From the IMG/VR virus record IMGVR_UViG_3300030117_006441, positions 1-54,287 of that record: a stretch of 54,287 bases of DNA; one strand, written 5' to 3'. Shown in pieces: positions 1 through 54,287 of this stretch. The stretch comes from a virus. How positions within the stretch are numbered: position 1 is the first letter of the stretch; every line of letters begins with the position of its first letter. Made by a program: the position numbers and the translations under genes. Under the pieces are notes generated by a model. It worked only from the letters and a program-made list of their open reading frames with translations. It had not been told where the DNA came from and did no database searches.

Positions 1-59
1 CATATAGAGTATTAGTATTACCTTCAGCTGCTGTAGATTCTATTATAGCAGGTATGTAG
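1..59 (+). CDS. C-terminal tail of a truncated gene
   Basis: An open frame enters from the left edge (first full codon at position 3) and stops with TAG at 57-59, leaving 18 residues ending SIIAGM. No start is visible. It directly precedes the 48-bp stem-loop repeat, just as the 153-aa virion gene at the right edge does, so it is probably a further head/virion gene of the late operon. Too short to assign a function. Confidence 0.5.
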   Translation, partial: YRVLVLPSAAVDSIIAGM

Positions 60-65
60 TAAATG

Positions 66-113
66 TTTGGGGGCTGTGACTGCGGAGAGCTTCCCCTCCC
101 TGTAGTCGCAGTT
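66..113. repeat. 48-bp stem-loop repeat, left copy
   Basis: Identical over 48 bases to 54240-54287. Bases 74-85 pair with 100-111 in a 12-bp stem with three G-U pairs, around a 14-base C-rich loop (86-99). The preceding G run (69-73) could alternatively pair with the C run in the loop (93-96), so two folds compete. It is strikingly GC-rich for this genome and lies 6 bases after a stop codon. It could be a terminator (though no T tract follows), an mRNA processing or stability element, or a hairpin promoter. Confidence 0.85.
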
Positions 114-175
114 CCTAAATTTAACAATAACAATCTCATTCACGGGCAGTCATACCCTTAGAGAGGAAGGAATAA

Positions 176-838
176 ATGACATTTGAAGAACAAATAGAAA
201 GTTTAACAGGATTAACTGTAAGTAGTTCAGGGACTACACCAACCCAAGGTGAAGTATCTCAATTTTTAACAGATGGTATAAGAGACGTAATTAATAAATT
301 AATTGAAATTTCTCCAAGTGAAACTCCTAAGTTTACATCAACTTCGCATGATAGTGGTAATAATGGAATTACAATTGAAGGAAAAACTTTATCAGTTGTA
401 CGAGAACATGACAGTACGACTGTATTAAGACCATGTACATTAATATCATCTCAAGACAGATATGTTGCTACTGATGTTGATAGTCTTAGCTACAGATCTA
501 AATTTAACCCAGGATACTATGTTTTAGATGGAAAAATTTATTCAGTTCCTGCATCTTCTGCGGGTAATAATGATTTAATAGTTACTCAAGTAACATATCC
601 AACAGCTTTATTTAGTGATTCTTCAATCAATAATTTTCCAGATGAATTTGAATATTTGGTAGTAGTATATGCAGCAATGAAATCATTAGAATCTAAAATG
701 GCAGAGTATACAATAGATGAAGAAGATAGTGAATTAGCTCAGGCTATAGGATTAAATATTGCAGCATTAGGAAAACAATATAATGAAGCTTTATTAGTAA
801 AAACAGATAAACAACCTCAAAATGCAGGAGGTCAATAA
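176..838 (+). CDS. head-tail adaptor-like protein (220 aa)
   Basis: A 220-residue soluble protein, the first complete gene after the left stem-loop repeat, with a GAGGAAGGA ribosome-binding site. It has an N-terminal helical part with an acidic first 40 residues, a beta-rich middle (VLDGKIYSVPA, about residues 115-125) and a helical C-terminus (MKSLESKMAEYTID). This architecture and its place downstream of capsid genes and upstream of small connector-size proteins fit a ring/adaptor protein that docks under the portal. Its stop overlaps the next start (TAATG). The assignment is by context; it could also be a tail accessory factor. Confidence 0.5.
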   Translation: MTFEEQIESLTGLTVSSSGTTPTQGEVSQFLTDGIRDVINKLIEISPSETPKFTSTSHDSGNNGITIEGKTLSVVREHDSTTVLRPCTLISSQDRYVATDVDSLSYRSKFNPGYYVLDGKIYSVPASSAGNNDLIVTQVTYPTALFSDSSINNFPDEFEYLVVVYAAMKSLESKMAEYTIDEEDSELAQAIGLNIAALGKQYNEALLVKTDKQPQNAGGQ

Positions 839-1119
839 TGACAGTAAAACAAATTATGGAAAGAATTGGTATTACAGAAACAGGAAGAGCGATAGCTTAT
901 ATTAAAGATGCTTTAGAAGAAATTAATGTAAGGTCTGAAACACATGTTACAACTTCAAAAATAAGTTTAGCTAAAGATCAAAGATTATATGACATACCTA
1001 ATCATGTTATTCAAATTAAAGATATAAGAGTAAAAAATCATTTAAACTCTAAAGATGAATATAGATCTATTCCTAGATTAATACATAAACCTTTAATTAA
1101 AGATGCGGATGGAGTATAA
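838..1119 (+). CDS. small connector-like protein (93 aa)
   Basis: A 93-aa protein starting inside the stop of the upstream gene (TAATG), so translation is probably coupled. The N-terminus VKQIMERIGITETGRAIAYI looks helical and is followed by a beta-rich part around LYDIPNHVIQIKDIRVKN. Together with the next 216-aa gene, only 2 bases away, it resembles the halves of a single adaptor protein: the second gene begins with beta strands that could continue this domain. I see no motif that decides its function. Confidence 0.45.
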   Translation: MTVKQIMERIGITETGRAIAYIKDALEEINVRSETHVTTSKISLAKDQRLYDIPNHVIQIKDIRVKNHLNSKDEYRSIPRLIHKPLIKDADGV

Positions 1120-1121
1120 TT

Positions 1122-1772
1122 ATGGCAGAAGTTAAAGAGTATGGATATTATATAGAAGGCAATAAAATTGCTATTGTTCAAAAAGATATTTCATTTGATA
1201 ATGATATAAATTCAAGAAATTATGGTCCAGATTCAGATAGAATATTATGGAAATCTCCATTAGAAAGTATTACTGATGGTATTGAAATACAATATAGTTA
1301 TGTTCCTGAATATAGAATTAATGATGCAAGCGATACTCAGGCTATTACTGGATATGATGAAGATGGAACAGGTTTATTAAAATTAACAGGAAGTACATTA
1401 TCTACTGATTCTTCTATTACTCATATAGTAGTAGAAGGATTAGATAATTTTAATGGTTTACATAAAATAAAAACATTAAATGCAAGCTATTATATATTAG
1501 AAACAAAATATAGTGGTGCAGCTGTAACTAATGCTGGCACAATGTCAATAGATGTATCTGTTTTGCAAGATGAATCATTTGAAATAGATTTACCAACATA
1601 TTTACAAAAAGCATTAATTTATTACATAAAATCTAAATTCTTTGAGGATTTAGGTGATTTAGAAAAAAGAGAATATTTTGAAACTTTGTTTTTAGAACAA
1701 GTAGAAAGACATAATAATGCAAAAATCCCAGGATTTAGAGTTATGTCTGCAGGTTCTAATGCAATACGATAA
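1122..1772 (+). CDS. adaptor/tail-completion-like protein (216 aa)
   Basis: A 216-aa protein with a beta-rich first half, a central small domain (about residues 80-140, GLLKLTGSTLSTDSSITHIVVEGLD region) resembling an inserted fibre or Ig-like strand set, and a helical C-terminus (YLQKALIYYIKSKFFEDLGDLE). The C-terminal helices resemble those of the 220-aa protein upstream, as seen in families of ring/adaptor proteins. Virion role inferred from position. Confidence 0.45.
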   Translation: MAEVKEYGYYIEGNKIAIVQKDISFDNDINSRNYGPDSDRILWKSPLESITDGIEIQYSYVPEYRINDASDTQAITGYDEDGTGLLKLTGSTLSTDSSITHIVVEGLDNFNGLHKIKTLNASYYILETKYSGAAVTNAGTMSIDVSVLQDESFEIDLPTYLQKALIYYIKSKFFEDLGDLEKREYFETLFLEQVERHNNAKIPGFRVMSAGSNAIR

Positions 1773-1795
1773 CAATAACAAACAAACCCGTTCAC

Positions 1796-1809
1796 GCACT
1801 TGCCAGTGC
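1796..1809 (+). promoter_or_regulatory. leader hairpin before a virion gene
   Basis: GCACT pairs with AGTGC around a TGCC loop, 19 bases upstream of the ATG at 1828. The leader begins with AACAATAACAA (from 1771), a string also found at 123 upstream of the 220-aa gene, and both leaders contain TTCACG and a purine-rich RBS. It may be a translational or processing element shared by late transcripts; the role is unknown. Confidence 0.4.
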
Positions 1810-1827
1810 TTAGGGTAGGAGGAAAAT

Positions 1828-2160
1828 ATGGCAAACAAATATACAGTACAAGAATCAAATAACTTAGCTATTGGACAAACACATTCAATGCATTTAAATG
1901 TGGGTGCTGTAGCAATGACACCACCATCTAATACAGTTTTTATAGCTATTCATATTCTTAATGATACTAGATTCACAGCATTAGTAGCTGAAGATCCTAA
2001 TACTTGTATTGGTACTACTGGAACTGATAATAGCCACGCTGGAGGAACAGGAGATGTTGTTGCTGATGCTAGTGTATTTCCAGCTGGAACTATAATATAT
2101 GGTAGATGGACTTCAATAACATTAACTAGTGGATTAATAAATGCATATTGCGGTGGTTAA
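1828..2160 (+). CDS. small virion-like protein (110 aa)
   Basis: A 110-aa protein preceded by GGTAGGAGG. It is rich in Thr, Ala and Gly with alternating hydrophobic residues (TVFIAIHILNDTRFTALVAE), typical of beta-sandwich head or fibre decoration proteins. It has weak resemblance in style to the capsid-accessory proteins at the right edge. It lies in the late operon, 2 bases before the LamG-like gene. Function not recognised. Confidence 0.5.
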   Translation: MANKYTVQESNNLAIGQTHSMHLNVGAVAMTPPSNTVFIAIHILNDTRFTALVAEDPNTCIGTTGTDNSHAGGTGDVVADASVFPAGTIIYGRWTSITLTSGLINAYCGG

Positions 2161-2162
2161 TT

Positions 2163-3044
2163 ATGAAATCAACATTAGCTACAGTTAATTTAAAAAGAAG
2201 GTTATGGCAATCTGGACAACATGTTCAAATCCATACTGGAACAGGTATAGCTGCTCAAGCAGCAACTACTTCAGCATTTAATGAGTGGAGTAGCTATACA
2301 ATTGCTGTAACATTTAATTATGGTATTTCAAACACAGCTTTTGCTACGAATAATCAAACTACCTTTTCAATTATGGAAAGTAATGGAGGTGATCAATTTG
2401 CAGGAAATCAAAGTGGATTTAGTAGTGTAATATATGCAGCTCAGATTTATGGTTTGTATGCTGATGGAGGAACTGTAAATATGCAAAGTTTTTCTTTAGG
2501 CGATGCTCATAATGGTGTGTTTAATAGTGGAAAACAAACTAATCCTGTGATGACTCATATTTGGAGAGCAGATTGTACTGAGACAATTAACAATATTTCT
2601 TTTACTCAAATGAATGATGCAGGTGTTGAAGCTAGTGCTCCAACAACTAGATTTGTAAAAACAACTAAAAGTCTTGATTTTACTAACAATCATTGGGGTT
2701 CTATTGGAACAGGAGGATATATTACGATAGCTGGCTGGAAAGGTAATGCATCAGCAAGTCTTGGATCTCATATGGATGCTGAGTATGGAATTATAAGAGT
2801 TCAAGTATGGAAAAATACTATTTTAACAGATGATCAGTGTAAAAATACTATAGGAGGTGCTACAGGAATTACTAGTTTAATAAATTATAATGATAGTACC
2901 TATTCTTATCCGCAACCTAATCATGAATGGATACCTGAACTAGGAAATGAAGATACTATTTCAGACACAGGCAGCGATACAGCTGTTAATTTAACCTATA
3001 TAGGAAGCCCTGATATTGGATATTTTAGATATGGAGAACAATAA
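2163..3044 (+). CDS. LamG-like fibre or appendage protein (293 aa)
   Basis: I place the start at the ATG at 2163, three bases after the upstream stop, rather than the earlier TTG. Residues about 170-250 contain SLDFTNNHWGSIGTGGYITIAGW and EYGIIRVQVWKNTILTDDQC, a pattern like a concanavalin/LamG jelly-roll carbohydrate-binding domain found in phage fibres. The first 100 residues are Thr/Gly/Ala-rich beta. Likely surface exposed and involved in host contact; this is inference from composition and position. Confidence 0.5.
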   Translation: MKSTLATVNLKRRLWQSGQHVQIHTGTGIAAQAATTSAFNEWSSYTIAVTFNYGISNTAFATNNQTTFSIMESNGGDQFAGNQSGFSSVIYAAQIYGLYADGGTVNMQSFSLGDAHNGVFNSGKQTNPVMTHIWRADCTETINNISFTQMNDAGVEASAPTTRFVKTTKSLDFTNNHWGSIGTGGYITIAGWKGNASASLGSHMDAEYGIIRVQVWKNTILTDDQCKNTIGGATGITSLINYNDSTYSYPQPNHEWIPELGNEDTISDTGSDTAVNLTYIGSPDIGYFRYGEQ

Positions 3045-3274
3045 TGAGATATTATATGATACTAGAAAGCAATGATGTTACAGAAGAAATGAAAAATAAT
3101 AGTCTTATTTGCATGACTAGTCAAGATGAAAATAAAAAATATACTATATTAGCATATAAAGGTGTAAAACCTGCTTGTTTTAATAGCTTTGATGCAATGT
3201 TAGCACCAGAACTTAAAGAAATTATGTTTAATGAAGATAATGAAAATATTTGGTATAATATACCACCTGAATAG
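3044..3274 (+). CDS. small protein of unknown function (76 aa)
   Basis: Begins inside the stop of the LamG-like gene (TAATG). A 76-aa acidic protein; the pattern YMILESNDVTEEMKNNSLICM followed by KYTILAYKGVKPACF suggests a small alpha/beta fold. Possibly a chaperone or partner for the fibre protein, judging only from the coupling. Function not recognised. Confidence 0.55.
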   Translation: MRYYMILESNDVTEEMKNNSLICMTSQDENKKYTILAYKGVKPACFNSFDAMLAPELKEIMFNEDNENIWYNIPPE

Positions 3275-3289
3275 ACATAAGGAGTATTA

Positions 3290-3460
3290 ATGAAAAAAAC
3301 AGAAGAGAAAAAGGAAGCTCAAGAAAAAATTACAATAGATTCTAGGTTAGAATCATTGAAAAATCAACAAAAGGAATTGGGTCGTCTATTTGATAAGATT
3401 CAAGGAGCAATAGAAGTTCTTGAGGAAATAAAAAGAGAAGACAATGAAAAAACAGATTAG
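3290..3460 (+). CDS. short coiled-coil protein (56 aa)
   Basis: A 56-aa highly charged protein with heptad-like LESLKNQQKELGRLFDKIQG, predicted to be one long helix. Preceded by AAGGAG 5 bases before the ATG. Its last 17 bases overlap the endolysin start. Similar small helical proteins sit beside phage lysis genes; a lysis accessory role is a guess. Confidence 0.6.
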   Translation: MKKTEEKKEAQEKITIDSRLESLKNQQKELGRLFDKIQGAIEVLEEIKREDNEKTD

Positions 3461-3890
3461 GGAAATTATTGAATGGAGTCTAAAGGAAATGGATCTCTAT
3501 TCAGAAGACGCAGTAGACTTAGTCTACAAAACAGGGAATGCTGAGACAGGATATAGGCATTTAAAACAAATGGGAGGTGGTCCAGCAATTGGGTTCTGGC
3601 AAGTAGAACCTGCAACGCTTATTGACATTATAGACAATTACGTGAAATATCGTCCTAAGCTCGAAAAACGCCTCAAATCGTTAGGTTTTGATAAAAGGGA
3701 TATGGAAGTAAGGGTAATGAGTAATTTGGCCTTACAAGCAGCATTTTGTCGCTTAAAATATAGAAGAGACAAATATCCACTACCAAAAGCTGGTGATTTA
3801 AAAGCTCAAGCTGAATGTTGGAAACGAGTATATAATACTCACCTTGGTAAAGGAACTATAAAACATTTTATGGAGGCTAATGATGAATGA
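3444..3890 (+). CDS. endolysin, lysozyme/transglycosylase-like (148 aa)
   Basis: Residues 30-60 read TGNAETGYRHLKQ then GGGPAIGFWQVEPAT, the pattern of soluble lytic transglycosylase/lysozyme-type phage peptidoglycan hydrolases, with E34 as the candidate catalytic acid. No signal peptide or membrane anchor is visible, so release to the periplasm would depend on a holin; a holin-like gene lies 1.1 kb downstream. It would cleave the glycan strand at lysis, although an entry role cannot be excluded. The stop (TGA) overlaps the next start. Confidence 0.75.
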   Translation: MKKQIREIIEWSLKEMDLYSEDAVDLVYKTGNAETGYRHLKQMGGGPAIGFWQVEPATLIDIIDNYVKYRPKLEKRLKSLGFDKRDMEVRVMSNLALQAAFCRLKYRRDKYPLPKAGDLKAQAECWKRVYNTHLGKGTIKHFMEANDE

Positions 3891-4650
3891 TATTGTAAAA
3901 ACAGCAATAGTAACACCAGATAAACATTTTCCTATACATGACAAAAAAGCTATTAGTGTAGTTTGTCAAGCAATAGAAATTGTTAAACCAAATGCTTATA
4001 TTGATTTAGGTGATACTGGTGAATGGGAATATTTTAGTACTCACTACTGGAAAGGTAGAAATGCTAAACCTATGGAAGATTTAATTCCATTGCTAGATAA
4101 AGATGTAAAAGCAGTTAATAAAGGTATGGATATAATTGATAAATCTTTAGATAAAGTTAAATGTAAAGAAAGACATTTTGTTCAAGGTAATCATGAAGTA
4201 TGGTTAGATAAATTTGTTACTAGGTATCCTTACTTAGATCGTTACATGACTTATAATGCTTTAAAATTAAAAGAAAGAGGCTATGAGTTTCATCCTTATA
4301 ATAAAAAGGATAATTTAAAAATAGGTAAGTTAAATTTTACTCATGGAAAGTTTACTTCTAAATATCACTCATTTAAACATTTAGATGTTTATGGCGAAAG
4401 TATTATGTATGGTCATACACATGATTTACAAAGACATACTAAAACAAATAGAGGTGGTACAATTAGTGCTTGGAGTTTAGGATGTTTAAAAGATATAGAA
4501 GCTGATGAAGATTGGCTTGGTGGTAGATTGACTAATTGGAATCACGCATTTGCTATAGTTAATTTTTTTAAAAATGGCAATTTTAATGTAGAAGTTGTAG
4601 AAATTATTAACGGAAAGACAACTTTATGGGGTAATCTCATAAAGGGATAA
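3880..4650 (+). CDS. calcineurin-like metallophosphoesterase (256 aa)
   Basis: The metallophosphoesterase signature is visible in order: D14-x-H16 (TPDKH), LGDTGEWE (about 43-50), QGNHE, THG and YGHTHD near the C-terminus. These residues bind the two catalytic metals in the family. Two adjacent ATGs (3880 and 3883) are both possible after the GGAGG. The substrate is unknown. Sitting between endolysin and holin-like genes it is expressed late, which argues against a replication role; it may act on nucleotides, phosphoproteins or cell-envelope components. Confidence 0.85.
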   Translation: MMNDIVKTAIVTPDKHFPIHDKKAISVVCQAIEIVKPNAYIDLGDTGEWEYFSTHYWKGRNAKPMEDLIPLLDKDVKAVNKGMDIIDKSLDKVKCKERHFVQGNHEVWLDKFVTRYPYLDRYMTYNALKLKERGYEFHPYNKKDNLKIGKLNFTHGKFTSKYHSFKHLDVYGESIMYGHTHDLQRHTKTNRGGTISAWSLGCLKDIEADEDWLGGRLTNWNHAFAIVNFFKNGNFNVEVVEIINGKTTLWGNLIKG

Positions 4651-4663
4651 TTTATGGAGAATA

Positions 4664-5023
4664 ATGGAACAAGAAGTTATAGAAAATTTAATAGGCGAAT
4701 ATGGCTGGATGGCTGCAGTTGCATTCTTGTTCTTAATAGGACGTAATACAATTGAATCTCTAATTGAAGCCATTAAGGTTTTCGCTGGAGATGATTTAAA
4801 TACAGATGATGTAATTATTTTTGATGGAAGACCTGCTCGAGTTGTTCGAGTAGGGTTATGGAAAACAATACTTTTTGTATACGAAGTCGGATGTGCTAAT
4901 GGTAAGGCAATAGTTAAAGGTGGAAATAAAGTCGCTATACAAAATGATAAACTAAAGGACCATTTAATAGAAAAGCCTTTACCAATGCTGGACTTAAAAA
5001 AATGGGATGACTGTGAGGATTAA
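4664..5023 (+). CDS. membrane protein with MscS-like beta domain (119 aa)
   Basis: One N-terminal hydrophobic segment (residues about 13-27, YGWMAAVAFLFLIGR) is followed by DDLNTDDVIIFDGRPARVVRVGLWKT, which resembles the small beta domain of mechanosensitive (MscS-type) channels: a soluble sub-domain just after the pore helix. It lies between the phosphoesterase and the holin-like gene, so a lysis-related membrane role is plausible. The MscS likeness is by eye and only moderate. Confidence 0.5.
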   Translation: MEQEVIENLIGEYGWMAAVAFLFLIGRNTIESLIEAIKVFAGDDLNTDDVIIFDGRPARVVRVGLWKTILFVYEVGCANGKAIVKGGNKVAIQNDKLKDHLIEKPLPMLDLKKWDDCED

Positions 5024-5203
5024 ATGCAGGATACATTAAAAATTTTAAGTAATTATCCTGAACTAGGAATAACAAGTAGTGTGGGTTCAGGTATAATACA
5101 TTGGTTAGGAGTTTTAAATCCTATATTAAGTTTTATATCGCTTATTATAGGTATAAGTATAGGATTAATGACGATATATACAAAAATAAAAGGAGTAAAA
5201 TAA
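5024..5203 (+). CDS. holin-like small membrane protein (59 aa)
   Basis: A 59-aa protein encoded from the ATG at 5024, directly behind the upstream stop, to TAA at 5201-5203, which overlaps the next start (TAATG). Residues about 17-52 are strongly hydrophobic (GSGIIHWLGVLNPILSF, then ISLIIGISIGLMTIY) with a charged, Lys-rich tail, giving one or two membrane spans. Size, topology and proximity to the endolysin fit a holin that would permeabilise the inner membrane. Confidence 0.6.
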   Translation: MQDTLKILSNYPELGITSSVGSGIIHWLGVLNPILSFISLIIGISIGLMTIYTKIKGVK

Positions 5204-5940
5204 TGTCAAGTACAATAGGCAGCGCTACATTGACAGTTAAAGTAACTGAATCAATTAGTTTAAATGGAAGTGAACAAGGTGCAACTAATACTATGACAAT
5301 TAGTAGTGTAAATGAAATTTCAAAAAGAATAGTTAGTGTTCCTCAGTCAGAAGTAACATTATTAAATTTTTCAACTGCCGTTGCTAATGATACTTTTGTA
5401 GAAGGAGATGTAAGATACATTAGAATTAGTAACAAAGATGATGCTAATTTTGTATATTTAGTATTTACAAATGAATATAATAATGAATTTTGTGTTAAGT
5501 TAGACTATGGTCAATCTTTTATTTATAACGCTGATAGAAATAGTGGAGTAATTGATACTATGCTTGCTAATCAAGTAGCTTTGGGATTTACTGAAAGTAC
5601 TGGTGATACAGGTGATGATGATGATATTGAAAATATAACAGCTACTAATAAAATTATACCTGGACTAAGATATGCTCATGATGCTACTACTGTTCCAGCA
5701 GGAACAAGCGTAGGAAGTGTTACATCTGAATCATCTCCTGTAAATGGATATAGAGTAACAGCTCATACATTAGTTACTAGAGATGCAACAACAGGAGCTG
5801 AATCTGTTTCTAATACATCTGGAGGAGCAGATACTGATGGAACAGCTACATATAGCGCAGGATTTGGAGACTTAACAGCAATAACCGCAGAAGCAGACTC
5901 AGGTGTAGTAGATCTTGAAGTCTTTGTAGCTTCTGTTTAA
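5203..5940 (+). CDS. virion decoration-like protein, paralogue A (245 aa)
   Basis: The ATG at 5203 is chosen because it follows AAGGAG and makes the N-terminus (MSSTIGSATLTVKVTESISLN) align with the paralogue at 5953 (MSSTISSATLTIKLTESISLN). The first about 130 residues match the paralogue almost throughout, including the VRYIRI and GQSFIYNAD segments. This copy carries an extra about 90-residue Thr/Ser/Gly-rich insertion before a shared C-terminal VDLEVFVA. Probably a trimeric surface or head protein; function not recognised. Confidence 0.6.
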   Translation: MSSTIGSATLTVKVTESISLNGSEQGATNTMTISSVNEISKRIVSVPQSEVTLLNFSTAVANDTFVEGDVRYIRISNKDDANFVYLVFTNEYNNEFCVKLDYGQSFIYNADRNSGVIDTMLANQVALGFTESTGDTGDDDDIENITATNKIIPGLRYAHDATTVPAGTSVGSVTSESSPVNGYRVTAHTLVTRDATTGAESVSNTSGGADTDGTATYSAGFGDLTAITAEADSGVVDLEVFVASV

Positions 5941-5952
5941 TTAGGAGAAAAA

Positions 5953-6423
5953 ATGAGTTCAACAATAAGTAGTGCAACTTTAACAATAAAATTAACTGAA
6001 AGCATTTCTTTAAATGGTTCAGATCAAGGTGCAACTAACACATTAACTATTGGAAGTATTAACGAAATATATAAAAGAATAGTTACTGTGCCTACATCTG
6101 AAGTTACATTAATTGAAATGAGTACTGCAGTAGCAAATGGTACTTTTGTAGAATCTGATGTTAGATATATTAGAATAACTAATAAAGATGATCAAAATCA
6201 TGTTTCTTTAACATTTAAAAATGAAGATAATGATGAAATGGGTATTAAGCTTGATAAAGGTCAATCTTTTATCTATAATGCAGATCTAGCAGGAGGTGTA
6301 GTAGATACATTTGATGCAAATGCTGGAGCAGTTACTCCAGGAACACATGCAGATTTAGTTAATATAACAGCTCTTGCTAACACAGCTGCTGTAGATGTTG
6401 AAGTATTTGTTGCATGCGTATAA
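5953..6423 (+). CDS. virion decoration-like protein, paralogue B (156 aa)
   Basis: A shorter tandem copy of the preceding gene: same start, same SEVTL, VRYIRI(S/T)NKDD and GQSFIYNAD segments and the same C-terminal V(D/E)VFVA, but without the central insertion. An AGGAG RBS precedes the ATG. The pair arose by tandem duplication with later gain or loss of a domain. The beta-rich, charge-balanced sequence suggests a small jelly-roll or beta-barrel virion protein. Confidence 0.6.
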   Translation: MSSTISSATLTIKLTESISLNGSDQGATNTLTIGSINEIYKRIVTVPTSEVTLIEMSTAVANGTFVESDVRYIRITNKDDQNHVSLTFKNEDNDEMGIKLDKGQSFIYNADLAGGVVDTFDANAGAVTPGTHADLVNITALANTAAVDVEVFVACV

Positions 6424-6445
6424 TTAATAAATAAAGGAGAATAAA

Positions 6446-6577
6446 ATGCCAAACGTCGGTGGAAAGAAGTTTTCTTATACTAAAAAAGGTAAGATGGCTG
6501 CTAAAAAGTATGCTAAAAAAACAGGTAAGAAAATGAAAAAAACAGGTTATAACATAACCAAAAATATAGGTTACTAA
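6446..6577 (+). CDS. small Lys-rich basic protein (43 aa)
   Basis: A 43-aa protein with about 15 lysines (GKMAAKKYAKKTGKKMKKTG), preceded by AAAGGAGA. The stop overlaps the next start (TAATG). Two similar tiny basic proteins lie at 7093 and 47800. Such proteins in phage late operons are often minor virion or DNA-binding proteins; that is inference from charge. Confidence 0.55.
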   Translation: MPNVGGKKFSYTKKGKMAAKKYAKKTGKKMKKTGYNITKNIGY

Positions 6578-6708
6578 TGTATTATATCTTAGGCATATTA
6601 TATTTTGTTCTAGGATTTTCGTTAGTATTTGGAATAGGTGTGTATTTTTTATTTGATAATTTTTTTGATTTTTATCTTGATGACATTGGAGAAGGAGAAG
6701 ATTGGTAA
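6577..6708 (+). CDS. small membrane protein (43 aa)
   Basis: Encodes a single hydrophobic helix (residues about 3-27, YILGILYFVLGFSLVFGIGVYF) followed by an acidic tail (DDIGEGEDW). Coupled on both sides by TAATG overlaps. A second candidate holin, antiholin or spanin-like component of the lysis module; it could also be a minor virion membrane protein. Confidence 0.55.
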   Translation: MYYILGILYFVLGFSLVFGIGVYFLFDNFFDFYLDDIGEGEDW

Positions 6709-6923
6709 TGTTATTAAAAAAAGCAGTATTAAAATTATTAGTTAATCAAACTATTAAAGCAATTGAAAAAGTTTCAGATAAAAAGATTGCTCGTGATCAT
6801 CATGATAGAATTAAAGAACTAGAAAATGAAGTAAAAGAGTTAAAAAAAGATTCTCATCCTCCACAAGAATATGTATGTTGTAAAAATTGTGGATGTAGAA
6901 TAAGTAAAATAAAAAACAAATAA
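6708..6923 (+). CDS. coiled-coil protein with CC-x2-C-x-C cysteine cluster (71 aa)
   Basis: The ATG at 6708 (overlapping the upstream TAA) with the GGAG upstream is preferred over a TTG six bases earlier. It has a helical, charged centre (DRIKELENEVKELKKD, a short coiled coil) and a C-terminal VCCKNCGCRISK that could bind zinc or form disulphides. Function not recognised. Confidence 0.55.
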   Translation: MLLKKAVLKLLVNQTIKAIEKVSDKKIARDHHDRIKELENEVKELKKDSHPPQEYVCCKNCGCRISKIKNK

Positions 6924-6933
6924 AGGAGAAACA

Positions 6934-7083
6934 ATGATGTCATTTATTACAAGTAACTGGGAATATGTATTACTAGCTTTATATGTAGTGGAAAAAGTAG
7001 TAAAACTTAGCCCTTCTAAAAAAGATGATGTAATATGGGATATGGTTTTAAAACCTATTGTTGATAAAATAAAATCTAAATAA
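6934..7083 (+). CDS. small protein with hydrophobic N-terminus (49 aa)
   Basis: A 49-aa protein after AAAGGAGAAACA; two in-frame ATGs (6934 and 6937) are possible. The first about 22 residues (SFITSNWEYVLLALYVVEKVV) could be membrane-inserted and are followed by a charged helix (VLKPIVDKIKSK). Part of the cluster of tiny late genes before the tail hub. Function not recognised. Confidence 0.5.
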   Translation: MMSFITSNWEYVLLALYVVEKVVKLSPSKKDDVIWDMVLKPIVDKIKSK

Positions 7084-7092
7084 GGAGAGATT

Positions 7093-7221
7093 ATGTCTTT
7101 AGTTAGGAATATAAATAAAAGAAAAAAAGCAGGTACTAGTCGTTCTAAAAAAAATACAACTATCTCCAAAAAAGCTTATGCTAATATGAAAAAAAACTGG
7201 GGAAAGAAAAAGAAAAAATAG
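7093..7221 (+). CDS. small Lys/Arg-rich basic protein (42 aa)
   Basis: A 42-aa protein in which more than 40% of residues are Lys or Arg, ending in a polylysine tail (WGKKKKK). Preceded by AAGGAGAGA. Four bases before the tail-hub start. Similar in composition to the 43-aa protein at 6446; possibly nucleic-acid binding or packaged with the DNA. Confidence 0.5.
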   Translation: MSLVRNINKRKKAGTSRSKKNTTISKKAYANMKKNWGKKKKK

Positions 7222-7224
7222 AAT

Positions 7225-10200
7225 ATGGCAAAAGATGTTTTAAATATAGTAGATTTTTCAGGTGGTATAAATAAAGCTGTAGACAAAAGAGATTTAGAAC
7301 AAAATCAAATTGTAAGCTCAGATGGTTTAATAAGTTATAGACCAGGAAAATTAACACTTGATGGAGCATTTAATACTATTCCAGGATTGAATGAAAATGT
7401 AGGTAGTTTTTCATCTCAATACATTTCTGAAGGAATACCTAATTTGTATGCTGTATTTCCAGAATTTGGATTTCGTATTTTTGGTAAAGCGACATGTTCA
7501 GGAGTTTCTGGTTCTACTGGTACTTTTAATGTTGAACCAGCTAGCTCCTACCATTCTTTAGATGTAGGTGCTAAATTAACAGTAGTTAAAACAAGTAATG
7601 ATGATGAGTTATTAGGTAAACATTTAATTGTTACGGAAATTGTAAGCAATACAAGTTTTAAAGCAGAAGATTCAACAGATGTTACAGTAAGTGGTACAAT
7701 ATACTATGCATTAAATGCAGATTACGATTCTACAAGTAGTTTAAATTGTTTACCTTCTAATTCTTATAAAAATAATAAGTTTTTTTTAAAGGCTGCTCAA
7801 TATGGTAAATTTGGATTTTATAATATAGGTGACTTTAGATATTGGTATGGTAATTCAGATAGTGGTTATACTAATTTTTTTAGTAATGATTCTTGGTTTT
7901 TTGATACACAATATTTATGGGATTGGAAGCAAGATAGGGGTGGTAATGGAGGAGGTTTTTCTATTAATGATATAAAAGTTTTAGATGCTTACTATGACAA
8001 TGGTTGTTTTAGATTATTATTAGATGCTCCTAAAAAATTTGAAAAAGGACATTGCAAACGTCCTGTAGGATTATATGCAATATCTTCTAATAAATACTAT
8101 TTTAATAAAGATTCTGCAGAAGAAAAAGTAGTTATTAATAAAGGATGGTATCCATTAAGAAGTCATTGCTTAAGTCCTGAAGAATATCATCATAAAACAG
8201 AGTTTATTAATGATGAATCTGATAATCCTCATAATTATAATGGAGCTGGATTTATAGCTACTGACTCTACTGATGCTACCTTATCTGAATTTGATTCTTT
8301 AGTTCCTGATCCAATAGGTGCTAGCTATAATAACTCAAGTTTAATAGTAAATCAAATATCTGTAGGAATTGGAACTGGTAATAATGCAAAACCTGGAGAC
8401 TGGCAATTTGCTTCTAATGAAATAGATTCAACTATTGGATTAGGAGTTTCATTTTTATATGATAATATAGATAATCCCTTAGAGTCTTCAATTAGTAAGT
8501 TAGTTGTTAATACAACACTAGCTGATACTGTTCCTATAGCATCAGGACAAAATGACAAGGCTTTATATTTATATTTTAAATTATATACTGGTGCAAACAC
8601 ATTAACAGCAAATCAAAATGAATTTTTATCTGGAATAGAAGATGGAAAGCATTCTGTTTCTGAATTTCGTGGATCAGATATGAATAATGGGTTTTCTAAT
8701 TTTGGTGCATGGAATCCTAGAATTGTAGGTGCAAATATATGGCTTATGCATAATAATGAAGGTCCTATTGAAGATCCTTTATATTTAGCAACTGTTAATT
8801 TTGATTATAATTCAAAAACTAAAAGCTTTTCTCATGATGGAATAGAAGCAAGTGATAATTGGCAAACAGCAACTCAAGCAGGAGTTGTTCATCAATTAAT
8901 CCCAGGTATACCGTCTTTACCAGTTTTAAGTTATAGCTTAAAAAATGGTTATAAATATACAGATAATATTCATGCTTGGTATAAAACTTCAGCTATAGTA
9001 AACAGAAGATTATACGCAGGAAATGTATCGTATTATTCTAAGCCTATTAATGATATATTAAGAAATGAAAGTCCAATAAATTATCCCGATAGAATTTTAA
9101 GATCACCAGTTAATAAATTTGATATATTACCAGAATCAAGTTTTTTAGACATTATGAATAATGATGGTCAGGATATTGTAAAATTAGTTAATTTTAATCA
9201 AAAATTATTAGTATACAAACAAGATGATTTATATGTTATAGATTGTTCTGGTGAATTTGAATATTTAGAAACAACACATAAAGGAGTAGGTATAAGTTCT
9301 GCGACAGCAGTTTGTTCTACACCTAATGCTATTTACTGGTTAAATAGTCAAGGCGTTTATGCTATGGATGCAGAAAATCCTCCTGTAAATATTATAAAAT
9401 CTAGATTAGGTACTTCTGAATGGATGCAAAAAATATATAATACTTTTTCTCATATTGAATACGAACCTCAAGATAATTTATTAATTATATTTTCTAGATA
9501 TAAAGATTTAGTATCAGATGTTAGTACAGATAAACATGCTTTAATTATTAATATTGCTACTGGGGGGTTGTATTTTAAAAGTAACCCTTCTGTAATTATA
9601 GGTTCTCAATATTCTAAAGGAGTAATTGCAAATAACAAATTATATGTATCTATTAATGGCGAAGGCGGAGATAGTGAAATGTTCCATAGTCAAAACAGCA
9701 CACAATTTGTTGCTGGTTCAAAAGCGGAGTCTACAGTTTCTTTTAAAATCAATAATACAAGTCACAATCAAAGCTTAGGTGGTACAAATAATAAATATCT
9801 AATGATATACAAAGGTTCTTCCTGGGTAAAAATTAATAATCTTGCATTTGTAGAAACAGTAAATTATACTTTTAGTGATGTAGCGGCTACTACATTAGTA
9901 CAATTATATAATGAAAAATGTAATACATTAAATACAAATAACTCAGATTACACTCATGCATTAAATTTTACTATGGAGTCAGATGGTTTAACTGTAAAAG
10001 AATATACTGCAACAGTTAAAGCAAAAAACACTGGAACAGCATATAGTATGGGTAGTACTTCCGTTACTGGTTATGGGTCTACTAATTATGCATTTAGTAA
10101 TGATGGTACTGATGGAAATTTAGGTATAGGTGACTTAACTAATTTTTCTGTAATAAATAATACTGCTGGTGTAAATGCACAAGCTGGTGTATTTCAAATT

Positions 10201-11025
10201 TTTGCTAATAGAGGTGAAAGAACAAATCCTGGAACAGAATATACTTTACAAATACAATATGGAGTAAATGTTGGAAATGATGCATTTGAATCTAGAATTA
10301 TAAAAGCTAATTATATTACCTCTTCAAACCCTAGTGAATTATATAATGCAGCAACAAGTTCTAATTATTCAAATGATTCTGATCCAAGTGCAAATAATCT
10401 TACTAACAGTAATGCTTTAATTACTAATATTCATGAATTTTTACAAAATAATTTTATTGAATCACAAGGTAATGAAATGAGTGATTTGACTGATCATTTT
10501 ACATTTAGTTCATTAAATACAGATTCAGATGGAAGTGTTACAGGTGTTACTAATTTAAAATATTTTACAATGACAATGAAAACATCATCTCCATTTATTG
10601 ATTATAGCGATACTTTTATAACAGCATATGCTACGGGAGGAAAAGGTGGTTCAATATTAAGATGGGAAAGCGATACAAAAAATAATCACAATAATATTAT
10701 ATTAGAAACTAAAGATTATGACTTTACTCAACCTAATGTAAGAAAAAAAGTATATAAAGCTTATATAACATATAAAGCAGATTCTAATATCAAAGTGTAT
10801 TATCAAGCAAACCAAAGTGGAACATTTGTTTTAGCAGATGTAAAAGACTCAGTTACAGATAATACATTATTGCATAGTACAGAATATACTAGAGGAGAAA
10901 TTACATTTGGATCTGGAGGTAATAATATATATTCATTTAGTTTAAAATTTGTAAGTACAAATGAATGTAAAATATTTGATATTAATGATATAAGTTTTAT
11001 ATATAGAATTAAAAGAGCTAAATAA
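7225..11025 (+). CDS. tail hub / tail tube-like protein (1266 aa)
   Basis: A 1266-aa protein whose N-terminus (LNIVDFSGGINKAVDKRDL) has the 'GGIN...d...' start typical of podovirus tail hub/stabilisation proteins of the P22 gp10 and T7 gp12 type. About residues 650-740 show repeated short strands (KLLVYKQDDLYVIDC, AIYWLNSQGVYAMD), which look like beta-propeller blades. The C-terminal 450 residues are Asn/Thr/Ser-rich, fibre-like. Such proteins seal the portal channel and anchor fibres. The stop overlaps the next start. Confidence 0.6.
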   Translation: MAKDVLNIVDFSGGINKAVDKRDLEQNQIVSSDGLISYRPGKLTLDGAFNTIPGLNENVGSFSSQYISEGIPNLYAVFPEFGFRIFGKATCSGVSGSTGTFNVEPASSYHSLDVGAKLTVVKTSNDDELLGKHLIVTEIVSNTSFKAEDSTDVTVSGTIYYALNADYDSTSSLNCLPSNSYKNNKFFLKAAQYGKFGFYNIGDFRYWYGNSDSGYTNFFSNDSWFFDTQYLWDWKQDRGGNGGGFSINDIKVLDAYYDNGCFRLLLDAPKKFEKGHCKRPVGLYAISSNKYYFNKDSAEEKVVINKGWYPLRSHCLSPEEYHHKTEFINDESDNPHNYNGAGFIATDSTDATLSEFDSLVPDPIGASYNNSSLIVNQISVGIGTGNNAKPGDWQFASNEIDSTIGLGVSFLYDNIDNPLESSISKLVVNTTLADTVPIASGQNDKALYLYFKLYTGANTLTANQNEFLSGIEDGKHSVSEFRGSDMNNGFSNFGAWNPRIVGANIWLMHNNEGPIEDPLYLATVNFDYNSKTKSFSHDGIEASDNWQTATQAGVVHQLIPGIPSLPVLSYSLKNGYKYTDNIHAWYKTSAIVNRRLYAGNVSYYSKPINDILRNESPINYPDRILRSPVNKFDILPESSFLDIMNNDGQDIVKLVNFNQKLLVYKQDDLYVIDCSGEFEYLETTHKGVGISSATAVCSTPNAIYWLNSQGVYAMDAENPPVNIIKSRLGTSEWMQKIYNTFSHIEYEPQDNLLIIFSRYKDLVSDVSTDKHALIINIATGGLYFKSNPSVIIGSQYSKGVIANNKLYVSINGEGGDSEMFHSQNSTQFVAGSKAESTVSFKINNTSHNQSLGGTNNKYLMIYKGSSWVKINNLAFVETVNYTFSDVAATTLVQLYNEKCNTLNTNNSDYTHALNFTMESDGLTVKEYTATVKAKNTGTAYSMGSTSVTGYGSTNYAFSNDGTDGNLGIGDLTNFSVINNTAGVNAQAGVFQIFANRGERTNPGTEYTLQIQYGVNVGNDAFESRIIKANYITSSNPSELYNAATSSNYSNDSDPSANNLTNSNALITNIHEFLQNNFIESQGNEMSDLTDHFTFSSLNTDSDGSVTGVTNLKYFTMTMKTSSPFIDYSDTFITAYATGGKGGSILRWESDTKNNHNNIILETKDYDFTQPNVRKKVYKAYITYKADSNIKVYYQANQSGTFVLADVKDSVTDNTLLHSTEYTRGEITFGSGGNNIYSFSLKFVSTNECKIFDINDISFIYRIKRAK

Positions 11026-13145
11026 TGTCTAGAATAAACTCAAAAATAAGACAAAGAATAAACTCTGATAAATTATCGATTAAAGATAAAAGACCTAGTA
11101 ATAGTGAAGGTCAAAACGGAGATATAAGAATTGCTACAGTCAATGGAGTAAATATATTATTTGGTAAAATAAGTGGCGAATGGTATAATTTTGGTAATGG
11201 TAAAAAAATTGGATATAGAAATAAAGCTGCATTAAGACAAAAAGTATCAGATGACCATATACGTCAGCTAAATGTTGATGCAGATTTATTTATTAAAAAA
11301 GCAAAATTTAATGTTACAGATATTGATTATTTAACTATTGATTCTAAAGTTTTTGATATAGAATCTAGTAACACTGTAAGCAAAATATATATAGGGGATG
11401 TTTCATTACAACCTACTTGGGGAACAACAGGCTCTACATTAAAATTAGAAAACGCAGAAGGACATGGTTCAGATTTAAAAATATTAGGAGCTGGTAGTAC
11501 TGGTACAAATAAAAACGGAGGAAACACTATAGTATCTTCTGGTTTAAAAACAGGCTCAGGAACAAGTGGATCTATAACTTTAGGAGCAGGAGATAGTGGA
11601 ACATCTGCCGCTGCAGCTTTAAATGTCAATGCTACTAGTACTGTTTTATCAGGAACATTAACTATAAATAATATTGATACCGATACAGCAGGAGATAATT
11701 ATTTAGTTGAAGTAAGTGGAGTAGTTAAAAAAAGAACTCCAGCAGAAGTATTGTCAGATATAGGAGTAACATTTGGTATTGCTGATACTAATGCAGTTAG
11801 AATAGATGGAGGAGATATTGCATCTGGCGAATATGCTAGATTTACATCTAACGGATTAGAAAGTAGAACGCTTAATGAAATAAAAACCGACATAGGTACA
11901 GATAATAGTTCATCTAGTGCATTAGTACCATCAGCTGGTACATCTGGACATTTTTTAGCACATAATGGGGCTTTTGCTCAAGTAGCATATTCTAATTTAT
12001 CTGGTACTCCTACTATACCTACTAACTATGTAACTGACAATGCAGATGATACTATGGCTGGTACATTAACTATTGATAAAGATTCTACTCAAATTGGAGG
12101 CCAATCAGACTATGGAATATCAATTGATTATGACCATACAGGAATAACAGCAGAATTCCAAACTTTAAGCAATTTTGGTCTTGCAGTAGACGTGAATAAT
12201 AGTACTATTACTCATGTTGGAACTCATAAAAACTATGGCATTGCTAACAGTGTAAGGTCAAATACAACAGGTACAAGTGAAGTTTATGGAATTCATAATT
12301 ATGCAAGTGTAGGAGATACTGTATATGGAATTTATAATAAAATGTTAGCAGCAGGAACCACGGGGTATGGTATTTACCAAGAAGTTGATGATGGAGATAC
12401 AGATTATATTCAGGTAAGTAGTGCTAATACAGCTGATTATTTTAAAATGTCTACTACTGCAAATGGAGTAACTGTATTAGAAACTATAGATGCTGATGCT
12501 CAGTTAGCACACTTAACAATACAACCTGATGGAAAATTTCTTATGGAAATGAATAATATGGATGGAGAAGATGATGCTTGGGCAATACTTAATAATGGTC
12601 ATAATGCTATGACTTTTAAAAGTGAAGAAGGAGCAGAAAATTACTTTAAGATATATGATACAACAGGTTCTACTCCTACTAATTATTTTGAAGTAGAAGT
12701 GCAAAATCACGGAGTAACACTAATTAAAACTATTGATTCTTCAGCAGCAAATGCACATTTAACAATTCAGCCTGATGGAGATTTAAAATTTCGCCCTTCA
12801 AGTGGAATTACAACATTATTGGCAGGTAGTAATGTTAATGACTTTGGTAAACTTACCGTAGGAACTGATGGAGATTTAACAATATCAACTACTGATGCTG
12901 CGGCAGCTAATGCACACTTAAAATTTGAACCTGACGGTAGTTTTTTAATTAAAGAAACAGCTAATGCAGGTGGTAATGTTGCTAACTATGGACAACTATG
13001 GGTTAAAAATGACACACCTAATAACTTGTACTTTACAGATGATTCAGGACAAGATGTTGCTATAACTAATAATGGTAGTTTAGCAGGAGGAGGTGGAGGT
13101 GGTGGTGGTTTAAATTCAATAGTAGCAGCAATGGTATTTGGATAA
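11025..13145 (+). CDS. tail fibre protein with internal repeats (706 aa)
   Basis: Starts inside the hub stop (TAATG). The N-terminal about 100 residues are basic and probably attach to the tail. The middle is Gly/Ser/Thr-rich with repeat-like strands. Three imperfect repeats of AxAHLTIQPDGxFLM occur near residues 490, 580 and 625. The protein ends in an octaglycine stretch and a hydrophobic tip (LNSIVAAMVFG). This is the architecture of a trimeric receptor-binding fibre. Confidence 0.65.
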   Translation: MSRINSKIRQRINSDKLSIKDKRPSNSEGQNGDIRIATVNGVNILFGKISGEWYNFGNGKKIGYRNKAALRQKVSDDHIRQLNVDADLFIKKAKFNVTDIDYLTIDSKVFDIESSNTVSKIYIGDVSLQPTWGTTGSTLKLENAEGHGSDLKILGAGSTGTNKNGGNTIVSSGLKTGSGTSGSITLGAGDSGTSAAAALNVNATSTVLSGTLTINNIDTDTAGDNYLVEVSGVVKKRTPAEVLSDIGVTFGIADTNAVRIDGGDIASGEYARFTSNGLESRTLNEIKTDIGTDNSSSSALVPSAGTSGHFLAHNGAFAQVAYSNLSGTPTIPTNYVTDNADDTMAGTLTIDKDSTQIGGQSDYGISIDYDHTGITAEFQTLSNFGLAVDVNNSTITHVGTHKNYGIANSVRSNTTGTSEVYGIHNYASVGDTVYGIYNKMLAAGTTGYGIYQEVDDGDTDYIQVSSANTADYFKMSTTANGVTVLETIDADAQLAHLTIQPDGKFLMEMNNMDGEDDAWAILNNGHNAMTFKSEEGAENYFKIYDTTGSTPTNYFEVEVQNHGVTLIKTIDSSAANAHLTIQPDGDLKFRPSSGITTLLAGSNVNDFGKLTVGTDGDLTISTTDAAAANAHLKFEPDGSFLIKETANAGGNVANYGQLWVKNDTPNNLYFTDDSGQDVAITNNGSLAGGGGGGGGLNSIVAAMVFG

Positions 13146-13154
13146 GGAGAATAA

Positions 13155-13547
13155 ATGGCAAATGTAAATTTAGTAAGCACAACATCAATATATGCAGAGT
13201 CGGTTGGATTTAATTTAAGTAATACTTTAACAACTACTCTACTAACGGTGTCTGCTAATAAATTAATTAAAATCAATAGAATCACTTGTGCTAATGTAGA
13301 TGGTTCTTCACAAGCAGATTTAGATTTGTTTGTAACTAAAGCAAACTTTACTTCAGCTGGTGTAACAAACTTTGATACATCAGGAAGTTTTTATATAGCT
13401 AAAACAATATCAGTTCCTGCTGACTCTACATTAATAGTTTTAGATACACCAATATATTTAATGGAATCAGATGTTTTAAAAGGAGGAGCAAGTGCTTCAG
13501 GTGATTTAGATTTAATTATATCATACGAAGTATTTGATGATGCATAA
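13155..13547 (+). CDS. virion-associated beta-rich protein (130 aa)
   Basis: A 130-aa protein after AAGGAGAATAA, between the fibre and a second fibre-like gene. Strand-rich throughout (LLTVSANKLIKINRITCANV; TISVPADSTLIVLDTPIYL), consistent with a small beta sandwich. Probably a fibre-associated or head-surface protein. The stop overlaps the next start (TAATG). Confidence 0.5.
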   Translation: MANVNLVSTTSIYAESVGFNLSNTLTTTLLTVSANKLIKINRITCANVDGSSQADLDLFVTKANFTSAGVTNFDTSGSFYIAKTISVPADSTLIVLDTPIYLMESDVLKGGASASGDLDLIISYEVFDDA

Positions 13548-14419
13548 TGGCTAAATGGAATGCAAATATTATTAGTAAAAATGCTAGATATAGAACTCAA
13601 ACCAATGGCTTGGCAAGGGGTATATATTCTTTAGATGAACAAATTCAACATATAAGTGCAGAGAATTGGCCTTCGCCTATTAATAATACCATTGGAGATG
13701 ATGGAGGTTATCATTTACCTAATTTAACAATAAATGAAAATACTGTTGCTGGAGATAATGCAGATAATTATAATGTAGTAACTGTTCCACTACCTAGTGA
13801 TGCTTCTCAAGGAAGAGTGTATATTGCAATGCAAGTTACAGCTAGCACTACTTATTATAATGATTTTGTTATTGGAGCAGTACAAATACCACATGCAGAT
13901 GGTGCTAGTTTAAATACTACAAGTGACACAACTACTAATGTAAATTGGAATATGAATAATACTACATATGGATCAGCATCATGGGAACGTGGAAGTGCTA
14001 GTACAGCTGGTAATAATACATTGTCTTCTATATCAGGATATACTTGGACTAGTATAACATCTGGAAATACTGTTAGAAGATGGAATAGAGCAACAGGTAC
14101 TAGTAGTCAGAGAACAGGTGCTGCTGGTGGTATTAATATAGCGGCTGATTATAACATATTTAGTGAACTAGGAGACTTAGGCCCAGCTGGTGATTCAGCA
14201 GCAAGAATACCTCAAACAGGAGCTAATTTCTATATATATGCAGAAACAAGCGGTATTACTCACGGAGAAATTGTATGGGCTAGAAGTCCTGAAGTTACAT
14301 TAACAGGTAGTAATCATATATTAGTTATATGTTATCATGCTTATACTAGCAGTGGAGGAATTGGAATGGTTAATACTGATGCCAAACCTTTAATTAGAGT
14401 TTATTGGGATGAATCATGA
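13547..14419 (+). CDS. fibre/appendage-like protein (290 aa)
   Basis: A 290-aa Thr/Ser/Asn-rich protein. The N-terminus is basic (MAKWNANIISKNARYRTQ) and the rest has many short aromatic strands (GSASWERGSAST, TWTSITSGNTVRRWNRA) like a jelly-roll or fibre tip. The stop is a true TGA (ATGA overlap with the next gene). Likely a host-contact protein; no specific fold recognised. Confidence 0.5.
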   Translation: MAKWNANIISKNARYRTQTNGLARGIYSLDEQIQHISAENWPSPINNTIGDDGGYHLPNLTINENTVAGDNADNYNVVTVPLPSDASQGRVYIAMQVTASTTYYNDFVIGAVQIPHADGASLNTTSDTTTNVNWNMNNTTYGSASWERGSASTAGNNTLSSISGYTWTSITSGNTVRRWNRATGTSSQRTGAAGGINIAADYNIFSELGDLGPAGDSAARIPQTGANFYIYAETSGITHGEIVWARSPEVTLTGSNHILVICYHAYTSSGGIGMVNTDAKPLIRVYWDES

Positions 14420-14712
14420 TAACATCTGATATAACAATAAATCAATCTAATAATACTACAAGTTTAGACTTTACTGCATTTAGTTCAATGGAAGAAAATG
14501 ATTACTTTGAATTAAATGTTAATAATATATCAATAAAATTAAATGTTAATGCTAATATGTCTATAAATGATTTTACAGAATGGTTAGCTAATAATTGTAA
14601 TAATAATTATGATTTTTATAGCATAGCGACTGCTAGTAACAATGATAGTGCATTAAACATAACAAGCAAAACATCAGATCAACTAAATGTTGAATATGAT
14701 TTTAATAGATAA
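14416..14712 (+). CDS. small unknown protein (98 aa)
   Basis: A 98-aa protein with ATGA coupling to the fibre-like gene upstream. Asn/Ser/Thr/Asp-rich, with the alternating pattern DYFELNVNNISIKLNVNANM. Likely a partner of the upstream fibre-like protein. Last gene before the candidate internal promoter at 14718. Confidence 0.5.
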   Translation: MITSDITINQSNNTTSLDFTAFSSMEENDYFELNVNNISIKLNVNANMSINDFTEWLANNCNNNYDFYSIATASNNDSALNITSKTSDQLNVEYDFNR

Positions 14713-14717
14713 AACTA

Positions 14718-14746
14718 TTGTATAAATGAAAGAGAACTTATATATT
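14718..14746 (+). promoter_or_regulatory. candidate sigma-70-type promoter for the internal-protein genes
   Basis: TTGTAT (14718-14723), a 17-base spacer and TATATT (14741-14746) lie in a 66-base non-coding gap, 33 bases before the next ATG. The gap is the longest between 7 and 31 kb, where genes are otherwise coupled, which is why I take it as a possible promoter. AT richness makes chance matches likely. Confidence 0.35.
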
Positions 14747-14778
14747 AATATGAAGGATTTTAAAGAAAAGGAGATAGT

Positions 14779-15558
14779 ATGGCCCGAAATATAGGTGATG
14801 TATTTTTAGCAATAGATAAATCTAGAGAACTAGAACAAGAATACGCTATATTAGAAGAATATAGAAAAAATAGAGAAAAAGAAGCTGAAGAAGCTACTAT
14901 CGGTCAATTTTTAGGAGGTATAATTGGAGGAACTTTAGGATTTGTTTTTGGTGGTTTAGCAGGAGCTGCTAAAGGATTTGGATATGGAAGTGCTGGCGGT
15001 AGAGTTAGTCAAACATATGATGATTATACATTATCAAAAGAAGATTTAAAATTTTTTGAAGGTGGAAAATTTAATAGAGCTGATGATTTAAGATTAAAAG
15101 AAGAATTATTAGACTCAGCAAAAGACACAAGAAAAGCAGAAGCTTTAGGAACATTAGGTGGTATAGCACAAACATATATTGCTTCTTCTAAAATGCCTAA
15201 AGTTAGTGATTTTTGGGAAGATATGAGTATTGCAGAAAAAATAGAATTTACTGGTAAAGAACTTTTTGATAAAAAAGAAGATTCTTATGCTTTTTCTGAT
15301 ACTATTAATGTTAAAGCTAAAGGAACTGATATTCCCTTTTCAAAACAATCACTTCCATTTAAATCTGCTGTTAAATCAGCAGCTAAAGGAGTTTTTACTC
15401 CTGGCACAGCTGCAAATGAGCTAGCAAGATTCATATCTAGTAACTATGGTGTTAGCAATTATTTACGTGGAGGTACTATTAATGACTTAGTAGGTCAATA
15501 TTTAATGTCAAGTATACTACCACAATCTATGAAACTTATACAAGATAAGGATAATTAA
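14779..15558 (+). CDS. internal virion protein with Gly-zipper segment (259 aa)
   Basis: A 259-aa protein preceded by AAAGGAGA. Residues about 42-75 (GQFLGGIIGGTLGFVFGGLAGAAKGF) form a glycine-zipper hydrophobic segment typical of proteins that insert in membranes during DNA ejection. The flanks are charged helices. It heads a block of six large proteins between fibres and the genome end, the usual place of podovirus ejection proteins. The stop overlaps the next start. Confidence 0.5.
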   Translation: MARNIGDVFLAIDKSRELEQEYAILEEYRKNREKEAEEATIGQFLGGIIGGTLGFVFGGLAGAAKGFGYGSAGGRVSQTYDDYTLSKEDLKFFEGGKFNRADDLRLKEELLDSAKDTRKAEALGTLGGIAQTYIASSKMPKVSDFWEDMSIAEKIEFTGKELFDKKEDSYAFSDTINVKAKGTDIPFSKQSLPFKSAVKSAAKGVFTPGTAANELARFISSNYGVSNYLRGGTINDLVGQYLMSSILPQSMKLIQDKDN

Positions 15559-16166
15559 TGCCTGAATACAATCCAAATAATTATACATCGCAACAAATTG
15601 GAGAAGATTATTACGAATGGGTACAAGAGTATTTAAATAGTCCGTTTGGAAGCTTAGCAGATTTATATCAACCTGTATTACCAATAGATGATGATAGTAC
15701 AGAACAATTTGAAGATTATTTATCAGAAGAAAATCCAGGAATGTATAGTTTTTATAGTAACTTAATAAGTCCTTGGATTACAGATGATGATGATTTTGAA
15801 AATTTTTGGGGTACTTACGGTAATTATTTTTCTCAAGATTATGAGTTAGGCCCAGCAAGTATTAATAGAGAAATAAGATTAGGAAATGTTCAACAAAAGC
15901 AGTTGCAAGATCAATATCAAATGAATTATCAGTCAATGGAATCTCAACTAGGTTCAACAGGATTTTCAGGAAGTGGGTCTCAAAGCAATTTGTTAAATAA
16001 TTTATGGTCTGAATATATTTCTCAAAGCCAATCAAATCAATTACAAACAAACCAAGCTTTATCTAATATATATACATCTCAAGGTGATAGTATTTTAGAT
16101 ACATTAGAAGATTTAGGTAATTTAGGTGCATTTAGTGAGCTTGGTACTGATAATGGAGGTGGGTAA
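15558..16166 (+). CDS. internal/ejection-type protein (202 aa)
   Basis: A 202-aa protein coupled on both sides by TAATG. The N-terminal half is acidic and aromatic (EDYYEWVQEYL). The C-terminal half is Gln/Ser/Asn-rich with helical repeats (QKQLQDQYQMNYQSMESQLG) followed by a GSGSQSN linker, resembling small internal virion proteins. Function not recognised beyond its block. Confidence 0.45.
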   Translation: MPEYNPNNYTSQQIGEDYYEWVQEYLNSPFGSLADLYQPVLPIDDDSTEQFEDYLSEENPGMYSFYSNLISPWITDDDDFENFWGTYGNYFSQDYELGPASINREIRLGNVQQKQLQDQYQMNYQSMESQLGSTGFSGSGSQSNLLNNLWSEYISQSQSNQLQTNQALSNIYTSQGDSILDTLEDLGNLGAFSELGTDNGGG

Positions 16167-17056
16167 TGTCTTTACTTGATCAAGAACAATTTTTAATACC
16201 TCTTTTAACACAGGGTACTGCAGATAACATAGAGTATCATGACCCTGAAAAATTTTTAGAAGAATATGGTATGTATTTACCTGAATATGATTCTACAGAT
16301 GAAATACTTAAAGCTCAAGAGCGAGATATTTTACAACAAAATATTATATCTGGTGCAAAAACAAATTTTAGAGAGTTAGAGCCTAATATAGGTAAAATGT
16401 CAAATATTAATACATATTATAATACTGGCAATCAAAATATGTTAGATACTATTTCTAATCAATTAAGTATTGTTAATATAAAAGCTTTAGAAGATAAAAA
16501 AAGATTGCAAAAAAGTTATTTACAAGATATGTATTCTAGTGTAGCAAATTTAGCATATGAAGGTGCTTTTGATGAAGAAAGTCTGGGAATGGAATCTATT
16601 TCTGAAAGCGAAATAGAATCTCAATATCCAGGTTATTTTGGATTAGATTCTGCTGATACTAGTACTGGTCAAGCAATAAATGAGCCTGAGGAAAATATTA
16701 ATATATTTACTGCTCCTGATATAACGTACGGCAATCAACCTAATTTTGTTAATATCATTGAAAGTAGTTTGCTTGAGGCATTACAAATAGATAATCCAGA
16801 CGATTTAAATTTTACAACTGATATGATTGACCAGTCTTACTGGGAAACATTTACTGAATTTACAGGTCAAGCTAATGATGCTTATGCAACTTGTTTAGAA
16901 GGGGCAACTACTGCTTCTGAACAAGAATTTTGTGCTATGAGTTATCAGGCTGATACTAATAATATTAATCAAATTATAGCTAGTTCATTTGTTTGCGATC
17001 CTAATAGCGATTATTATAATGAAGAAGCTTGTTCAAATATATCTTTAGGAGGATAA
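16166..17056 (+). CDS. internal virion-like protein with C-terminal cysteines (296 aa)
   Basis: A 296-aa acidic protein. Residues about 40-130 are helical (NQLSIVNIKALEDKKRLQKSYL). The last 60 residues contain four cysteines (in TCLEG, FCAMS, VCDPN and EACSN), spaced as would suit disulphides or a bound metal; cysteine is otherwise rare in this block. Function not recognised. Confidence 0.45.
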   Translation: MSLLDQEQFLIPLLTQGTADNIEYHDPEKFLEEYGMYLPEYDSTDEILKAQERDILQQNIISGAKTNFRELEPNIGKMSNINTYYNTGNQNMLDTISNQLSIVNIKALEDKKRLQKSYLQDMYSSVANLAYEGAFDEESLGMESISESEIESQYPGYFGLDSADTSTGQAINEPEENINIFTAPDITYGNQPNFVNIIESSLLEALQIDNPDDLNFTTDMIDQSYWETFTEFTGQANDAYATCLEGATTASEQEFCAMSYQADTNNINQIIASSFVCDPNSDYYNEEACSNISLGG

Positions 17057-18526
17057 ATGTCAGATTCACGAAAAAGAGCAATATTAGCTCAAGGAAAAGA
17101 AAATAGATTAGACTCTGCTTTAAATGCACTTACTATGAGTGCAGTAGGTTATTTTAAAAGTCAAGATGATAAAATAGAAGAAGAAAGATTAGCTGAAGAA
17201 TACGAAAAAAAACAAAACGTACAATTTAGAAAATCTCAAGTTAATCAATTAACTTCTAAAATGCCTAGTATAGATCCTAATAAATATGGAGATGTTCTTT
17301 TTGATAACACTGCATTTGTTGAATATTCAGAAGATGTAAGAAAAGCTATTAAAGCTACAGAAGTAGGTAAAAATTATACACCTAGAGGTAGTGTTTTATC
17401 TGATATAGCTAACGAAACATTGTTTGAGTATGGTGGTAGAGCTATAGATTATAGCCCAGGTATTAGTATAGATGAAATAGATAACTATGAAGCTTATCTT
17501 TTTGGTAAAAATGCTGTTGGAACACCCTTAGAAATAGCAAATAGAAATAATTGGGGTGGTGCATTAGAAATAGAAGAAAACACTGATTCTGCTTACTTTG
17601 GAAAAGCTGTTATTGATAGTGAACAATATGCAGATTTAATAGACAAAGGTTTAATTGATTATATGCCATCTGATGTTTCTGGATTTTATTTATTAGAAAA
17701 AAATGATGTAGACCAAATACAACAAAATTGGGAATATTGGAAATCAGGATTTTATTCTAGTGGAGAATTACAAACACCTGATAGCGTTACTAGATTAATA
17801 CAAGAAAATAATCAAGAAATTAGAGAAAAAGAATCTGAATTATTAAAAAATGAAAATTATAAAAGCATGTCTGACAGTATCTATGAATGGAATAAAATTG
17901 TAAGAACTCCTTTTGCAGATGGTGATCAAATGGGAGGTATTTTAGAGCATAGCGATAAATTGACTGATTTTAAATTTAAATATCAAGAAACTCCTGAATC
18001 TTTACAAGAAATTGAAAGTATGAGTTTAAAAGATTTTCAAGAAAATTTTCCTGGAGTATATCAATTATATCATAGTCATATTTCTATGGCTGATGCAGCT
18101 AGTTTTTATTACAGTAATAAAAATATGATAGATGCAGAATTGATAAAAATGCCAGATGTTAATTTAAATTGGCAAAAGCATTTACAGGCATACAGTGATG
18201 TAAATAATATAAGAATGCAAGAAGGTATGCTTATGGATATGCAAGAATCAGAATATATGAAAATGAATTTAATGAATTTTGAAGGAAAGTCAAGCGTTGT
18301 TAATGAACTATCTTTGTTAGATCAAAATATATTTAACCCTGTTTATCTTGAAAGTTTACCTGTAAATCAATTAGATGCAATATTAAATAAATTAATAAAC
18401 ATAGAAAACAGCTTTAAAGAAAACGATGATATTGGAGCAATGCTATTTTTAGAAAGATATGGATTTGGTTCTGTTCCTCCAGGACAAGCTTTAGCTAGGT
18501 TCATAGAAGAAAGGAGTCAAAGATAG
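17057..18526 (+). CDS. internal virion-like protein, long helical (489 aa)
   Basis: Starts directly after the upstream stop. A 489-aa charged, mostly helical protein with a basic N-terminus (SDSRKRAILAQGKENRLD) and coiled-coil-like stretches (EIREKESELLKNENYKSM). No enzyme motif is visible. The TAG stop overlaps the GTG start of the next gene. Fits an ejection protein that lines the head interior. Confidence 0.45.
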   Translation: MSDSRKRAILAQGKENRLDSALNALTMSAVGYFKSQDDKIEEERLAEEYEKKQNVQFRKSQVNQLTSKMPSIDPNKYGDVLFDNTAFVEYSEDVRKAIKATEVGKNYTPRGSVLSDIANETLFEYGGRAIDYSPGISIDEIDNYEAYLFGKNAVGTPLEIANRNNWGGALEIEENTDSAYFGKAVIDSEQYADLIDKGLIDYMPSDVSGFYLLEKNDVDQIQQNWEYWKSGFYSSGELQTPDSVTRLIQENNQEIREKESELLKNENYKSMSDSIYEWNKIVRTPFADGDQMGGILEHSDKLTDFKFKYQETPESLQEIESMSLKDFQENFPGVYQLYHSHISMADAASFYYSNKNMIDAELIKMPDVNLNWQKHLQAYSDVNNIRMQEGMLMDMQESEYMKMNLMNFEGKSSVVNELSLLDQNIFNPVYLESLPVNQLDAILNKLINIENSFKENDDIGAMLFLERYGFGSVPPGQALARFIEERSQR

Positions 18527-19863
18527 TGGGTGCATTAAGTAAACGTATTGAACAAAATTTAGCTGCTGCTGATAGCAGCTTAAATAGCATTGAAGAAGAA
18601 TTAAGATTACAAATGGTAAAAGATAGTTTAGAGATGGCAAATAGTGCTTCTAAAAAATTAAATGCAATTATTGAAAAAAAAGGAAATAATGGAGAAGTAA
18701 TTATACCAAGTAATGCAATAAAAAATGAAGAAGAGTTTTTAAGTGTTACTTCTAATAGTTTAAAACAATTAGTAGATTTAGAATCTGATTTAAACATATA
18801 TGATGATTTCCAAGAGTATAATACTATGAGAAAAGAAATAGAAGAAATTAATGAAGCTTTTGATAATAATATTCCTTCTGGTATCTATGTAGATAGAGAA
18901 GGTGTTCCTCAAAAACAAAGCTTAATAGATAATCCTGATAAAATATATTATAATGATAAAAATTCTTTAGACAAAATTTGGGGTACTTCAATGTTAAATG
19001 AGTTAAATAAAGATGCTGATATATTTTTGACAGAAAAAGGTGAAGTTAAATTTTCCAATCCTATGCTTTCTTTAGAAAATATTACAAAATCTAGAATTAT
19101 TTCTCAAAATCCTGCTATAAGAGAGTTGGTATATGGCACTAATGGATTTAATGAATTATTAGATTTAAATAATTTAGATGCTGAGGGTGGCATTGCAAGC
19201 GGTGTAAAAGATGCATTAAATATTAGTACAAATAAAACACAAATATTAGAAGAAGCATTACACGCTAAGAGTAAAAATAAAAAATGGTTTATTGACGGTT
19301 CTGATAGCGATTTATATAAAAAGTTTTTAAAAGAATTAGATAATATCAAATCTGAAGAAGCTAAAGAAATTATAAAAATTAATCTACAAAAACAACTAGA
19401 TAGAATTTATGAGCAAGGTATGACTATATATAATGATATAGATATGTTTGATAGATATAACGAATTGCAAGAAAAGTTTCCTAAATATAAAGGATTTAAT
19501 GAAGATGTAAAATATATTGAAGAACATGGTAATGAGCAATTGCAAACATATATTAACAAAAGAGATGAATACAGGCAAAATAAAACATATTATGAAACTG
19601 TTTATGATACATCTTTTAATGTTAATGAAGCGTTAAATCAAATCTCTATAGGTTATTTAAATAAAGAATTAGAAAAACTACCTGATGAAGAAAGAACTTC
19701 AAATCTTGATAGTTTAATTATTAAATTATCAGATAGTATACAATCTGAAGATGAAGAAATTGAAAGACAATATGCAAATTATTTAGAATCTGACCCTGAT
19801 GATGCTATGCAACTAAAGTGGTTTAAAGAAATGTATAAATTAGATTCTAATCGTTGGCGATAA
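18526..19863 (+). CDS. internal virion-like protein, long helical (445 aa)
   Basis: A GTG start inside the upstream stop (TAGTG) with AAGGAG 13 bases before it; no better ATG is near. A 445-aa, highly charged helical protein (SLNSIEEELRLQMVKDSLEMA; YIEEHGNEQLQTYINKRDEYR). No catalytic motif. Its stop is 15 bases before the giant gene, so the two are cotranscribed. Confidence 0.45.
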   Translation: MGALSKRIEQNLAAADSSLNSIEEELRLQMVKDSLEMANSASKKLNAIIEKKGNNGEVIIPSNAIKNEEEFLSVTSNSLKQLVDLESDLNIYDDFQEYNTMRKEIEEINEAFDNNIPSGIYVDREGVPQKQSLIDNPDKIYYNDKNSLDKIWGTSMLNELNKDADIFLTEKGEVKFSNPMLSLENITKSRIISQNPAIRELVYGTNGFNELLDLNNLDAEGGIASGVKDALNISTNKTQILEEALHAKSKNKKWFIDGSDSDLYKKFLKELDNIKSEEAKEIIKINLQKQLDRIYEQGMTIYNDIDMFDRYNELQEKFPKYKGFNEDVKYIEEHGNEQLQTYINKRDEYRQNKTYYETVYDTSFNVNEALNQISIGYLNKELEKLPDEERTSNLDSLIIKLSDSIQSEDEEIERQYANYLESDPDDAMQLKWFKEMYKLDSNRWR

Positions 19864-19878
19864 AAAAATAGAGGCAAT

Positions 19879-22800
19879 ATGAGCTTAGAAAGAGAATTAC
19901 AAGCCTTTTTACGAAATGAAGAACTTCGTAAAACAACAATGGGCAAACCTGCTAGACCACAAACATTAACACAACCAGAAGAATCAAGTTTATTAGATAG
20001 TATTGGTGAAACTGCGCAAGAGTATGTTGGTAATTTTATTTGGTCTGCTTTTGATGAAGCTACTTTTGGAGCATTAGGTCAGTTAGAAGAATCTCCAAGC
20101 TTATTAGATGCTGCACTAGGAGATTTAGCAGGCGATGCAAGACAAGTTTTATCTGGAACTCGTGATTTTTTAACTGGAGATGAAAAACAAACTGTTATTA
20201 ATCCAGAAACTGGTGAAGAAATGCAAATGCGAATGGGACCACAAAGTTTTGGTGGAAAACTAGCATCGGGAGCAGGTACATTAGCAGGTTTTATTGCAGG
20301 TGGACCTAAGGCTGCATTAAGTGTTATTGGTAAAGGTGTAACAGCTACTGCTGCAAAAGCTGCTGGTAAAAAAACATTGCAAGGCGCAATGAAAAAAGCT
20401 GAAAAAGAAGCTGTAGATATTATAGATAACGACTTAAGTGGTATATATCAAAAAAGATTACATTCTAATTTAGCTCAATCTGTACAAAAAACTATTAAAC
20501 CAGGAAGATTAAATAGTCCTGATAATTATAGAACTTTTATGCAAAATAGTATAAAAGAAAGTATAGAGCAAGGAGTAACTTCAGGTCAAATTACTAGAAG
20601 TGTAGGAGATCAATTAAGTGTTGTATATCAAAAATATTTATTAGATAGACCTTTAACTTCTGTTGCAGATTATTTTACTGAAAATATGGCAAATAAAACT
20701 ATAGCTTATGGTATAGGTTCTATGATACAAGAAGGTGCTATGTTTGGTATATTAGATGCAGCAAGAGAAGGATTGCATGTGGGATTATCTGCAGGAGAAC
20801 ATAAATACGATATATCCCATCCATTATGGGGTGGTATTGTAGGGGTTGCTTTTGGTGTAGGTAAGTTTCTTCCTGCAGCAGGTAAATCTAGTTCAGACAA
20901 AGTAGATTTTATATCTGCTATAAAAGGTAAATTTGCAAAACATAACAATTTATTAAGTAAACAAACGTTTGCAGAGCTTAAACACTCATCACAAATGCTT
21001 GGCAATAATCTAAAACCTTTAGGAGATTTACATAGAAGAAGTGTTAATTATCAAGGTAAAAATTATATATTTGATTTAACTCAACCAGAAGCATCTGCTA
21101 GAAGAATTTTAGATGGTGCAGGTAAAGCTGCTAGTGAGCAAAATATGGCTGAAATTACAAGGCTTGCTTTTGGAAAAACAGCAAATGGTATAGGTAATCA
21201 ATTAATTAAATGGGCAACTCACAATTCTTGGGAAAGTGTAAAAGAAAATTGGCCTAAAATGTTATGGGGCGGATTAGCTATGAATGCTCGTAGTTTTTAT
21301 GATATGGGAATAGTAGGTCAAGAAGTTCCTAATGATGATTTAGCTGTAAATTTTATGTTAGGAGCATTTTTAAATAGAAAAGGTTTAGCTAGAAAAACAG
21401 ATATGTTTCCTGAGCAATTAACTAGATTAAGAGAAGGATTACATATGCTAGATGTTTTACCATCTAAATATGCTGTAACAAATCCTATTACAGGAATACC
21501 AACATTAAATCCTTCAATATCATCCAATATAAATCCTATGGCTTCTGATAAACGTTTAAATTCTTTTGTAAAATTAGCAGAACAAAAAGGATTAACAACT
21601 AATAATTTTGATAATATAGATACTCCTATTACTCGTAAAGTAAGTCGTGGAGTAGTAGAATTTGATGTAACAGCAGGTGTTAAGTCAGCTAAGCAAAGTG
21701 GTGAAGATTTAAGTTTATTTTTTAGATTTTATGATTATCTTCATGGAGCAGCTAATAAAAAATATGTTAAAAATTTAGATTCTATATCTGAAACTACTGC
21801 AAAAGAAATTAATGATGCTCTTGCTAAAGAGTTTACTAACCAAGTTGAATTACAAAAATATTTAAAAACTACAGCAGATAATGTTGGAGATAGATTTGAA
21901 ACAGAAATTGTAAAAACAGGTATAGACATTGTAGGTCTTTTAGAAGGAAAAGAATTAAGAGCATCAAGTTCTGATGGTAATATTGGGAGTATTCCTGAGT
22001 TAGTTTTATTTAGTAACAAAGTAGTAGAATTAGCAAAACAAGGTAAACTAGGAAATGAAGTAAAATATTTTGAAAATATAAAGCCAGAAAGACAGCTTGA
22101 TGAATTATCTAAAATACAAGAAAAAGCAAGTAGCGTATTGGAAGGTTTACTAGAATTACAAAGAGGTACAAAACGTTCTGAAAATTCTTTTGTTAAGGTA
22201 AGAGATATGGAGCTTGTAGATCAACTTTCTAGGCTTATTAAGACTAAAGAAAATGTTATCAATACTGACTTAGGCTTTTCTGAAACTGCAAATAATAGAT
22301 TTAGTTTTTCTAGAATGGATGATATGATGGGTTACATGTCTAATAGAATATTAAATAAACGTATTAATAAGTTTTCTGAATTATTTGATGCTAGCAACCC
22401 TAAGTTTAATGAAATACAAGATTTATTAATTGATGCAAATATACTACAAAGCGATAAAGCTGATATAAGAGTAGGCTTAAAAATGATAGAGAGTATAAAT
22501 CAAGTAAAAATATTAGGAGCAGACGGTAAAATAGTTAAAGATACAGCATTGGTTTCAAAGGATAAAAAGTTTATTAGCTCTTTATTAGAAATTTTAGGCA
22601 CTAAAAATAGATATGATACTACAAAAGTAGGTGATGTATTTATAAGTCAAGAAAAATTAGCAAATTTAAAAAACATATTTAATACATTAGGCATTAATGT
22701 TGATTCTAATTTATTATCTGAGTTTAGTAATCAAATTGTTCAACGAGTAGCATATGAAAATTTTAAACTAACTAACATAACTCCAGAACAACAAGCTTTA

Positions 22801-25800
22801 TTTGAAGCATTTTATAGTTTAGGTACACCATCACAAAACAACAATTTTTCATTAATGGGATGGCATAAACCTTCTGGTAAAAAAGCTACAGGAATATTAG
22901 TACACAAAATTAAATATGAAGGTTCAGATCCTGAAATTATTGAAATTGTTAATAATTATAATAGAGAAGTCTCAAAGCTTAAAGAAAATGGTAAAACTCC
23001 AAAACAAGATAATGTTGTTACCGAAGGAGATACTTATACACTAACAGATAAAAGCACATTTTATATTATACAATCTGTAATGCAAGATGCAAAGCTAGCA
23101 AGTAATACTACTGCTAAATATGAATTGCAAACATATTTTACAAAAACAGCAGAAAATGAATTAGGAAGAAACGCAGCTCTAACATTTTTAAATGCTTACC
23201 CTAACAAAGCTTCTAAGCTAACTAAATTGTTAATTAATAATGGTGCTTTAGAAATGAAAAAAGGTACAGGTAAACAAGAGGGTACTTATGAATATCATGT
23301 AAATCAAGAAAAGTGGAATAAATCTCAAACTCAAGAGCAACTAAGAAAGTTTATTGAAGACTATGGTATTAATATGGATAGTTTAGATATAAAAATGACA
23401 CATGCTCAAAAAGATGTTCAAGCTTATTTTGATGAAATGTATAGTCCAAATGATGCAAAATCTAATATGCCATTACCTGAATTTTTTCAAAAATATAAAA
23501 TTAAAGATACTGATGGCAACTTAATACCTCCTAATCCAGTAGAAATGAATGATTTCTTAAATTCAAAATTAAAAAACGAACTAGGTGAATATAGAGGTTC
23601 AAAAGCTATAAAAGAAATATTTGATAGCATGGAATATAGTAAAGGAGATGCTAATGAAGCTTATCAAAGATTAGTACAAATGGTTACTAAGCATATGGAT
23701 GGTAAAAACAAAAGAGTTTATTTTTTTAGTGAAGGAAGAATTCAAAGTAAAGATAGTAACCTTCATTCTTATGATAATCCATATTTCCAATATTTAGACA
23801 AAATAGGCTTAGAATATGCTTTAGTTGACGGTTTATCTGTAGACTGGAATTTTCAAGGTAATAAACCTAGATTAAAAGTTTTAGATGTATTCCAATCTGA
23901 ATCTACAATTATTAATAAATACGATAGAACATTAATTAGAAATAGAAAAGATATGTTCTTACAATTATTAGCTAAAAAAACAAACATGGATAAATTTCCG
24001 TCTGGTATGGAAATAATTGAAATGCCTGGTATGAAGCTATCATTAATTATTGGAAAAGATATTGAAGTTGTTAATAAAATTAAACAACAATTTAATGAAC
24101 TTTATAAAAGAAATATAGATAAAGTTAAAGGAACTCCTAATGAAGATTTATTAATGACAGTAAAAGAAAATTTAGAAAAATCTACAAAATTTAATGATGA
24201 AGTAAAACAAGCTTTTCGAGCATTAATAGCTGAAAATATGTCTACTGGTAAAGATAAATCTTTATTTGTAGATATGTTAAATATGACTGAAGGTGATTTG
24301 CAGAAATTTTTTGTAAATAGGCAAACACTATATAATACAATGAAATTTCAAAGACTTAATGAGCAAGTATTAGAAAGTTTAGTTGATTCTTATGATTATA
24401 TAGGTAAAAAAATTAAAGATTCAGATAACAGAAGTTTAGATCCAGAAGGATTTAAAGCATCAAAATATTACTCTAAAAATAAAAAATTTGGTATTGCAGT
24501 TGTAAATGATAGTGCTGATAATCTAGGTTATAGTTTAAAGGAATCATGGGCTAAGCACAATAAAGGTAAAGAATGGAATGACTATTACGGTGGAAGAGAA
24601 AATGAAAGTGGATTTGATAGTATGACATACATTTCTAAACAAATGGCAGATATGTTATCTTTTTATTATGGTACTCCAAACTCTAAAGTATTTAAGCCTG
24701 TTATTAGTTCTCAAGGAGAAGGGAATTTAATGTATGGTAAAACAGCATTTATGTATGATCCTAAATTAGATTCTTTTTTTAAATCTAATCCTGGACTAGA
24801 TATTTTAATGATGGGAAGTGCAGATAAATTAAAAGTTGCACAAGATAAAATATTAACTATTCCTAAAGCAGATATATACAATACAGGAGCAATAAATAAA
24901 AAGAATATTATTGATTTGCCTATAAAAAGTATAGGAATACAAAGTATACCAGATAAAAAAAGTTTATCTAAATTAAGCCTTAGTGTTATTAATCAAAGCA
25001 CAGATGTAGACTTACAGCAAAAAATATATAATGATTATATTGTTCCTGATTTAGCTAGAAATTTAGAAAACTTAAGAAAAATTGTAAACGATCCTTTGGT
25101 TGAGCGTGAAATGATTAGAGAAATTAAAGAGGGTATGCATAAAGGAACTTTTGAATCTCAAGAATTATTAGATGGAGCAAATTACCACTTAGGTGCTCAG
25201 TTAGAATGGTTAAAATTATCTCCTTATGCAAGCTTAGATGTTTTTGGTAATCATTCTAAATTAAATTTATTTAAAAGCAAGTATATAGATACTGCATTAT
25301 CTGTAATGTCTGAATATATTGACCCTAGAACAAAAAAATCTATTACATATGGTGGTAAAAGTGTAATTGGTCAAAGATTTGATACTGATTTACAAGGAAC
25401 TTTATTTAATAATAAAACAGGAAAAATAGAAAGATATGGAGAAATTTTACTTCCTGAAGGGTTAGGGTCTGGTAATATAACATTTGACGGTAGAAACTTT
25501 AATATTAAAGTAATAGACACTAAAACAAATAAGTTAACTAATGCTAAAAAAATATTTGAAGAAATAATGGAATCTAAAGGCATTAAAAAAGAATCTATTG
25601 AATCTGGTTGGAAACATATGAGTGAATCAGAAGCACCATTAGAATCATTATTTGAATTTTTTAATAATAATACATTAAAAGACACGAGATATGACATTGC
25701 AGTTTCTACATTACGTTATCCTAGAACAAGACCAAATGATTTACATTTTTTACGTTTAAGAGGTTTTGTTAAAGGCGGTGGTCAAAAAACAATTGTAAAT

Positions 25801-28542
25801 GCTTTAGACGTATATAATATATTTGAAGGTGATTACGATATTGATAAAGTAGATTTTTGGTGGGCAGGTAGTAATGCTTGGTACGAAAATATACAAAGAC
25901 AACAAAAAGTATTTGTACCTACAGCGGATGTATCTACTGCAAAAGAAACATTGCCTAATATTAATTTACTGTCTAGAAATGCAAAACAAAACAATTTACA
26001 ATGGGATATACTAACAGGTAATAAAAGAGCTATTGGAGATCTTAGAGGTGTAGTGCAAGCAACATCTGCTAAAGTTAAGTATATTGATAATTTAGCTGCT
26101 TCTGTCACAAATGCTCAAGGTCAAACTAGAAAAGTTATTTTAAGAAATCCAAATATTAAAGAAGGTGAAAATGGATATTGGGAAGTAAGAATGGATTGGA
26201 ATAATTCAGATTATCATTTATCTCAAGCTTTAAATGGACAAATATTATTAGACGCAACATCACCCGATCCTAGTATTTTAAGGAGTACTAGAAATTGGAT
26301 GGTAGACTTTTTATTTCCTAAATTTAGCGATAAAAATAGTGTTTCTAGAGAAGATTTTATTAATTCTGATGGTACATATAATACAAACAGATTAAGATTG
26401 TTTATGCAAGATAAAAAAACAGGAACTGGAGAAGCTAAAGATAAAAGAGTTAGATTATTTAAACGTATTGAATATGTAAGAGAAGGTAATGAAATTATTG
26501 AAAGAGAAGTAGATTTAGATTTACTTGATATAAAACATATACAAACATTAATGAATCAATACTCTAAAATATTAGAAGTCTTACCAGGAAGAAAAGTACA
26601 TACTAATGGTGAATCTGCAAAAGCTACATACGAACAAATGGTTGAAACTTCTGAACTATACTTTAATTCTTTAGATAGAAATACATTTAGCAATAATATA
26701 TTTAGAAAATTATGGTATTCTAAAGATTTTGACCCTAATAGTGGCGATGGATCGTTTAATTTTCAAAGTGGTGTAGGTAAACAAACATTAAAAGATTATT
26801 ATGATTTTGCATATAGATATAAAAATGTTAAAGGAGCTGATGGCAAATATTCTAAACAAACATTATATAATTATGCTCCATATGCTAAGCAAAGTCCTTT
26901 CCATCCAGGTGTTATTGAAAACATGCATCGTGTATCTACTGGAGAAAGAGGTGGAGTTGCAGAAAAATCTTTACACTTACTTAAATCTGATCCTTTAAAT
27001 AGATTATTAAGAGATACCAGAGTATCTACTAATGAATCATTATTACAAGAAAGAAAATTAGCAGAAGAACTATTAAATAATGACGATTTTAATATAAAAG
27101 AAATTGCTGATTTTATGCCATCTTTAATGGGTGAATTAAAACAAGATTATAATGCTTTAAAAAGATTAAAGTTTTTATCATATAGATTATCTCAAAGTAG
27201 GACTAAAAATAAAATACAAAAACAAAAAGCATTTGATGAACAAATTAAAGTATTAGAAGAAAAATTAAAACCACTAGTTAATAAAAAGTTTAAATTTAGT
27301 AAAAGTACAAAAGATATTCAATTGCCTAAAATACTAGACATTCAAGATGACGCTAAATATGTTGATGCTACTGTATCATATTATACTTTAAATTATGCAA
27401 GAAATATATTTGGGGCTATGAATGCTAAGCCTGGATACAGAAGAAGCGTAACAGAGGCTAGAAAATTAGTTGGAGAATCTTATGCAAATAAAAGCGAGCT
27501 ATATGGTGTAGGCTATGGAAGAAGATCTATATATACTACTGAAATGGATAGAGTATTATCTAATCGTGAAAGTATTGCAGATATAGAAACAAAAATACAT
27601 AACGCTATTACAAAAGGTGTGAATGAGCATGGTATAAGTTGGTTATGGGATTTTGCTATGCCTTCTCAAACTGATATACAAGGATATATAGGAGTTTATA
27701 AAAATAATGCTATCCCTATGTCAGTTAAAGCATCTGGTAATTATAAACGAATTGTAAGATGGATGTTAGATGCTCATTCTCGTAAACTTCCTGAAGGTTT
27801 TTATGCAGCTTATGGTGGTAAATGGCAAGCAGAACATTTTACAACAATATTAAAACATTTAGCAGAGACAGATTTTGTTTGGAGAAACTATTTTAGTGGT
27901 AAAAGTAAACATTTACCATCAGATGTATTTGAGTTAAATAAAATATTAACTTATGGTGCTCCTAAATTTGATTATAAACTAAATAACTTATTTGAAAATT
28001 ATACTGATATTAAATCTACTAAACATATAGACGAGTTTAATCCTTTTGGTATGGGAAAAAGATACGGTCAGCAAATAGAATTTTTTAGAGCATTATCTAA
28101 TATGAATGAAGAAATATCTGGAGAAAAATTTAATAAAGGAGCTGAAATATTATCTTATACTAATCAGTTAATGATGGAAAATGGGTTTTTAACACCGCAA
28201 AAAACATTAGCATTACTTGGTGATGCAGCTAAACAGCTTGGACCTATGCTAAATAAAGTATATCCTGCTTCTGTTGACGTTAGAACTGGTGAAGCTAAAC
28301 CTTTAAGACCTATATCATTAGTAAATAATCCAGTACATGTTCTTATTGGCGGCAATGGTGGTAATGGTAGCCCTATGTCTTTAAACTTTTATAAAGCTCA
28401 AAGTAAATATGTTAGGGATATGCAAAAAAGTATAATTAAACAAGCTGAAAACATTAAAAACACTGAAGAAAATGTGTTTCGTAAAGAGTATTTTGAAACA
28501 AGACAACATGAAGATGTTAGTAAAAAACCAGGAGATTGCTAA
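19879..28542 (+). CDS. giant virion protein with RNA polymerase-like core (2887 aa)
   Basis: The largest gene in the window. The N-terminal about 180 residues include Gly/Ala-rich hydrophobic stretches (FGGKLASGAGTLAGFIAGG), as in ejected proteins. The core has the key signature: GDYDIDK with D1985, D1987 and D1989, preceded by R1946-Y-P1948 and an LHFLRLRGF segment. This is the order R-x-P...D-x-D-x-D seen in the beta-prime-type double-psi beta-barrel (DPBB) of cellular and single-chain (QDE-1, crAss-like phage) RNA polymerases. Upstream, MTYIS (1582-1586) and FKPVISSQGEG...MYGKTAF with K1606 and K1621 resemble the beta-type DPBB and its catalytic lysines. Its place among ejection proteins suggests it is packaged and injected to transcribe early genes. 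The polymerase call rests on motifs by eye; the remaining about 1400 residues are unassigned. Confidence 0.7.
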   Translation: MSLERELQAFLRNEELRKTTMGKPARPQTLTQPEESSLLDSIGETAQEYVGNFIWSAFDEATFGALGQLEESPSLLDAALGDLAGDARQVLSGTRDFLTGDEKQTVINPETGEEMQMRMGPQSFGGKLASGAGTLAGFIAGGPKAALSVIGKGVTATAAKAAGKKTLQGAMKKAEKEAVDIIDNDLSGIYQKRLHSNLAQSVQKTIKPGRLNSPDNYRTFMQNSIKESIEQGVTSGQITRSVGDQLSVVYQKYLLDRPLTSVADYFTENMANKTIAYGIGSMIQEGAMFGILDAAREGLHVGLSAGEHKYDISHPLWGGIVGVAFGVGKFLPAAGKSSSDKVDFISAIKGKFAKHNNLLSKQTFAELKHSSQMLGNNLKPLGDLHRRSVNYQGKNYIFDLTQPEASARRILDGAGKAASEQNMAEITRLAFGKTANGIGNQLIKWATHNSWESVKENWPKMLWGGLAMNARSFYDMGIVGQEVPNDDLAVNFMLGAFLNRKGLARKTDMFPEQLTRLREGLHMLDVLPSKYAVTNPITGIPTLNPSISSNINPMASDKRLNSFVKLAEQKGLTTNNFDNIDTPITRKVSRGVVEFDVTAGVKSAKQSGEDLSLFFRFYDYLHGAANKKYVKNLDSISETTAKEINDALAKEFTNQVELQKYLKTTADNVGDRFETEIVKTGIDIVGLLEGKELRASSSDGNIGSIPELVLFSNKVVELAKQGKLGNEVKYFENIKPERQLDELSKIQEKASSVLEGLLELQRGTKRSENSFVKVRDMELVDQLSRLIKTKENVINTDLGFSETANNRFSFSRMDDMMGYMSNRILNKRINKFSELFDASNPKFNEIQDLLIDANILQSDKADIRVGLKMIESINQVKILGADGKIVKDTALVSKDKKFISSLLEILGTKNRYDTTKVGDVFISQEKLANLKNIFNTLGINVDSNLLSEFSNQIVQRVAYENFKLTNITPEQQALFEAFYSLGTPSQNNNFSLMGWHKPSGKKATGILVHKIKYEGSDPEIIEIVNNYNREVSKLKENGKTPKQDNVVTEGDTYTLTDKSTFYIIQSVMQDAKLASNTTAKYELQTYFTKTAENELGRNAALTFLNAYPNKASKLTKLLINNGALEMKKGTGKQEGTYEYHVNQEKWNKSQTQEQLRKFIEDYGINMDSLDIKMTHAQKDVQAYFDEMYSPNDAKSNMPLPEFFQKYKIKDTDGNLIPPNPVEMNDFLNSKLKNELGEYRGSKAIKEIFDSMEYSKGDANEAYQRLVQMVTKHMDGKNKRVYFFSEGRIQSKDSNLHSYDNPYFQYLDKIGLEYALVDGLSVDWNFQGNKPRLKVLDVFQSESTIINKYDRTLIRNRKDMFLQLLAKKTNMDKFPSGMEIIEMPGMKLSLIIGKDIEVVNKIKQQFNELYKRNIDKVKGTPNEDLLMTVKENLEKSTKFNDEVKQAFRALIAENMSTGKDKSLFVDMLNMTEGDLQKFFVNRQTLYNTMKFQRLNEQVLESLVDSYDYIGKKIKDSDNRSLDPEGFKASKYYSKNKKFGIAVVNDSADNLGYSLKESWAKHNKGKEWNDYYGGRENESGFDSMTYISKQMADMLSFYYGTPNSKVFKPVISSQGEGNLMYGKTAFMYDPKLDSFFKSNPGLDILMMGSADKLKVAQDKILTIPKADIYNTGAINKKNIIDLPIKSIGIQSIPDKKSLSKLSLSVINQSTDVDLQQKIYNDYIVPDLARNLENLRKIVNDPLVEREMIREIKEGMHKGTFESQELLDGANYHLGAQLEWLKLSPYASLDVFGNHSKLNLFKSKYIDTALSVMSEYIDPRTKKSITYGGKSVIGQRFDTDLQGTLFNNKTGKIERYGEILLPEGLGSGNITFDGRNFNIKVIDTKTNKLTNAKKIFEEIMESKGIKKESIESGWKHMSESEAPLESLFEFFNNNTLKDTRYDIAVSTLRYPRTRPNDLHFLRLRGFVKGGGQKTIVNALDVYNIFEGDYDIDKVDFWWAGSNAWYENIQRQQKVFVPTADVSTAKETLPNINLLSRNAKQNNLQWDILTGNKRAIGDLRGVVQATSAKVKYIDNLAASVTNAQGQTRKVILRNPNIKEGENGYWEVRMDWNNSDYHLSQALNGQILLDATSPDPSILRSTRNWMVDFLFPKFSDKNSVSREDFINSDGTYNTNRLRLFMQDKKTGTGEAKDKRVRLFKRIEYVREGNEIIEREVDLDLLDIKHIQTLMNQYSKILEVLPGRKVHTNGESAKATYEQMVETSELYFNSLDRNTFSNNIFRKLWYSKDFDPNSGDGSFNFQSGVGKQTLKDYYDFAYRYKNVKGADGKYSKQTLYNYAPYAKQSPFHPGVIENMHRVSTGERGGVAEKSLHLLKSDPLNRLLRDTRVSTNESLLQERKLAEELLNNDDFNIKEIADFMPSLMGELKQDYNALKRLKFLSYRLSQSRTKNKIQKQKAFDEQIKVLEEKLKPLVNKKFKFSKSTKDIQLPKILDIQDDAKYVDATVSYYTLNYARNIFGAMNAKPGYRRSVTEARKLVGESYANKSELYGVGYGRRSIYTTEMDRVLSNRESIADIETKIHNAITKGVNEHGISWLWDFAMPSQTDIQGYIGVYKNNAIPMSVKASGNYKRIVRWMLDAHSRKLPEGFYAAYGGKWQAEHFTTILKHLAETDFVWRNYFSGKSKHLPSDVFELNKILTYGAPKFDYKLNNLFENYTDIKSTKHIDEFNPFGMGKRYGQQIEFFRALSNMNEEISGEKFNKGAEILSYTNQLMMENGFLTPQKTLALLGDAAKQLGPMLNKVYPASVDVRTGEAKPLRPISLVNNPVHVLIGGNGGNGSPMSLNFYKAQSKYVRDMQKSIIKQAENIKNTEENVFRKEYFETRQHEDVSKKPGDC

Positions 28543-31298
28543 TGGGATGTGGACTTTCTAAAAATCACGAAAAACTATTTGAAATAGGACAGAAATTTAT
28601 TAATAATCCCTCTGTTAGAAATATATTTAATGAAGGTGGTGCTAGTGATTTAGTACTAAAAAAATATATACAAATGTTTGGCTTTAAACCTAGTGAACAC
28701 ATTGTATTTGATGTAAAACAATCAGATATAAATAAATTTAAAGGTGAATTAAAGCATATTTTAAAGCAAATTAAAAAAGGTAAAATTATAAATAATTTAG
28801 GTTCTTCAGTATATACAACTTCTGCTGTAGTAAGAAGAAATCCTGCACTAGGAACATTGTATGATAATTTTTTAAAAACACAATATAATTTAAAAGGTAG
28901 ACAGTCTATAGATGTAGAGCAATTTAATAACATGATGACACATTTATCAGAAGCTGGAGTAATAGAAGGTTTATTGCCTTCAACAAAAAGTATTAAAAAA
29001 GCTCAAAAACTAGCTACAAAATATCAACAAGAAATTGAGTCATTGCGTATTGATGCAAACAATGGAAAAGATGTAGATATTAAATTACAACAAGCTGAAG
29101 TTAAATTAGATAATTTTTTAAGTGAAGGTGAAGGTATTGTATTTAAAAAGTTTATTGAAAAGATAGAAAGTAAAACAAAAGGGATTAGGTCTTTAAAAGA
29201 AATTCAAGAAATTGAAAAAAATAGAGATAGATCTAAAAAACTTACTGATAATCAATTAAAAATTATTAGAGACTCTATACATAATTCAGGAATTGCAGAA
29301 ACTCCACAAATGGCAAATGCTTTAACAGAGTATGTTATGCTTATGAATAGAGGCTATCATACTTTAAATAAAGGCGTAGAAGCCTATATAAGCGCAGTAA
29401 AAGAAGGTATGGTAGCTAAAGGTATTACTAATACAGAAAAGCTTGACCAAGTTTCTAAAAAATTAAGAGATAAAATATTGCCAGATCAAAAAATTGGTTA
29501 TTATCCTCATTATAGATATGATTTAAATGCAGAGTTTTTAGATGGCTTAATGCCTAAATTACAGAAATTATCTATTGAAAGTTCTTTTGGTATTGAATCT
29601 AGACAAAATATAGAAAGCTTAGCAGAACCTAAAGATTTAATAGAAGCAGCTTTATCAGATATTAATACTTATCTATCTAAAAGAATTAAACCTAGAACTA
29701 AAGATTTAGATAGTAAACTATATTCTATGAACTTTCCAGTAACAATAAAAAGATATTTAGATGAAATAAATAGATTTAATTTTGTTGCTCACACGCAAAA
29801 ATATACAAGGCAAGTTTTAAATGAGGCTATGAAAGGTTATAAAAAAGGTAAAGATTTAGAAGGTTATGGCAGGCAGTTTACTGAAATGGTAATGGATTTA
29901 CAACAAGCTCAAACTGGAATTAAAGATATTAAAGCTGGAGAATGGAATAATTTATCTAGAGGATTGTTAAATTTAGAGTTTGCTTCTAAACTTGGTTTTA
30001 ATCTTCGTTCAGGTATTGTTAACTCTACTCAGTATTTATTAAATCTAGTAGAGTTTGGACCTATCATTAAAAATAAAGCTGCTAATTGGTACAAAGGTGA
30101 TTTTAAAATGGAAAAATATGTTTTAGAATCTATGAGAGAATCTGGATTAAGATTTAAATCAGACAATCCTGAGTTGTTAGACATGCAATCATCTAAAGCA
30201 TTTAGTCAAAATGTAAAATTAAATGATGGTGGTGAAATTGTATTTACAAAACCTAGTAAATTAAGCAAATTTGCTGATATGACAGGATCACTTGCTGGTA
30301 AATCAGGATATTTTATGAGAGTAGCTGAAAACTTTAACAGAGAAAGCACATACAAAATTGGTTTTTATAAGATGTGGAAAACACTAGAAAGTAATGCACG
30401 TTATAAAGACATGATGAATAAAAAGTTTAATGGTAAAATGAGTCAAAAACAATGGGAAGCGGAACTTAAAAAACGATCTAAAAATTACGCGCAAAACATG
30501 GTTAATTTATTGCATTTTGATTATTCGAGTGTATCGAAATCTAAATTATTAAGATCTCCAGTTGGAAGGTTCATGTTTCAGTTTCAGCATTATGCTCATA
30601 AATTTTTAGAATACAATTTAAAAGTTGCTAGAGATGCAAAAAGCTCTATACTATCTGGTGACTTTAGCATGTCTGGTGATGCAGGAAAAGCATATAGAAT
30701 GGGGATGACTTACTTTTTAGTTCCATATTTAATTGGAGCACTATTTGAAAGAGATGCATTTAGACTTATACAACATGATACTGCTTCTAGAGTACAACAA
30801 TGGTGGAAATTCTTTACAGGAGATGAAGATGAATTTAAAGAAGCTACATATGGAAGAGGAGCAATAGGTGCATTAGTAGGTTTTCCATTACTTTCTGATG
30901 CTTTAACTACTGGAGAACTTTTAGAATTATGGGAGTTAGATGATGATAGTTATAGAAGTTTATTGATTGGGTATAACGATCAAAGTGCTTTGTCAGGAGA
31001 CCAAAAATATGCTAAAGCAGCAGGTGTTATTAGCCCTGCATTAAAAAGATATTTATATACTACAAGTGATTTAGCGTTTTCTGGATATTTAAGTGAAGCT
31101 ATTATGCAAGAAATGAATTTTTATAGAAGTACTAAATCTAAAGAAAGCAAAGAATTACTTACTAATGCATTTAGAAATAATGCTCCTGATAAAGTATTAG
31201 AAGTTTTAGATAGCATACAAGATTCTATTGAAGGAGGAAGACGTAAATCAACCTCCTCCAAAAAGAAACCTAAAGATTCTTACTTTTTAGGATATTAA
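28542..31298 (+). CDS. large internal/ejection protein (918 aa)
   Basis: The start is the ATG at 28542 inside the upstream stop (TAATG), giving MGCGLSKN; an earlier TTG is less likely. The N-terminal two thirds are charged helices with coiled-coil runs. Residues about 620-800 contain LLRSPVGRFMFQFQHYAHKFLEY and a hydrophobic TYFLVPYLIGALFE segment, then GAIGALVGFPLLSDALTTG, as in large 'polyvalent' virion proteins that associate with membranes. Coupling to the giant gene suggests the two act together at DNA entry. The last gene of the rightward programme; its TAA overlaps the stop of the convergent leftward gene. Confidence 0.5.
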   Translation: MGCGLSKNHEKLFEIGQKFINNPSVRNIFNEGGASDLVLKKYIQMFGFKPSEHIVFDVKQSDINKFKGELKHILKQIKKGKIINNLGSSVYTTSAVVRRNPALGTLYDNFLKTQYNLKGRQSIDVEQFNNMMTHLSEAGVIEGLLPSTKSIKKAQKLATKYQQEIESLRIDANNGKDVDIKLQQAEVKLDNFLSEGEGIVFKKFIEKIESKTKGIRSLKEIQEIEKNRDRSKKLTDNQLKIIRDSIHNSGIAETPQMANALTEYVMLMNRGYHTLNKGVEAYISAVKEGMVAKGITNTEKLDQVSKKLRDKILPDQKIGYYPHYRYDLNAEFLDGLMPKLQKLSIESSFGIESRQNIESLAEPKDLIEAALSDINTYLSKRIKPRTKDLDSKLYSMNFPVTIKRYLDEINRFNFVAHTQKYTRQVLNEAMKGYKKGKDLEGYGRQFTEMVMDLQQAQTGIKDIKAGEWNNLSRGLLNLEFASKLGFNLRSGIVNSTQYLLNLVEFGPIIKNKAANWYKGDFKMEKYVLESMRESGLRFKSDNPELLDMQSSKAFSQNVKLNDGGEIVFTKPSKLSKFADMTGSLAGKSGYFMRVAENFNRESTYKIGFYKMWKTLESNARYKDMMNKKFNGKMSQKQWEAELKKRSKNYAQNMVNLLHFDYSSVSKSKLLRSPVGRFMFQFQHYAHKFLEYNLKVARDAKSSILSGDFSMSGDAGKAYRMGMTYFLVPYLIGALFERDAFRLIQHDTASRVQQWWKFFTGDEDEFKEATYGRGAIGALVGFPLLSDALTTGELLELWELDDDSYRSLLIGYNDQSALSGDQKYAKAAGVISPALKRYLYTTSDLAFSGYLSEAIMQEMNFYRSTKSKESKELLTNAFRNNAPDKVLEVLDSIQDSIEGGRRKSTSSKKKPKDSYFLGY

Positions 31299-31474
31299 CT
31301 GGAATAGTTTTTCATTGAATCTACTAACGATTGTTTAAAATCTGATAATATTTTTTGTAAACTATCAATTAATTTAATGTTTTGTATAATATACTCAGGA
31401 TTATCTTCTTGACGTTCTTCCATTTTGTGTACTATTTTTTGTATTACTTTTGCAGCATCTATTGATTTTTGCAT
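31295..31474 (-). CDS. small helical protein, end of early operon (59 aa)
   Basis: A 59-aa helical protein (SIDAAKVIQKIVHKMEERQ) with GGAGA upstream of its ATG. Its TAA stop shares bases with the stop of the rightward 918-aa gene, so the two programmes meet with no spacer. The start lies inside the end of the nuclease gene. Function not recognised. Confidence 0.6.
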   Translation of the reverse strand: MQKSIDAAKVIQKIVHKMEERQEDNPEYIIQNIKLIDSLQKILSDFKQSLVDSMKNYSS

Positions 31475-31833
31475 TTCTTATCTCCTATTATATTTAAAAA
31501 TTCATCAAATTCTAAAACAGCATAAACTTTAGACCTATTTCTTTTAATAACCAAAATAGGCACTCTATCTTCAGAATTATCTTCTGCTTGTTCTAATGAC
31601 TTCCAAAGATTTAGTCTTTCTGTATTTTTGCATTCAAAGCTGTAAGGAATAAGCTTTTTTGCTATTGGAGATAGTACAATATCTTCGCCTCCCATTCCCA
31701 TAGTCTGTGACTTAATATCATCATACTCGAGCCGTGGCATCTTAGTCCACAGATCAACGAAGATAGATCTAAGCTTATCCCTTACTAAATTTTGTAGATT
31801 CCGTCCCTTTGCTTTCGCACTCTTTACTTTCAT
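31459..31833 (-). CDS. PD-(D/E)XK nuclease, Holliday-resolvase-like (124 aa)
   Basis: A basic N-terminus (KSAKAKGRNLQNLVRDKL) is followed by MGMGGEDIVLSP and YSFECKNTERLNLW, the E...GED...ECK pattern of a PD-(D/E)XK active site. Size and layout match small phage resolvase-like nucleases. It would cut branched DNA arising from ERF-mediated recombination and replication before packaging. A GGGGG-containing RBS precedes the ATG. Specificity cannot be read from sequence. Confidence 0.75.
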   Translation of the reverse strand: MKVKSAKAKGRNLQNLVRDKLRSIFVDLWTKMPRLEYDDIKSQTMGMGGEDIVLSPIAKKLIPYSFECKNTERLNLWKSLEQAEDNSEDRVPILVIKRNRSKVYAVLEFDEFLNIIGDKKCKNQ

Positions 31834-32026
31834 GTTTCCCCCTTATAGTTGATTTAGTTATAGCATCCCATTTATTAGCATCTAATGTAGGTGTATTAGC
31901 CCATTCAATAGTACCTTTTATGTCTTGTTTTGGAACTATTATTTCGCAGTACTCATTATATTCTGTTCCACATACACTACATGTAAACCATAAATCCCTA
32001 TTTGGGTTTGATGATTTTTGTTCCAT
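31775..32026 (-). CDS. small protein with cysteine motif (83 aa)
   Basis: An 83-aa protein starting after AAGGAGAATCAA. The motif CSVCGTEYNEYC (residues 16-27) may bind zinc. Its end overlaps the nuclease start by 59 bases in another frame, and its start lies in the end of the 76-aa gene. The overlaps make it less certain, but its RBS is good. Confidence 0.55.
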   Translation of the reverse strand: MEQKSSNPNRDLWFTCSVCGTEYNEYCEIIVPKQDIKGTIEWANTPTLDANKWDAITKSTIRGKHESKECESKGTESTKFSKG

Positions 32027-32228
32027 TTGATTCTCCTTTCAATTTAGCGCTAGCTTCTAGAATTTCTTTTTGATATTCATGAAAATCTTTAACATCTTTT
32101 TTAAATTCAATATATTGTTTTAAAGAATTTCCTATATTTTCAATCATTTCAATAGCAATATTATTAACATTAGTTAGCATTTCTACTTTTGCGACAATTT
32201 CTTTATTTGTTGGCTTTTTTCTTTCCAT
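31998..32228 (-). CDS. small helical protein (76 aa)
   Basis: A 76-aa protein with GGAGG 9 bases before the ATG. Helical, with a possible coiled-coil region (FHEYQKEILEASAKLKGES). It overlaps neighbours at both ends, usual for this operon. Function not recognised. Confidence 0.6.
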   Translation of the reverse strand: MERKKPTNKEIVAKVEMLTNVNNIAIEMIENIGNSLKQYIEFKKDVKDFHEYQKEILEASAKLKGESNGTKIIKPK

Positions 32229-32389
32229 ACTTTTTTACCTCCTTCCCTTTCTGCACACTTAGCGCATATACTTAATTTTTGTTGAGTGATAAAGCCAATC
32301 CATAAATACTTTTCAGTATATTTTATTTCATGGCACATACCACATTTTTCATTTAACTTACCTAAATATTTGACTATTCCAAATATCAA
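32183..32389 (-). CDS. small zinc-ribbon-like protein (68 aa)
   Basis: Uses a TTG start whose last bases overlap the TGA stop of the upstream gene (TTGA). It carries C-x2-C (CGMC) and, about 22 residues later, C-x2-C (CAKC), a plausible zinc ribbon, followed by a basic tail (KKVWKEKSQQIKKLSQK). Possibly a nucleic-acid-binding regulator; function not recognised. Confidence 0.55.
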   Translation of the reverse strand: MIFGIVKYLGKLNEKCGMCHEIKYTEKYLWIGFITQQKLSICAKCAEREGGKKVWKEKSQQIKKLSQK

Positions 32390-32556
32390 AGACCAAGTCC
32401 TTCAAGTCTTTTGTTAGCTTCTATTCTTTTATCTTCTGGCATACTTTCCCAGTATTCCATAAATATATCATAAGCATGTCTATATTTAACTAAATCAACA
32501 ATAGTTTCATCATTTGTTTTGTCAATATCATCGAATAATTGTTTTATATAACTCAT
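32386..32556 (-). CDS. small acidic protein (56 aa)
   Basis: A 56-aa protein (MSYIKQLFDDIDKTNDETI...EGLGL) with AAAGGAG upstream. It overlaps both neighbours by ATGA/TTGA junctions, so it is a coupled cistron. It is likely helical. Function not recognised. Confidence 0.6.
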   Translation of the reverse strand: MSYIKQLFDDIDKTNDETIVDLVKYRHAYDIFMEYWESMPEDKRIEANKRLEGLGL

Positions 32557-32714
32557 AATACAGGCTCCTTTCCTCTTAATTTACATTGATAATAGTATCT
32601 TTGACGTTTATGTATGTTCCAAGGTGTAAAGTGTGTATAATCTTTATCTTTTGGATTTCTACCTAAATGAAGATCCTCACGTGTAATAAAATGTATGTAT
32701 TCAGTAACTCTCAT
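32553..32714 (-). CDS. small basic protein (53 aa)
   Basis: A 53-aa protein with many Arg/Lys/His and Tyr residues (NIHKRQRYYYQCKLRGKE). ATGA coupling on both sides. It may bind nucleic acid, judging only from charge. Confidence 0.6.
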   Translation of the reverse strand: MRVTEYIHFITREDLHLGRNPKDKDYTHFTPWNIHKRQRYYYQCKLRGKEPVL

Positions 32715-32854
32715 GACCACCATTTTCTCCATTCTATTTGACGCTTTTTCTTATCTTCTTCTATTTTTTTAGTTTTTGTAGTATTTCTCTTTTTGTATTT
32801 AACTCGACCTACACTAGTCATTTTAGGAAAAACACTTTTCTTTTTTTCTGTCAT
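32711..32854 (-). CDS. small Lys-rich protein (47 aa)
   Basis: A 47-aa very basic protein ending in RQIEWRKWWS, with GGAGG upstream of the ATG at 32854. Coupled downstream by ATGA. First of the run of tiny genes that follow the radical SAM gene. Function not recognised. Confidence 0.55.
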   Translation of the reverse strand: MTEKKKSVFPKMTSVGRVKYKKRNTTKTKKIEEDKKKRQIEWRKWWS

Positions 32855-32862
32855 ATTACCTC

Positions 32863-33726
32863 CTAGAATATGTATCTTATTTCTTGCCATGGCAATACAA
32901 AGTTATGTAATTCTTTAAACTTTGATATACAACGCCACTTATAATTATATTTATATCTAATATTAGTATTCCCATATTGAGATACTTTAGTTTCTTGTAT
33001 GTTAGGCTTCCATAATAACTCTTCTTGTTCTATTTTATTGTTATCTAAATTATATTGATGCATTTGTTTATTATGTGTTAAAAATATTACTTCACATTTT
33101 ACTTTATCTTTAATACTGTTATCAACATACTTATCAACAGTTTCAAATAAATCTATATACATATCCCTAGAATCTTTATGCACTATAACTGGAGAATAAT
33201 TTAAATGAACATCATATCCTGCTTCATAAAAATCATTAACTGCTTTAATTCTATCAATAATTTTAGATGTACCAGGTTCTAATTTATCAGCTAACTTTTG
33301 AGGCATAATACTAAACCTAATTCGTATTTTTCTATCTGCATCATAATCTAATAAATCTTTATTAACATATTTAGTAGCAGCAGTGCCCATAGCTTTTTCA
33401 TGATACTTAAAGTAATTAAATATAAGTCTCCAATCATGATACCTAGAATGTAATATAAAATCTTCATTACAACTAAAATCATAACTATAATATTCTTCAT
33501 GTGTTTGATTAGGCTTTTTAGGCCATTTAAGATCATTGCTATGGTTTTCTATAGCTATAAGTATATCTTCAGGATTTTGAGCTACTGTAAGCCCATTTGG
33601 TACATGTCTACGCATATAACAATACGCACACTTGTATAAACAACCAAAACCAAAGCTAGGAGTAATAAAATCACTACTACGTCCTGATTCTCTGATTGTC
33701 ATTGCCTTTCTATTTACATATTTCAT
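32863..33726 (-). CDS. radical SAM enzyme, SPL-like (287 aa)
   Basis: C29, C33 and C36 in CLYKCAYCYM form the C-x3-C-x2-C motif that binds the 4Fe-4S cluster of radical SAM enzymes. The surrounding TPSFGFGC...CYMRRHVPNG and a length of 287 aa resemble the spore photoproduct lyase-like branch of phage radical SAM proteins. It would generate a 5'-deoxyadenosyl radical; the substrate could be damaged or modified DNA or a tRNA/nucleotide. A GGGGA RBS precedes the start, and the structured spacer 33745-33815 lies just upstream. Confidence 0.75.
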   Translation of the reverse strand: MKYVNRKAMTIRESGRSSDFITPSFGFGCLYKCAYCYMRRHVPNGLTVAQNPEDILIAIENHSNDLKWPKKPNQTHEEYYSYDFSCNEDFILHSRYHDWRLIFNYFKYHEKAMGTAATKYVNKDLLDYDADRKIRIRFSIMPQKLADKLEPGTSKIIDRIKAVNDFYEAGYDVHLNYSPVIVHKDSRDMYIDLFETVDKYVDNSIKDKVKCEVIFLTHNKQMHQYNLDNNKIEQEELLWKPNIQETKVSQYGNTNIRYKYNYKWRCISKFKELHNFVLPWQEIRYIF

Positions 33727-33744
33727 ATCTTCCCCTTTGTTTTA

Positions 33745-33815
33745 ATAAGAAAGCATCCCCAAACCAACCGTTGGCCAAGACCGCTATTGCGATATGATGA
33801 TACTGGCTTTCTTAT
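33745..33815 (-). promoter_or_regulatory. closed RNA fold upstream of the radical SAM gene
   Basis: A perfect 10-bp stem (33745-33754 with 33806-33815) encloses about 50 bases containing at least one smaller hairpin (CCAA-CCG-TTGG). It fills most of the 108-base gap and ends 19 bases before the ATG. No T tract follows it in the direction of transcription, so it is more likely a processing, stability or translation element than a terminator. Confidence 0.5.
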
Positions 33816-33834
33816 CAGGCTTTATTATTCTAAG

Positions 33835-34119
33835 CTAATCAGTAACGTAAGTCACTGGCGTAACTAAACGACCTGTGATCCGACACCTACGCTTCTGACA
33901 TTCTTCAACACTACCAAACTTCTTAAGTTCATTAACTCTACCTGATACCGCATTAATATCGAATCCTGTAGCTCTAGTCAACTCTCGAAGTGTTATGCCA
34001 AAGTCTTTATCTTGATGAGGTATAGCATACACAAATGATTTAATATAATCACTTTGCGATACTACTGTACCATCTTCATTAATTTCCTTATAGGCTATTC
34101 TAGACGTAACTCGTGCCAT
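33835..34119 (-). CDS. winged-helix DNA-binding protein (94 aa)
   Basis: A 94-aa protein. Residues about 40-70 (DFGITLRELTRATGFDINAVSGRVNELKKFG) read as helix-turn-helix plus wing of an MarR/replication-initiator type winged helix. The N-terminus is strand-rich and the C-terminus basic. Preceded by AAGGAGG. Possibly an early regulator or a replication accessory protein binding the primase region. Confidence 0.65.
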   Translation of the reverse strand: MARVTSRIAYKEINEDGTVVSQSDYIKSFVYAIPHQDKDFGITLRELTRATGFDINAVSGRVNELKKFGSVEECQKRRCRITGRLVTPVTYVTD

Positions 34120-34489
34120 TTTGTACCTCCTTGTTTTGTTTTAACATATCTTCAGCTTGTTGTTTATTTAAAGCTTCCATTTTTTCTTTAGATTCTATCA
34201 TACCCCATAGTATACATAAATATACTATAGCATCTGTTAATCTACCCTTTACATTTTCTCTTTGTGATACGTGACCTTTAATATAAGATGCAATACCATC
34301 TATATGCTTCATAAGATATATCCAAAGAACCATTTCTTGTGAATTCCCTGTTTGATTAGCTATTCTTTGAAAATTAGCAAATACATTATCTTTATTCATA
34401 GCATATTCTTTTTGACCTTCAGTATGCATAGTTTTAACTTCATTAAGTATCGAATCAATCAAAGCTATCATTTCCCTGTGTTTCATCAT
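34100..34489 (-). CDS. all-helical protein resembling MazG/DUF6378-type phage proteins (129 aa)
   Basis: A 129-aa helical protein. The pattern EYAMNKDNVFANFQRIANQ...LWIYLMKHIDGIASYIKG...GRLTDAIVYLCILWGMIE has the KhxRh...D...Yhhh layout of small phage proteins linked to nucleotide pyrophosphohydrolases. Two ATGs (34489 and 34486) are possible. It overlaps the primase-helicase stop. The enzymatic role is uncertain; the typical E-x-x-E metal motif is not clearly present. Confidence 0.5.
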   Translation of the reverse strand: MMKHREMIALIDSILNEVKTMHTEGQKEYAMNKDNVFANFQRIANQTGNSQEMVLWIYLMKHIDGIASYIKGHVSQRENVKGRLTDAIVYLCILWGMIESKEKMEALNKQQAEDMLKQNKEVQNGTSYV

Positions 34490-36234
34490 TCTATCCTCAC
34501 GTTATTTACATTTAATCTAACATTAAGAAACTCTTTCTCTCTGTTTTTATCACTTTTAACATGTATCATTTCTATAAGATTTGTTTCTTTATTTCTATAT
34601 GGTGTTAATGATAATAGTTTATTAGCATTATATGCCACACGGAATGAACCTCTAGAAGATGATATATCCATGCCTTCTTTAAAAGCAGATTTACTAATTT
34701 CACTAACAGCAAACACAACTACGTTGTATTTAACTGCAAGTTCCATAAGAGCTTGAGAGGCTTCTTCCACTTTCATATTATTGTCTTGACGTTTACTCTT
34801 AAATAGACCCATATGATCAACAACTACAAGCTCTGGTTTATTTTCCATCATAGCTATTTTATTTTCTATATCACTAGGATATGGAGAAGAATAATCTACA
34901 GTAAGATACTCAAATTTATCTTCTTGACCATTTTGTAATTGACTATAATGAGCTTCTAACTCTTCATGTGTCCATTTATTTTCTATCATTACAAATCTAG
35001 ACCATATTTGTCTTGGAGACATTTCCATCTCAATAAAATATGTTGGTTTCTTTAATGCAACTATCCAATTTTGTAATAACATTGTTTTCATACTAGCAGG
35101 TGGAGCTTGTATAATAACTACTTCACCTGGATAAATAGGAAAATCTTGACCATACAACTCACCTATATTTATAGGGTTATGGTCTTTAGAATAAAACTCT
35201 ATTAATTCTTTTTCCATAGCAGATGCATTCATTACACTTTCAGTTCTTACACTTCTTTTACCTCTATGCAATTTACATGTACTATCACAATAGAATTTAA
35301 TTATAGGGTCATCCCATCCATAAGTATAGCCTTCACCTCCGTGTCCTTTATAACAACCAGTAATAATGTTATCCATTTCTGCTTGTTTAAATTCATGTTG
35401 AATACTTACTCGTTGTCTCCAATTTTCCATAATCATTCGTACTATATTCTCTGGAAAACGCCATCTAAGATATGCAGCAAGTCTTAATGCAACCATATGC
35501 CTTTTACCTTTAGGTGCACCTTCCATCATTTTTTGAATACATGTATGATGTTTTGTCTCTAATGACTGTGTTTGTATTTGTTGTTGTTTCGGTTCTTCTT
35601 TAATTAACACATTAAATACAGGTTTATCTACAGGATCTACAGGCTCAGATTCTTTTTGTTCTGAAGCATAATGTTTAATAACGCTTTCTAAGTCTTCTTT
35701 ATTGCAATTCATAACATTATTTACATAATCTTCATGTATTTGCACTTTAAATAGACCAGATTTACTATTTTTAGTATTATTTATTCTAATAATTCTAGTT
35801 TTATCTGTTACTGAAGGGTCAGCTATATTGAATATACCTTTATCTGTTAATTCTTTCTTTACAGCTATGTGTAAATCTTTATGAGCTTCCCATTCAAATG
35901 CACTTCGATGTATACCTACATGAAATCCAGTACCACTAAAATAAACTTTACTGGGAACATCTAGCTGTTTTAAGAGTTTAAGTAAATCAATTAATTTATC
36001 TCTTGCATCTAATACATTACTACCATCTACATCTAACAAAAATTCTTCTGGCATATATATTTTACCATCAAATCCTGATAAAGATTTATTATCACTATAA
36101 TAGTTCTTTACATCTTCATCATAATCATATAAAGAACAAAATGTATCGTTCTCTATTCCTTCCCATTGTTCAATACTATCAGCATCATGAAAATGATGTC
36201 TATTAGATAATCCGAACGCAATTTCTTTAATCAT
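34486..36234 (-). CDS. AEP primase-DnaB-type helicase fusion (582 aa)
   Basis: The N-terminal half has the archaeo-eukaryotic primase signature: D68-x-D70 (LLDVDGS), SGTGFH (100-105) and ADPSVTDKTRIIR (about 138-150). A middle part with C294, C316, C320 and H323 may be a linker zinc element. The C-terminal RecA-like domain has a Walker A variant APPASMKT (K383, T384), a Walker B VVVDH (D473) and a DnaB-like tail. It would prime and unwind DNA at the fork. With no DNA polymerase in the window, host polymerase is probably recruited. The Walker A glycines are replaced (PASMKT), which is notable. Confidence 0.85.
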   Translation of the reverse strand: MIKEIAFGLSNRHHFHDADSIEQWEGIENDTFCSLYDYDEDVKNYYSDNKSLSGFDGKIYMPEEFLLDVDGSNVLDARDKLIDLLKLLKQLDVPSKVYFSGTGFHVGIHRSAFEWEAHKDLHIAVKKELTDKGIFNIADPSVTDKTRIIRINNTKNSKSGLFKVQIHEDYVNNVMNCNKEDLESVIKHYASEQKESEPVDPVDKPVFNVLIKEEPKQQQIQTQSLETKHHTCIQKMMEGAPKGKRHMVALRLAAYLRWRFPENIVRMIMENWRQRVSIQHEFKQAEMDNIITGCYKGHGGEGYTYGWDDPIIKFYCDSTCKLHRGKRSVRTESVMNASAMEKELIEFYSKDHNPINIGELYGQDFPIYPGEVVIIQAPPASMKTMLLQNWIVALKKPTYFIEMEMSPRQIWSRFVMIENKWTHEELEAHYSQLQNGQEDKFEYLTVDYSSPYPSDIENKIAMMENKPELVVVDHMGLFKSKRQDNNMKVEEASQALMELAVKYNVVVFAVSEISKSAFKEGMDISSSRGSFRVAYNANKLLSLTPYRNKETNLIEMIHVKSDKNREKEFLNVRLNVNNVRIE

Positions 36235-36320
36235 ATCCTCTCCTTTCGGTTATATAAGGGGCGCTCACATATTCCTTTGCCATTTGGACTTACAGGACCA
36301 GTTGTTGCACCCCTTATCAC
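36231..36320 (-). CDS. possible leader peptide before the primase-helicase (29 aa)
   Basis: A GTG-started frame (VIRGATTGPVSPNG...) ends in TGA overlapping the primase-helicase ATG (ATGA), the coupling style used throughout this operon. It has no obvious SD sequence, and it lies exactly over the stem at 36254-36317, so it could equally be an accident of a structured RNA. Confidence 0.25.
   Translation of the reverse strand: MIRGATTGPVSPNGKGICERPLYNRKERI
36254..36317 (-). promoter_or_regulatory. closed RNA fold upstream of the primase-helicase
   Basis: ATAAGGGG (36254-36261) pairs perfectly with CCCCTTAT (36310-36317), enclosing about 48 bases. It fills the 95-base gap between the SSB-like and primase genes and ends 20 bases before the primase ATG. 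It resembles the element at 33745-33815 in size, position and outer bases. Confidence 0.5.
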
Positions 36321-36329
36321 ATTAACTAA

Positions 36330-36890
36330 TTAAAACGGTATTTCATCACTTGATGTTGTACTTGTCTCATTAGTCGTAGTGGAGGATACAAAAGTATCTG
36401 TCTCTACTTCGCCACTTGTTAGTTTTGGTTTAACGAACTTAATAAAGTAGTTATTAGCTTTATTCTTCCAATATTGTACATCATCTGCTGTAAATTCTTC
36501 AGCAGCATTTTTAAATACTGTTGGAACAAATTGTTTTAATATTCTACTATATTTACCATCTTTATAAAGATAGATATTAACTGTTTTACCAGCAAGGTGC
36601 TTAGGATCATCATCCATTTTAATTACAACTTTACCGTCATCACTTTCTAAACCTCCTGTGATACCAGCATTAGCAAATCTAAAGACTTGGCCTATAGCCC
36701 ATTCTTCTCCATTGCTAACATTAGCGTAAATTCTAGCATTAAAGTTTTCAGGATAACCTTCAAACCATACATCTAGATATTTAGCATCGTTATAAACACC
36801 ATAAGCAGCTCTAGCAATAGTTGCTTCTTTCCAACCTTCAGCATAACTATTACCACCACCACCTTTATTAACTGTCATTGTTCTAGCCAT
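36330..36890 (-). CDS. single-stranded DNA-binding protein (186 aa)
   Basis: The start is taken at the ATG at 36890 (MARTMTVNKGGGG), which follows AAGGAGG; an upstream extension is unlikely. The C-terminus is Thr/Ser/acidic and ends SSDEIPF, the acidic DxIPF tail by which SSBs recruit partner proteins. The central beta-rich part (WAIGQVFRFANAG, KTVNIYLYKDGKYSRIL) fits an OB fold. It lies between the annealing protein and the primase-helicase, as expected. The start overlaps the ERF stop. Confidence 0.75.
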   Translation of the reverse strand: MARTMTVNKGGGGNSYAEGWKEATIARAAYGVYNDAKYLDVWFEGYPENFNARIYANVSNGEEWAIGQVFRFANAGITGGLESDDGKVVIKMDDDPKHLAGKTVNIYLYKDGKYSRILKQFVPTVFKNAAEEFTADDVQYWKNKANNYFIKFVKPKLTSGEVETDTFVSSTTTNETSTTSSDEIPF

Positions 36891-37353
36891 TAGTACCTCC
36901 TTGTATTTGAATTGAATTACCATCATCATCTGTTTGTGCTATACCTACCATAGCCGATAGTGAAAATCTTCTTGCATAAGTAATAGTAGCTCCTACTGCT
37001 TGTGCATCTTGTTTACCACCAATAGGCATTTTTAACTTTGATTTAACCCATTGTCCTGATTCATGTAATAACATAGTAGTTACATAAAAGCTACCTTTAT
37101 CACACGTATCATTTCCTTGTATTACGGATAAACCATTTTTAGTTAATTGTGGAAAGCATGATTTAATTACAGTATCTAAATCAGCATAATCAGACTTGAA
37201 GAATGGATTAGTACTACTTTTCTTAGCACCTCTAATTTCAGATTGAGCTTTAGCTAACGCTGCAGCCAATTTGTCAATTTCAGGTGACATCCATTCGTTT
37301 TTTCTTCTATTTATAGGGTCAGAAGTCCCTTTGGGTTCTTGAATTGCTTCCAT
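36883..37353 (-). CDS. erf: ERF-family ssDNA-annealing recombinase (156 aa)
   Basis: LAAALAKAQSEIRGAKKSS then NPFFKSDYADLDTV, GLSVIQ, LHESGQWVKSKLKMP and QAVGATITYARRFSLSAMVGI...TDDDGNS match the ERF superfamily (P22 Erf core) in order. It anneals complementary single strands in recombination-dependent replication and pairs with the SSB encoded immediately downstream. At 156 aa it is essentially the core domain without the C-terminal region of P22 Erf. Confidence 0.9.
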   Translation of the reverse strand: MEAIQEPKGTSDPINRRKNEWMSPEIDKLAAALAKAQSEIRGAKKSSTNPFFKSDYADLDTVIKSCFPQLTKNGLSVIQGNDTCDKGSFYVTTMLLHESGQWVKSKLKMPIGGKQDAQAVGATITYARRFSLSAMVGIAQTDDDGNSIQIQGGTNG

Positions 37354-37419
37354 GAATCCTCCCTCTGTTTTGTGTTTTTATTATCCCTAGATGGGGGTTA
37401 TAATTTACATACTTTATTT

Positions 37420-38082
37420 CTATTTTCCAAGTATCATTGTAGGAAAGTTAAATGAGAATTTTTTATCATAAGGCTGGTTAGTTATTAACTTCCTAACAGC
37501 ATTACAAATAAAACTTCCACTCATATTACTACAATAACTTGTTGCCTTCATTGTACATGGTTCAGGATCAGAATCACCATCAGGATACCATGTTTTAAGG
37601 TAATTTTTTAATGTTGGCTTTGGTAAGACATATTGTTGGTAATGTTCAGCTCCCATACGACCATCAATAATTGCAAAAGGTTTAATTCTGCTTTTAGATA
37701 TATGAGTTACTGCATCTAATCTAGATTTCATACTATCAAAACCTAGTATAATTATATCATTATGCTGACTCATAGGTATATATTCATTGTCTTCTGGGAA
37801 TTTACCAAAATATTTATCGACTGTTTTCTTGTTTCCAGTGATATTTATTATATGATGATAGAGACAATCAACCTTATTTTTACCGACATCTTTTATGTTA
37901 TATTGACTTACACCTATATTTGGTTGCTCAACAACATCTCCATCGTATAAAGCAAAGTTTTCTGCTCCCATTCTTGCCAACTGCATGGCTGCAGAGCTAC
38001 CAATAGCCCCGCAACCAAGTATATGGTAAGAATAGTCATTCATATTACTAACAATATCACTGAATCTACTATTTTTGTCCAT
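37420..38082 (-). CDS. E1/ThiF-type ubiquitin-like activating enzyme (220 aa)
   Basis: A Rossmann nucleotide-binding loop GCGAIG (23-28) is followed by LYDGDVVEQPNIGVSQYN...GKNKVD (45-72), the D...N...Q...K pattern by which E1/ThiF/MoeB enzymes bind ATP and the Ubl tail, and by GFDSMKSR (D116). C176 and C184 are candidate thioester or zinc residues. It would adenylate the C-terminal Gly of the Ubl encoded at 40417. At 220 aa it is a minimal E1 without extra domains. The start overlaps the JAMM gene end by 14 bases. Confidence 0.85.
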   Translation of the reverse strand: MDKNSRFSDIVSNMNDYSYHILGCGAIGSSAAMQLARMGAENFALYDGDVVEQPNIGVSQYNIKDVGKNKVDCLYHHIINITGNKKTVDKYFGKFPEDNEYIPMSQHNDIIILGFDSMKSRLDAVTHISKSRIKPFAIIDGRMGAEHYQQYVLPKPTLKNYLKTWYPDGDSDPEPCTMKATSYCSNMSGSFICNAVRKLITNQPYDKKFSFNFPTMILGK

Positions 38083-39025
38083 GTATCCCTCCTGTTAAAT
38101 AACTTTCATTCCAGCTTTGTTCATCAGCATAATCCATATAAGGATCTAACTCTTCATAACCAGGATCACAAATGATTAAATCCCATGCATGTATTTCTAA
38201 TAAGCTATCAAAATCACATTTTTCTATTAGTTCTACAGACAATGGCATTTTAGCATTTTCTAATCTTCTGTTTACATCCTTTATTTTATTAGCATATTTT
38301 TCATAGTTAAATTCACCAGCTATAAATGAAGAATTTATACTATCTACTTTTTCTAATAATTGAATCCATGCTGTTCTTATTATATTTCTTTCACTATGCT
38401 CATTAAGATTTGCATTGAATAAAGTAGTTTGATCTGTTCCAGGAATAACAGTTCCACTTGTTACTCCCTTATTAGTCCATTTACTCCAACTACTACCAGA
38501 ATTATACCAATTAGTAGCTGGTTTAGTACAGAATTTTTCTACTTCATCATTAATTTTCTTAGGTATCTTAAATTCTTTATTATCATTTAAGATATTAAGT
38601 TCAACATCTTTATGCATTACAAAAGGTTTCCATACTGATACTCTACATTTATATTCTTCTTTTACATTAACTACTAAAGCAAAACTTAAGTCGCCATCTT
38701 CATATTCATCTATAGTATTTGTATCAGTACCACTCCAGAAAGCATCCATTTTAGCATGAGAATGCCACCAACAAAAGCGAATGTTCTTTTTCTTATACTT
38801 CATAGCCATTTTACTGTAATATGCTGCTAATTCAGTTTTATCTAATTCGCATAATGCTGGAGATACTTCTTGTTTCATTATTACTGGATCTGTAATTTGC
38901 CAGTCACCATCCTCATCTTGAATAGTTACTGCCATACCACCTATTTCTGTGCTCCATTTATTTGAAGCACATCTGGCATAATTAATTATCTTATCCCAAT
39001 CCTTCTTTTCTATAAATACTTCCAT
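38069..39025 (-). CDS. JAB/JAMM metalloprotease (318 aa)
   Basis: The complete JAMM zinc motif is present: E27 (TEIGGM) and H88-S-H90-x7-S98-x2-D101 (WWHSHAKMDAFWSGTD). The JAB domain occupies about residues 1-150. The C-terminal about 170 residues are unassigned and include Trp/Gly-rich NWYNSGSSWSKWTNKG. JAMM enzymes remove Ubls from targets or trim their C-termini. Here the likely substrate is the GGC-ended Ubl of the same operon, which needs loss of the final Cys to expose GG. Confidence 0.9.
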   Translation of the reverse strand: MEVFIEKKDWDKIINYARCASNKWSTEIGGMAVTIQDEDGDWQITDPVIMKQEVSPALCELDKTELAAYYSKMAMKYKKKNIRFCWWHSHAKMDAFWSGTDTNTIDEYEDGDLSFALVVNVKEEYKCRVSVWKPFVMHKDVELNILNDNKEFKIPKKINDEVEKFCTKPATNWYNSGSSWSKWTNKGVTSGTVIPGTDQTTLFNANLNEHSERNIIRTAWIQLLEKVDSINSSFIAGEFNYEKYANKIKDVNRRLENAKMPLSVELIEKCDFDSLLEIHAWDLIICDPGYEELDPYMDYADEQSWNESYLTGGIHGQK

Positions 39026-40329
39026 TATTGATTCCTCCTATTATTTACTAGATTTAATGTTAATGCTTCCAGAGCTTCTCTTTCAGCGTTTGTTGTTGTA
39101 GGTGAAACTTCTACAGGTTCATCTTTATATATCACTACAGCAGCTTTATACGATGGACATTCATCTTTTACAGTACAATATGCAGAACAATAAGATTCTT
39201 CTGTAACATTTATCCCATCTTCAGCCTGATCTTGAACAATATGACCATATCCACAATTAGAAGGTGTCATTTTAGCATTTATATTGTAATATTCATCATT
39301 GCCTTCTAAGAAATTAGGCTGTCCAAAGTAAGATCTATTAATTTGATTAAGTGGGCCTGTTTGAGTGTCATAATGTGTCATCAATCTATTTATAAATACT
39401 TTTAATGATATAAAATCTAAAGCTCTTACGCAAGAATGAAATTCTTGATTCATAGCTCCTACACATACATATCTAAAAGCATCGTTAAATATATTATTAT
39501 AATTATATGAATATCCATTACCACTTATAAATGGATGTTGCAATCCTTGATAACTACCATACCATCTGCCACCTATAGCATAAAACCAGTTTTTAGTACT
39601 GTTACCATTGGCTACTCTAATACTATTTGGTATTCTATTTACATCAAGTTTTGCAGATATTAGACAATTAATTATTTTTACTAATGATATTCTTATAACT
39701 ATGTAGCCTTCTCCAGGTAAATTAATTTCTGCTATATTATCTGGATTTTCGTAATGCCTATAGTTAATTTTTACATCATTATAATTATATATTATATCTA
39801 ATAAATAATTAGTAACAACTCCTTCAGTTTCTATTGGACTTATTCTTAAACCAAAAGCACCGTCAGACATTTCATATTGCCTATACAAATGAGCTTTTAT
39901 TACTTCCCATGACTCAATTACATCATCAGTATTATCTTGCATTATGAGCCCTTGTTGCCTAAAGCTACTTAATATGTCTTCAATATTTGCTAATTCAGTC
40001 GACATATTTCTTAATCTCCAATTAGCATTATCTTTAACTCTTTGTACAACTTTTCCTAATGAATTTGCTTTCTTATGCATTTCACCTTGATGCCATAATA
40101 TATCTTTTATAGTATCATAAGCTCCTGGTTTCCAATAAAACTTTTTAGTAATACCAAGAGGTTTAGTAGGTGCATGTAAATTGTAAGACCTTACTACATG
40201 ATTTTCACCTTGTACGTATCTAGTATTAAATTCATCAATTAATTCTAATACTTCAGCTTGAGGTCCTAATTGAATATTTTCTATTAAGCTTGTCAAGTCT
40301 GGATTTAATTCAAATAAGTTTGTTTGCAT
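39025..40329 (-). CDS. possible E2-like protein with C-terminal Cys cluster (434 aa)
   Basis: Lies between Ubl and JAMM genes; its stop overlaps the JAMM start. Residues 250-320 contain GGRWYGSYQGLQHPFISGNG (H265-P266), then C289 in YVCVG, and helices to NRLMTHYD. This resembles the HP(H/N)...C-x-G layout of prokaryotic E2/UBC-like proteins from Ubl operons. The C-terminus has C359, C381, C385 and C391 (CSAYC...C), a probable metal or Fe-S site. The N-terminal 250 residues are unassigned. The E2 reading is inference; it could be an E3-like, adaptor or unrelated metal protein. Confidence 0.45.
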   Translation of the reverse strand: MQTNLFELNPDLTSLIENIQLGPQAEVLELIDEFNTRYVQGENHVVRSYNLHAPTKPLGITKKFYWKPGAYDTIKDILWHQGEMHKKANSLGKVVQRVKDNANWRLRNMSTELANIEDILSSFRQQGLIMQDNTDDVIESWEVIKAHLYRQYEMSDGAFGLRISPIETEGVVTNYLLDIIYNYNDVKINYRHYENPDNIAEINLPGEGYIVIRISLVKIINCLISAKLDVNRIPNSIRVANGNSTKNWFYAIGGRWYGSYQGLQHPFISGNGYSYNYNNIFNDAFRYVCVGAMNQEFHSCVRALDFISLKVFINRLMTHYDTQTGPLNQINRSYFGQPNFLEGNDEYYNINAKMTPSNCGYGHIVQDQAEDGINVTEESYCSAYCTVKDECPSYKAAVVIYKDEPVEVSPTTTNAEREALEALTLNLVNNRRNQ

Positions 40330-40354
40330 TGTATCTCTCCTATATTGTAAGAAA

Positions 40355-40395
40355 GGGGACAGTAAGTGGATTGTAAGTGTGAGTAGACTATCCCC
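40355..40395 (-). promoter_or_regulatory. hairpin upstream of the E2-like gene
   Basis: GGGGA-c-AGT (40355-40363) pairs with ACT-a-TCCCC (40387-40395), a 9-bp stem with one mismatch closing a 23-base loop. It lies in the gap between the Ubl stop and the next ATG. It may be an attenuator that lowers expression of downstream genes relative to the Ubl, or a processing site. Confidence 0.45.
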
Positions 40396-40416
40396 CTCCT
40401 CTGTGTTTACACTAAA

Positions 40417-40629
40417 CTAGCAACCGCCAGATTTATTATTCTGAACAGCTGCCACTACGGAACCATCTGTAAGTTCATGAGTATCCGCCACATTAGTACC
40501 ATTTACTGCAATATCAGCACCAGGGCTAATATCTAATTCAGCTCTCAATTGAGCTACAGTTAATGAAGTGACTTCTTTATCTACAAATCCACCACCCGCT
40601 AACCATCTTATCGTTCTAGTTGTTGCCAT
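40417..40629 (-). CDS. ubiquitin-like modifier ending in GGC (70 aa)
   Basis: A 70-aa protein with a beta-grasp pattern: an N-terminal hairpin (TIRWLAGGGFVDKEV), a helix (LTVAQLRAELDI) and ADIAVNGTNVADTHELTDGSVVAAV, which reads like ThiS/MoaD ('VNG...L.DGD.V'). It ends KSGGC, so removal of one residue would expose the Gly-Gly used for adenylation. Strong RBS (AAGGAGG). It is the first gene of the cassette in the direction of transcription, followed by E2-like, JAMM and E1 genes. It may be a protein tag or a sulphur carrier. Confidence 0.8.
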   Translation of the reverse strand: MATTRTIRWLAGGGFVDKEVTSLTVAQLRAELDISPGADIAVNGTNVADTHELTDGSVVAAVQNNKSGGC

Positions 40630-40657
40630 ATTTGGCCTCCTTTTCCTGTTTAGTTAA

Positions 40658-40813
40658 CTATTTCCAACTATTTAGCTTATCAACATAGCAATCTTCTGCT
40701 ATTTCAGCTAATTTTTCTATTTCTAGATTATTACTCTTAGTATCTTTAAATTTCATAGTATATTCTTTAATGTTACCAGTTTTATCTAATCTAATTACTT
40801 TTACTTTTAACAT
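40658..40813 (-). CDS. small protein of unknown function (51 aa)
   Basis: A 51-aa protein (MLKVKVIRLDKTGNIKEYTM...) whose ATG overlaps the end of the 175-aa gene by 7 bases. A beta hairpin followed by a helix (LEIEKLAEIAEDCYVDKL) is likely. Its place just upstream of the Ubl gene may or may not tie it to that cassette. Confidence 0.6.
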   Translation of the reverse strand: MLKVKVIRLDKTGNIKEYTMKFKDTKSNNLEIEKLAEIAEDCYVDKLNSWK

Positions 40814-41334
40814 ATTTCAAAGCCTCCTGATTCTTTGCAAAATTCAGCAAATCTTCTGACATTATCAGTATTAAAAGGATAACTTGACTTATAATTAATA
40901 TCTTTATCATCACTTTTTTCTGCTTCTTTTCTTTTTATTTCAAAATGATTTGCATATTTATCAGTTTCACCAGATTCTATCTTTTTAAACAATATATCGG
41001 CTATTTTCATTGCTTTAGTTTTAGTAATAACTCTACCATCATTATAATGACCAGCTGTTATATCATCTTTGTCAAGAACATCTATGCATTCATTACATAC
41101 ATAGTCCCACAATGGGCGCCACCACCATACATTATTACGAAAATATATACCAGGGTTATCATCATGATGCTTTTCCATTTGTTCCCAATATTTTTTGCGA
41201 TCATTTTTATTTAGATTGTCTTGCATTGACCATCTTTCTGCAAAATCATCAATTGACTCTATCATACCATAAACTGTAGTATCATCGAGCTCAACATTTA
41301 CTTTAGGTTTTATCCCATGTACATCAAATCCCAT
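40807..41334 (-). CDS. phage protein of the 'FRNNVWWWRPLW' type (175 aa)
   Basis: The segment GIYFRNNVWWWRPLWDYVC (about residues 73-91), after MGFDVHGIKP, is a motif I recognise from conserved hypothetical proteins of marine phages; no function is known to me. Single cysteines at 91, 94 (CNEC) and near the C-terminus may bind metal. The start overlaps the upstream stop (TAATG). Confidence 0.65.
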   Translation of the reverse strand: MGFDVHGIKPKVNVELDDTTVYGMIESIDDFAERWSMQDNLNKNDRKKYWEQMEKHHDDNPGIYFRNNVWWWRPLWDYVCNECIDVLDKDDITAGHYNDGRVITKTKAMKIADILFKKIESGETDKYANHFEIKRKEAEKSDDKDINYKSSYPFNTDNVRRFAEFCKESGGFEIC

Positions 41335-41468
41335 TATTTACCTCCTTTTAGCCTAGCTTGGCGTTTTCTACGATCATTAAAGTGTTTTAATAAATACGTA
41401 GGTATATTATATTTATTCATATCATTAATAGCATGATATTTAGTTCTCTGAGTTCCGTTTATATTCAT
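41334..41468 (-). CDS. small basic protein (44 aa)
   Basis: A 44-aa protein ending RRKRQARLKGGK, with GGAG upstream of the ATG at 41468. The start lies within the end of the 62-aa gene; the stop overlaps the next start (TAATG). Possibly nucleic-acid binding. Confidence 0.5.
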   Translation of the reverse strand: MNINGTQRTKYHAINDMNKYNIPTYLLKHFNDRRKRQARLKGGK

Positions 41469-41628
41469 CTTTATCTCCACTTAAGTTATCATTGTCTCGT
41501 AAAACAGGTTCTATCCTGTCCATAAGTTTTTTACCCAATTTATCTTGCCTATTTTGTATTGCTATATAAGTGTAAACATCTCTTAATAATTGCAATATAT
41601 CTCTTACATTCCTAAAATGTATACCCAT
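41440..41628 (-). CDS. small helical protein (62 aa)
   Basis: A 62-aa protein (MGIHFRNVRDILQLLRDVYTY...) with AGGAGA upstream. Helical and charged. It directly follows the structured non-coding segment 41663-41890 in the direction of transcription. Function not recognised. Confidence 0.6.
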   Translation of the reverse strand: MGIHFRNVRDILQLLRDVYTYIAIQNRQDKLGKKLMDRIEPVLRDNDNLSGDKDEYKRNSEN

Positions 41629-41662
41629 TATTAATCTCCTTAGTTAGTTTATTGTAAATTTA

Positions 41663-41890
41663 TTAGAGAACTACGAACATACGAGTAAACGTATATCCTA
41701 CATACCGCTCCAACCTGGTGATCACCGCGTTTTTCAAGTTGGCGTTAATCATTAGATACATATGATTAGTTCTCTAAATCTTTGGGGCGAACCATCTGTT
41801 ATTTTCGAGGTGTATTAAGTGATCAGGCATGTCGTCCCCCGACCATATCGATATATTGTCAACATTGCTCACCAGCATGTATCGAAAATA
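41663..41890 (-). ncRNA. structured non-coding RNA: cloverleaf plus second closed fold
   Basis: This 280-base gap has no good gene. Bases 41663-41673 pair perfectly with 41767-41777 (11 bp) and enclose three perfect or near-perfect hairpins: 41679-41694 (5 bp), 41710-41742 (8 bp, one mismatch on the + strand that is a G-U pair in minus-strand RNA) and 41748-41766 (5 bp, abutting the closing stem), a four-way junction. A second fold closes with 41800-41808/41882-41890 (9 bp) and holds GTCG-TCCCC-CGAC and GGTG/CACC. Not a tRNA: there is no T loop. Minus strand is assumed from flanking genes. Confidence 0.55.
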
Positions 41891-41918
41891 TCTAGGTCAT
41901 CACCCTTGCACGTTGAGC

Positions 41919-42551
41919 TTAAGTCTTACAATTATCTTCAAATTCAGATAAATCCTTATCACCACCTTCAATTTTACCAGTAAGAGCATCTCTGTATATA
42001 TGATTATTATTATTATCAACAGTTTTACCATATTTTACATGAGTTGTAGCAAAATCAAGATTTATATTTCTAGAAGACATAGATTCTATCTTATCAAATG
42101 CTGACATCATAATATCTCTATATGATTCACATTTTTCACAACCATCTGGTCCATGTTCTCCTGCATGCCATAGAATATCCATATGTGACATTATATTTTC
42201 ATATCTTTTATCACTATTACTATATTTCTTAACTTCTATCACATTTTTATTTTTAAGTTGTGCGATTTCGTCCAACTTCATTAAATATTTTTTGTAATCA
42301 TCTCTTGATGTATCTACAGCTATACTGATTTGATGCTTAAGATCTTCTATCATTTGATTTTTAATCTTTAATTTAGCTTTTAAAGTATACAAATCTTGAC
42401 CAAGTGATAGTATTTCTTCTTCTTTTTCTATCATTTCATCATCTTTTTGCATATCAGCTTCCATTGCATCTCTCATCCACTTATCTTTTAATACTTTATA
42501 AGCTTCTGATATATCTTTATCATCTTTCTTATCTTTGTATTGATCTTCCAT
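41919..42551 (-). CDS. coiled-coil protein (210 aa)
   Basis: A 210-aa acidic, Lys/Asp/Glu-rich protein. Residues about 35-110 form a long coiled coil (ILSLGQDLYTLKAKLKIKNQM...). Around residues 130-145 it has MDILWHAGEHGPDGCEKCESY with C-x2-C and His residues, perhaps a zinc site. Good RBS (GGGAGA). Function not recognised. Confidence 0.6.
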   Translation of the reverse strand: MEDQYKDKKDDKDISEAYKVLKDKWMRDAMEADMQKDDEMIEKEEEILSLGQDLYTLKAKLKIKNQMIEDLKHQISIAVDTSRDDYKKYLMKLDEIAQLKNKNVIEVKKYSNSDKRYENIMSHMDILWHAGEHGPDGCEKCESYRDIMMSAFDKIESMSSRNINLDFATTHVKYGKTVDNNNNHIYRDALTGKIEGGDKDLSEFEDNCKT

Positions 42552-42591
42552 TTTATTCTCCCTTAATTAGTTTAGTGTGTATTAACAAATA

Positions 42592-42717
42592 TTATCTATA
42601 ATTTGTTTCTATAAGCTCATTTCTAAGATATTCCGCAAATTTCTTAGTATCTTCAAGATCTTTTTCTAACTTCTTTATTTTTTTCTTTAATCTTACTAGT
42701 ACTATTTTATCGTGCAT
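42592..42717 (-). CDS. small coiled-coil protein (41 aa)
   Basis: A 41-aa helical protein (VRLKKKIKKLEKDLEDTKKFA) with AAGGAGG upstream of the ATG at 42717. First coding gene after the structured tract and tRNA in the direction of transcription. Function not recognised. Confidence 0.6.
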   Translation of the reverse strand: MHDKIVLVRLKKKIKKLEKDLEDTKKFAEYLRNELIETNYR

Positions 42718-42745
42718 TGTATTCCTCCTTAATTATTTTAATATA

Positions 42746-43320
42746 TGTAGGCATACATCTTCCAGAAATGACGTTAGGTTTGTTATCTATATCAACAGGT
42801 GCCCCCGTATCAATATTTTAGATCAACTTGTGGTTGAAGACAAGCGGCGACCAAGCTACTAAATGCATCCCTACACATAATTTTATAGTATCATGATGGA
42901 TCTAAGCTCATACTCTTGTCCATCTCTACATTATGAGAGAAACCCAATTAGGGCCTTGTAGTGATACTAATTCTTTAGTATGGTAGCATAGATATAAATA
43001 TCCACGGGTTCATGATTCCCATTATACACCACCATACTGGTCGCGAGTAGAGCAATAGCTCATCGAAAAGTATAGGATATAAATATTGTACAGTCTCCAT
43101 TTAAGCAGCAAGCTGCCCCTAATTGACGAAGTTAGGTAGTAAGAGTCACTTTTAGACCACTACGCAAGCGTATTATAATATCTATATCCTAATTATAAAA
43201 TTATAAGTATAAGGCCTCGGTATCATTCATCTAACTATCTATCTGTTACAAAGCCGCTAAGCTACGGGACTGTGCACTAAGTCCTAGATTGCTAGGGAGT
43301 TTCAACTGTACCTTATACTT
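42746..43320 (-). ncRNA. long structured non-coding tract beside the tRNA
   Basis: About 600 bases without a gene. Successive closed folds can be read: 42746-42875 (TGTAGG/CCTACA), 42886-42969 (8-bp TAGTATCA/TGATACTA), 42977-43038 (8-bp AGTATGGT/ACCATACT), 43073-43191 (15 bp, one mismatch) and 43205-43320 (perfect 10 bp AAGTATAAGG). Inner hairpins include GCAG-CAAG-CTGC (43105-43116), CCTAA/TTAGG (43118-43136) and TACG-CAAG-CGTA (43161-43172). On the minus strand both CAAG loops become CUUG tetraloops closed by G-C, favouring that strand. Size and tRNA adjacency recall large ornate phage RNAs (GOLLD/ROOL); identity is unproven. Confidence 0.5.
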
Positions 43321-43327
43321 AATGTTG

Positions 43328-43400
43328 TAGCGGAGGTTGGAATCGAACCAACAAACTTGTGGTTATGAGCCACACTAGGCTACCAAGCCTGCTCTCCGCA
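43328..43400 (-). tRNA. tRNA with CAU anticodon (Met or Ile-CAU type)
   Basis: On the minus strand: acceptor TGCGGAG / CTCCGCT (first pair T-T mismatched), D-arm AGGC-TTGGTA-GCCT, anticodon arm TGTGG-CTCATAA-CCACA, and T-arm GTTGG-TTCGATT-CCAAC. The unpaired 1-72 position resembles initiator tRNA, but the anticodon stem lacks the three G-C pairs of initiators, so elongator Met or a lysidine-modified Ile tRNA are the alternatives. CCA is not encoded (ACA follows). An 8-10 AGC start of the D arm is unusual. Confidence 0.9.
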
Positions 43401-43520
43401 ATTGATTGAAACTTACTTACATCAACGAATGCATTACCCGTTCTTTTATAGATATAATTAGAATAGTTGGGTTGATTCTATTACAGATGTTGTTTAGTGT
43501 AAGTTTATACTATATATAAA

Positions 43521-43583
43521 GGAAGCTACTGCACATACGGTATATATTATGACACATATGGAGTGCATATACAGTAGCATTCC
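43521..43583 (-). promoter_or_regulatory. long hairpin upstream of the tRNA
   Basis: GGAA-GCTACTG (43521-43531) pairs with CAGTAGC-a-TTCC (43572-43583) in an 11-bp stem with one bulge, with inner GCAC/GTGC pairs. It sits between the first early gene and the tRNA in the leftward transcript, and may guide processing of the tRNA 5' side. Confidence 0.45.
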
Positions 43584-43601
43584 CGTGAAACATTCCAGAA
43601 A

Positions 43602-43624
43602 ACTACAGATTATTCGTCTGTAGT
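43602..43624 (-). terminator. terminator-like hairpin at the end of the first early gene
   Basis: ACTACAGA (43602-43609) pairs with TCTGTAGT (43617-43624), an 8-bp stem with a 7-base loop that contains the stop codon of the 88-aa gene. In the leftward direction it is followed by a short T run (TTTTC), so it may be a weak intrinsic terminator that reduces read-through into the RNA tract. Confidence 0.45.
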
Positions 43625-43876
43625 CTTCTCGAAAGGTGATTCATACTCTTCATCTTCTTTCAAAGTTAGGTCAATATTAACACCAAACAATGTAGCTTCT
43701 TCTATAACATCTTTAATAGCAGCATCACGTTGTCTTTTAAGATCCATTTGACTTGCTATAGGCTGTCCTAGTATTCTATTCCAACCTCTTTTAGCAGGTG
43801 CATTCTCAATCTTAGGTGCAAACCTTTTAAATATTCCTTTTACTCTATTACGATATTCCATCTTTTCTTCTGTCAT
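43610..43876 (-). CDS. first early protein, unknown (88 aa)
   Basis: An 88-aa protein, the first leftward gene from the divergent control region, with AAAGGAGA RBS. Basic N-terminal half (RNRVKGIFKRFAPKIENAP, RGWNRILGQPI) and acidic C-terminus (LKEDEEYESPFEKTTDE). First-position early genes often encode host-takeover proteins; that is context only. Confidence 0.6.
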   Translation of the reverse strand: MTEEKMEYRNRVKGIFKRFAPKIENAPAKRGWNRILGQPIASQMDLKRQRDAAIKDVIEEATLFGVNIDLTLKEDEEYESPFEKTTDE

Positions 43877-44239
43877 TTTACTATCTCCTTTTATTTAAAT
43901 AACTATAAAATATTTATATATATTTATATTAAAAAAATCTATATGATTTTTAACTAAATTTCCTTTTTGGAAATCCGCCCGATAGGGCGGTTATACATAA
44001 AAAAGACCACACGATAAAATGCTACAATTTTGAAACCTTTTCTCTTCGTGAAGTAATATAATTTTTTACCATCTCCCTTCGACAAAATCTAGGATTGCTT
44101 TCCCAAAACCGACCAATTAGTCTGCAAAATTCGTAAGTCATTGTATTTCAGCAACTTACAGCTCAAAAATAATTCTTGATTTTTAAAATAAAAGTATATA
44201 ATATATGATATAATAAATTTATGAAAGGAGGTTATAGTT
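43877..44239. promoter_or_regulatory. divergent control region between early and late programmes
   Basis: A 363-base gap from which genes run both ways. It is very AT-rich near the leftward gene. Two adjacent hairpins lie in its centre: ATTTCC-TTTTT-GGAAAT (43958-43974) and CCGCCC-GATA-GGGCGG (43975-43990). A further pair GTAAGT/ACTTAC lies nearer 44130-44160. No clear consensus promoter is visible for the leftward genes, which would fit use of a phage-specified polymerase. It is also a candidate origin or operator region. Confidence 0.5.
44176..44204 (+). promoter_or_regulatory. sigma-70-type promoter for the late genes
   Basis: TTGATT (44176-44181), a 17-base spacer and TAATAT (44199-44204); an alternative TATAAT at 44197-44202 gives 15. 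It lies about 36 bases upstream of the first rightward ATG, which has its own strong AAAGGAGG. If real, host polymerase could transcribe the late genes. Confidence 0.5.
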
Positions 44240-44425
44240 ATGGCATTAAAAAAGTATATCCTAACTATAGAATATGATGATAACGGAGATAATTGTGAAT
44301 ATATTGAAGAACAAATCATTGACGATACCTCCGATAATAAACGAATAATATACGAGGCTGAACTCGATAAGTACTTTACTGATACAGATCTAGCATGTTT
44401 GTTAGATGACTTAGCGGAAGCATAA
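44240..44425 (+). CDS. first rightward protein, acidic (61 aa)
   Basis: A 61-aa acidic protein (KKYILTIEYDDNGDNCEYIEE...) after AAAGGAGG. A beta hairpin followed by a helix (DLACLLDDLAEA) resembles small phage modulators. Immediately followed by a GC-rich hairpin. Function not recognised. Confidence 0.65.
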   Translation: MALKKYILTIEYDDNGDNCEYIEEQIIDDTSDNKRIIYEAELDKYFTDTDLACLLDDLAEA

Positions 44426-44431
44426 GTAAGC

Positions 44432-44447
44432 GGCCGCTGGCGCGGCC
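44432..44447 (+). promoter_or_regulatory. GC-rich hairpin after the first rightward gene
   Basis: GGCCGC (44432-44437), TGGC loop, GCGGCC (44442-44447): a perfect 6-bp GC stem in an AT-rich genome, 7 bases after the stop. Only CTCGTT follows, so it is a weak terminator at best and may be an attenuator or anti-termination site between the first gene and the terminase genes. Confidence 0.5.
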
Positions 44448-44473
44448 TCGTTAATAACCAGGGAGATAAAATA

Positions 44474-44668
44474 ATGGACACATGGACATTAGGAGAAAAA
44501 TACAAAGCTCAACAAGAAGAGTTAAGAGAGTTAAAGGCTCGTGTTAAGTATATGGAGGAGTACCTAGCTACATTAACAAAGGGAAACAAAAAGGATGAGA
44601 AGCTACAAGATAAACAAAGTGGTTCATCACGTGTTCGAGCCACAAGACGAAATACCAAAAAGTCTTAA
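44474..44668 (+). CDS. small coiled-coil protein (64 aa)
   Basis: A 64-aa protein: a coiled coil (KYKAQQEELRELKARVKYMEE) followed by a basic tail (RVRATRRNTKKS). GGGAGA RBS. Its last 74 bases overlap the small terminase start in another frame. Possibly a packaging or DNA-binding accessory. Confidence 0.6.
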   Translation: MDTWTLGEKYKAQQEELRELKARVKYMEEYLATLTKGNKKDEKLQDKQSGSSRVRATRRNTKKS

Positions 44669-45329
44669 CGTATTAAGCGACTGGAGGAAAGGTCGAATTG
44701 GCGACTGGGTGAAGACGGATGACGAATGTGTTATTCAAGTATTAAGACGAGGGCAGATGTTACGCTCAAAAGGTAGAGATAAGGTCAGGGAATACATAGG
44801 TACGTGCACTGGCACATTTCCTATAGGACCCCGTGTAAAGATGGATGCATCTAAAAGGGCTAATATATACTCATTCGGGGGGAGTAAAAGCCCAGACACT
44901 ATTCTCTTAGACCGTGAAAATCTGACCAAAGCTGAATCTGTCTTCGTTTTATACGTATCTAAAGGTATGGCGATAGAGGAAGCATATATAAAAGCATTTC
45001 CTACAAATAATATTAGGTATGCAAAAGAAAAGTCGGCAAGTTTAATAAAGACTGAAAGGATTAAAACTGCTATGAAAGAAGAATTAAAGCCTGTATTAGA
45101 AGAATTAGGCATAAATGAAGAGTATATTATTAAAGGTATTAAATCAGAGGCTGAAACTGCTGATAAATCTGACACAAGATTAAAAGCTTTATTTAAATTA
45201 TCTGATATTATGGACTTAGAAGACAAAAATCAAACTAAAGTTACACAAATATCAGGAGCAGTATTTAAAGGGTTTGGAGAAGCTAACTTAGAAGAGGCAA
45301 AAAGACCTGTTGAGATAGAAAACAAATGA
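44595..45329 (+). CDS. terS: small terminase subunit-like protein (244 aa)
   Basis: The N-terminal 80 residues (GDWVKTDDECVIQVLRRGQ...EYIGTCTGTF) form a domain often found before phage small terminases. From residue about 108, LTKAESVFVLYVSKGMAIEEAYIKAFP...KSASLIKTERIKTAMKEEL matches the helix-turn-helix 'Terminase_2' pattern, followed by a conserved helix (DTRLKALFKLSDIMDL). It recognises phage DNA and regulates packaging. The position two genes before the large terminase supports this. Confidence 0.75.
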   Translation: MRSYKINKVVHHVFEPQDEIPKSLNVLSDWRKGRIGDWVKTDDECVIQVLRRGQMLRSKGRDKVREYIGTCTGTFPIGPRVKMDASKRANIYSFGGSKSPDTILLDRENLTKAESVFVLYVSKGMAIEEAYIKAFPTNNIRYAKEKSASLIKTERIKTAMKEELKPVLEELGINEEYIIKGIKSEAETADKSDTRLKALFKLSDIMDLEDKNQTKVTQISGAVFKGFGEANLEEAKRPVEIENK

Positions 45330-45508
45330 GTTTTTTTAAAACATTTGTAGAATATATTAAAGCAGATAAAGATATAATTAAATATAGACTTGATATATGT
45401 CAGAAATGTCCTTTTTTAAGCAATAATTCTAGATGCAGCCAATGTGGTTGTTTTATGAAAATTAAAACAGTAATAGGACCAGCACGATGTCCTGTTGGAA
45501 AGTGGTAA
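45326..45508 (+). CDS. small zinc-finger protein of terminase clusters (60 aa)
   Basis: A 60-aa protein with C-x2-C (CQKC), C-x2-C-x-C (CSQCGC) and a C-terminal CPVGKW, an arrangement common in small phage proteins next to terminase genes. Overlaps neighbours by ATGA and TAATG. It probably binds one or two zinc ions; its role is unknown, possibly in packaging or late regulation. Confidence 0.75.
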   Translation: MSFFKTFVEYIKADKDIIKYRLDICQKCPFLSNNSRCSQCGCFMKIKTVIGPARCPVGKW

Positions 45509-46245
45509 TGAAAGAAGTTAGCTTAATGAGTTTAGTAAACTCAGGTTTAAAAGATGTATTTGGTATTGGTGAAAAAAATTTATTGTCATATATAGAAACT
45601 TTAGACCTGAATGATCAAGAAACAAAAGAACAACTTGTTAAATATGCTCGTAGTGTAGCAACAGATAAGCTTACTGCAGTAGCTGGATCTCCATTACCTG
45701 GTACAGGATTACTACAAAATATATATACAGGTGATACTGGAGAATATTATGGTCAAAACTTATCTCATTTACGACAGCCTAACAATATGGAGTATTACAA
45801 TAATCTTGCAAACATTAAAAATGCTCCTAATTTAGTTGATATATTTTTTGAAAAAACTACTCCTGAAGCTGAAGGATTAACAAAAACAAGCTTAAGGCCT
45901 TCACAAGGCTACCCTTTTTACAATGAAGGTGAAAATGTATACGGGTTAAAAGATTATATTGATATATCTCCTATGTATAACAATTATCAATACTTAGATT
46001 ATTTGGATAAAAAGTTAAGCACTTTAAATCCAGGAGAAGGAACAGTAGTAGATAAACCAAATTATAATATGTCTGTAGATTTAGGTGAATCAAACTGGAG
46101 TTTAGGATTAGATTTACAAGGAAATCCTTATTTAGCTGTTGCTGATATATGGGATTTTGGTGGATCTACAGGAACATTTGGTTCTGTTATGGATAAACTT
46201 GGAAAACCTATTAATTTTTATGAAAGATTTTATTTAAATGAGTAA
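45508..46245 (+). CDS. unknown protein between zinc finger and large terminase (245 aa)
   Basis: The start is placed at the ATG at 45508 inside the upstream stop (MKEVSLMSLVNSG); an earlier frame start would overlap more. The N-terminus is helical (YIETLDLNDQETKEQLVKYARS); the remainder is Gly/Asn/Tyr-rich (PNYNMSVDLGESNWSLGLDLQ) with strand pairs. Overlaps the terminase start by 8 bases. No family recognised; a packaged or procapsid component is possible. Confidence 0.5.
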   Translation: MKEVSLMSLVNSGLKDVFGIGEKNLLSYIETLDLNDQETKEQLVKYARSVATDKLTAVAGSPLPGTGLLQNIYTGDTGEYYGQNLSHLRQPNNMEYYNNLANIKNAPNLVDIFFEKTTPEAEGLTKTSLRPSQGYPFYNEGENVYGLKDYIDISPMYNNYQYLDYLDKKLSTLNPGEGTVVDKPNYNMSVDLGESNWSLGLDLQGNPYLAVADIWDFGGSTGTFGSVMDKLGKPINFYERFYLNE

Positions 46246-47791
46246 TATTAATTTACGAAACGTATCTAAAGAAGAGGAAGCGTTAGAATTAGCTAAAAAA
46301 GATATGATTGCATTTGGAAAATTATTTTTACCAGATGATTTTATGAGGTCAGAAACTCCATTTTTTCATTATCAAGTAGCAGATATTATTTCAAACAAAG
46401 ATATTAAACAAACAGCAGTTATTTTACCTAGAGGACATGGAAAAACAGTACTTACAAAATGCAATATACTACATGATTTCGCTTTTACTAAGGAGCCATT
46501 GTTTTATGGATGGGTTGCGGCCTCTTCTAAAATTTCGGTCCCTAATCTCGATTATATTAAATACCACTTGGAGTATAATGATAAATTTTTGTATTATTTC
46601 GGTAATTTAAAAGGGAAGAAATGGACTGAAGATGATATTGAGCTTAAAAATGGTTGCAAACTTATTAGTAAGTCCAACTTATCAGGGATTAGAGGAGGCG
46701 CTAAGTTACACAAAAGATATGATCTTATCGTATTGGATGACTTTGAGGATGAAAATAATACCGTTACGCCTGAGTCTCGTGCTAAAATTAGTAATCTTGT
46801 TACAGCTGTTGTATTTCCTGCTCTTGAACCTGGTACTGGTCGTCTTCGGATTAATGGGACTCCTGTTCACTTCGATGCTTTCATACAAAACATACTTGTT
46901 GGTTATGACCAAGCTAAAAAACGTGGTGAAAAATATAGTTGGGAAGTAATTACATACAAAGCAATACTTAAAGATGGTACACCATTATGGCCTTCATGGT
47001 TTGGTGAAGAAGAAATGGAAAGAAAGAAAAAGTTTTATGCTGACTCTGGTCAGCCTCAAAAATTCTATCAAGAGTATATGATGGAAGTTCAAAGTAAAGA
47101 GGATTCAATCTTTACAAGAGAGCATATAAAGTATTGGGAGGGAAGTTTTAGATACGATGAAGATACAGAAGTATCATATATTATTAACAAAGGTGAGGAA
47201 ATACCTGTTAATGTTTTTGCTGGTATTGACCCTGCCACTGATAGCACTAGGAGAGATACTGACTTTAGTGTTTTATTATATGTTGCAGTGGATGTTAATA
47301 ATAATGTATATGTATTAGATTATGTTAGAAAACGTTCTATACCTGTTTTGGGCATTCCTGGAGAAAGTAAAAAAGGGATTGTGGATTATATTTTTGATTA
47401 TAACAAAATATATCGTCCTTCCATACATACAATTGAGGATACGAGTATGTCCAAACCAGTTTTCCAAGCATTGGTATCAGAAATGCGTAGACGAAACGAC
47501 TTTAGCGTTAAATACAATGCAGAAAAACCTGGTACAAGAATGTCGAAACGTGATAGGATTCAAGAAATATTGGCACAAAGATTTTCAATAGGAAGTGTTC
47601 ATTTAAAAAAAGAACAATATGAATTGCAACACGAAATATTAATTTTTGGTCCACGTATGGGTCATGATGATACAATAGATGCTTTAGCTTATGCTTGTAA
47701 GTATGCTCATCCACCAAAGTCCATGCAAAAAAATAAAAGTGGAGATTGGTATAAACATAAACCCTCAGCAAAAAGCTGGGTAATAGCTTAG
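46238..47791 (+). CDS. terL: large terminase subunit (517 aa)
   Basis: The ATPase domain has Walker A LPRGHGKT (63-70, K69) and Walker B YDLIVLDDFEDE (D167, D168, E170), a C-motif-like INGTP, and the RNase H-like nuclease domain with AGIDPATDS (metal-binding Asp) and GHDDTIDALAYA near the end. It translocates DNA into the procapsid and cuts concatemers. Length and motif order are standard. Confidence 0.95.
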   Translation: MSNINLRNVSKEEEALELAKKDMIAFGKLFLPDDFMRSETPFFHYQVADIISNKDIKQTAVILPRGHGKTVLTKCNILHDFAFTKEPLFYGWVAASSKISVPNLDYIKYHLEYNDKFLYYFGNLKGKKWTEDDIELKNGCKLISKSNLSGIRGGAKLHKRYDLIVLDDFEDENNTVTPESRAKISNLVTAVVFPALEPGTGRLRINGTPVHFDAFIQNILVGYDQAKKRGEKYSWEVITYKAILKDGTPLWPSWFGEEEMERKKKFYADSGQPQKFYQEYMMEVQSKEDSIFTREHIKYWEGSFRYDEDTEVSYIINKGEEIPVNVFAGIDPATDSTRRDTDFSVLLYVAVDVNNNVYVLDYVRKRSIPVLGIPGESKKGIVDYIFDYNKIYRPSIHTIEDTSMSKPVFQALVSEMRRRNDFSVKYNAEKPGTRMSKRDRIQEILAQRFSIGSVHLKKEQYELQHEILIFGPRMGHDDTIDALAYACKYAHPPKSMQKNKSGDWYKHKPSAKSWVIA

Positions 47792-47799
47792 GAGATAGA

Positions 47800-47958
47800 A
47801 TGCATAGAAAAAAATTATTAAAATTTCCTACAATAAAATCTGGATTTAAAAGTATGGGAATAAAAAGAAAGCCTGGGTCTGGAGGTTCAAGAAGAATGGG
47901 AACTCCTACAATGGGTAATATATTAACGGGTCGAAGAAATAACAGAAAGAAAATGTAA
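47800..47958 (+). CDS. small Lys/Arg-rich protein (52 aa)
   Basis: A 52-aa basic protein with GGAGA upstream of the ATG at 47800 (SGFKSMGIKRKPGSGGSRRM, ending RRNNRKKM). Between terminase and portal. Similar to other tiny basic late proteins at 6446 and 7093. Possibly a DNA- or scaffold-binding minor virion protein. Confidence 0.55.
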   Translation: MHRKKLLKFPTIKSGFKSMGIKRKPGSGGSRRMGTPTMGNILTGRRNNRKKM

Positions 47959-47960
47959 TT

Positions 47961-48098
47961 ATGAAAATGCATATTTGACCATATAAAGGTACACCTCATT
48001 CGGTGAATGAGAAACACAAAAAAGCTCCAAAAGGTCAAAAACATTGGAGTGGTACACAGTTTATGTTAGCAAACAATACATATAAAGAAGGTAAATAA
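47961..48098 (+). pseudogene. small gene interrupted by in-frame TGA (45 codons)
   Basis: From the ATG at 47961 a frame runs to TAA at 48096-48098, which overlaps the next ATG (TAATG) exactly as real genes do here, but codon 6 is TGA (47976-47978). Reading it as Trp gives MKMHIWPYKGTPHS..., a normal-looking small basic protein. Options are a sequencing error, a nonsense mutation or stop read-through. TGA is used as a true stop elsewhere (for example 14417-14419). Confidence 0.45.
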
Positions 48099-48361
48099 TG
48101 TCAACAAAAAAAACACCAGCATGGCAAAGAAAAGAAGGTAAAAGCCCTAGTGGAGGTTTAAATGCTAAGGGTAGAGCTTCTTATAAGGGAGGCACACTTA
48201 AAGCTCCTGTAACACAAAAAAATCCAAAAGGAAAAGCAAAAGGGAGGAAAGCTAGTTTTTGCGCAAGAATGAGTGGTATGAAAAGAAAGTTGACTGGAGC
48301 TAAAAAACAAAATGATCCTAATAGCAGGATAAATAAATCATTAAAAAAATGGAATTGTTAA
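48098..48361 (+). CDS. conserved small basic late protein, DUF6321-like (87 aa)
   Basis: WQRKEGKSPSGGLNAKGRASY, KAPV, GRKASFCARMSGMKRKL and DPNSRINKSLKKWNC are segments I recognise from a conserved small phage protein found beside podovirus portal genes. Highly basic. Its role is unknown to me; binding to DNA or scaffold in the head is possible. Confidence 0.75.
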   Translation: MSTKKTPAWQRKEGKSPSGGLNAKGRASYKGGTLKAPVTQKNPKGKAKGRKASFCARMSGMKRKLTGAKKQNDPNSRINKSLKKWNC

Positions 48362-48374
48362 ATAAGGAATTATC

Positions 48375-50675
48375 ATGGCAAAAAGAATAGATAAAAATGC
48401 ATTAAGAATAAAAGATATATTTGAGATAGCAAATAATGAATACAGAGCTCAATGGGAGTATGTAAACCAAAAAGGTGTAGATTTTGCTAACGACAATCAA
48501 TTAACTGATGAAGAGAGGGTTGCATTAGAAGAACAAGGGATGCCCACCTTCACAATAAACCGCATAATGCCTGTAGTAGAAATGTTAAATTTTTACGCCA
48601 CAGCAAATCAACCTAGATGGCAAGCCATTGGAGCAGAAGGTAGTGACATAGATGTTGCTGCAGTTTTTGCTGATATGGCTGATTATATATGGGACCATTC
48701 TGATGGATCCTCTCTTTATGCTAATGCAATTAATGATGCTGTAACTAAAGGAATTGGATATTTACATGTTACTGTTGATATAGATTCTGATAATGGTATG
48801 GGTGATGTTGTTATTAAAAATCCAGAACCTTTTGATGTATTTGTAGATCCTAAATCTAGAGATATTTTATTTCGTGATGCATCATTTATTTTAATTAGAA
48901 AAATTTTACCTAAAAAACATTTAATGTCTATTTACCCTGATTATAAAGCAAAAATTAAAAAAGCTGGTTCAGTAAATGATAGTGAATATGATTATAGTGA
49001 AAAGTCTAGAGATACACATATGAAAGATTTTGGTTATAAAGATATTGATTCTAGTGAAAGCATTAATGACGCTGGTGAAAGAGATGAGGCTGTTGAATAT
49101 TTTGAAATATATGAAAAAGTTAAAATTAAATATGTTAATGTTTTTTATCAAGAACCATTAACAAGAGAAATTTTACAACAAATACAGCAGCAGGTTTCTG
49201 TACAAATGCAAGAAATGCAAGCTGAAATGCAAGTATCATTTTTAGAGCAACAAAAAAGTTTAGAAATGGCTTTACAATCTGGTGAAATGATACCAGAAAG
49301 ATATGAGTTAGAAATACAAAAATTGCAACAAGGAATGCAACAACAGTTGCAACAAGCTGAACAACAAATGACTGCTAATATGCAAAAAGAAGCAAGCATA
49401 GTGCAGAATATTGTTATAAGTGATAAAGAATATAAAATATTAATTAAAGATGAAAAATTTAATAATAAAATAGTAGATACTGTTTCATTTTACGGGACAA
49501 GAATACAAAAATGTTGTGTTGCTGGAGATCAAACATTATTAATGAAAGTTTTACCTGAAGGGATTACAGAATATCCTATTATACCTTTTCATTATAAATG
49601 GACAGGAACACCTTATCCAATATCTGCTGTATCTCCATTAATTGGAAAACAAAGAGAAGTAAATAAATCGCATCAATTGTTAATACATAATGCATCGTTA
49701 GGTTCTTCATTAAGATGGATGCATGAAGAAGGTAGTATTGATACTGATTATTGGGAAAAATATGCTAGTTCTCCTGGTGCATTATTACCTATAAGACCTG
49801 GGTCTCAAGCTCCACAAGCTGTGCAACCTGCTCCTTTAAATAGCGCATTTTTTAATATTGTTCAAGGTGCAAAAAATGATATGGAGTATTTAGCTGGTAT
49901 ATATTCTTCTATGATGGGTGATGCTCAAGGAGCTAGTGAAACATATAGAGGTATGCTTGCTATGGATGAATATGGAACAAGAAGAATTAAACAATGGATG
50001 CAAAATTGTTTAGAACCAGGATTAAAACAACTTGGAGAATCTGTAAAACAATTTACACAATCAGTATATACGGCTCATAAAGTTTTTAGAATTGTACAGC
50101 CAAGCGCTATACAAGAGCAAAGAGAAATAGAAATCAATATACCTTTATATAATGATTTAGGTGAAGCAATTGGTAAGTTAAAAGATTATGGAGCTGCAAA
50201 ATTTGATGTTAGAATTATTGCAGGATCTACAATGCCAGTTAACAGATGGGCATATTTAGCTGAATTAAAAGATATGTTGCAAATGGGTATAGTAGATGAT
50301 GTAGCTGTATTAGCAGAAACAGATTTAAAAAATAAAGAACAAATTATGAAAAGAAAAAGTTTATATTCTCAAATGCAAGGTCAAATATCTTCTATGGAAC
50401 AACAAATAAAAGATTCTGCAGGAACTATAGAAACTTTACAAAGACAATTAGTCCAAGCTGGTATAAAAGATAAAGTAAATCAAGCTGAAGTTGAAATAGC
50501 TAAAAAACAATCTGAAATAGATGGAAATAACAATAAAGCATTTTTAGAAACGCAAGCAAAACAAAAATTTGCACAAAAAGTTATTACAGATGAAGCCAAT
50601 CAACAAAAAGAAAGAATTAAGATGGAAGCAGATAATATAATAAAAAACTTGCAACCTAATAATAAAAGTAATTAG
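48375..50675 (+). CDS. portal protein, P22-like (766 aa)
   Basis: The N-terminal region (YVNQKGVDFANDNQLTDEER, FTINRIMPVVEMLNFYATANQP, NPEPFDVFVDPKSRDI) reads as a P22-type portal wing/clip. Residues about 255-340 contain a Gln/Met-rich coiled coil (EILQQIQQQVSVQMQEMQ). Residues about 430-540 (SPLIGKQREVNKSHQLLIHN, GASETYRGMLAMDEYGTRRIK) match the stem/crown core. A long helical C-terminus (from about 650) may form a barrel. The dodecameric ring at one capsid vertex. Confidence 0.85.
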   Translation: MAKRIDKNALRIKDIFEIANNEYRAQWEYVNQKGVDFANDNQLTDEERVALEEQGMPTFTINRIMPVVEMLNFYATANQPRWQAIGAEGSDIDVAAVFADMADYIWDHSDGSSLYANAINDAVTKGIGYLHVTVDIDSDNGMGDVVIKNPEPFDVFVDPKSRDILFRDASFILIRKILPKKHLMSIYPDYKAKIKKAGSVNDSEYDYSEKSRDTHMKDFGYKDIDSSESINDAGERDEAVEYFEIYEKVKIKYVNVFYQEPLTREILQQIQQQVSVQMQEMQAEMQVSFLEQQKSLEMALQSGEMIPERYELEIQKLQQGMQQQLQQAEQQMTANMQKEASIVQNIVISDKEYKILIKDEKFNNKIVDTVSFYGTRIQKCCVAGDQTLLMKVLPEGITEYPIIPFHYKWTGTPYPISAVSPLIGKQREVNKSHQLLIHNASLGSSLRWMHEEGSIDTDYWEKYASSPGALLPIRPGSQAPQAVQPAPLNSAFFNIVQGAKNDMEYLAGIYSSMMGDAQGASETYRGMLAMDEYGTRRIKQWMQNCLEPGLKQLGESVKQFTQSVYTAHKVFRIVQPSAIQEQREIEINIPLYNDLGEAIGKLKDYGAAKFDVRIIAGSTMPVNRWAYLAELKDMLQMGIVDDVAVLAETDLKNKEQIMKRKSLYSQMQGQISSMEQQIKDSAGTIETLQRQLVQAGIKDKVNQAEVEIAKKQSEIDGNNNKAFLETQAKQKFAQKVITDEANQQKERIKMEADNIIKNLQPNNKSN

Positions 50676-50710
50676 ATTACGAGCAAATTTCTTAACATAA
50701 AGGAGAAATA

Positions 50711-51616
50711 ATGGTAAAAGAAGAAGAAGGTAACTCAATTACATCATCAGAACAAGAAGTAAATGATGCTGTATTTGACTCTGACAATTTCTTTGACGAA
50801 CTTGAAAATTCTGTAAATGGAATGCAGTCTGATGGGGAAGACAAAGTTGTTGACACAAACAAGGTAACCCAGGATAATAGCGGCTCCGAAATGGTAACCC
50901 GCAATAATGATTCTGGATCCGAACAAGTGGAATGGGAAAATGAGAACAACCCATATAAAAAAAGATACACGGATTCAAGCAGAGAAGCTACAAAAATGTA
51001 TGAAGAGCTTAGAGACTTGAAACCCTTCGTGCCAGTTCTTGAAGCAATGAAAAGAGACAGTGGTCTTGTTGATCATGTACGTAGTTATTTGAAAAATGGT
51101 GGTGCACCTAATCAATCTATTCAAGAAAAATTAAATTTACCTAAAGATTTTGAATATGATGCTAATGAAGCTATTACTGACCCTGAGTCAGACTCAGCTA
51201 AAGTACAGCAAGCTCATATTGATAGTCTAGTTCAAAGTAGAGTAAATCAAGTATTGACTAGAGAAAAGGCAAATGCACAACAAATGCAACAAAGGTTAAT
51301 GTTAAAAAAACAGGAAGTTGACTTTATTAAAAAACATAATATGACTCAAGAGCAGTTTGAAGCATTTAAAAATGCTGCAGCTAATAGAAAAATGACATTA
51401 GATGATGCATATTATATTATTAATAAAGATAAAACAAATACTAATGTTGCAAATAGCACAAAAAAAGACATGCTAAATCAAATGAAAAATGTACGTAATA
51501 TTCCAACAAGTGCTTCTGACTCAAATAATCAAGGTAACTCACAAAAATCACCAGACCAAAAAGTCTTTGATAGTATGTTAGGCCTTGATAATGATGTAGA
51601 TAACTTGTTCGGGTAG
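50711..51616 (+). CDS. scaffolding-like protein (301 aa)
   Basis: A 301-aa acidic, Ser/Asn/Gln-rich protein. The N-terminus is strongly acidic (EEEGNSITSSEQEVND). A coiled coil covers about residues 185-235 (NQVLTREKANAQQMQQRLMLK). The position between portal and capsid genes, charge and helix content fit an internal scaffold. No protease motif visible. Confidence 0.7.
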   Translation: MVKEEEGNSITSSEQEVNDAVFDSDNFFDELENSVNGMQSDGEDKVVDTNKVTQDNSGSEMVTRNNDSGSEQVEWENENNPYKKRYTDSSREATKMYEELRDLKPFVPVLEAMKRDSGLVDHVRSYLKNGGAPNQSIQEKLNLPKDFEYDANEAITDPESDSAKVQQAHIDSLVQSRVNQVLTREKANAQQMQQRLMLKKQEVDFIKKHNMTQEQFEAFKNAAANRKMTLDDAYYIINKDKTNTNVANSTKKDMLNQMKNVRNIPTSASDSNNQGNSQKSPDQKVFDSMLGLDNDVDNLFG

Positions 51617-51664
51617 ATGCCTTAAATCATCTTCCGAACTTAATTTAAACAAACCTGACCGAAG

Positions 51665-51677
51665 GCACATGTTGTGC
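51665..51677 (+). promoter_or_regulatory. small hairpin in the capsid-gene leader
   Basis: GCACA-TGT-TGTGC, a perfect 5-bp stem with a 3-base loop, lies 31 bases before the capsid ATG, in a 92-base gap. The 5-7 bp stem with 3-base loop is the size of the hairpin promoters used by the virion RNA polymerase of phage N4, though that enzyme is of a different family. Confidence 0.35.
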
Positions 51678-51708
51678 AGCTGAGTGATGGTTAAAAGGAG
51701 ATGATTAA

Positions 51709-53235
51709 ATGTCTGATATATTTAATTTAGAATCGTATACAGACGTTAATGCGACAAACGGTGTCACATCTGGTTCCAGATTTGGAACAGGATTAGACAC
51801 TGGTGATCTTCGTAGAAAGTTTAACTTTGGTGACAGAGTTTCTGAGTTAGCAATAGCTCAAGATCCGTTTTTTAGATTCGTAAGTAAAGTAGCTAAAAAA
51901 CCAACTGATGATCCAAGTTTTAAATTTACTGAGAAGAGAGGTTCGTGGCATAAACGTTATGCATACGTAACTGCACATAGTGCAAGTGCGCCTAGCGCTG
52001 TAGTAGATGATGCTACTGTTGGTGCTGGTGCTGTAGATGCTGGTGACACATATTATTTTGGTTTTATGGGAGATTATTTATCTGCTGGTAATAAACAAAA
52101 TGTATTTGGTCAAGCAAACGGTAAAATACAAGTTGGTGCTTCTGGTACTCAACCTTCATTTTTAATTCCAGGTCAAATGGTGAAAATCCCTTATGGTTCT
52201 TCAAGTGCAACATTTAGTAGTGGAAAAATTTCTGCTATTGATGGATACTTAGTTGCAAAAATAGAATCTGTGGATTTAGTTTCAGTTAGTGAAATGGCTG
52301 TATGTAAATGTACTATTGTTAAAGGTACTGCTTCTGCTATAGAACTTGCTGCTTACCATGGTGCATCAGATGCACTTAATGCTCAAGATATTCATGGCAT
52401 GAATATTCATGATGAGTTAGAGCCTAAAAGATCATATGTAGTTGGTTCAGCTTTCGCAGAAGGTTCTGGTTATCCAGAAACTTGGAAAGATCAGCCTTAT
52501 TCTACAGGTCAAGGTCAAACTCAAATATGGAAAACTTCATGTGCTATGACAAATACTGCAAGAGCTACTTCTCTTAAGTATGAGTCTAATGAGTGGGCTA
52601 GAATCTGGAAAGATAAACTGATAGAGCATAAATTTGACATGGAACAATCATTACTATTTGGTTCTCAATATAGTGATGCTAGTGGTGTTAATTATACTCA
52701 AGGTGCTGTAGATTGGATTTCAACTTATGGTAACTCATTTACATTAGCTACTGGTACTAAAACAGCTGATGATTTTTTAAATGATATGTCTAATTTGTTA
52801 GACCCAAGATACAACAATAGTAAATCAACTGTTTTCTTCTGTTCTACAGATGTATATAATTGGTTACATAAATTAGGTGGATACTTCCAAAATAATTTGG
52901 AAATTTCTTCTAATTTTAGAGCTGATTTAGCTGTAACAGGCAGAAAGAAAGTTCTTGGTTTAGATACTACAACTATTTCAACAGTATATGGTGATATGAA
53001 TGTTGTTAGAAATATCCACCTAGATGGCACTAATATTGCTATGCTAGCTATAGATATGAAACATTGTGCATATAGACCTCTTGTTGGAAATGGTTTAAAT
53101 AGAGATACTTCAGTATACGTAGGAGTTCAAACTTTAGAGAACTCTGGGGTCGATCGTAGAGTAGATATGATATTAACTGAAGCTGGTATGCAATGGGAGA
53201 TGCCTGAATCTCACGCTGTATGGACCAAAGCTTAA
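51709..53235 (+). CDS. major capsid protein (508 aa)
   Basis: A 508-aa protein directly after the scaffold-like gene with AAAGGAGA RBS. The start (DIFNLESYTDVNATNGVTSG) and DPFFRFVSKVAKKPTDDPSFKFTEKRGSWHKRYAYV, with a central inserted beta domain (about 90-210), look like an HK97-fold coat protein of the larger type. FDMEQSLLFGS and the C-terminal VQTLENSGVDRRVDMILTEAG fit a P-loop/A-domain end. The assignment is by position, length and style. Confidence 0.8.
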   Translation: MSDIFNLESYTDVNATNGVTSGSRFGTGLDTGDLRRKFNFGDRVSELAIAQDPFFRFVSKVAKKPTDDPSFKFTEKRGSWHKRYAYVTAHSASAPSAVVDDATVGAGAVDAGDTYYFGFMGDYLSAGNKQNVFGQANGKIQVGASGTQPSFLIPGQMVKIPYGSSSATFSSGKISAIDGYLVAKIESVDLVSVSEMAVCKCTIVKGTASAIELAAYHGASDALNAQDIHGMNIHDELEPKRSYVVGSAFAEGSGYPETWKDQPYSTGQGQTQIWKTSCAMTNTARATSLKYESNEWARIWKDKLIEHKFDMEQSLLFGSQYSDASGVNYTQGAVDWISTYGNSFTLATGTKTADDFLNDMSNLLDPRYNNSKSTVFFCSTDVYNWLHKLGGYFQNNLEISSNFRADLAVTGRKKVLGLDTTTISTVYGDMNVVRNIHLDGTNIAMLAIDMKHCAYRPLVGNGLNRDTSVYVGVQTLENSGVDRRVDMILTEAGMQWEMPESHAVWTKA

Positions 53236-53250
53236 GAAAGGAGTTAAATC

Positions 53251-53763
53251 ATGGGAATTCCATTATATGGACAAAATAAAGATGGTAATGCTATTGATAA
53301 AGCGTTAAATGGTGGATATGGTCAAGATGCTGGATCTGATTTAGCAGATAGTACTGATGCTGTAGCTATGACTAGCGCTGATTTTGGTAAAACATTCTGG
53401 TGCTTACTAGATGGTGCTGCAAAAACAGTAACATTACCTGCTAACGTTGGTGATGCAGATATTGGTAAAAAAATCAAAATCTTACAAAGAGTTGATTTGG
53501 TTGCTAGTGGTGTATTAACAATCTCTGCAGGTTCTGGTAATACGTTTTCTGCAAACAGCTATGCTCTTGGTGTAGCTATTGATGAATTCAGACCATCTGA
53601 AGCTAATAATACCTTAACTATTACTGGAGCTAATACTAACTCTGCATTTGGTGAAAACTCTTCAATTACTATTACAGTAGTTGAAGGTGGTGAATATATG
53701 CTGGAGATAGATGCAAGAGCTCTTGGTAGTGGTAATGACGGTATTGCATTCACAACAGTATAA
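53251..53763 (+). CDS. head decoration-like protein (170 aa)
   Basis: A 170-aa Gly/Ala/Asp-rich protein after AAAGGAG. GIPLYGQNKDGNAIDKALNGG is followed by a beta-rich C-terminus (KTVTLPANVGDADIGKKIKIL, TLTITGANTNSAFGENSS) like the small capsid-surface or fibre-like proteins of aquatic phages. Follows the capsid gene directly. Confidence 0.6.
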   Translation: MGIPLYGQNKDGNAIDKALNGGYGQDAGSDLADSTDAVAMTSADFGKTFWCLLDGAAKTVTLPANVGDADIGKKIKILQRVDLVASGVLTISAGSGNTFSANSYALGVAIDEFRPSEANNTLTITGANTNSAFGENSSITITVVEGGEYMLEIDARALGSGNDGIAFTTV

Positions 53764-53774
53764 GGAGGTAGATT

Positions 53775-54236
53775 ATGGCTGGAAAATACTGGATAGCTGG
53801 TAAACCTGACAAAGTTGTTAATTGTAAAGATGTATCAGGTTCTGCCGCTGGTGTAAATGTAGGTAGTATAATCAAACTAAGTAAAACCTTCTCATATACA
53901 GAGATGACAGATGGTGGTGGTACAGTAGGTAGCCTTCTATGGGAAGAGAGTATTCCTGTAGGGGCAACAGTACTACATTGCGCAGTTGTAAACTTAGTTA
54001 AGTTTGGTGGCGATTCAAGCGCAACAATAAGAGTAGGAGATGGAACAGATCATGATAGATATATGACAGGTACGCCTGATGTATTTCTTAATGCAGATGC
54101 TCTATCTTTAGGAAATGTTTCAGGAGTAGCATATCATGCTACTGCTAAACAGCCTAATATTCTTGTTACTTCAGGATCTGATTGGGGTGCTGTTGATTCT
54201 GGTAGCGCTACAATAGAGTTATACTACATGGTATAA
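53775..54236 (+). CDS. head/virion protein (153 aa)
   Basis: A 153-aa protein after AAGGAGG. Strand-rich (VGSIIKLSKTFSYTEMTDGGG, GATVLHCAVVNLVKFGGDSS) with an even pattern typical of a jelly roll. It ends 3 bases before the right copy of the 48-bp stem-loop. Probably a capsid-associated protein; function not recognised. Confidence 0.55.
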   Translation: MAGKYWIAGKPDKVVNCKDVSGSAAGVNVGSIIKLSKTFSYTEMTDGGGTVGSLLWEESIPVGATVLHCAVVNLVKFGGDSSATIRVGDGTDHDRYMTGTPDVFLNADALSLGNVSGVAYHATAKQPNILVTSGSDWGAVDSGSATIELYYMV

Positions 54237-54239
54237 ATA

Positions 54240-54287
54240 TTTGGGGGCTGTGACTGCGGAGAGCTTCCCCTCCCTGTAGTCGCAGTT
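54240..54287. repeat. 48-bp stem-loop repeat, right copy
   Basis: Identical to 66-113; stem arms at 54248-54259 and 54274-54285. It directly follows a virion gene stop and ends exactly at the window edge, so its right flank cannot be compared. It probably marks the junction where a further late gene (the tail at 1-59) belongs. Confidence 0.85.

Follow-up and report, generated by a model that had tools for sequence, protein, structure and literature searches.

Do four small, adjacent genes in a virus of bacteria encode a complete ubiquitin-like (Ubl) conjugation pathway and, if so, how does it compare with bacterial ubiquitin-like tagging, which is known mainly as an anti-phage weapon or as sulfur chemistry? 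The window analyzed here is the whole 54,287-nucleotide stretch of virus record IMGVR_UViG_3300030117_006441, in which an earlier reading of the letters (hereafter the sequence-only reading) had described four consecutive leftward genes. These ORFs are present exactly where it had placed them, nearly overlapping on the minus strand at positions 37420-40629, and they and their predicted active residues are as follows:

40417..40629, minus strand, Ubl of β-grasp type, 70 aa (Pfam ThiS, E 2.4e-4)
40423-40428, minus strand, predicted mature GG end of the Ubl, codons 68-69 ([ND]KxGG pattern)
40420-40422, minus strand, Cys70, presumed one-residue tail of the Ubl
39025..40329, minus strand, E2-like protein, 434 aa (Cys289 in 69/69 sequences; AlphaFold model)
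39463-39465, minus strand, catalytic candidate Cys289 of the E2-like protein (invariant in 69/69)
38069..39025, minus strand, JAMM/MPN+ metallopeptidase, 318 aa (Prok-JAB; motif residues)
38945-38947, minus strand, JAMM E27
38723-38764, minus strand, JAMM H88, H90, S98 and D101
37420..38082, minus strand, minimal E1 with ThiF-type adenylation domain, 220 aa (ThiF, 63.6 bits)
37555-37557, minus strand, predicted catalytic Cys176 of the E1, in PEPC[TN]xKATSYC (96/96)

The order Ubl-E2-JAMM-E1, sought in related phages as the sequence-only reading had proposed, is kept in 40 of 40 loci (all related loci with enough upstream sequence) and the set is always complete there; because the order is so kept, chance is ruled out. 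That such a set is unusual in phages, as the same reading had held, did not stand up: the E1 has relatives on 358 IMG/VR stretches, and genes of the same kinds in the same order are carried by the cultured crAss-like phages ΦcrAss001 and DAC15 and by Flavobacterium phage Fpv1. As judged by this shared order, the cassette is an overlooked, virus-specific module that is inherited vertically. A pattern-based scan of bacterial genomes, which divergent relatives would escape, returned only two weak ThiF matches, and promoter and terminator scans gave no excess over chance.

The Ubl is short and its family assignment is marginal, with 22.0 bits against Pfam ThiS (cut-off 22.5; E 2.4e-4), a model that matches 22 of 41 related Ubls. 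Its C-terminus reads NNKSGGC, so that the GGC ending described earlier is present; the terminal Cys, however, is one of many variable tails that follow an invariant KxGG. All of 67 Ubls have the motif [ND]K-x-GG and, beyond it, 0-60 residues that differ from one Ubl to the next, and K66, G68, and G69 are the sole invariant columns in 41 Ubls. An invariant GG with a variable tail is, at the level of sequence, the hallmark of a ubiquitin precursor that is processed after GG, and its occurrence in 67/67 Ubls leads us to regard the Cys of the window Ubl as a probable one-residue tail and no special thiol. We accordingly rejected the possibility that GGC is a functional thiol tail, as residues after GG vary freely.

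The minimal E1 claimed for the last gene was borne out by the match of the 220-aa ORF to Pfam ThiF (63.6 bits, well over the cut-off) and by its motifs (GCGAIGSS...DGD...GFDSM...PEPCTMK). Residues G23/G25/G28, D47, D49, K70, D116, R121, and C176 are conserved in 96 of 96 sequences, while the usual NxxRQ arginine is absent, the segment reading NIGVSQY. The best PDB relatives of the E1 include UBA5, UBA6, and MccB. In the E1 tree the environmental E1s form one clade and the crAss E1s another, with their status as sisters apart from bacterial E1s obscured by long branches.

The JAMM peptidase has the intact E/HxHx7SxxD motif expected from the earlier reading (TEIGG...HSHAKMDAFWSGTD, the Glu lying upstream of HxHx7SxxD in ORF 38069-39025), followed by a variable C-terminal region of ~170 aa. 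The window protein itself matches Pfam Prok-JAB below the family cut-off (E 3.4e-3); the model matches 31 of 31 related peptidases, the ligands are nearly invariant among relatives, and the closest solved structures are Rpn11-like JAMM enzymes. In 17 checked loci the JAMM is intact even though the Ubl already ends in GG and needs no trimming, which suggests that, besides trimming, the enzyme probably removes Ubl from conjugates.

The 434-aa protein is without any Pfam family, and no Pfam E2 family was found among 64 members. The HP...C-x-G region noted in it is there (...QHPFIS...YVCVGA... in ORF 39025-40329), and its parts are a helical N-terminal domain (GITKKFYWKPGAYDTIK), a UBC-like core with HP265-266, and a Cys-rich C-terminal motif (C359/C381/C385/C391). 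Cys289 is one of four invariant columns among 64 E2 sequences, and the position of the classical E2 His is occupied in 69 sequences by H (39), F (23), or Y (7). An AlphaFold model from 10 sequences was unusable (pLDDT 50), and we used that from 64 sequences (pLDDT 85), which has a UBC-like topology with elements in the order helix, beta-meander, HP loop, short strand, Cys289, helix. UEV folds recur in comparisons of this model with the PDB, the best at a non-significant E of 1.6, and no PDB E2 was significant. The E2-like protein also changes at amino-acid sites about four times faster than the Ubl (pN 0.274 vs. 0.063); for the Ubl and E1 the pace of change is as low as for the helicase. Fast change is as expected of the target-facing part of such a system, although it could instead reflect relaxed constraint.

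That the nearest Pfam families are ThiS for the Ubl and the ThiF family for the E1 brings to mind a sulfur carrier of the ThiS/MoaD type or one akin to the PdtH siderophore cassette, in which the E1 would make a Ubl thiocarboxylate, the sulfur would pass to a small molecule, nucleobase, or tRNA, and the 434-aa protein would be the acceptor enzyme; ThiS-type systems can include a JAMM (Iyer et al., 2006, PMC1779556, Table 1 rows 4a-4e). However, the set always includes a protein whose invariant Cys lies in a modeled UBC-like fold, many of the Ubls have tails that require trimming, and no rhodanese, cysteine desulfurase, cysteine synthase, SirA-like gene, or sulfur-acceptor synthase was found among the neighboring genes examined. 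Sulfur transfer is therefore disfavored as the role of the cassette, and we consider it quite unlikely.

The reading we prefer, with a probability of roughly 0.7, is that the cassette is a complete virus-specific pathway for Ubl conjugation and deconjugation, encoded with genes for replication and recombination. From the observed gene content, order, catalytic residues, and precursor signature, and from the UBC-like topology of the model, we infer each chemical step. The JAMM would cleave off the precursor's short tail, leaving a Ubl that ends in ...NNKSGG; the E1, of 220 aa, would adenylate the terminal glycine and then hold the Ubl as a thioester on Cys176; and the 434-aa E2-like protein would take the Ubl on Cys289 and pass it to lysines of target proteins. 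The E2-like protein may pick its targets via its fast-evolving regions and Cys-rich tail with no separate E3, and the JAMM would be able to strip the Ubl off targets again. Our best guess is that the targets are proteins that belong to the host or work at the replication fork of the phage. The earlier claim, that a lytic phage here carries all the parts of a Ubl conjugation cassette, is supported by gene identity, conservation of catalytic residues, precursor-like Ubl tails, and conserved order.

Several known systems resemble the cassette in part. CBASS type II has a similar E1 domain; its Cap2, however, joins E2 and E1 in one polypeptide and is linked to a CD-NTase, whereas in the window the two enzymes have a gene each and the neighbors of the cassette include no CD-NTase. 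Separate Ubl, JAB, E1, and E2 in one operon are also a feature of PRTRC-like operons, PRTRC being, we presume, the operon of row 6d in Table 1 of Iyer et al. Membership was rejected on the NCBIfam models (E1 25.5 bits vs. a PRTRC_ThiF cut-off of 144.75; JAMM 11.8 vs. a PRTRC_A cut-off of 101.8), and, unlike in PRTRC, no fifth alpha-helical protein was identified in the window. The row itself lists an operon in which Ubl, JAB, E1, and E2 are each stand-alone proteins (Iyer et al., 2006, PMC1779556, Table 1 row 6d). In CBASS Cap2/Cap3 the Ubl-like conjugation is reported to be undone by a peptidase (PMC11153139). BilABCD, the bacterial ISG15-like antiviral operon, has four proteins of the same kinds as the window (Ubl, E2, JAMM, and E1), among which BilC is the JAMM that processes the precursor of the Ubl, BilA carries a pair of Ubl domains in tandem, and in BilD an inactive and an active adenylation module form a pseudodimer (PMC11354881). 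The window Ubl, in contrast, is a single 70-aa domain; its 220-aa E1 is much smaller than the two-module BilD (~450 aa; PADLOC model 453); no His pattern like the CEHH motif of BilB is conserved after C289 in the E2 alignment; and the PADLOC models of BilA, BilB, and BilC had no match in the window cassette. On these grounds we rejected Bil membership, and the cassette is in addition phage-borne rather than a host defense.

These likenesses bear on whether the phage Ubl, E1, and E2 might act as decoys or antagonists that jam or reverse host Bil, CBASS, or Bub with no conjugation of their own. Host Bil puts Ubl on the phage tail fiber (review PMC12948488), a lone phage JAMM could strip host Ubl from virions, and the E1 resembles CBASS E2-E1 proteins (PADLOC 55 bits). 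Nevertheless, all the enzymes strictly retain their catalytic residues, for which a decoy would have no use, none of the four genes is ever missing from the set, and the Ubl is among the slowest-evolving genes, unlike an arms-race component. A role of this type is unlikely in our estimation.

The cassette lies among replication genes, and those downstream of it, with one endonuclease gene, are:

36883..37353, minus strand, Erf-type single-strand annealing protein, directly downstream of the cassette (Pfam ERF, E 4e-26)
36330..36929, minus strand, conserved protein at the SSB position that ends DEIPF (assigned by tail and position only; no Pfam match)
34486..36234, minus strand, primase-helicase with DnaB-like C-terminal domain (DnaB_C, E 1.4e-11; phrog_16345 primase)
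31459..31833, minus strand, PDDEXK endonuclease (PF24608, E 1.6e-8)

The product of 36330..36929 is putatively SSB-like, given its tail and position. Some relatives have a Sak4-like ATPase in place of the Erf-type protein. On the helicase tree a single event, either gain or loss, accounts for where the cassette occurs, indicating that it has been maintained, and one phage lineage lives without it, so that it is dispensable in that lineage. A functional link with the PDDEXK endonuclease (present in 18 of 19 cassette-positive vs. 0 of 8 cassette-negative loci) looked real at first; we rejected it because the helicase tree reduces the pattern to a single event and one locus (L103) breaks it, and as one phylogenetic event the co-occurrence is weak evidence for a link.

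The lambdoid TAPI/TAPK genes, likewise a phage Ubl and JAB peptidase, are the sole phage precedent found in the literature covered (open papers other than preprints). By analogy with them the Ubl and JAMM could work in tail assembly, as Ubl-JAB pairs lie in the tail clusters of lambdoid and T1-like phages (PMC1779556, Table 1 row 5). TAPI/TAPK, however, are tail genes in clusters without E1 or E2 (PMC1779556), whereas the cassette sits with replication genes on the strand opposite to the head genes and in ΦcrAss001 lies between primase and uracil-DNA glycosylase, making a virion assembly role highly improbable.

In ΦcrAss001 the corresponding genes, gp79-gp76, carry no annotations beyond hypothetical, metalloprotease, and thiamine biosynthesis; like the window set they encode, in this order, a long-tailed beta-grasp-like protein with KxxSG, an HSH...C-x-G protein, a JAMM, and an E1 with a Cys motif. 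Profile matches between the window and crAss proteins were E 2.7e-36 for the E1 and E 1.3e-10 for the JAMM. Those for the Ubl and E2 were not significant, the E2 comparison aligning the C-x-G motif, and the window E2 was linked to crAss-like proteins in a viral structure library (prob 0.77-1.00). The crAss-like set differs in having a fifth gene (gp75) after the E1 and Ubls with tails of >100 aa after KxxSG[AT], the usual end being SGA rather than SGG; the Fpv1 Ubl has a long tail after KSGG.

We give even odds to a broader proposal, that tailed phages, including a large lineage from the environment and the abundant crAss-like phages of the gut, have their own dedicated Ubl signaling pathway as a core replication-phase module, which would modify host or phage proteins, be distinct from all bacterial defense Ubl systems, and use a single-protein E2 with built-in target recognition. 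Some eukaryotic viruses exploit ubiquitin. If our reading is true, a complete pathway kept by phages would be the mirror image of bacterial defense, with bacterial viruses having their own post-translational tagging. It also suggests, in concrete terms, what four genes of the well-studied gut phage ΦcrAss001 that are mis-annotated or lack annotation might do, and, since cultured ΦcrAss001, DAC15, and Fpv1 carry counterparts of these genes, the question is directly testable.

The sequence-only reading had placed a cassette for conjugation of a ubiquitin-like protein (Ubl) at 37420-40629, in a lytic phage, and all four of its open reading frames were indeed found there:

40417-40629, - strand, Ubl (70 aa)
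39025-40329, - strand, E2-like protein (434 aa)
38069-39025, - strand, JAMM peptidase (318 aa)
37420-38082, - strand, E1 (220 aa)

The E2 and JAMM genes overlap by 1 base and the JAMM and E1 genes by 14 bases, and a gap of 87 bases separates the Ubl and E2 genes. Downstream of the cassette are genes for an Erf annealing protein, an SSB-like protein and a primase-helicase, and the + strand holds the terminase, portal and head genes. No integrase was recognised among the proteins examined, making a lytic life style plausible. The record is 54.3 kb long, against 55.6-57.3 kb for four relatives. Upstream of the early genes lies a single tRNA-Met (CAT) gene (43327-43400, - strand).

The Ubl matched Pfam ThiS at E 2.4e-4, slightly below the cut-off, the peptidase gave a weak Prok-JAB match and the E1 matched ThiF at 63.6 bits; among the relatives, 22 of 41 Ubls matched ThiS and all 31 peptidases matched Prok-JAB. 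PDB matches were UBA5, UBA6 and MccB for the E1 profile and an Rpn11-like enzyme for the JAMM profile. The 434-aa protein was the weakest link of the cassette reading. A Pfam search with the window protein gave no match. Its AlphaFold model (64 sequences, mean pLDDT 85.2, pTM 0.77) contains a helix (134-155), strands (160-215), a strand (250-258), HP265-266, and then a short strand (286-288) leading into Cys289 and a helix (306-318); as modelled, this is the UBC order, but with a longer HP-to-Cys loop. Foldseek of the model against the PDB gave no significant match; the UEV domains of TSG101/Vps23, which are catalytically inactive E2 folds, recur in the top 50 (E 1.6-6.6), and against viral models there were links to proteins of crAss-like and related phages (prob 0.77-1.00). 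The E2 identity of this protein is probable. Because no Pfam E2 family matches it, it would form a new E2-like family by sequence.

Scans of IMG/VR with JAMM, E2 and E1 queries yielded close relatives with the same gene order, and for a broader E1 alignment 358 stretches encoded a relative, 80 of which were kept; the same E1 query returned only two weak ThiF matches from 84,980 bacterial and archaeal genomes. The order Ubl-E2-JAMM-E1, searched for in related phages, was present in all 40 loci whose sequence extended 6 kb or more upstream of E1; this set includes a few nearly identical sequences, and one contig contributed two of its loci (L098 and L135). Cys176 of E1 was kept in 96/96 and Cys289 of E2 in 69/69, while virtually every JAMM retained its ligands; only four columns were invariant among 64 E2s, Cys289 included. 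In several relatives a radical-SAM spore-photoproduct-lyase-like gene lies between the E2 and JAMM genes (L048:2708-3577, L073:5819-6688 and L060:5505-6437); in the window, a member of this gene family (32863-33726; PF20903, E 2.3e-22) is instead downstream of the helicase.

The sole invariant columns across an alignment of 41 diverse Ubls were K66, G68 and G69. The GG of the GGC ending originally described held throughout, within [ND]K-x-GG in 67/67 Ubls, but the Cys is one of many variable tails, with 0 residues after GG in 21 Ubls, 1-3 in 35 and 7-60 in the remainder. Ubiquitin and SUMO precursors have the same pattern. So does BilA, which is trimmed by its own JAMM (PMC11354881). As the JAMM motif is intact in the 17 checked loci where the Ubl already ends GG, the enzyme would have a further job beside trimming, most simply deconjugation.

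The helicase tree contains one change of cassette state (42 positive rows versus one clade of 12 negative). E1 was absent altogether from 11 cassette-negative records, with four positive controls detected. Terminase, portal and head genes are common to both kinds, and therefore the four cassette genes are gained or lost together. A PDDEXK_15 endonuclease gene (window 31459-31833) accompanies the cassette in 18 of 19 positive loci and was found in none of 8 negative ones, a co-occurrence that reflects the one tree event. At about the cassette's expected place, upstream of the annealing gene, two cassette-negative relatives have a conserved pair of about 140-168 aa and 339-374 aa (L101:5548-7165 and L109:6045-7473). 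As simple uncorrected proportions, pN/pS was 0.16 for Ubl, 0.17 for E1, 0.24 for the helicase, 0.37 for JAMM and 0.58 for E2, a pattern of constant tag and activator and fast-changing conjugating part. The latter fits target recognition by E2; relaxed constraint in non-catalytic regions would look similar.

A tblastn search with E1 gave matches in Bacteroides crAss-like phages and Flavobacterium phages. In ΦcrAss001, gp79-gp78-gp77-gp76 follow the window order: gp79, β-grasp by eye and position, has a β-grasp-like N-terminus ending KKIKSGA and then a long tail, gp78 is an HSHV...PCTG protein, gp77 a JAMM and gp76 an E1 with ETICSYKQT. DAC15, cr111_1, cr128_1, cr85_1, cr126_1, 'frurule', bajarodcaudo virus and Dulem virus 41 agree. 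Profiles of the crAss-type and environmental families matched for E1 (E 2.7e-36) and JAMM (E 1.3e-10), and not significantly for Ubl and E2. Flavobacterium phage Fpv1 has KSGG, a signature identical to that of the window, and its JAMM gene (L033:4710-7002) appears to be split around an insert. On the opposite strand this insert holds an ORF that looks LAGLIDADG-like by eye, so that it may be an intron or intein carrying a homing endonuclease. After E1, crAss-type cassettes carry a fifth gene (gp75; L030:8705-9517 and counterparts) of about 190-270 aa, or 362 aa in Fpv1, which gave no Pfam match and whose product may be a substrate or an E3. Jumbo phages of Xanthomonas and Erwinia (L035:2817-6696 and L191:4817-8696) encode a 141-aa protein ending KASGG, an E1 and a Cys-rich E2-like protein of 892 aa that contains HPHM...LCLG, with no JAMM nearby.

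Bacterial Ubl-E2-JAMM-E1 operons were already known (PMC1779556), and Bil is described in PMC11354881; the window cassette was found to belong to none of Bil, PRTRC and CBASS. The terms searched for the cassette genes are absent from the main text of each of three papers on crAss phages (PMC6235969, PMC10172136 and PMC7886860), and no complete phage-encoded cassette conserved across several phage groups was found in the literature, preprints and most subscription journals excluded. The kind of operon is thus known from bacteria, and its complete phage version across phage groups is new to the searched literature.

Most likely, judging each step from residues and homology, JAMM would trim the Ubl precursor, E1 would activate the Ubl, E2 would conjugate it and JAMM would reverse the conjugation. 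In both phage groups the cassette adjoins annealing and replication genes, which suggests that it is expressed early and has targets either at the replication fork or in the host.
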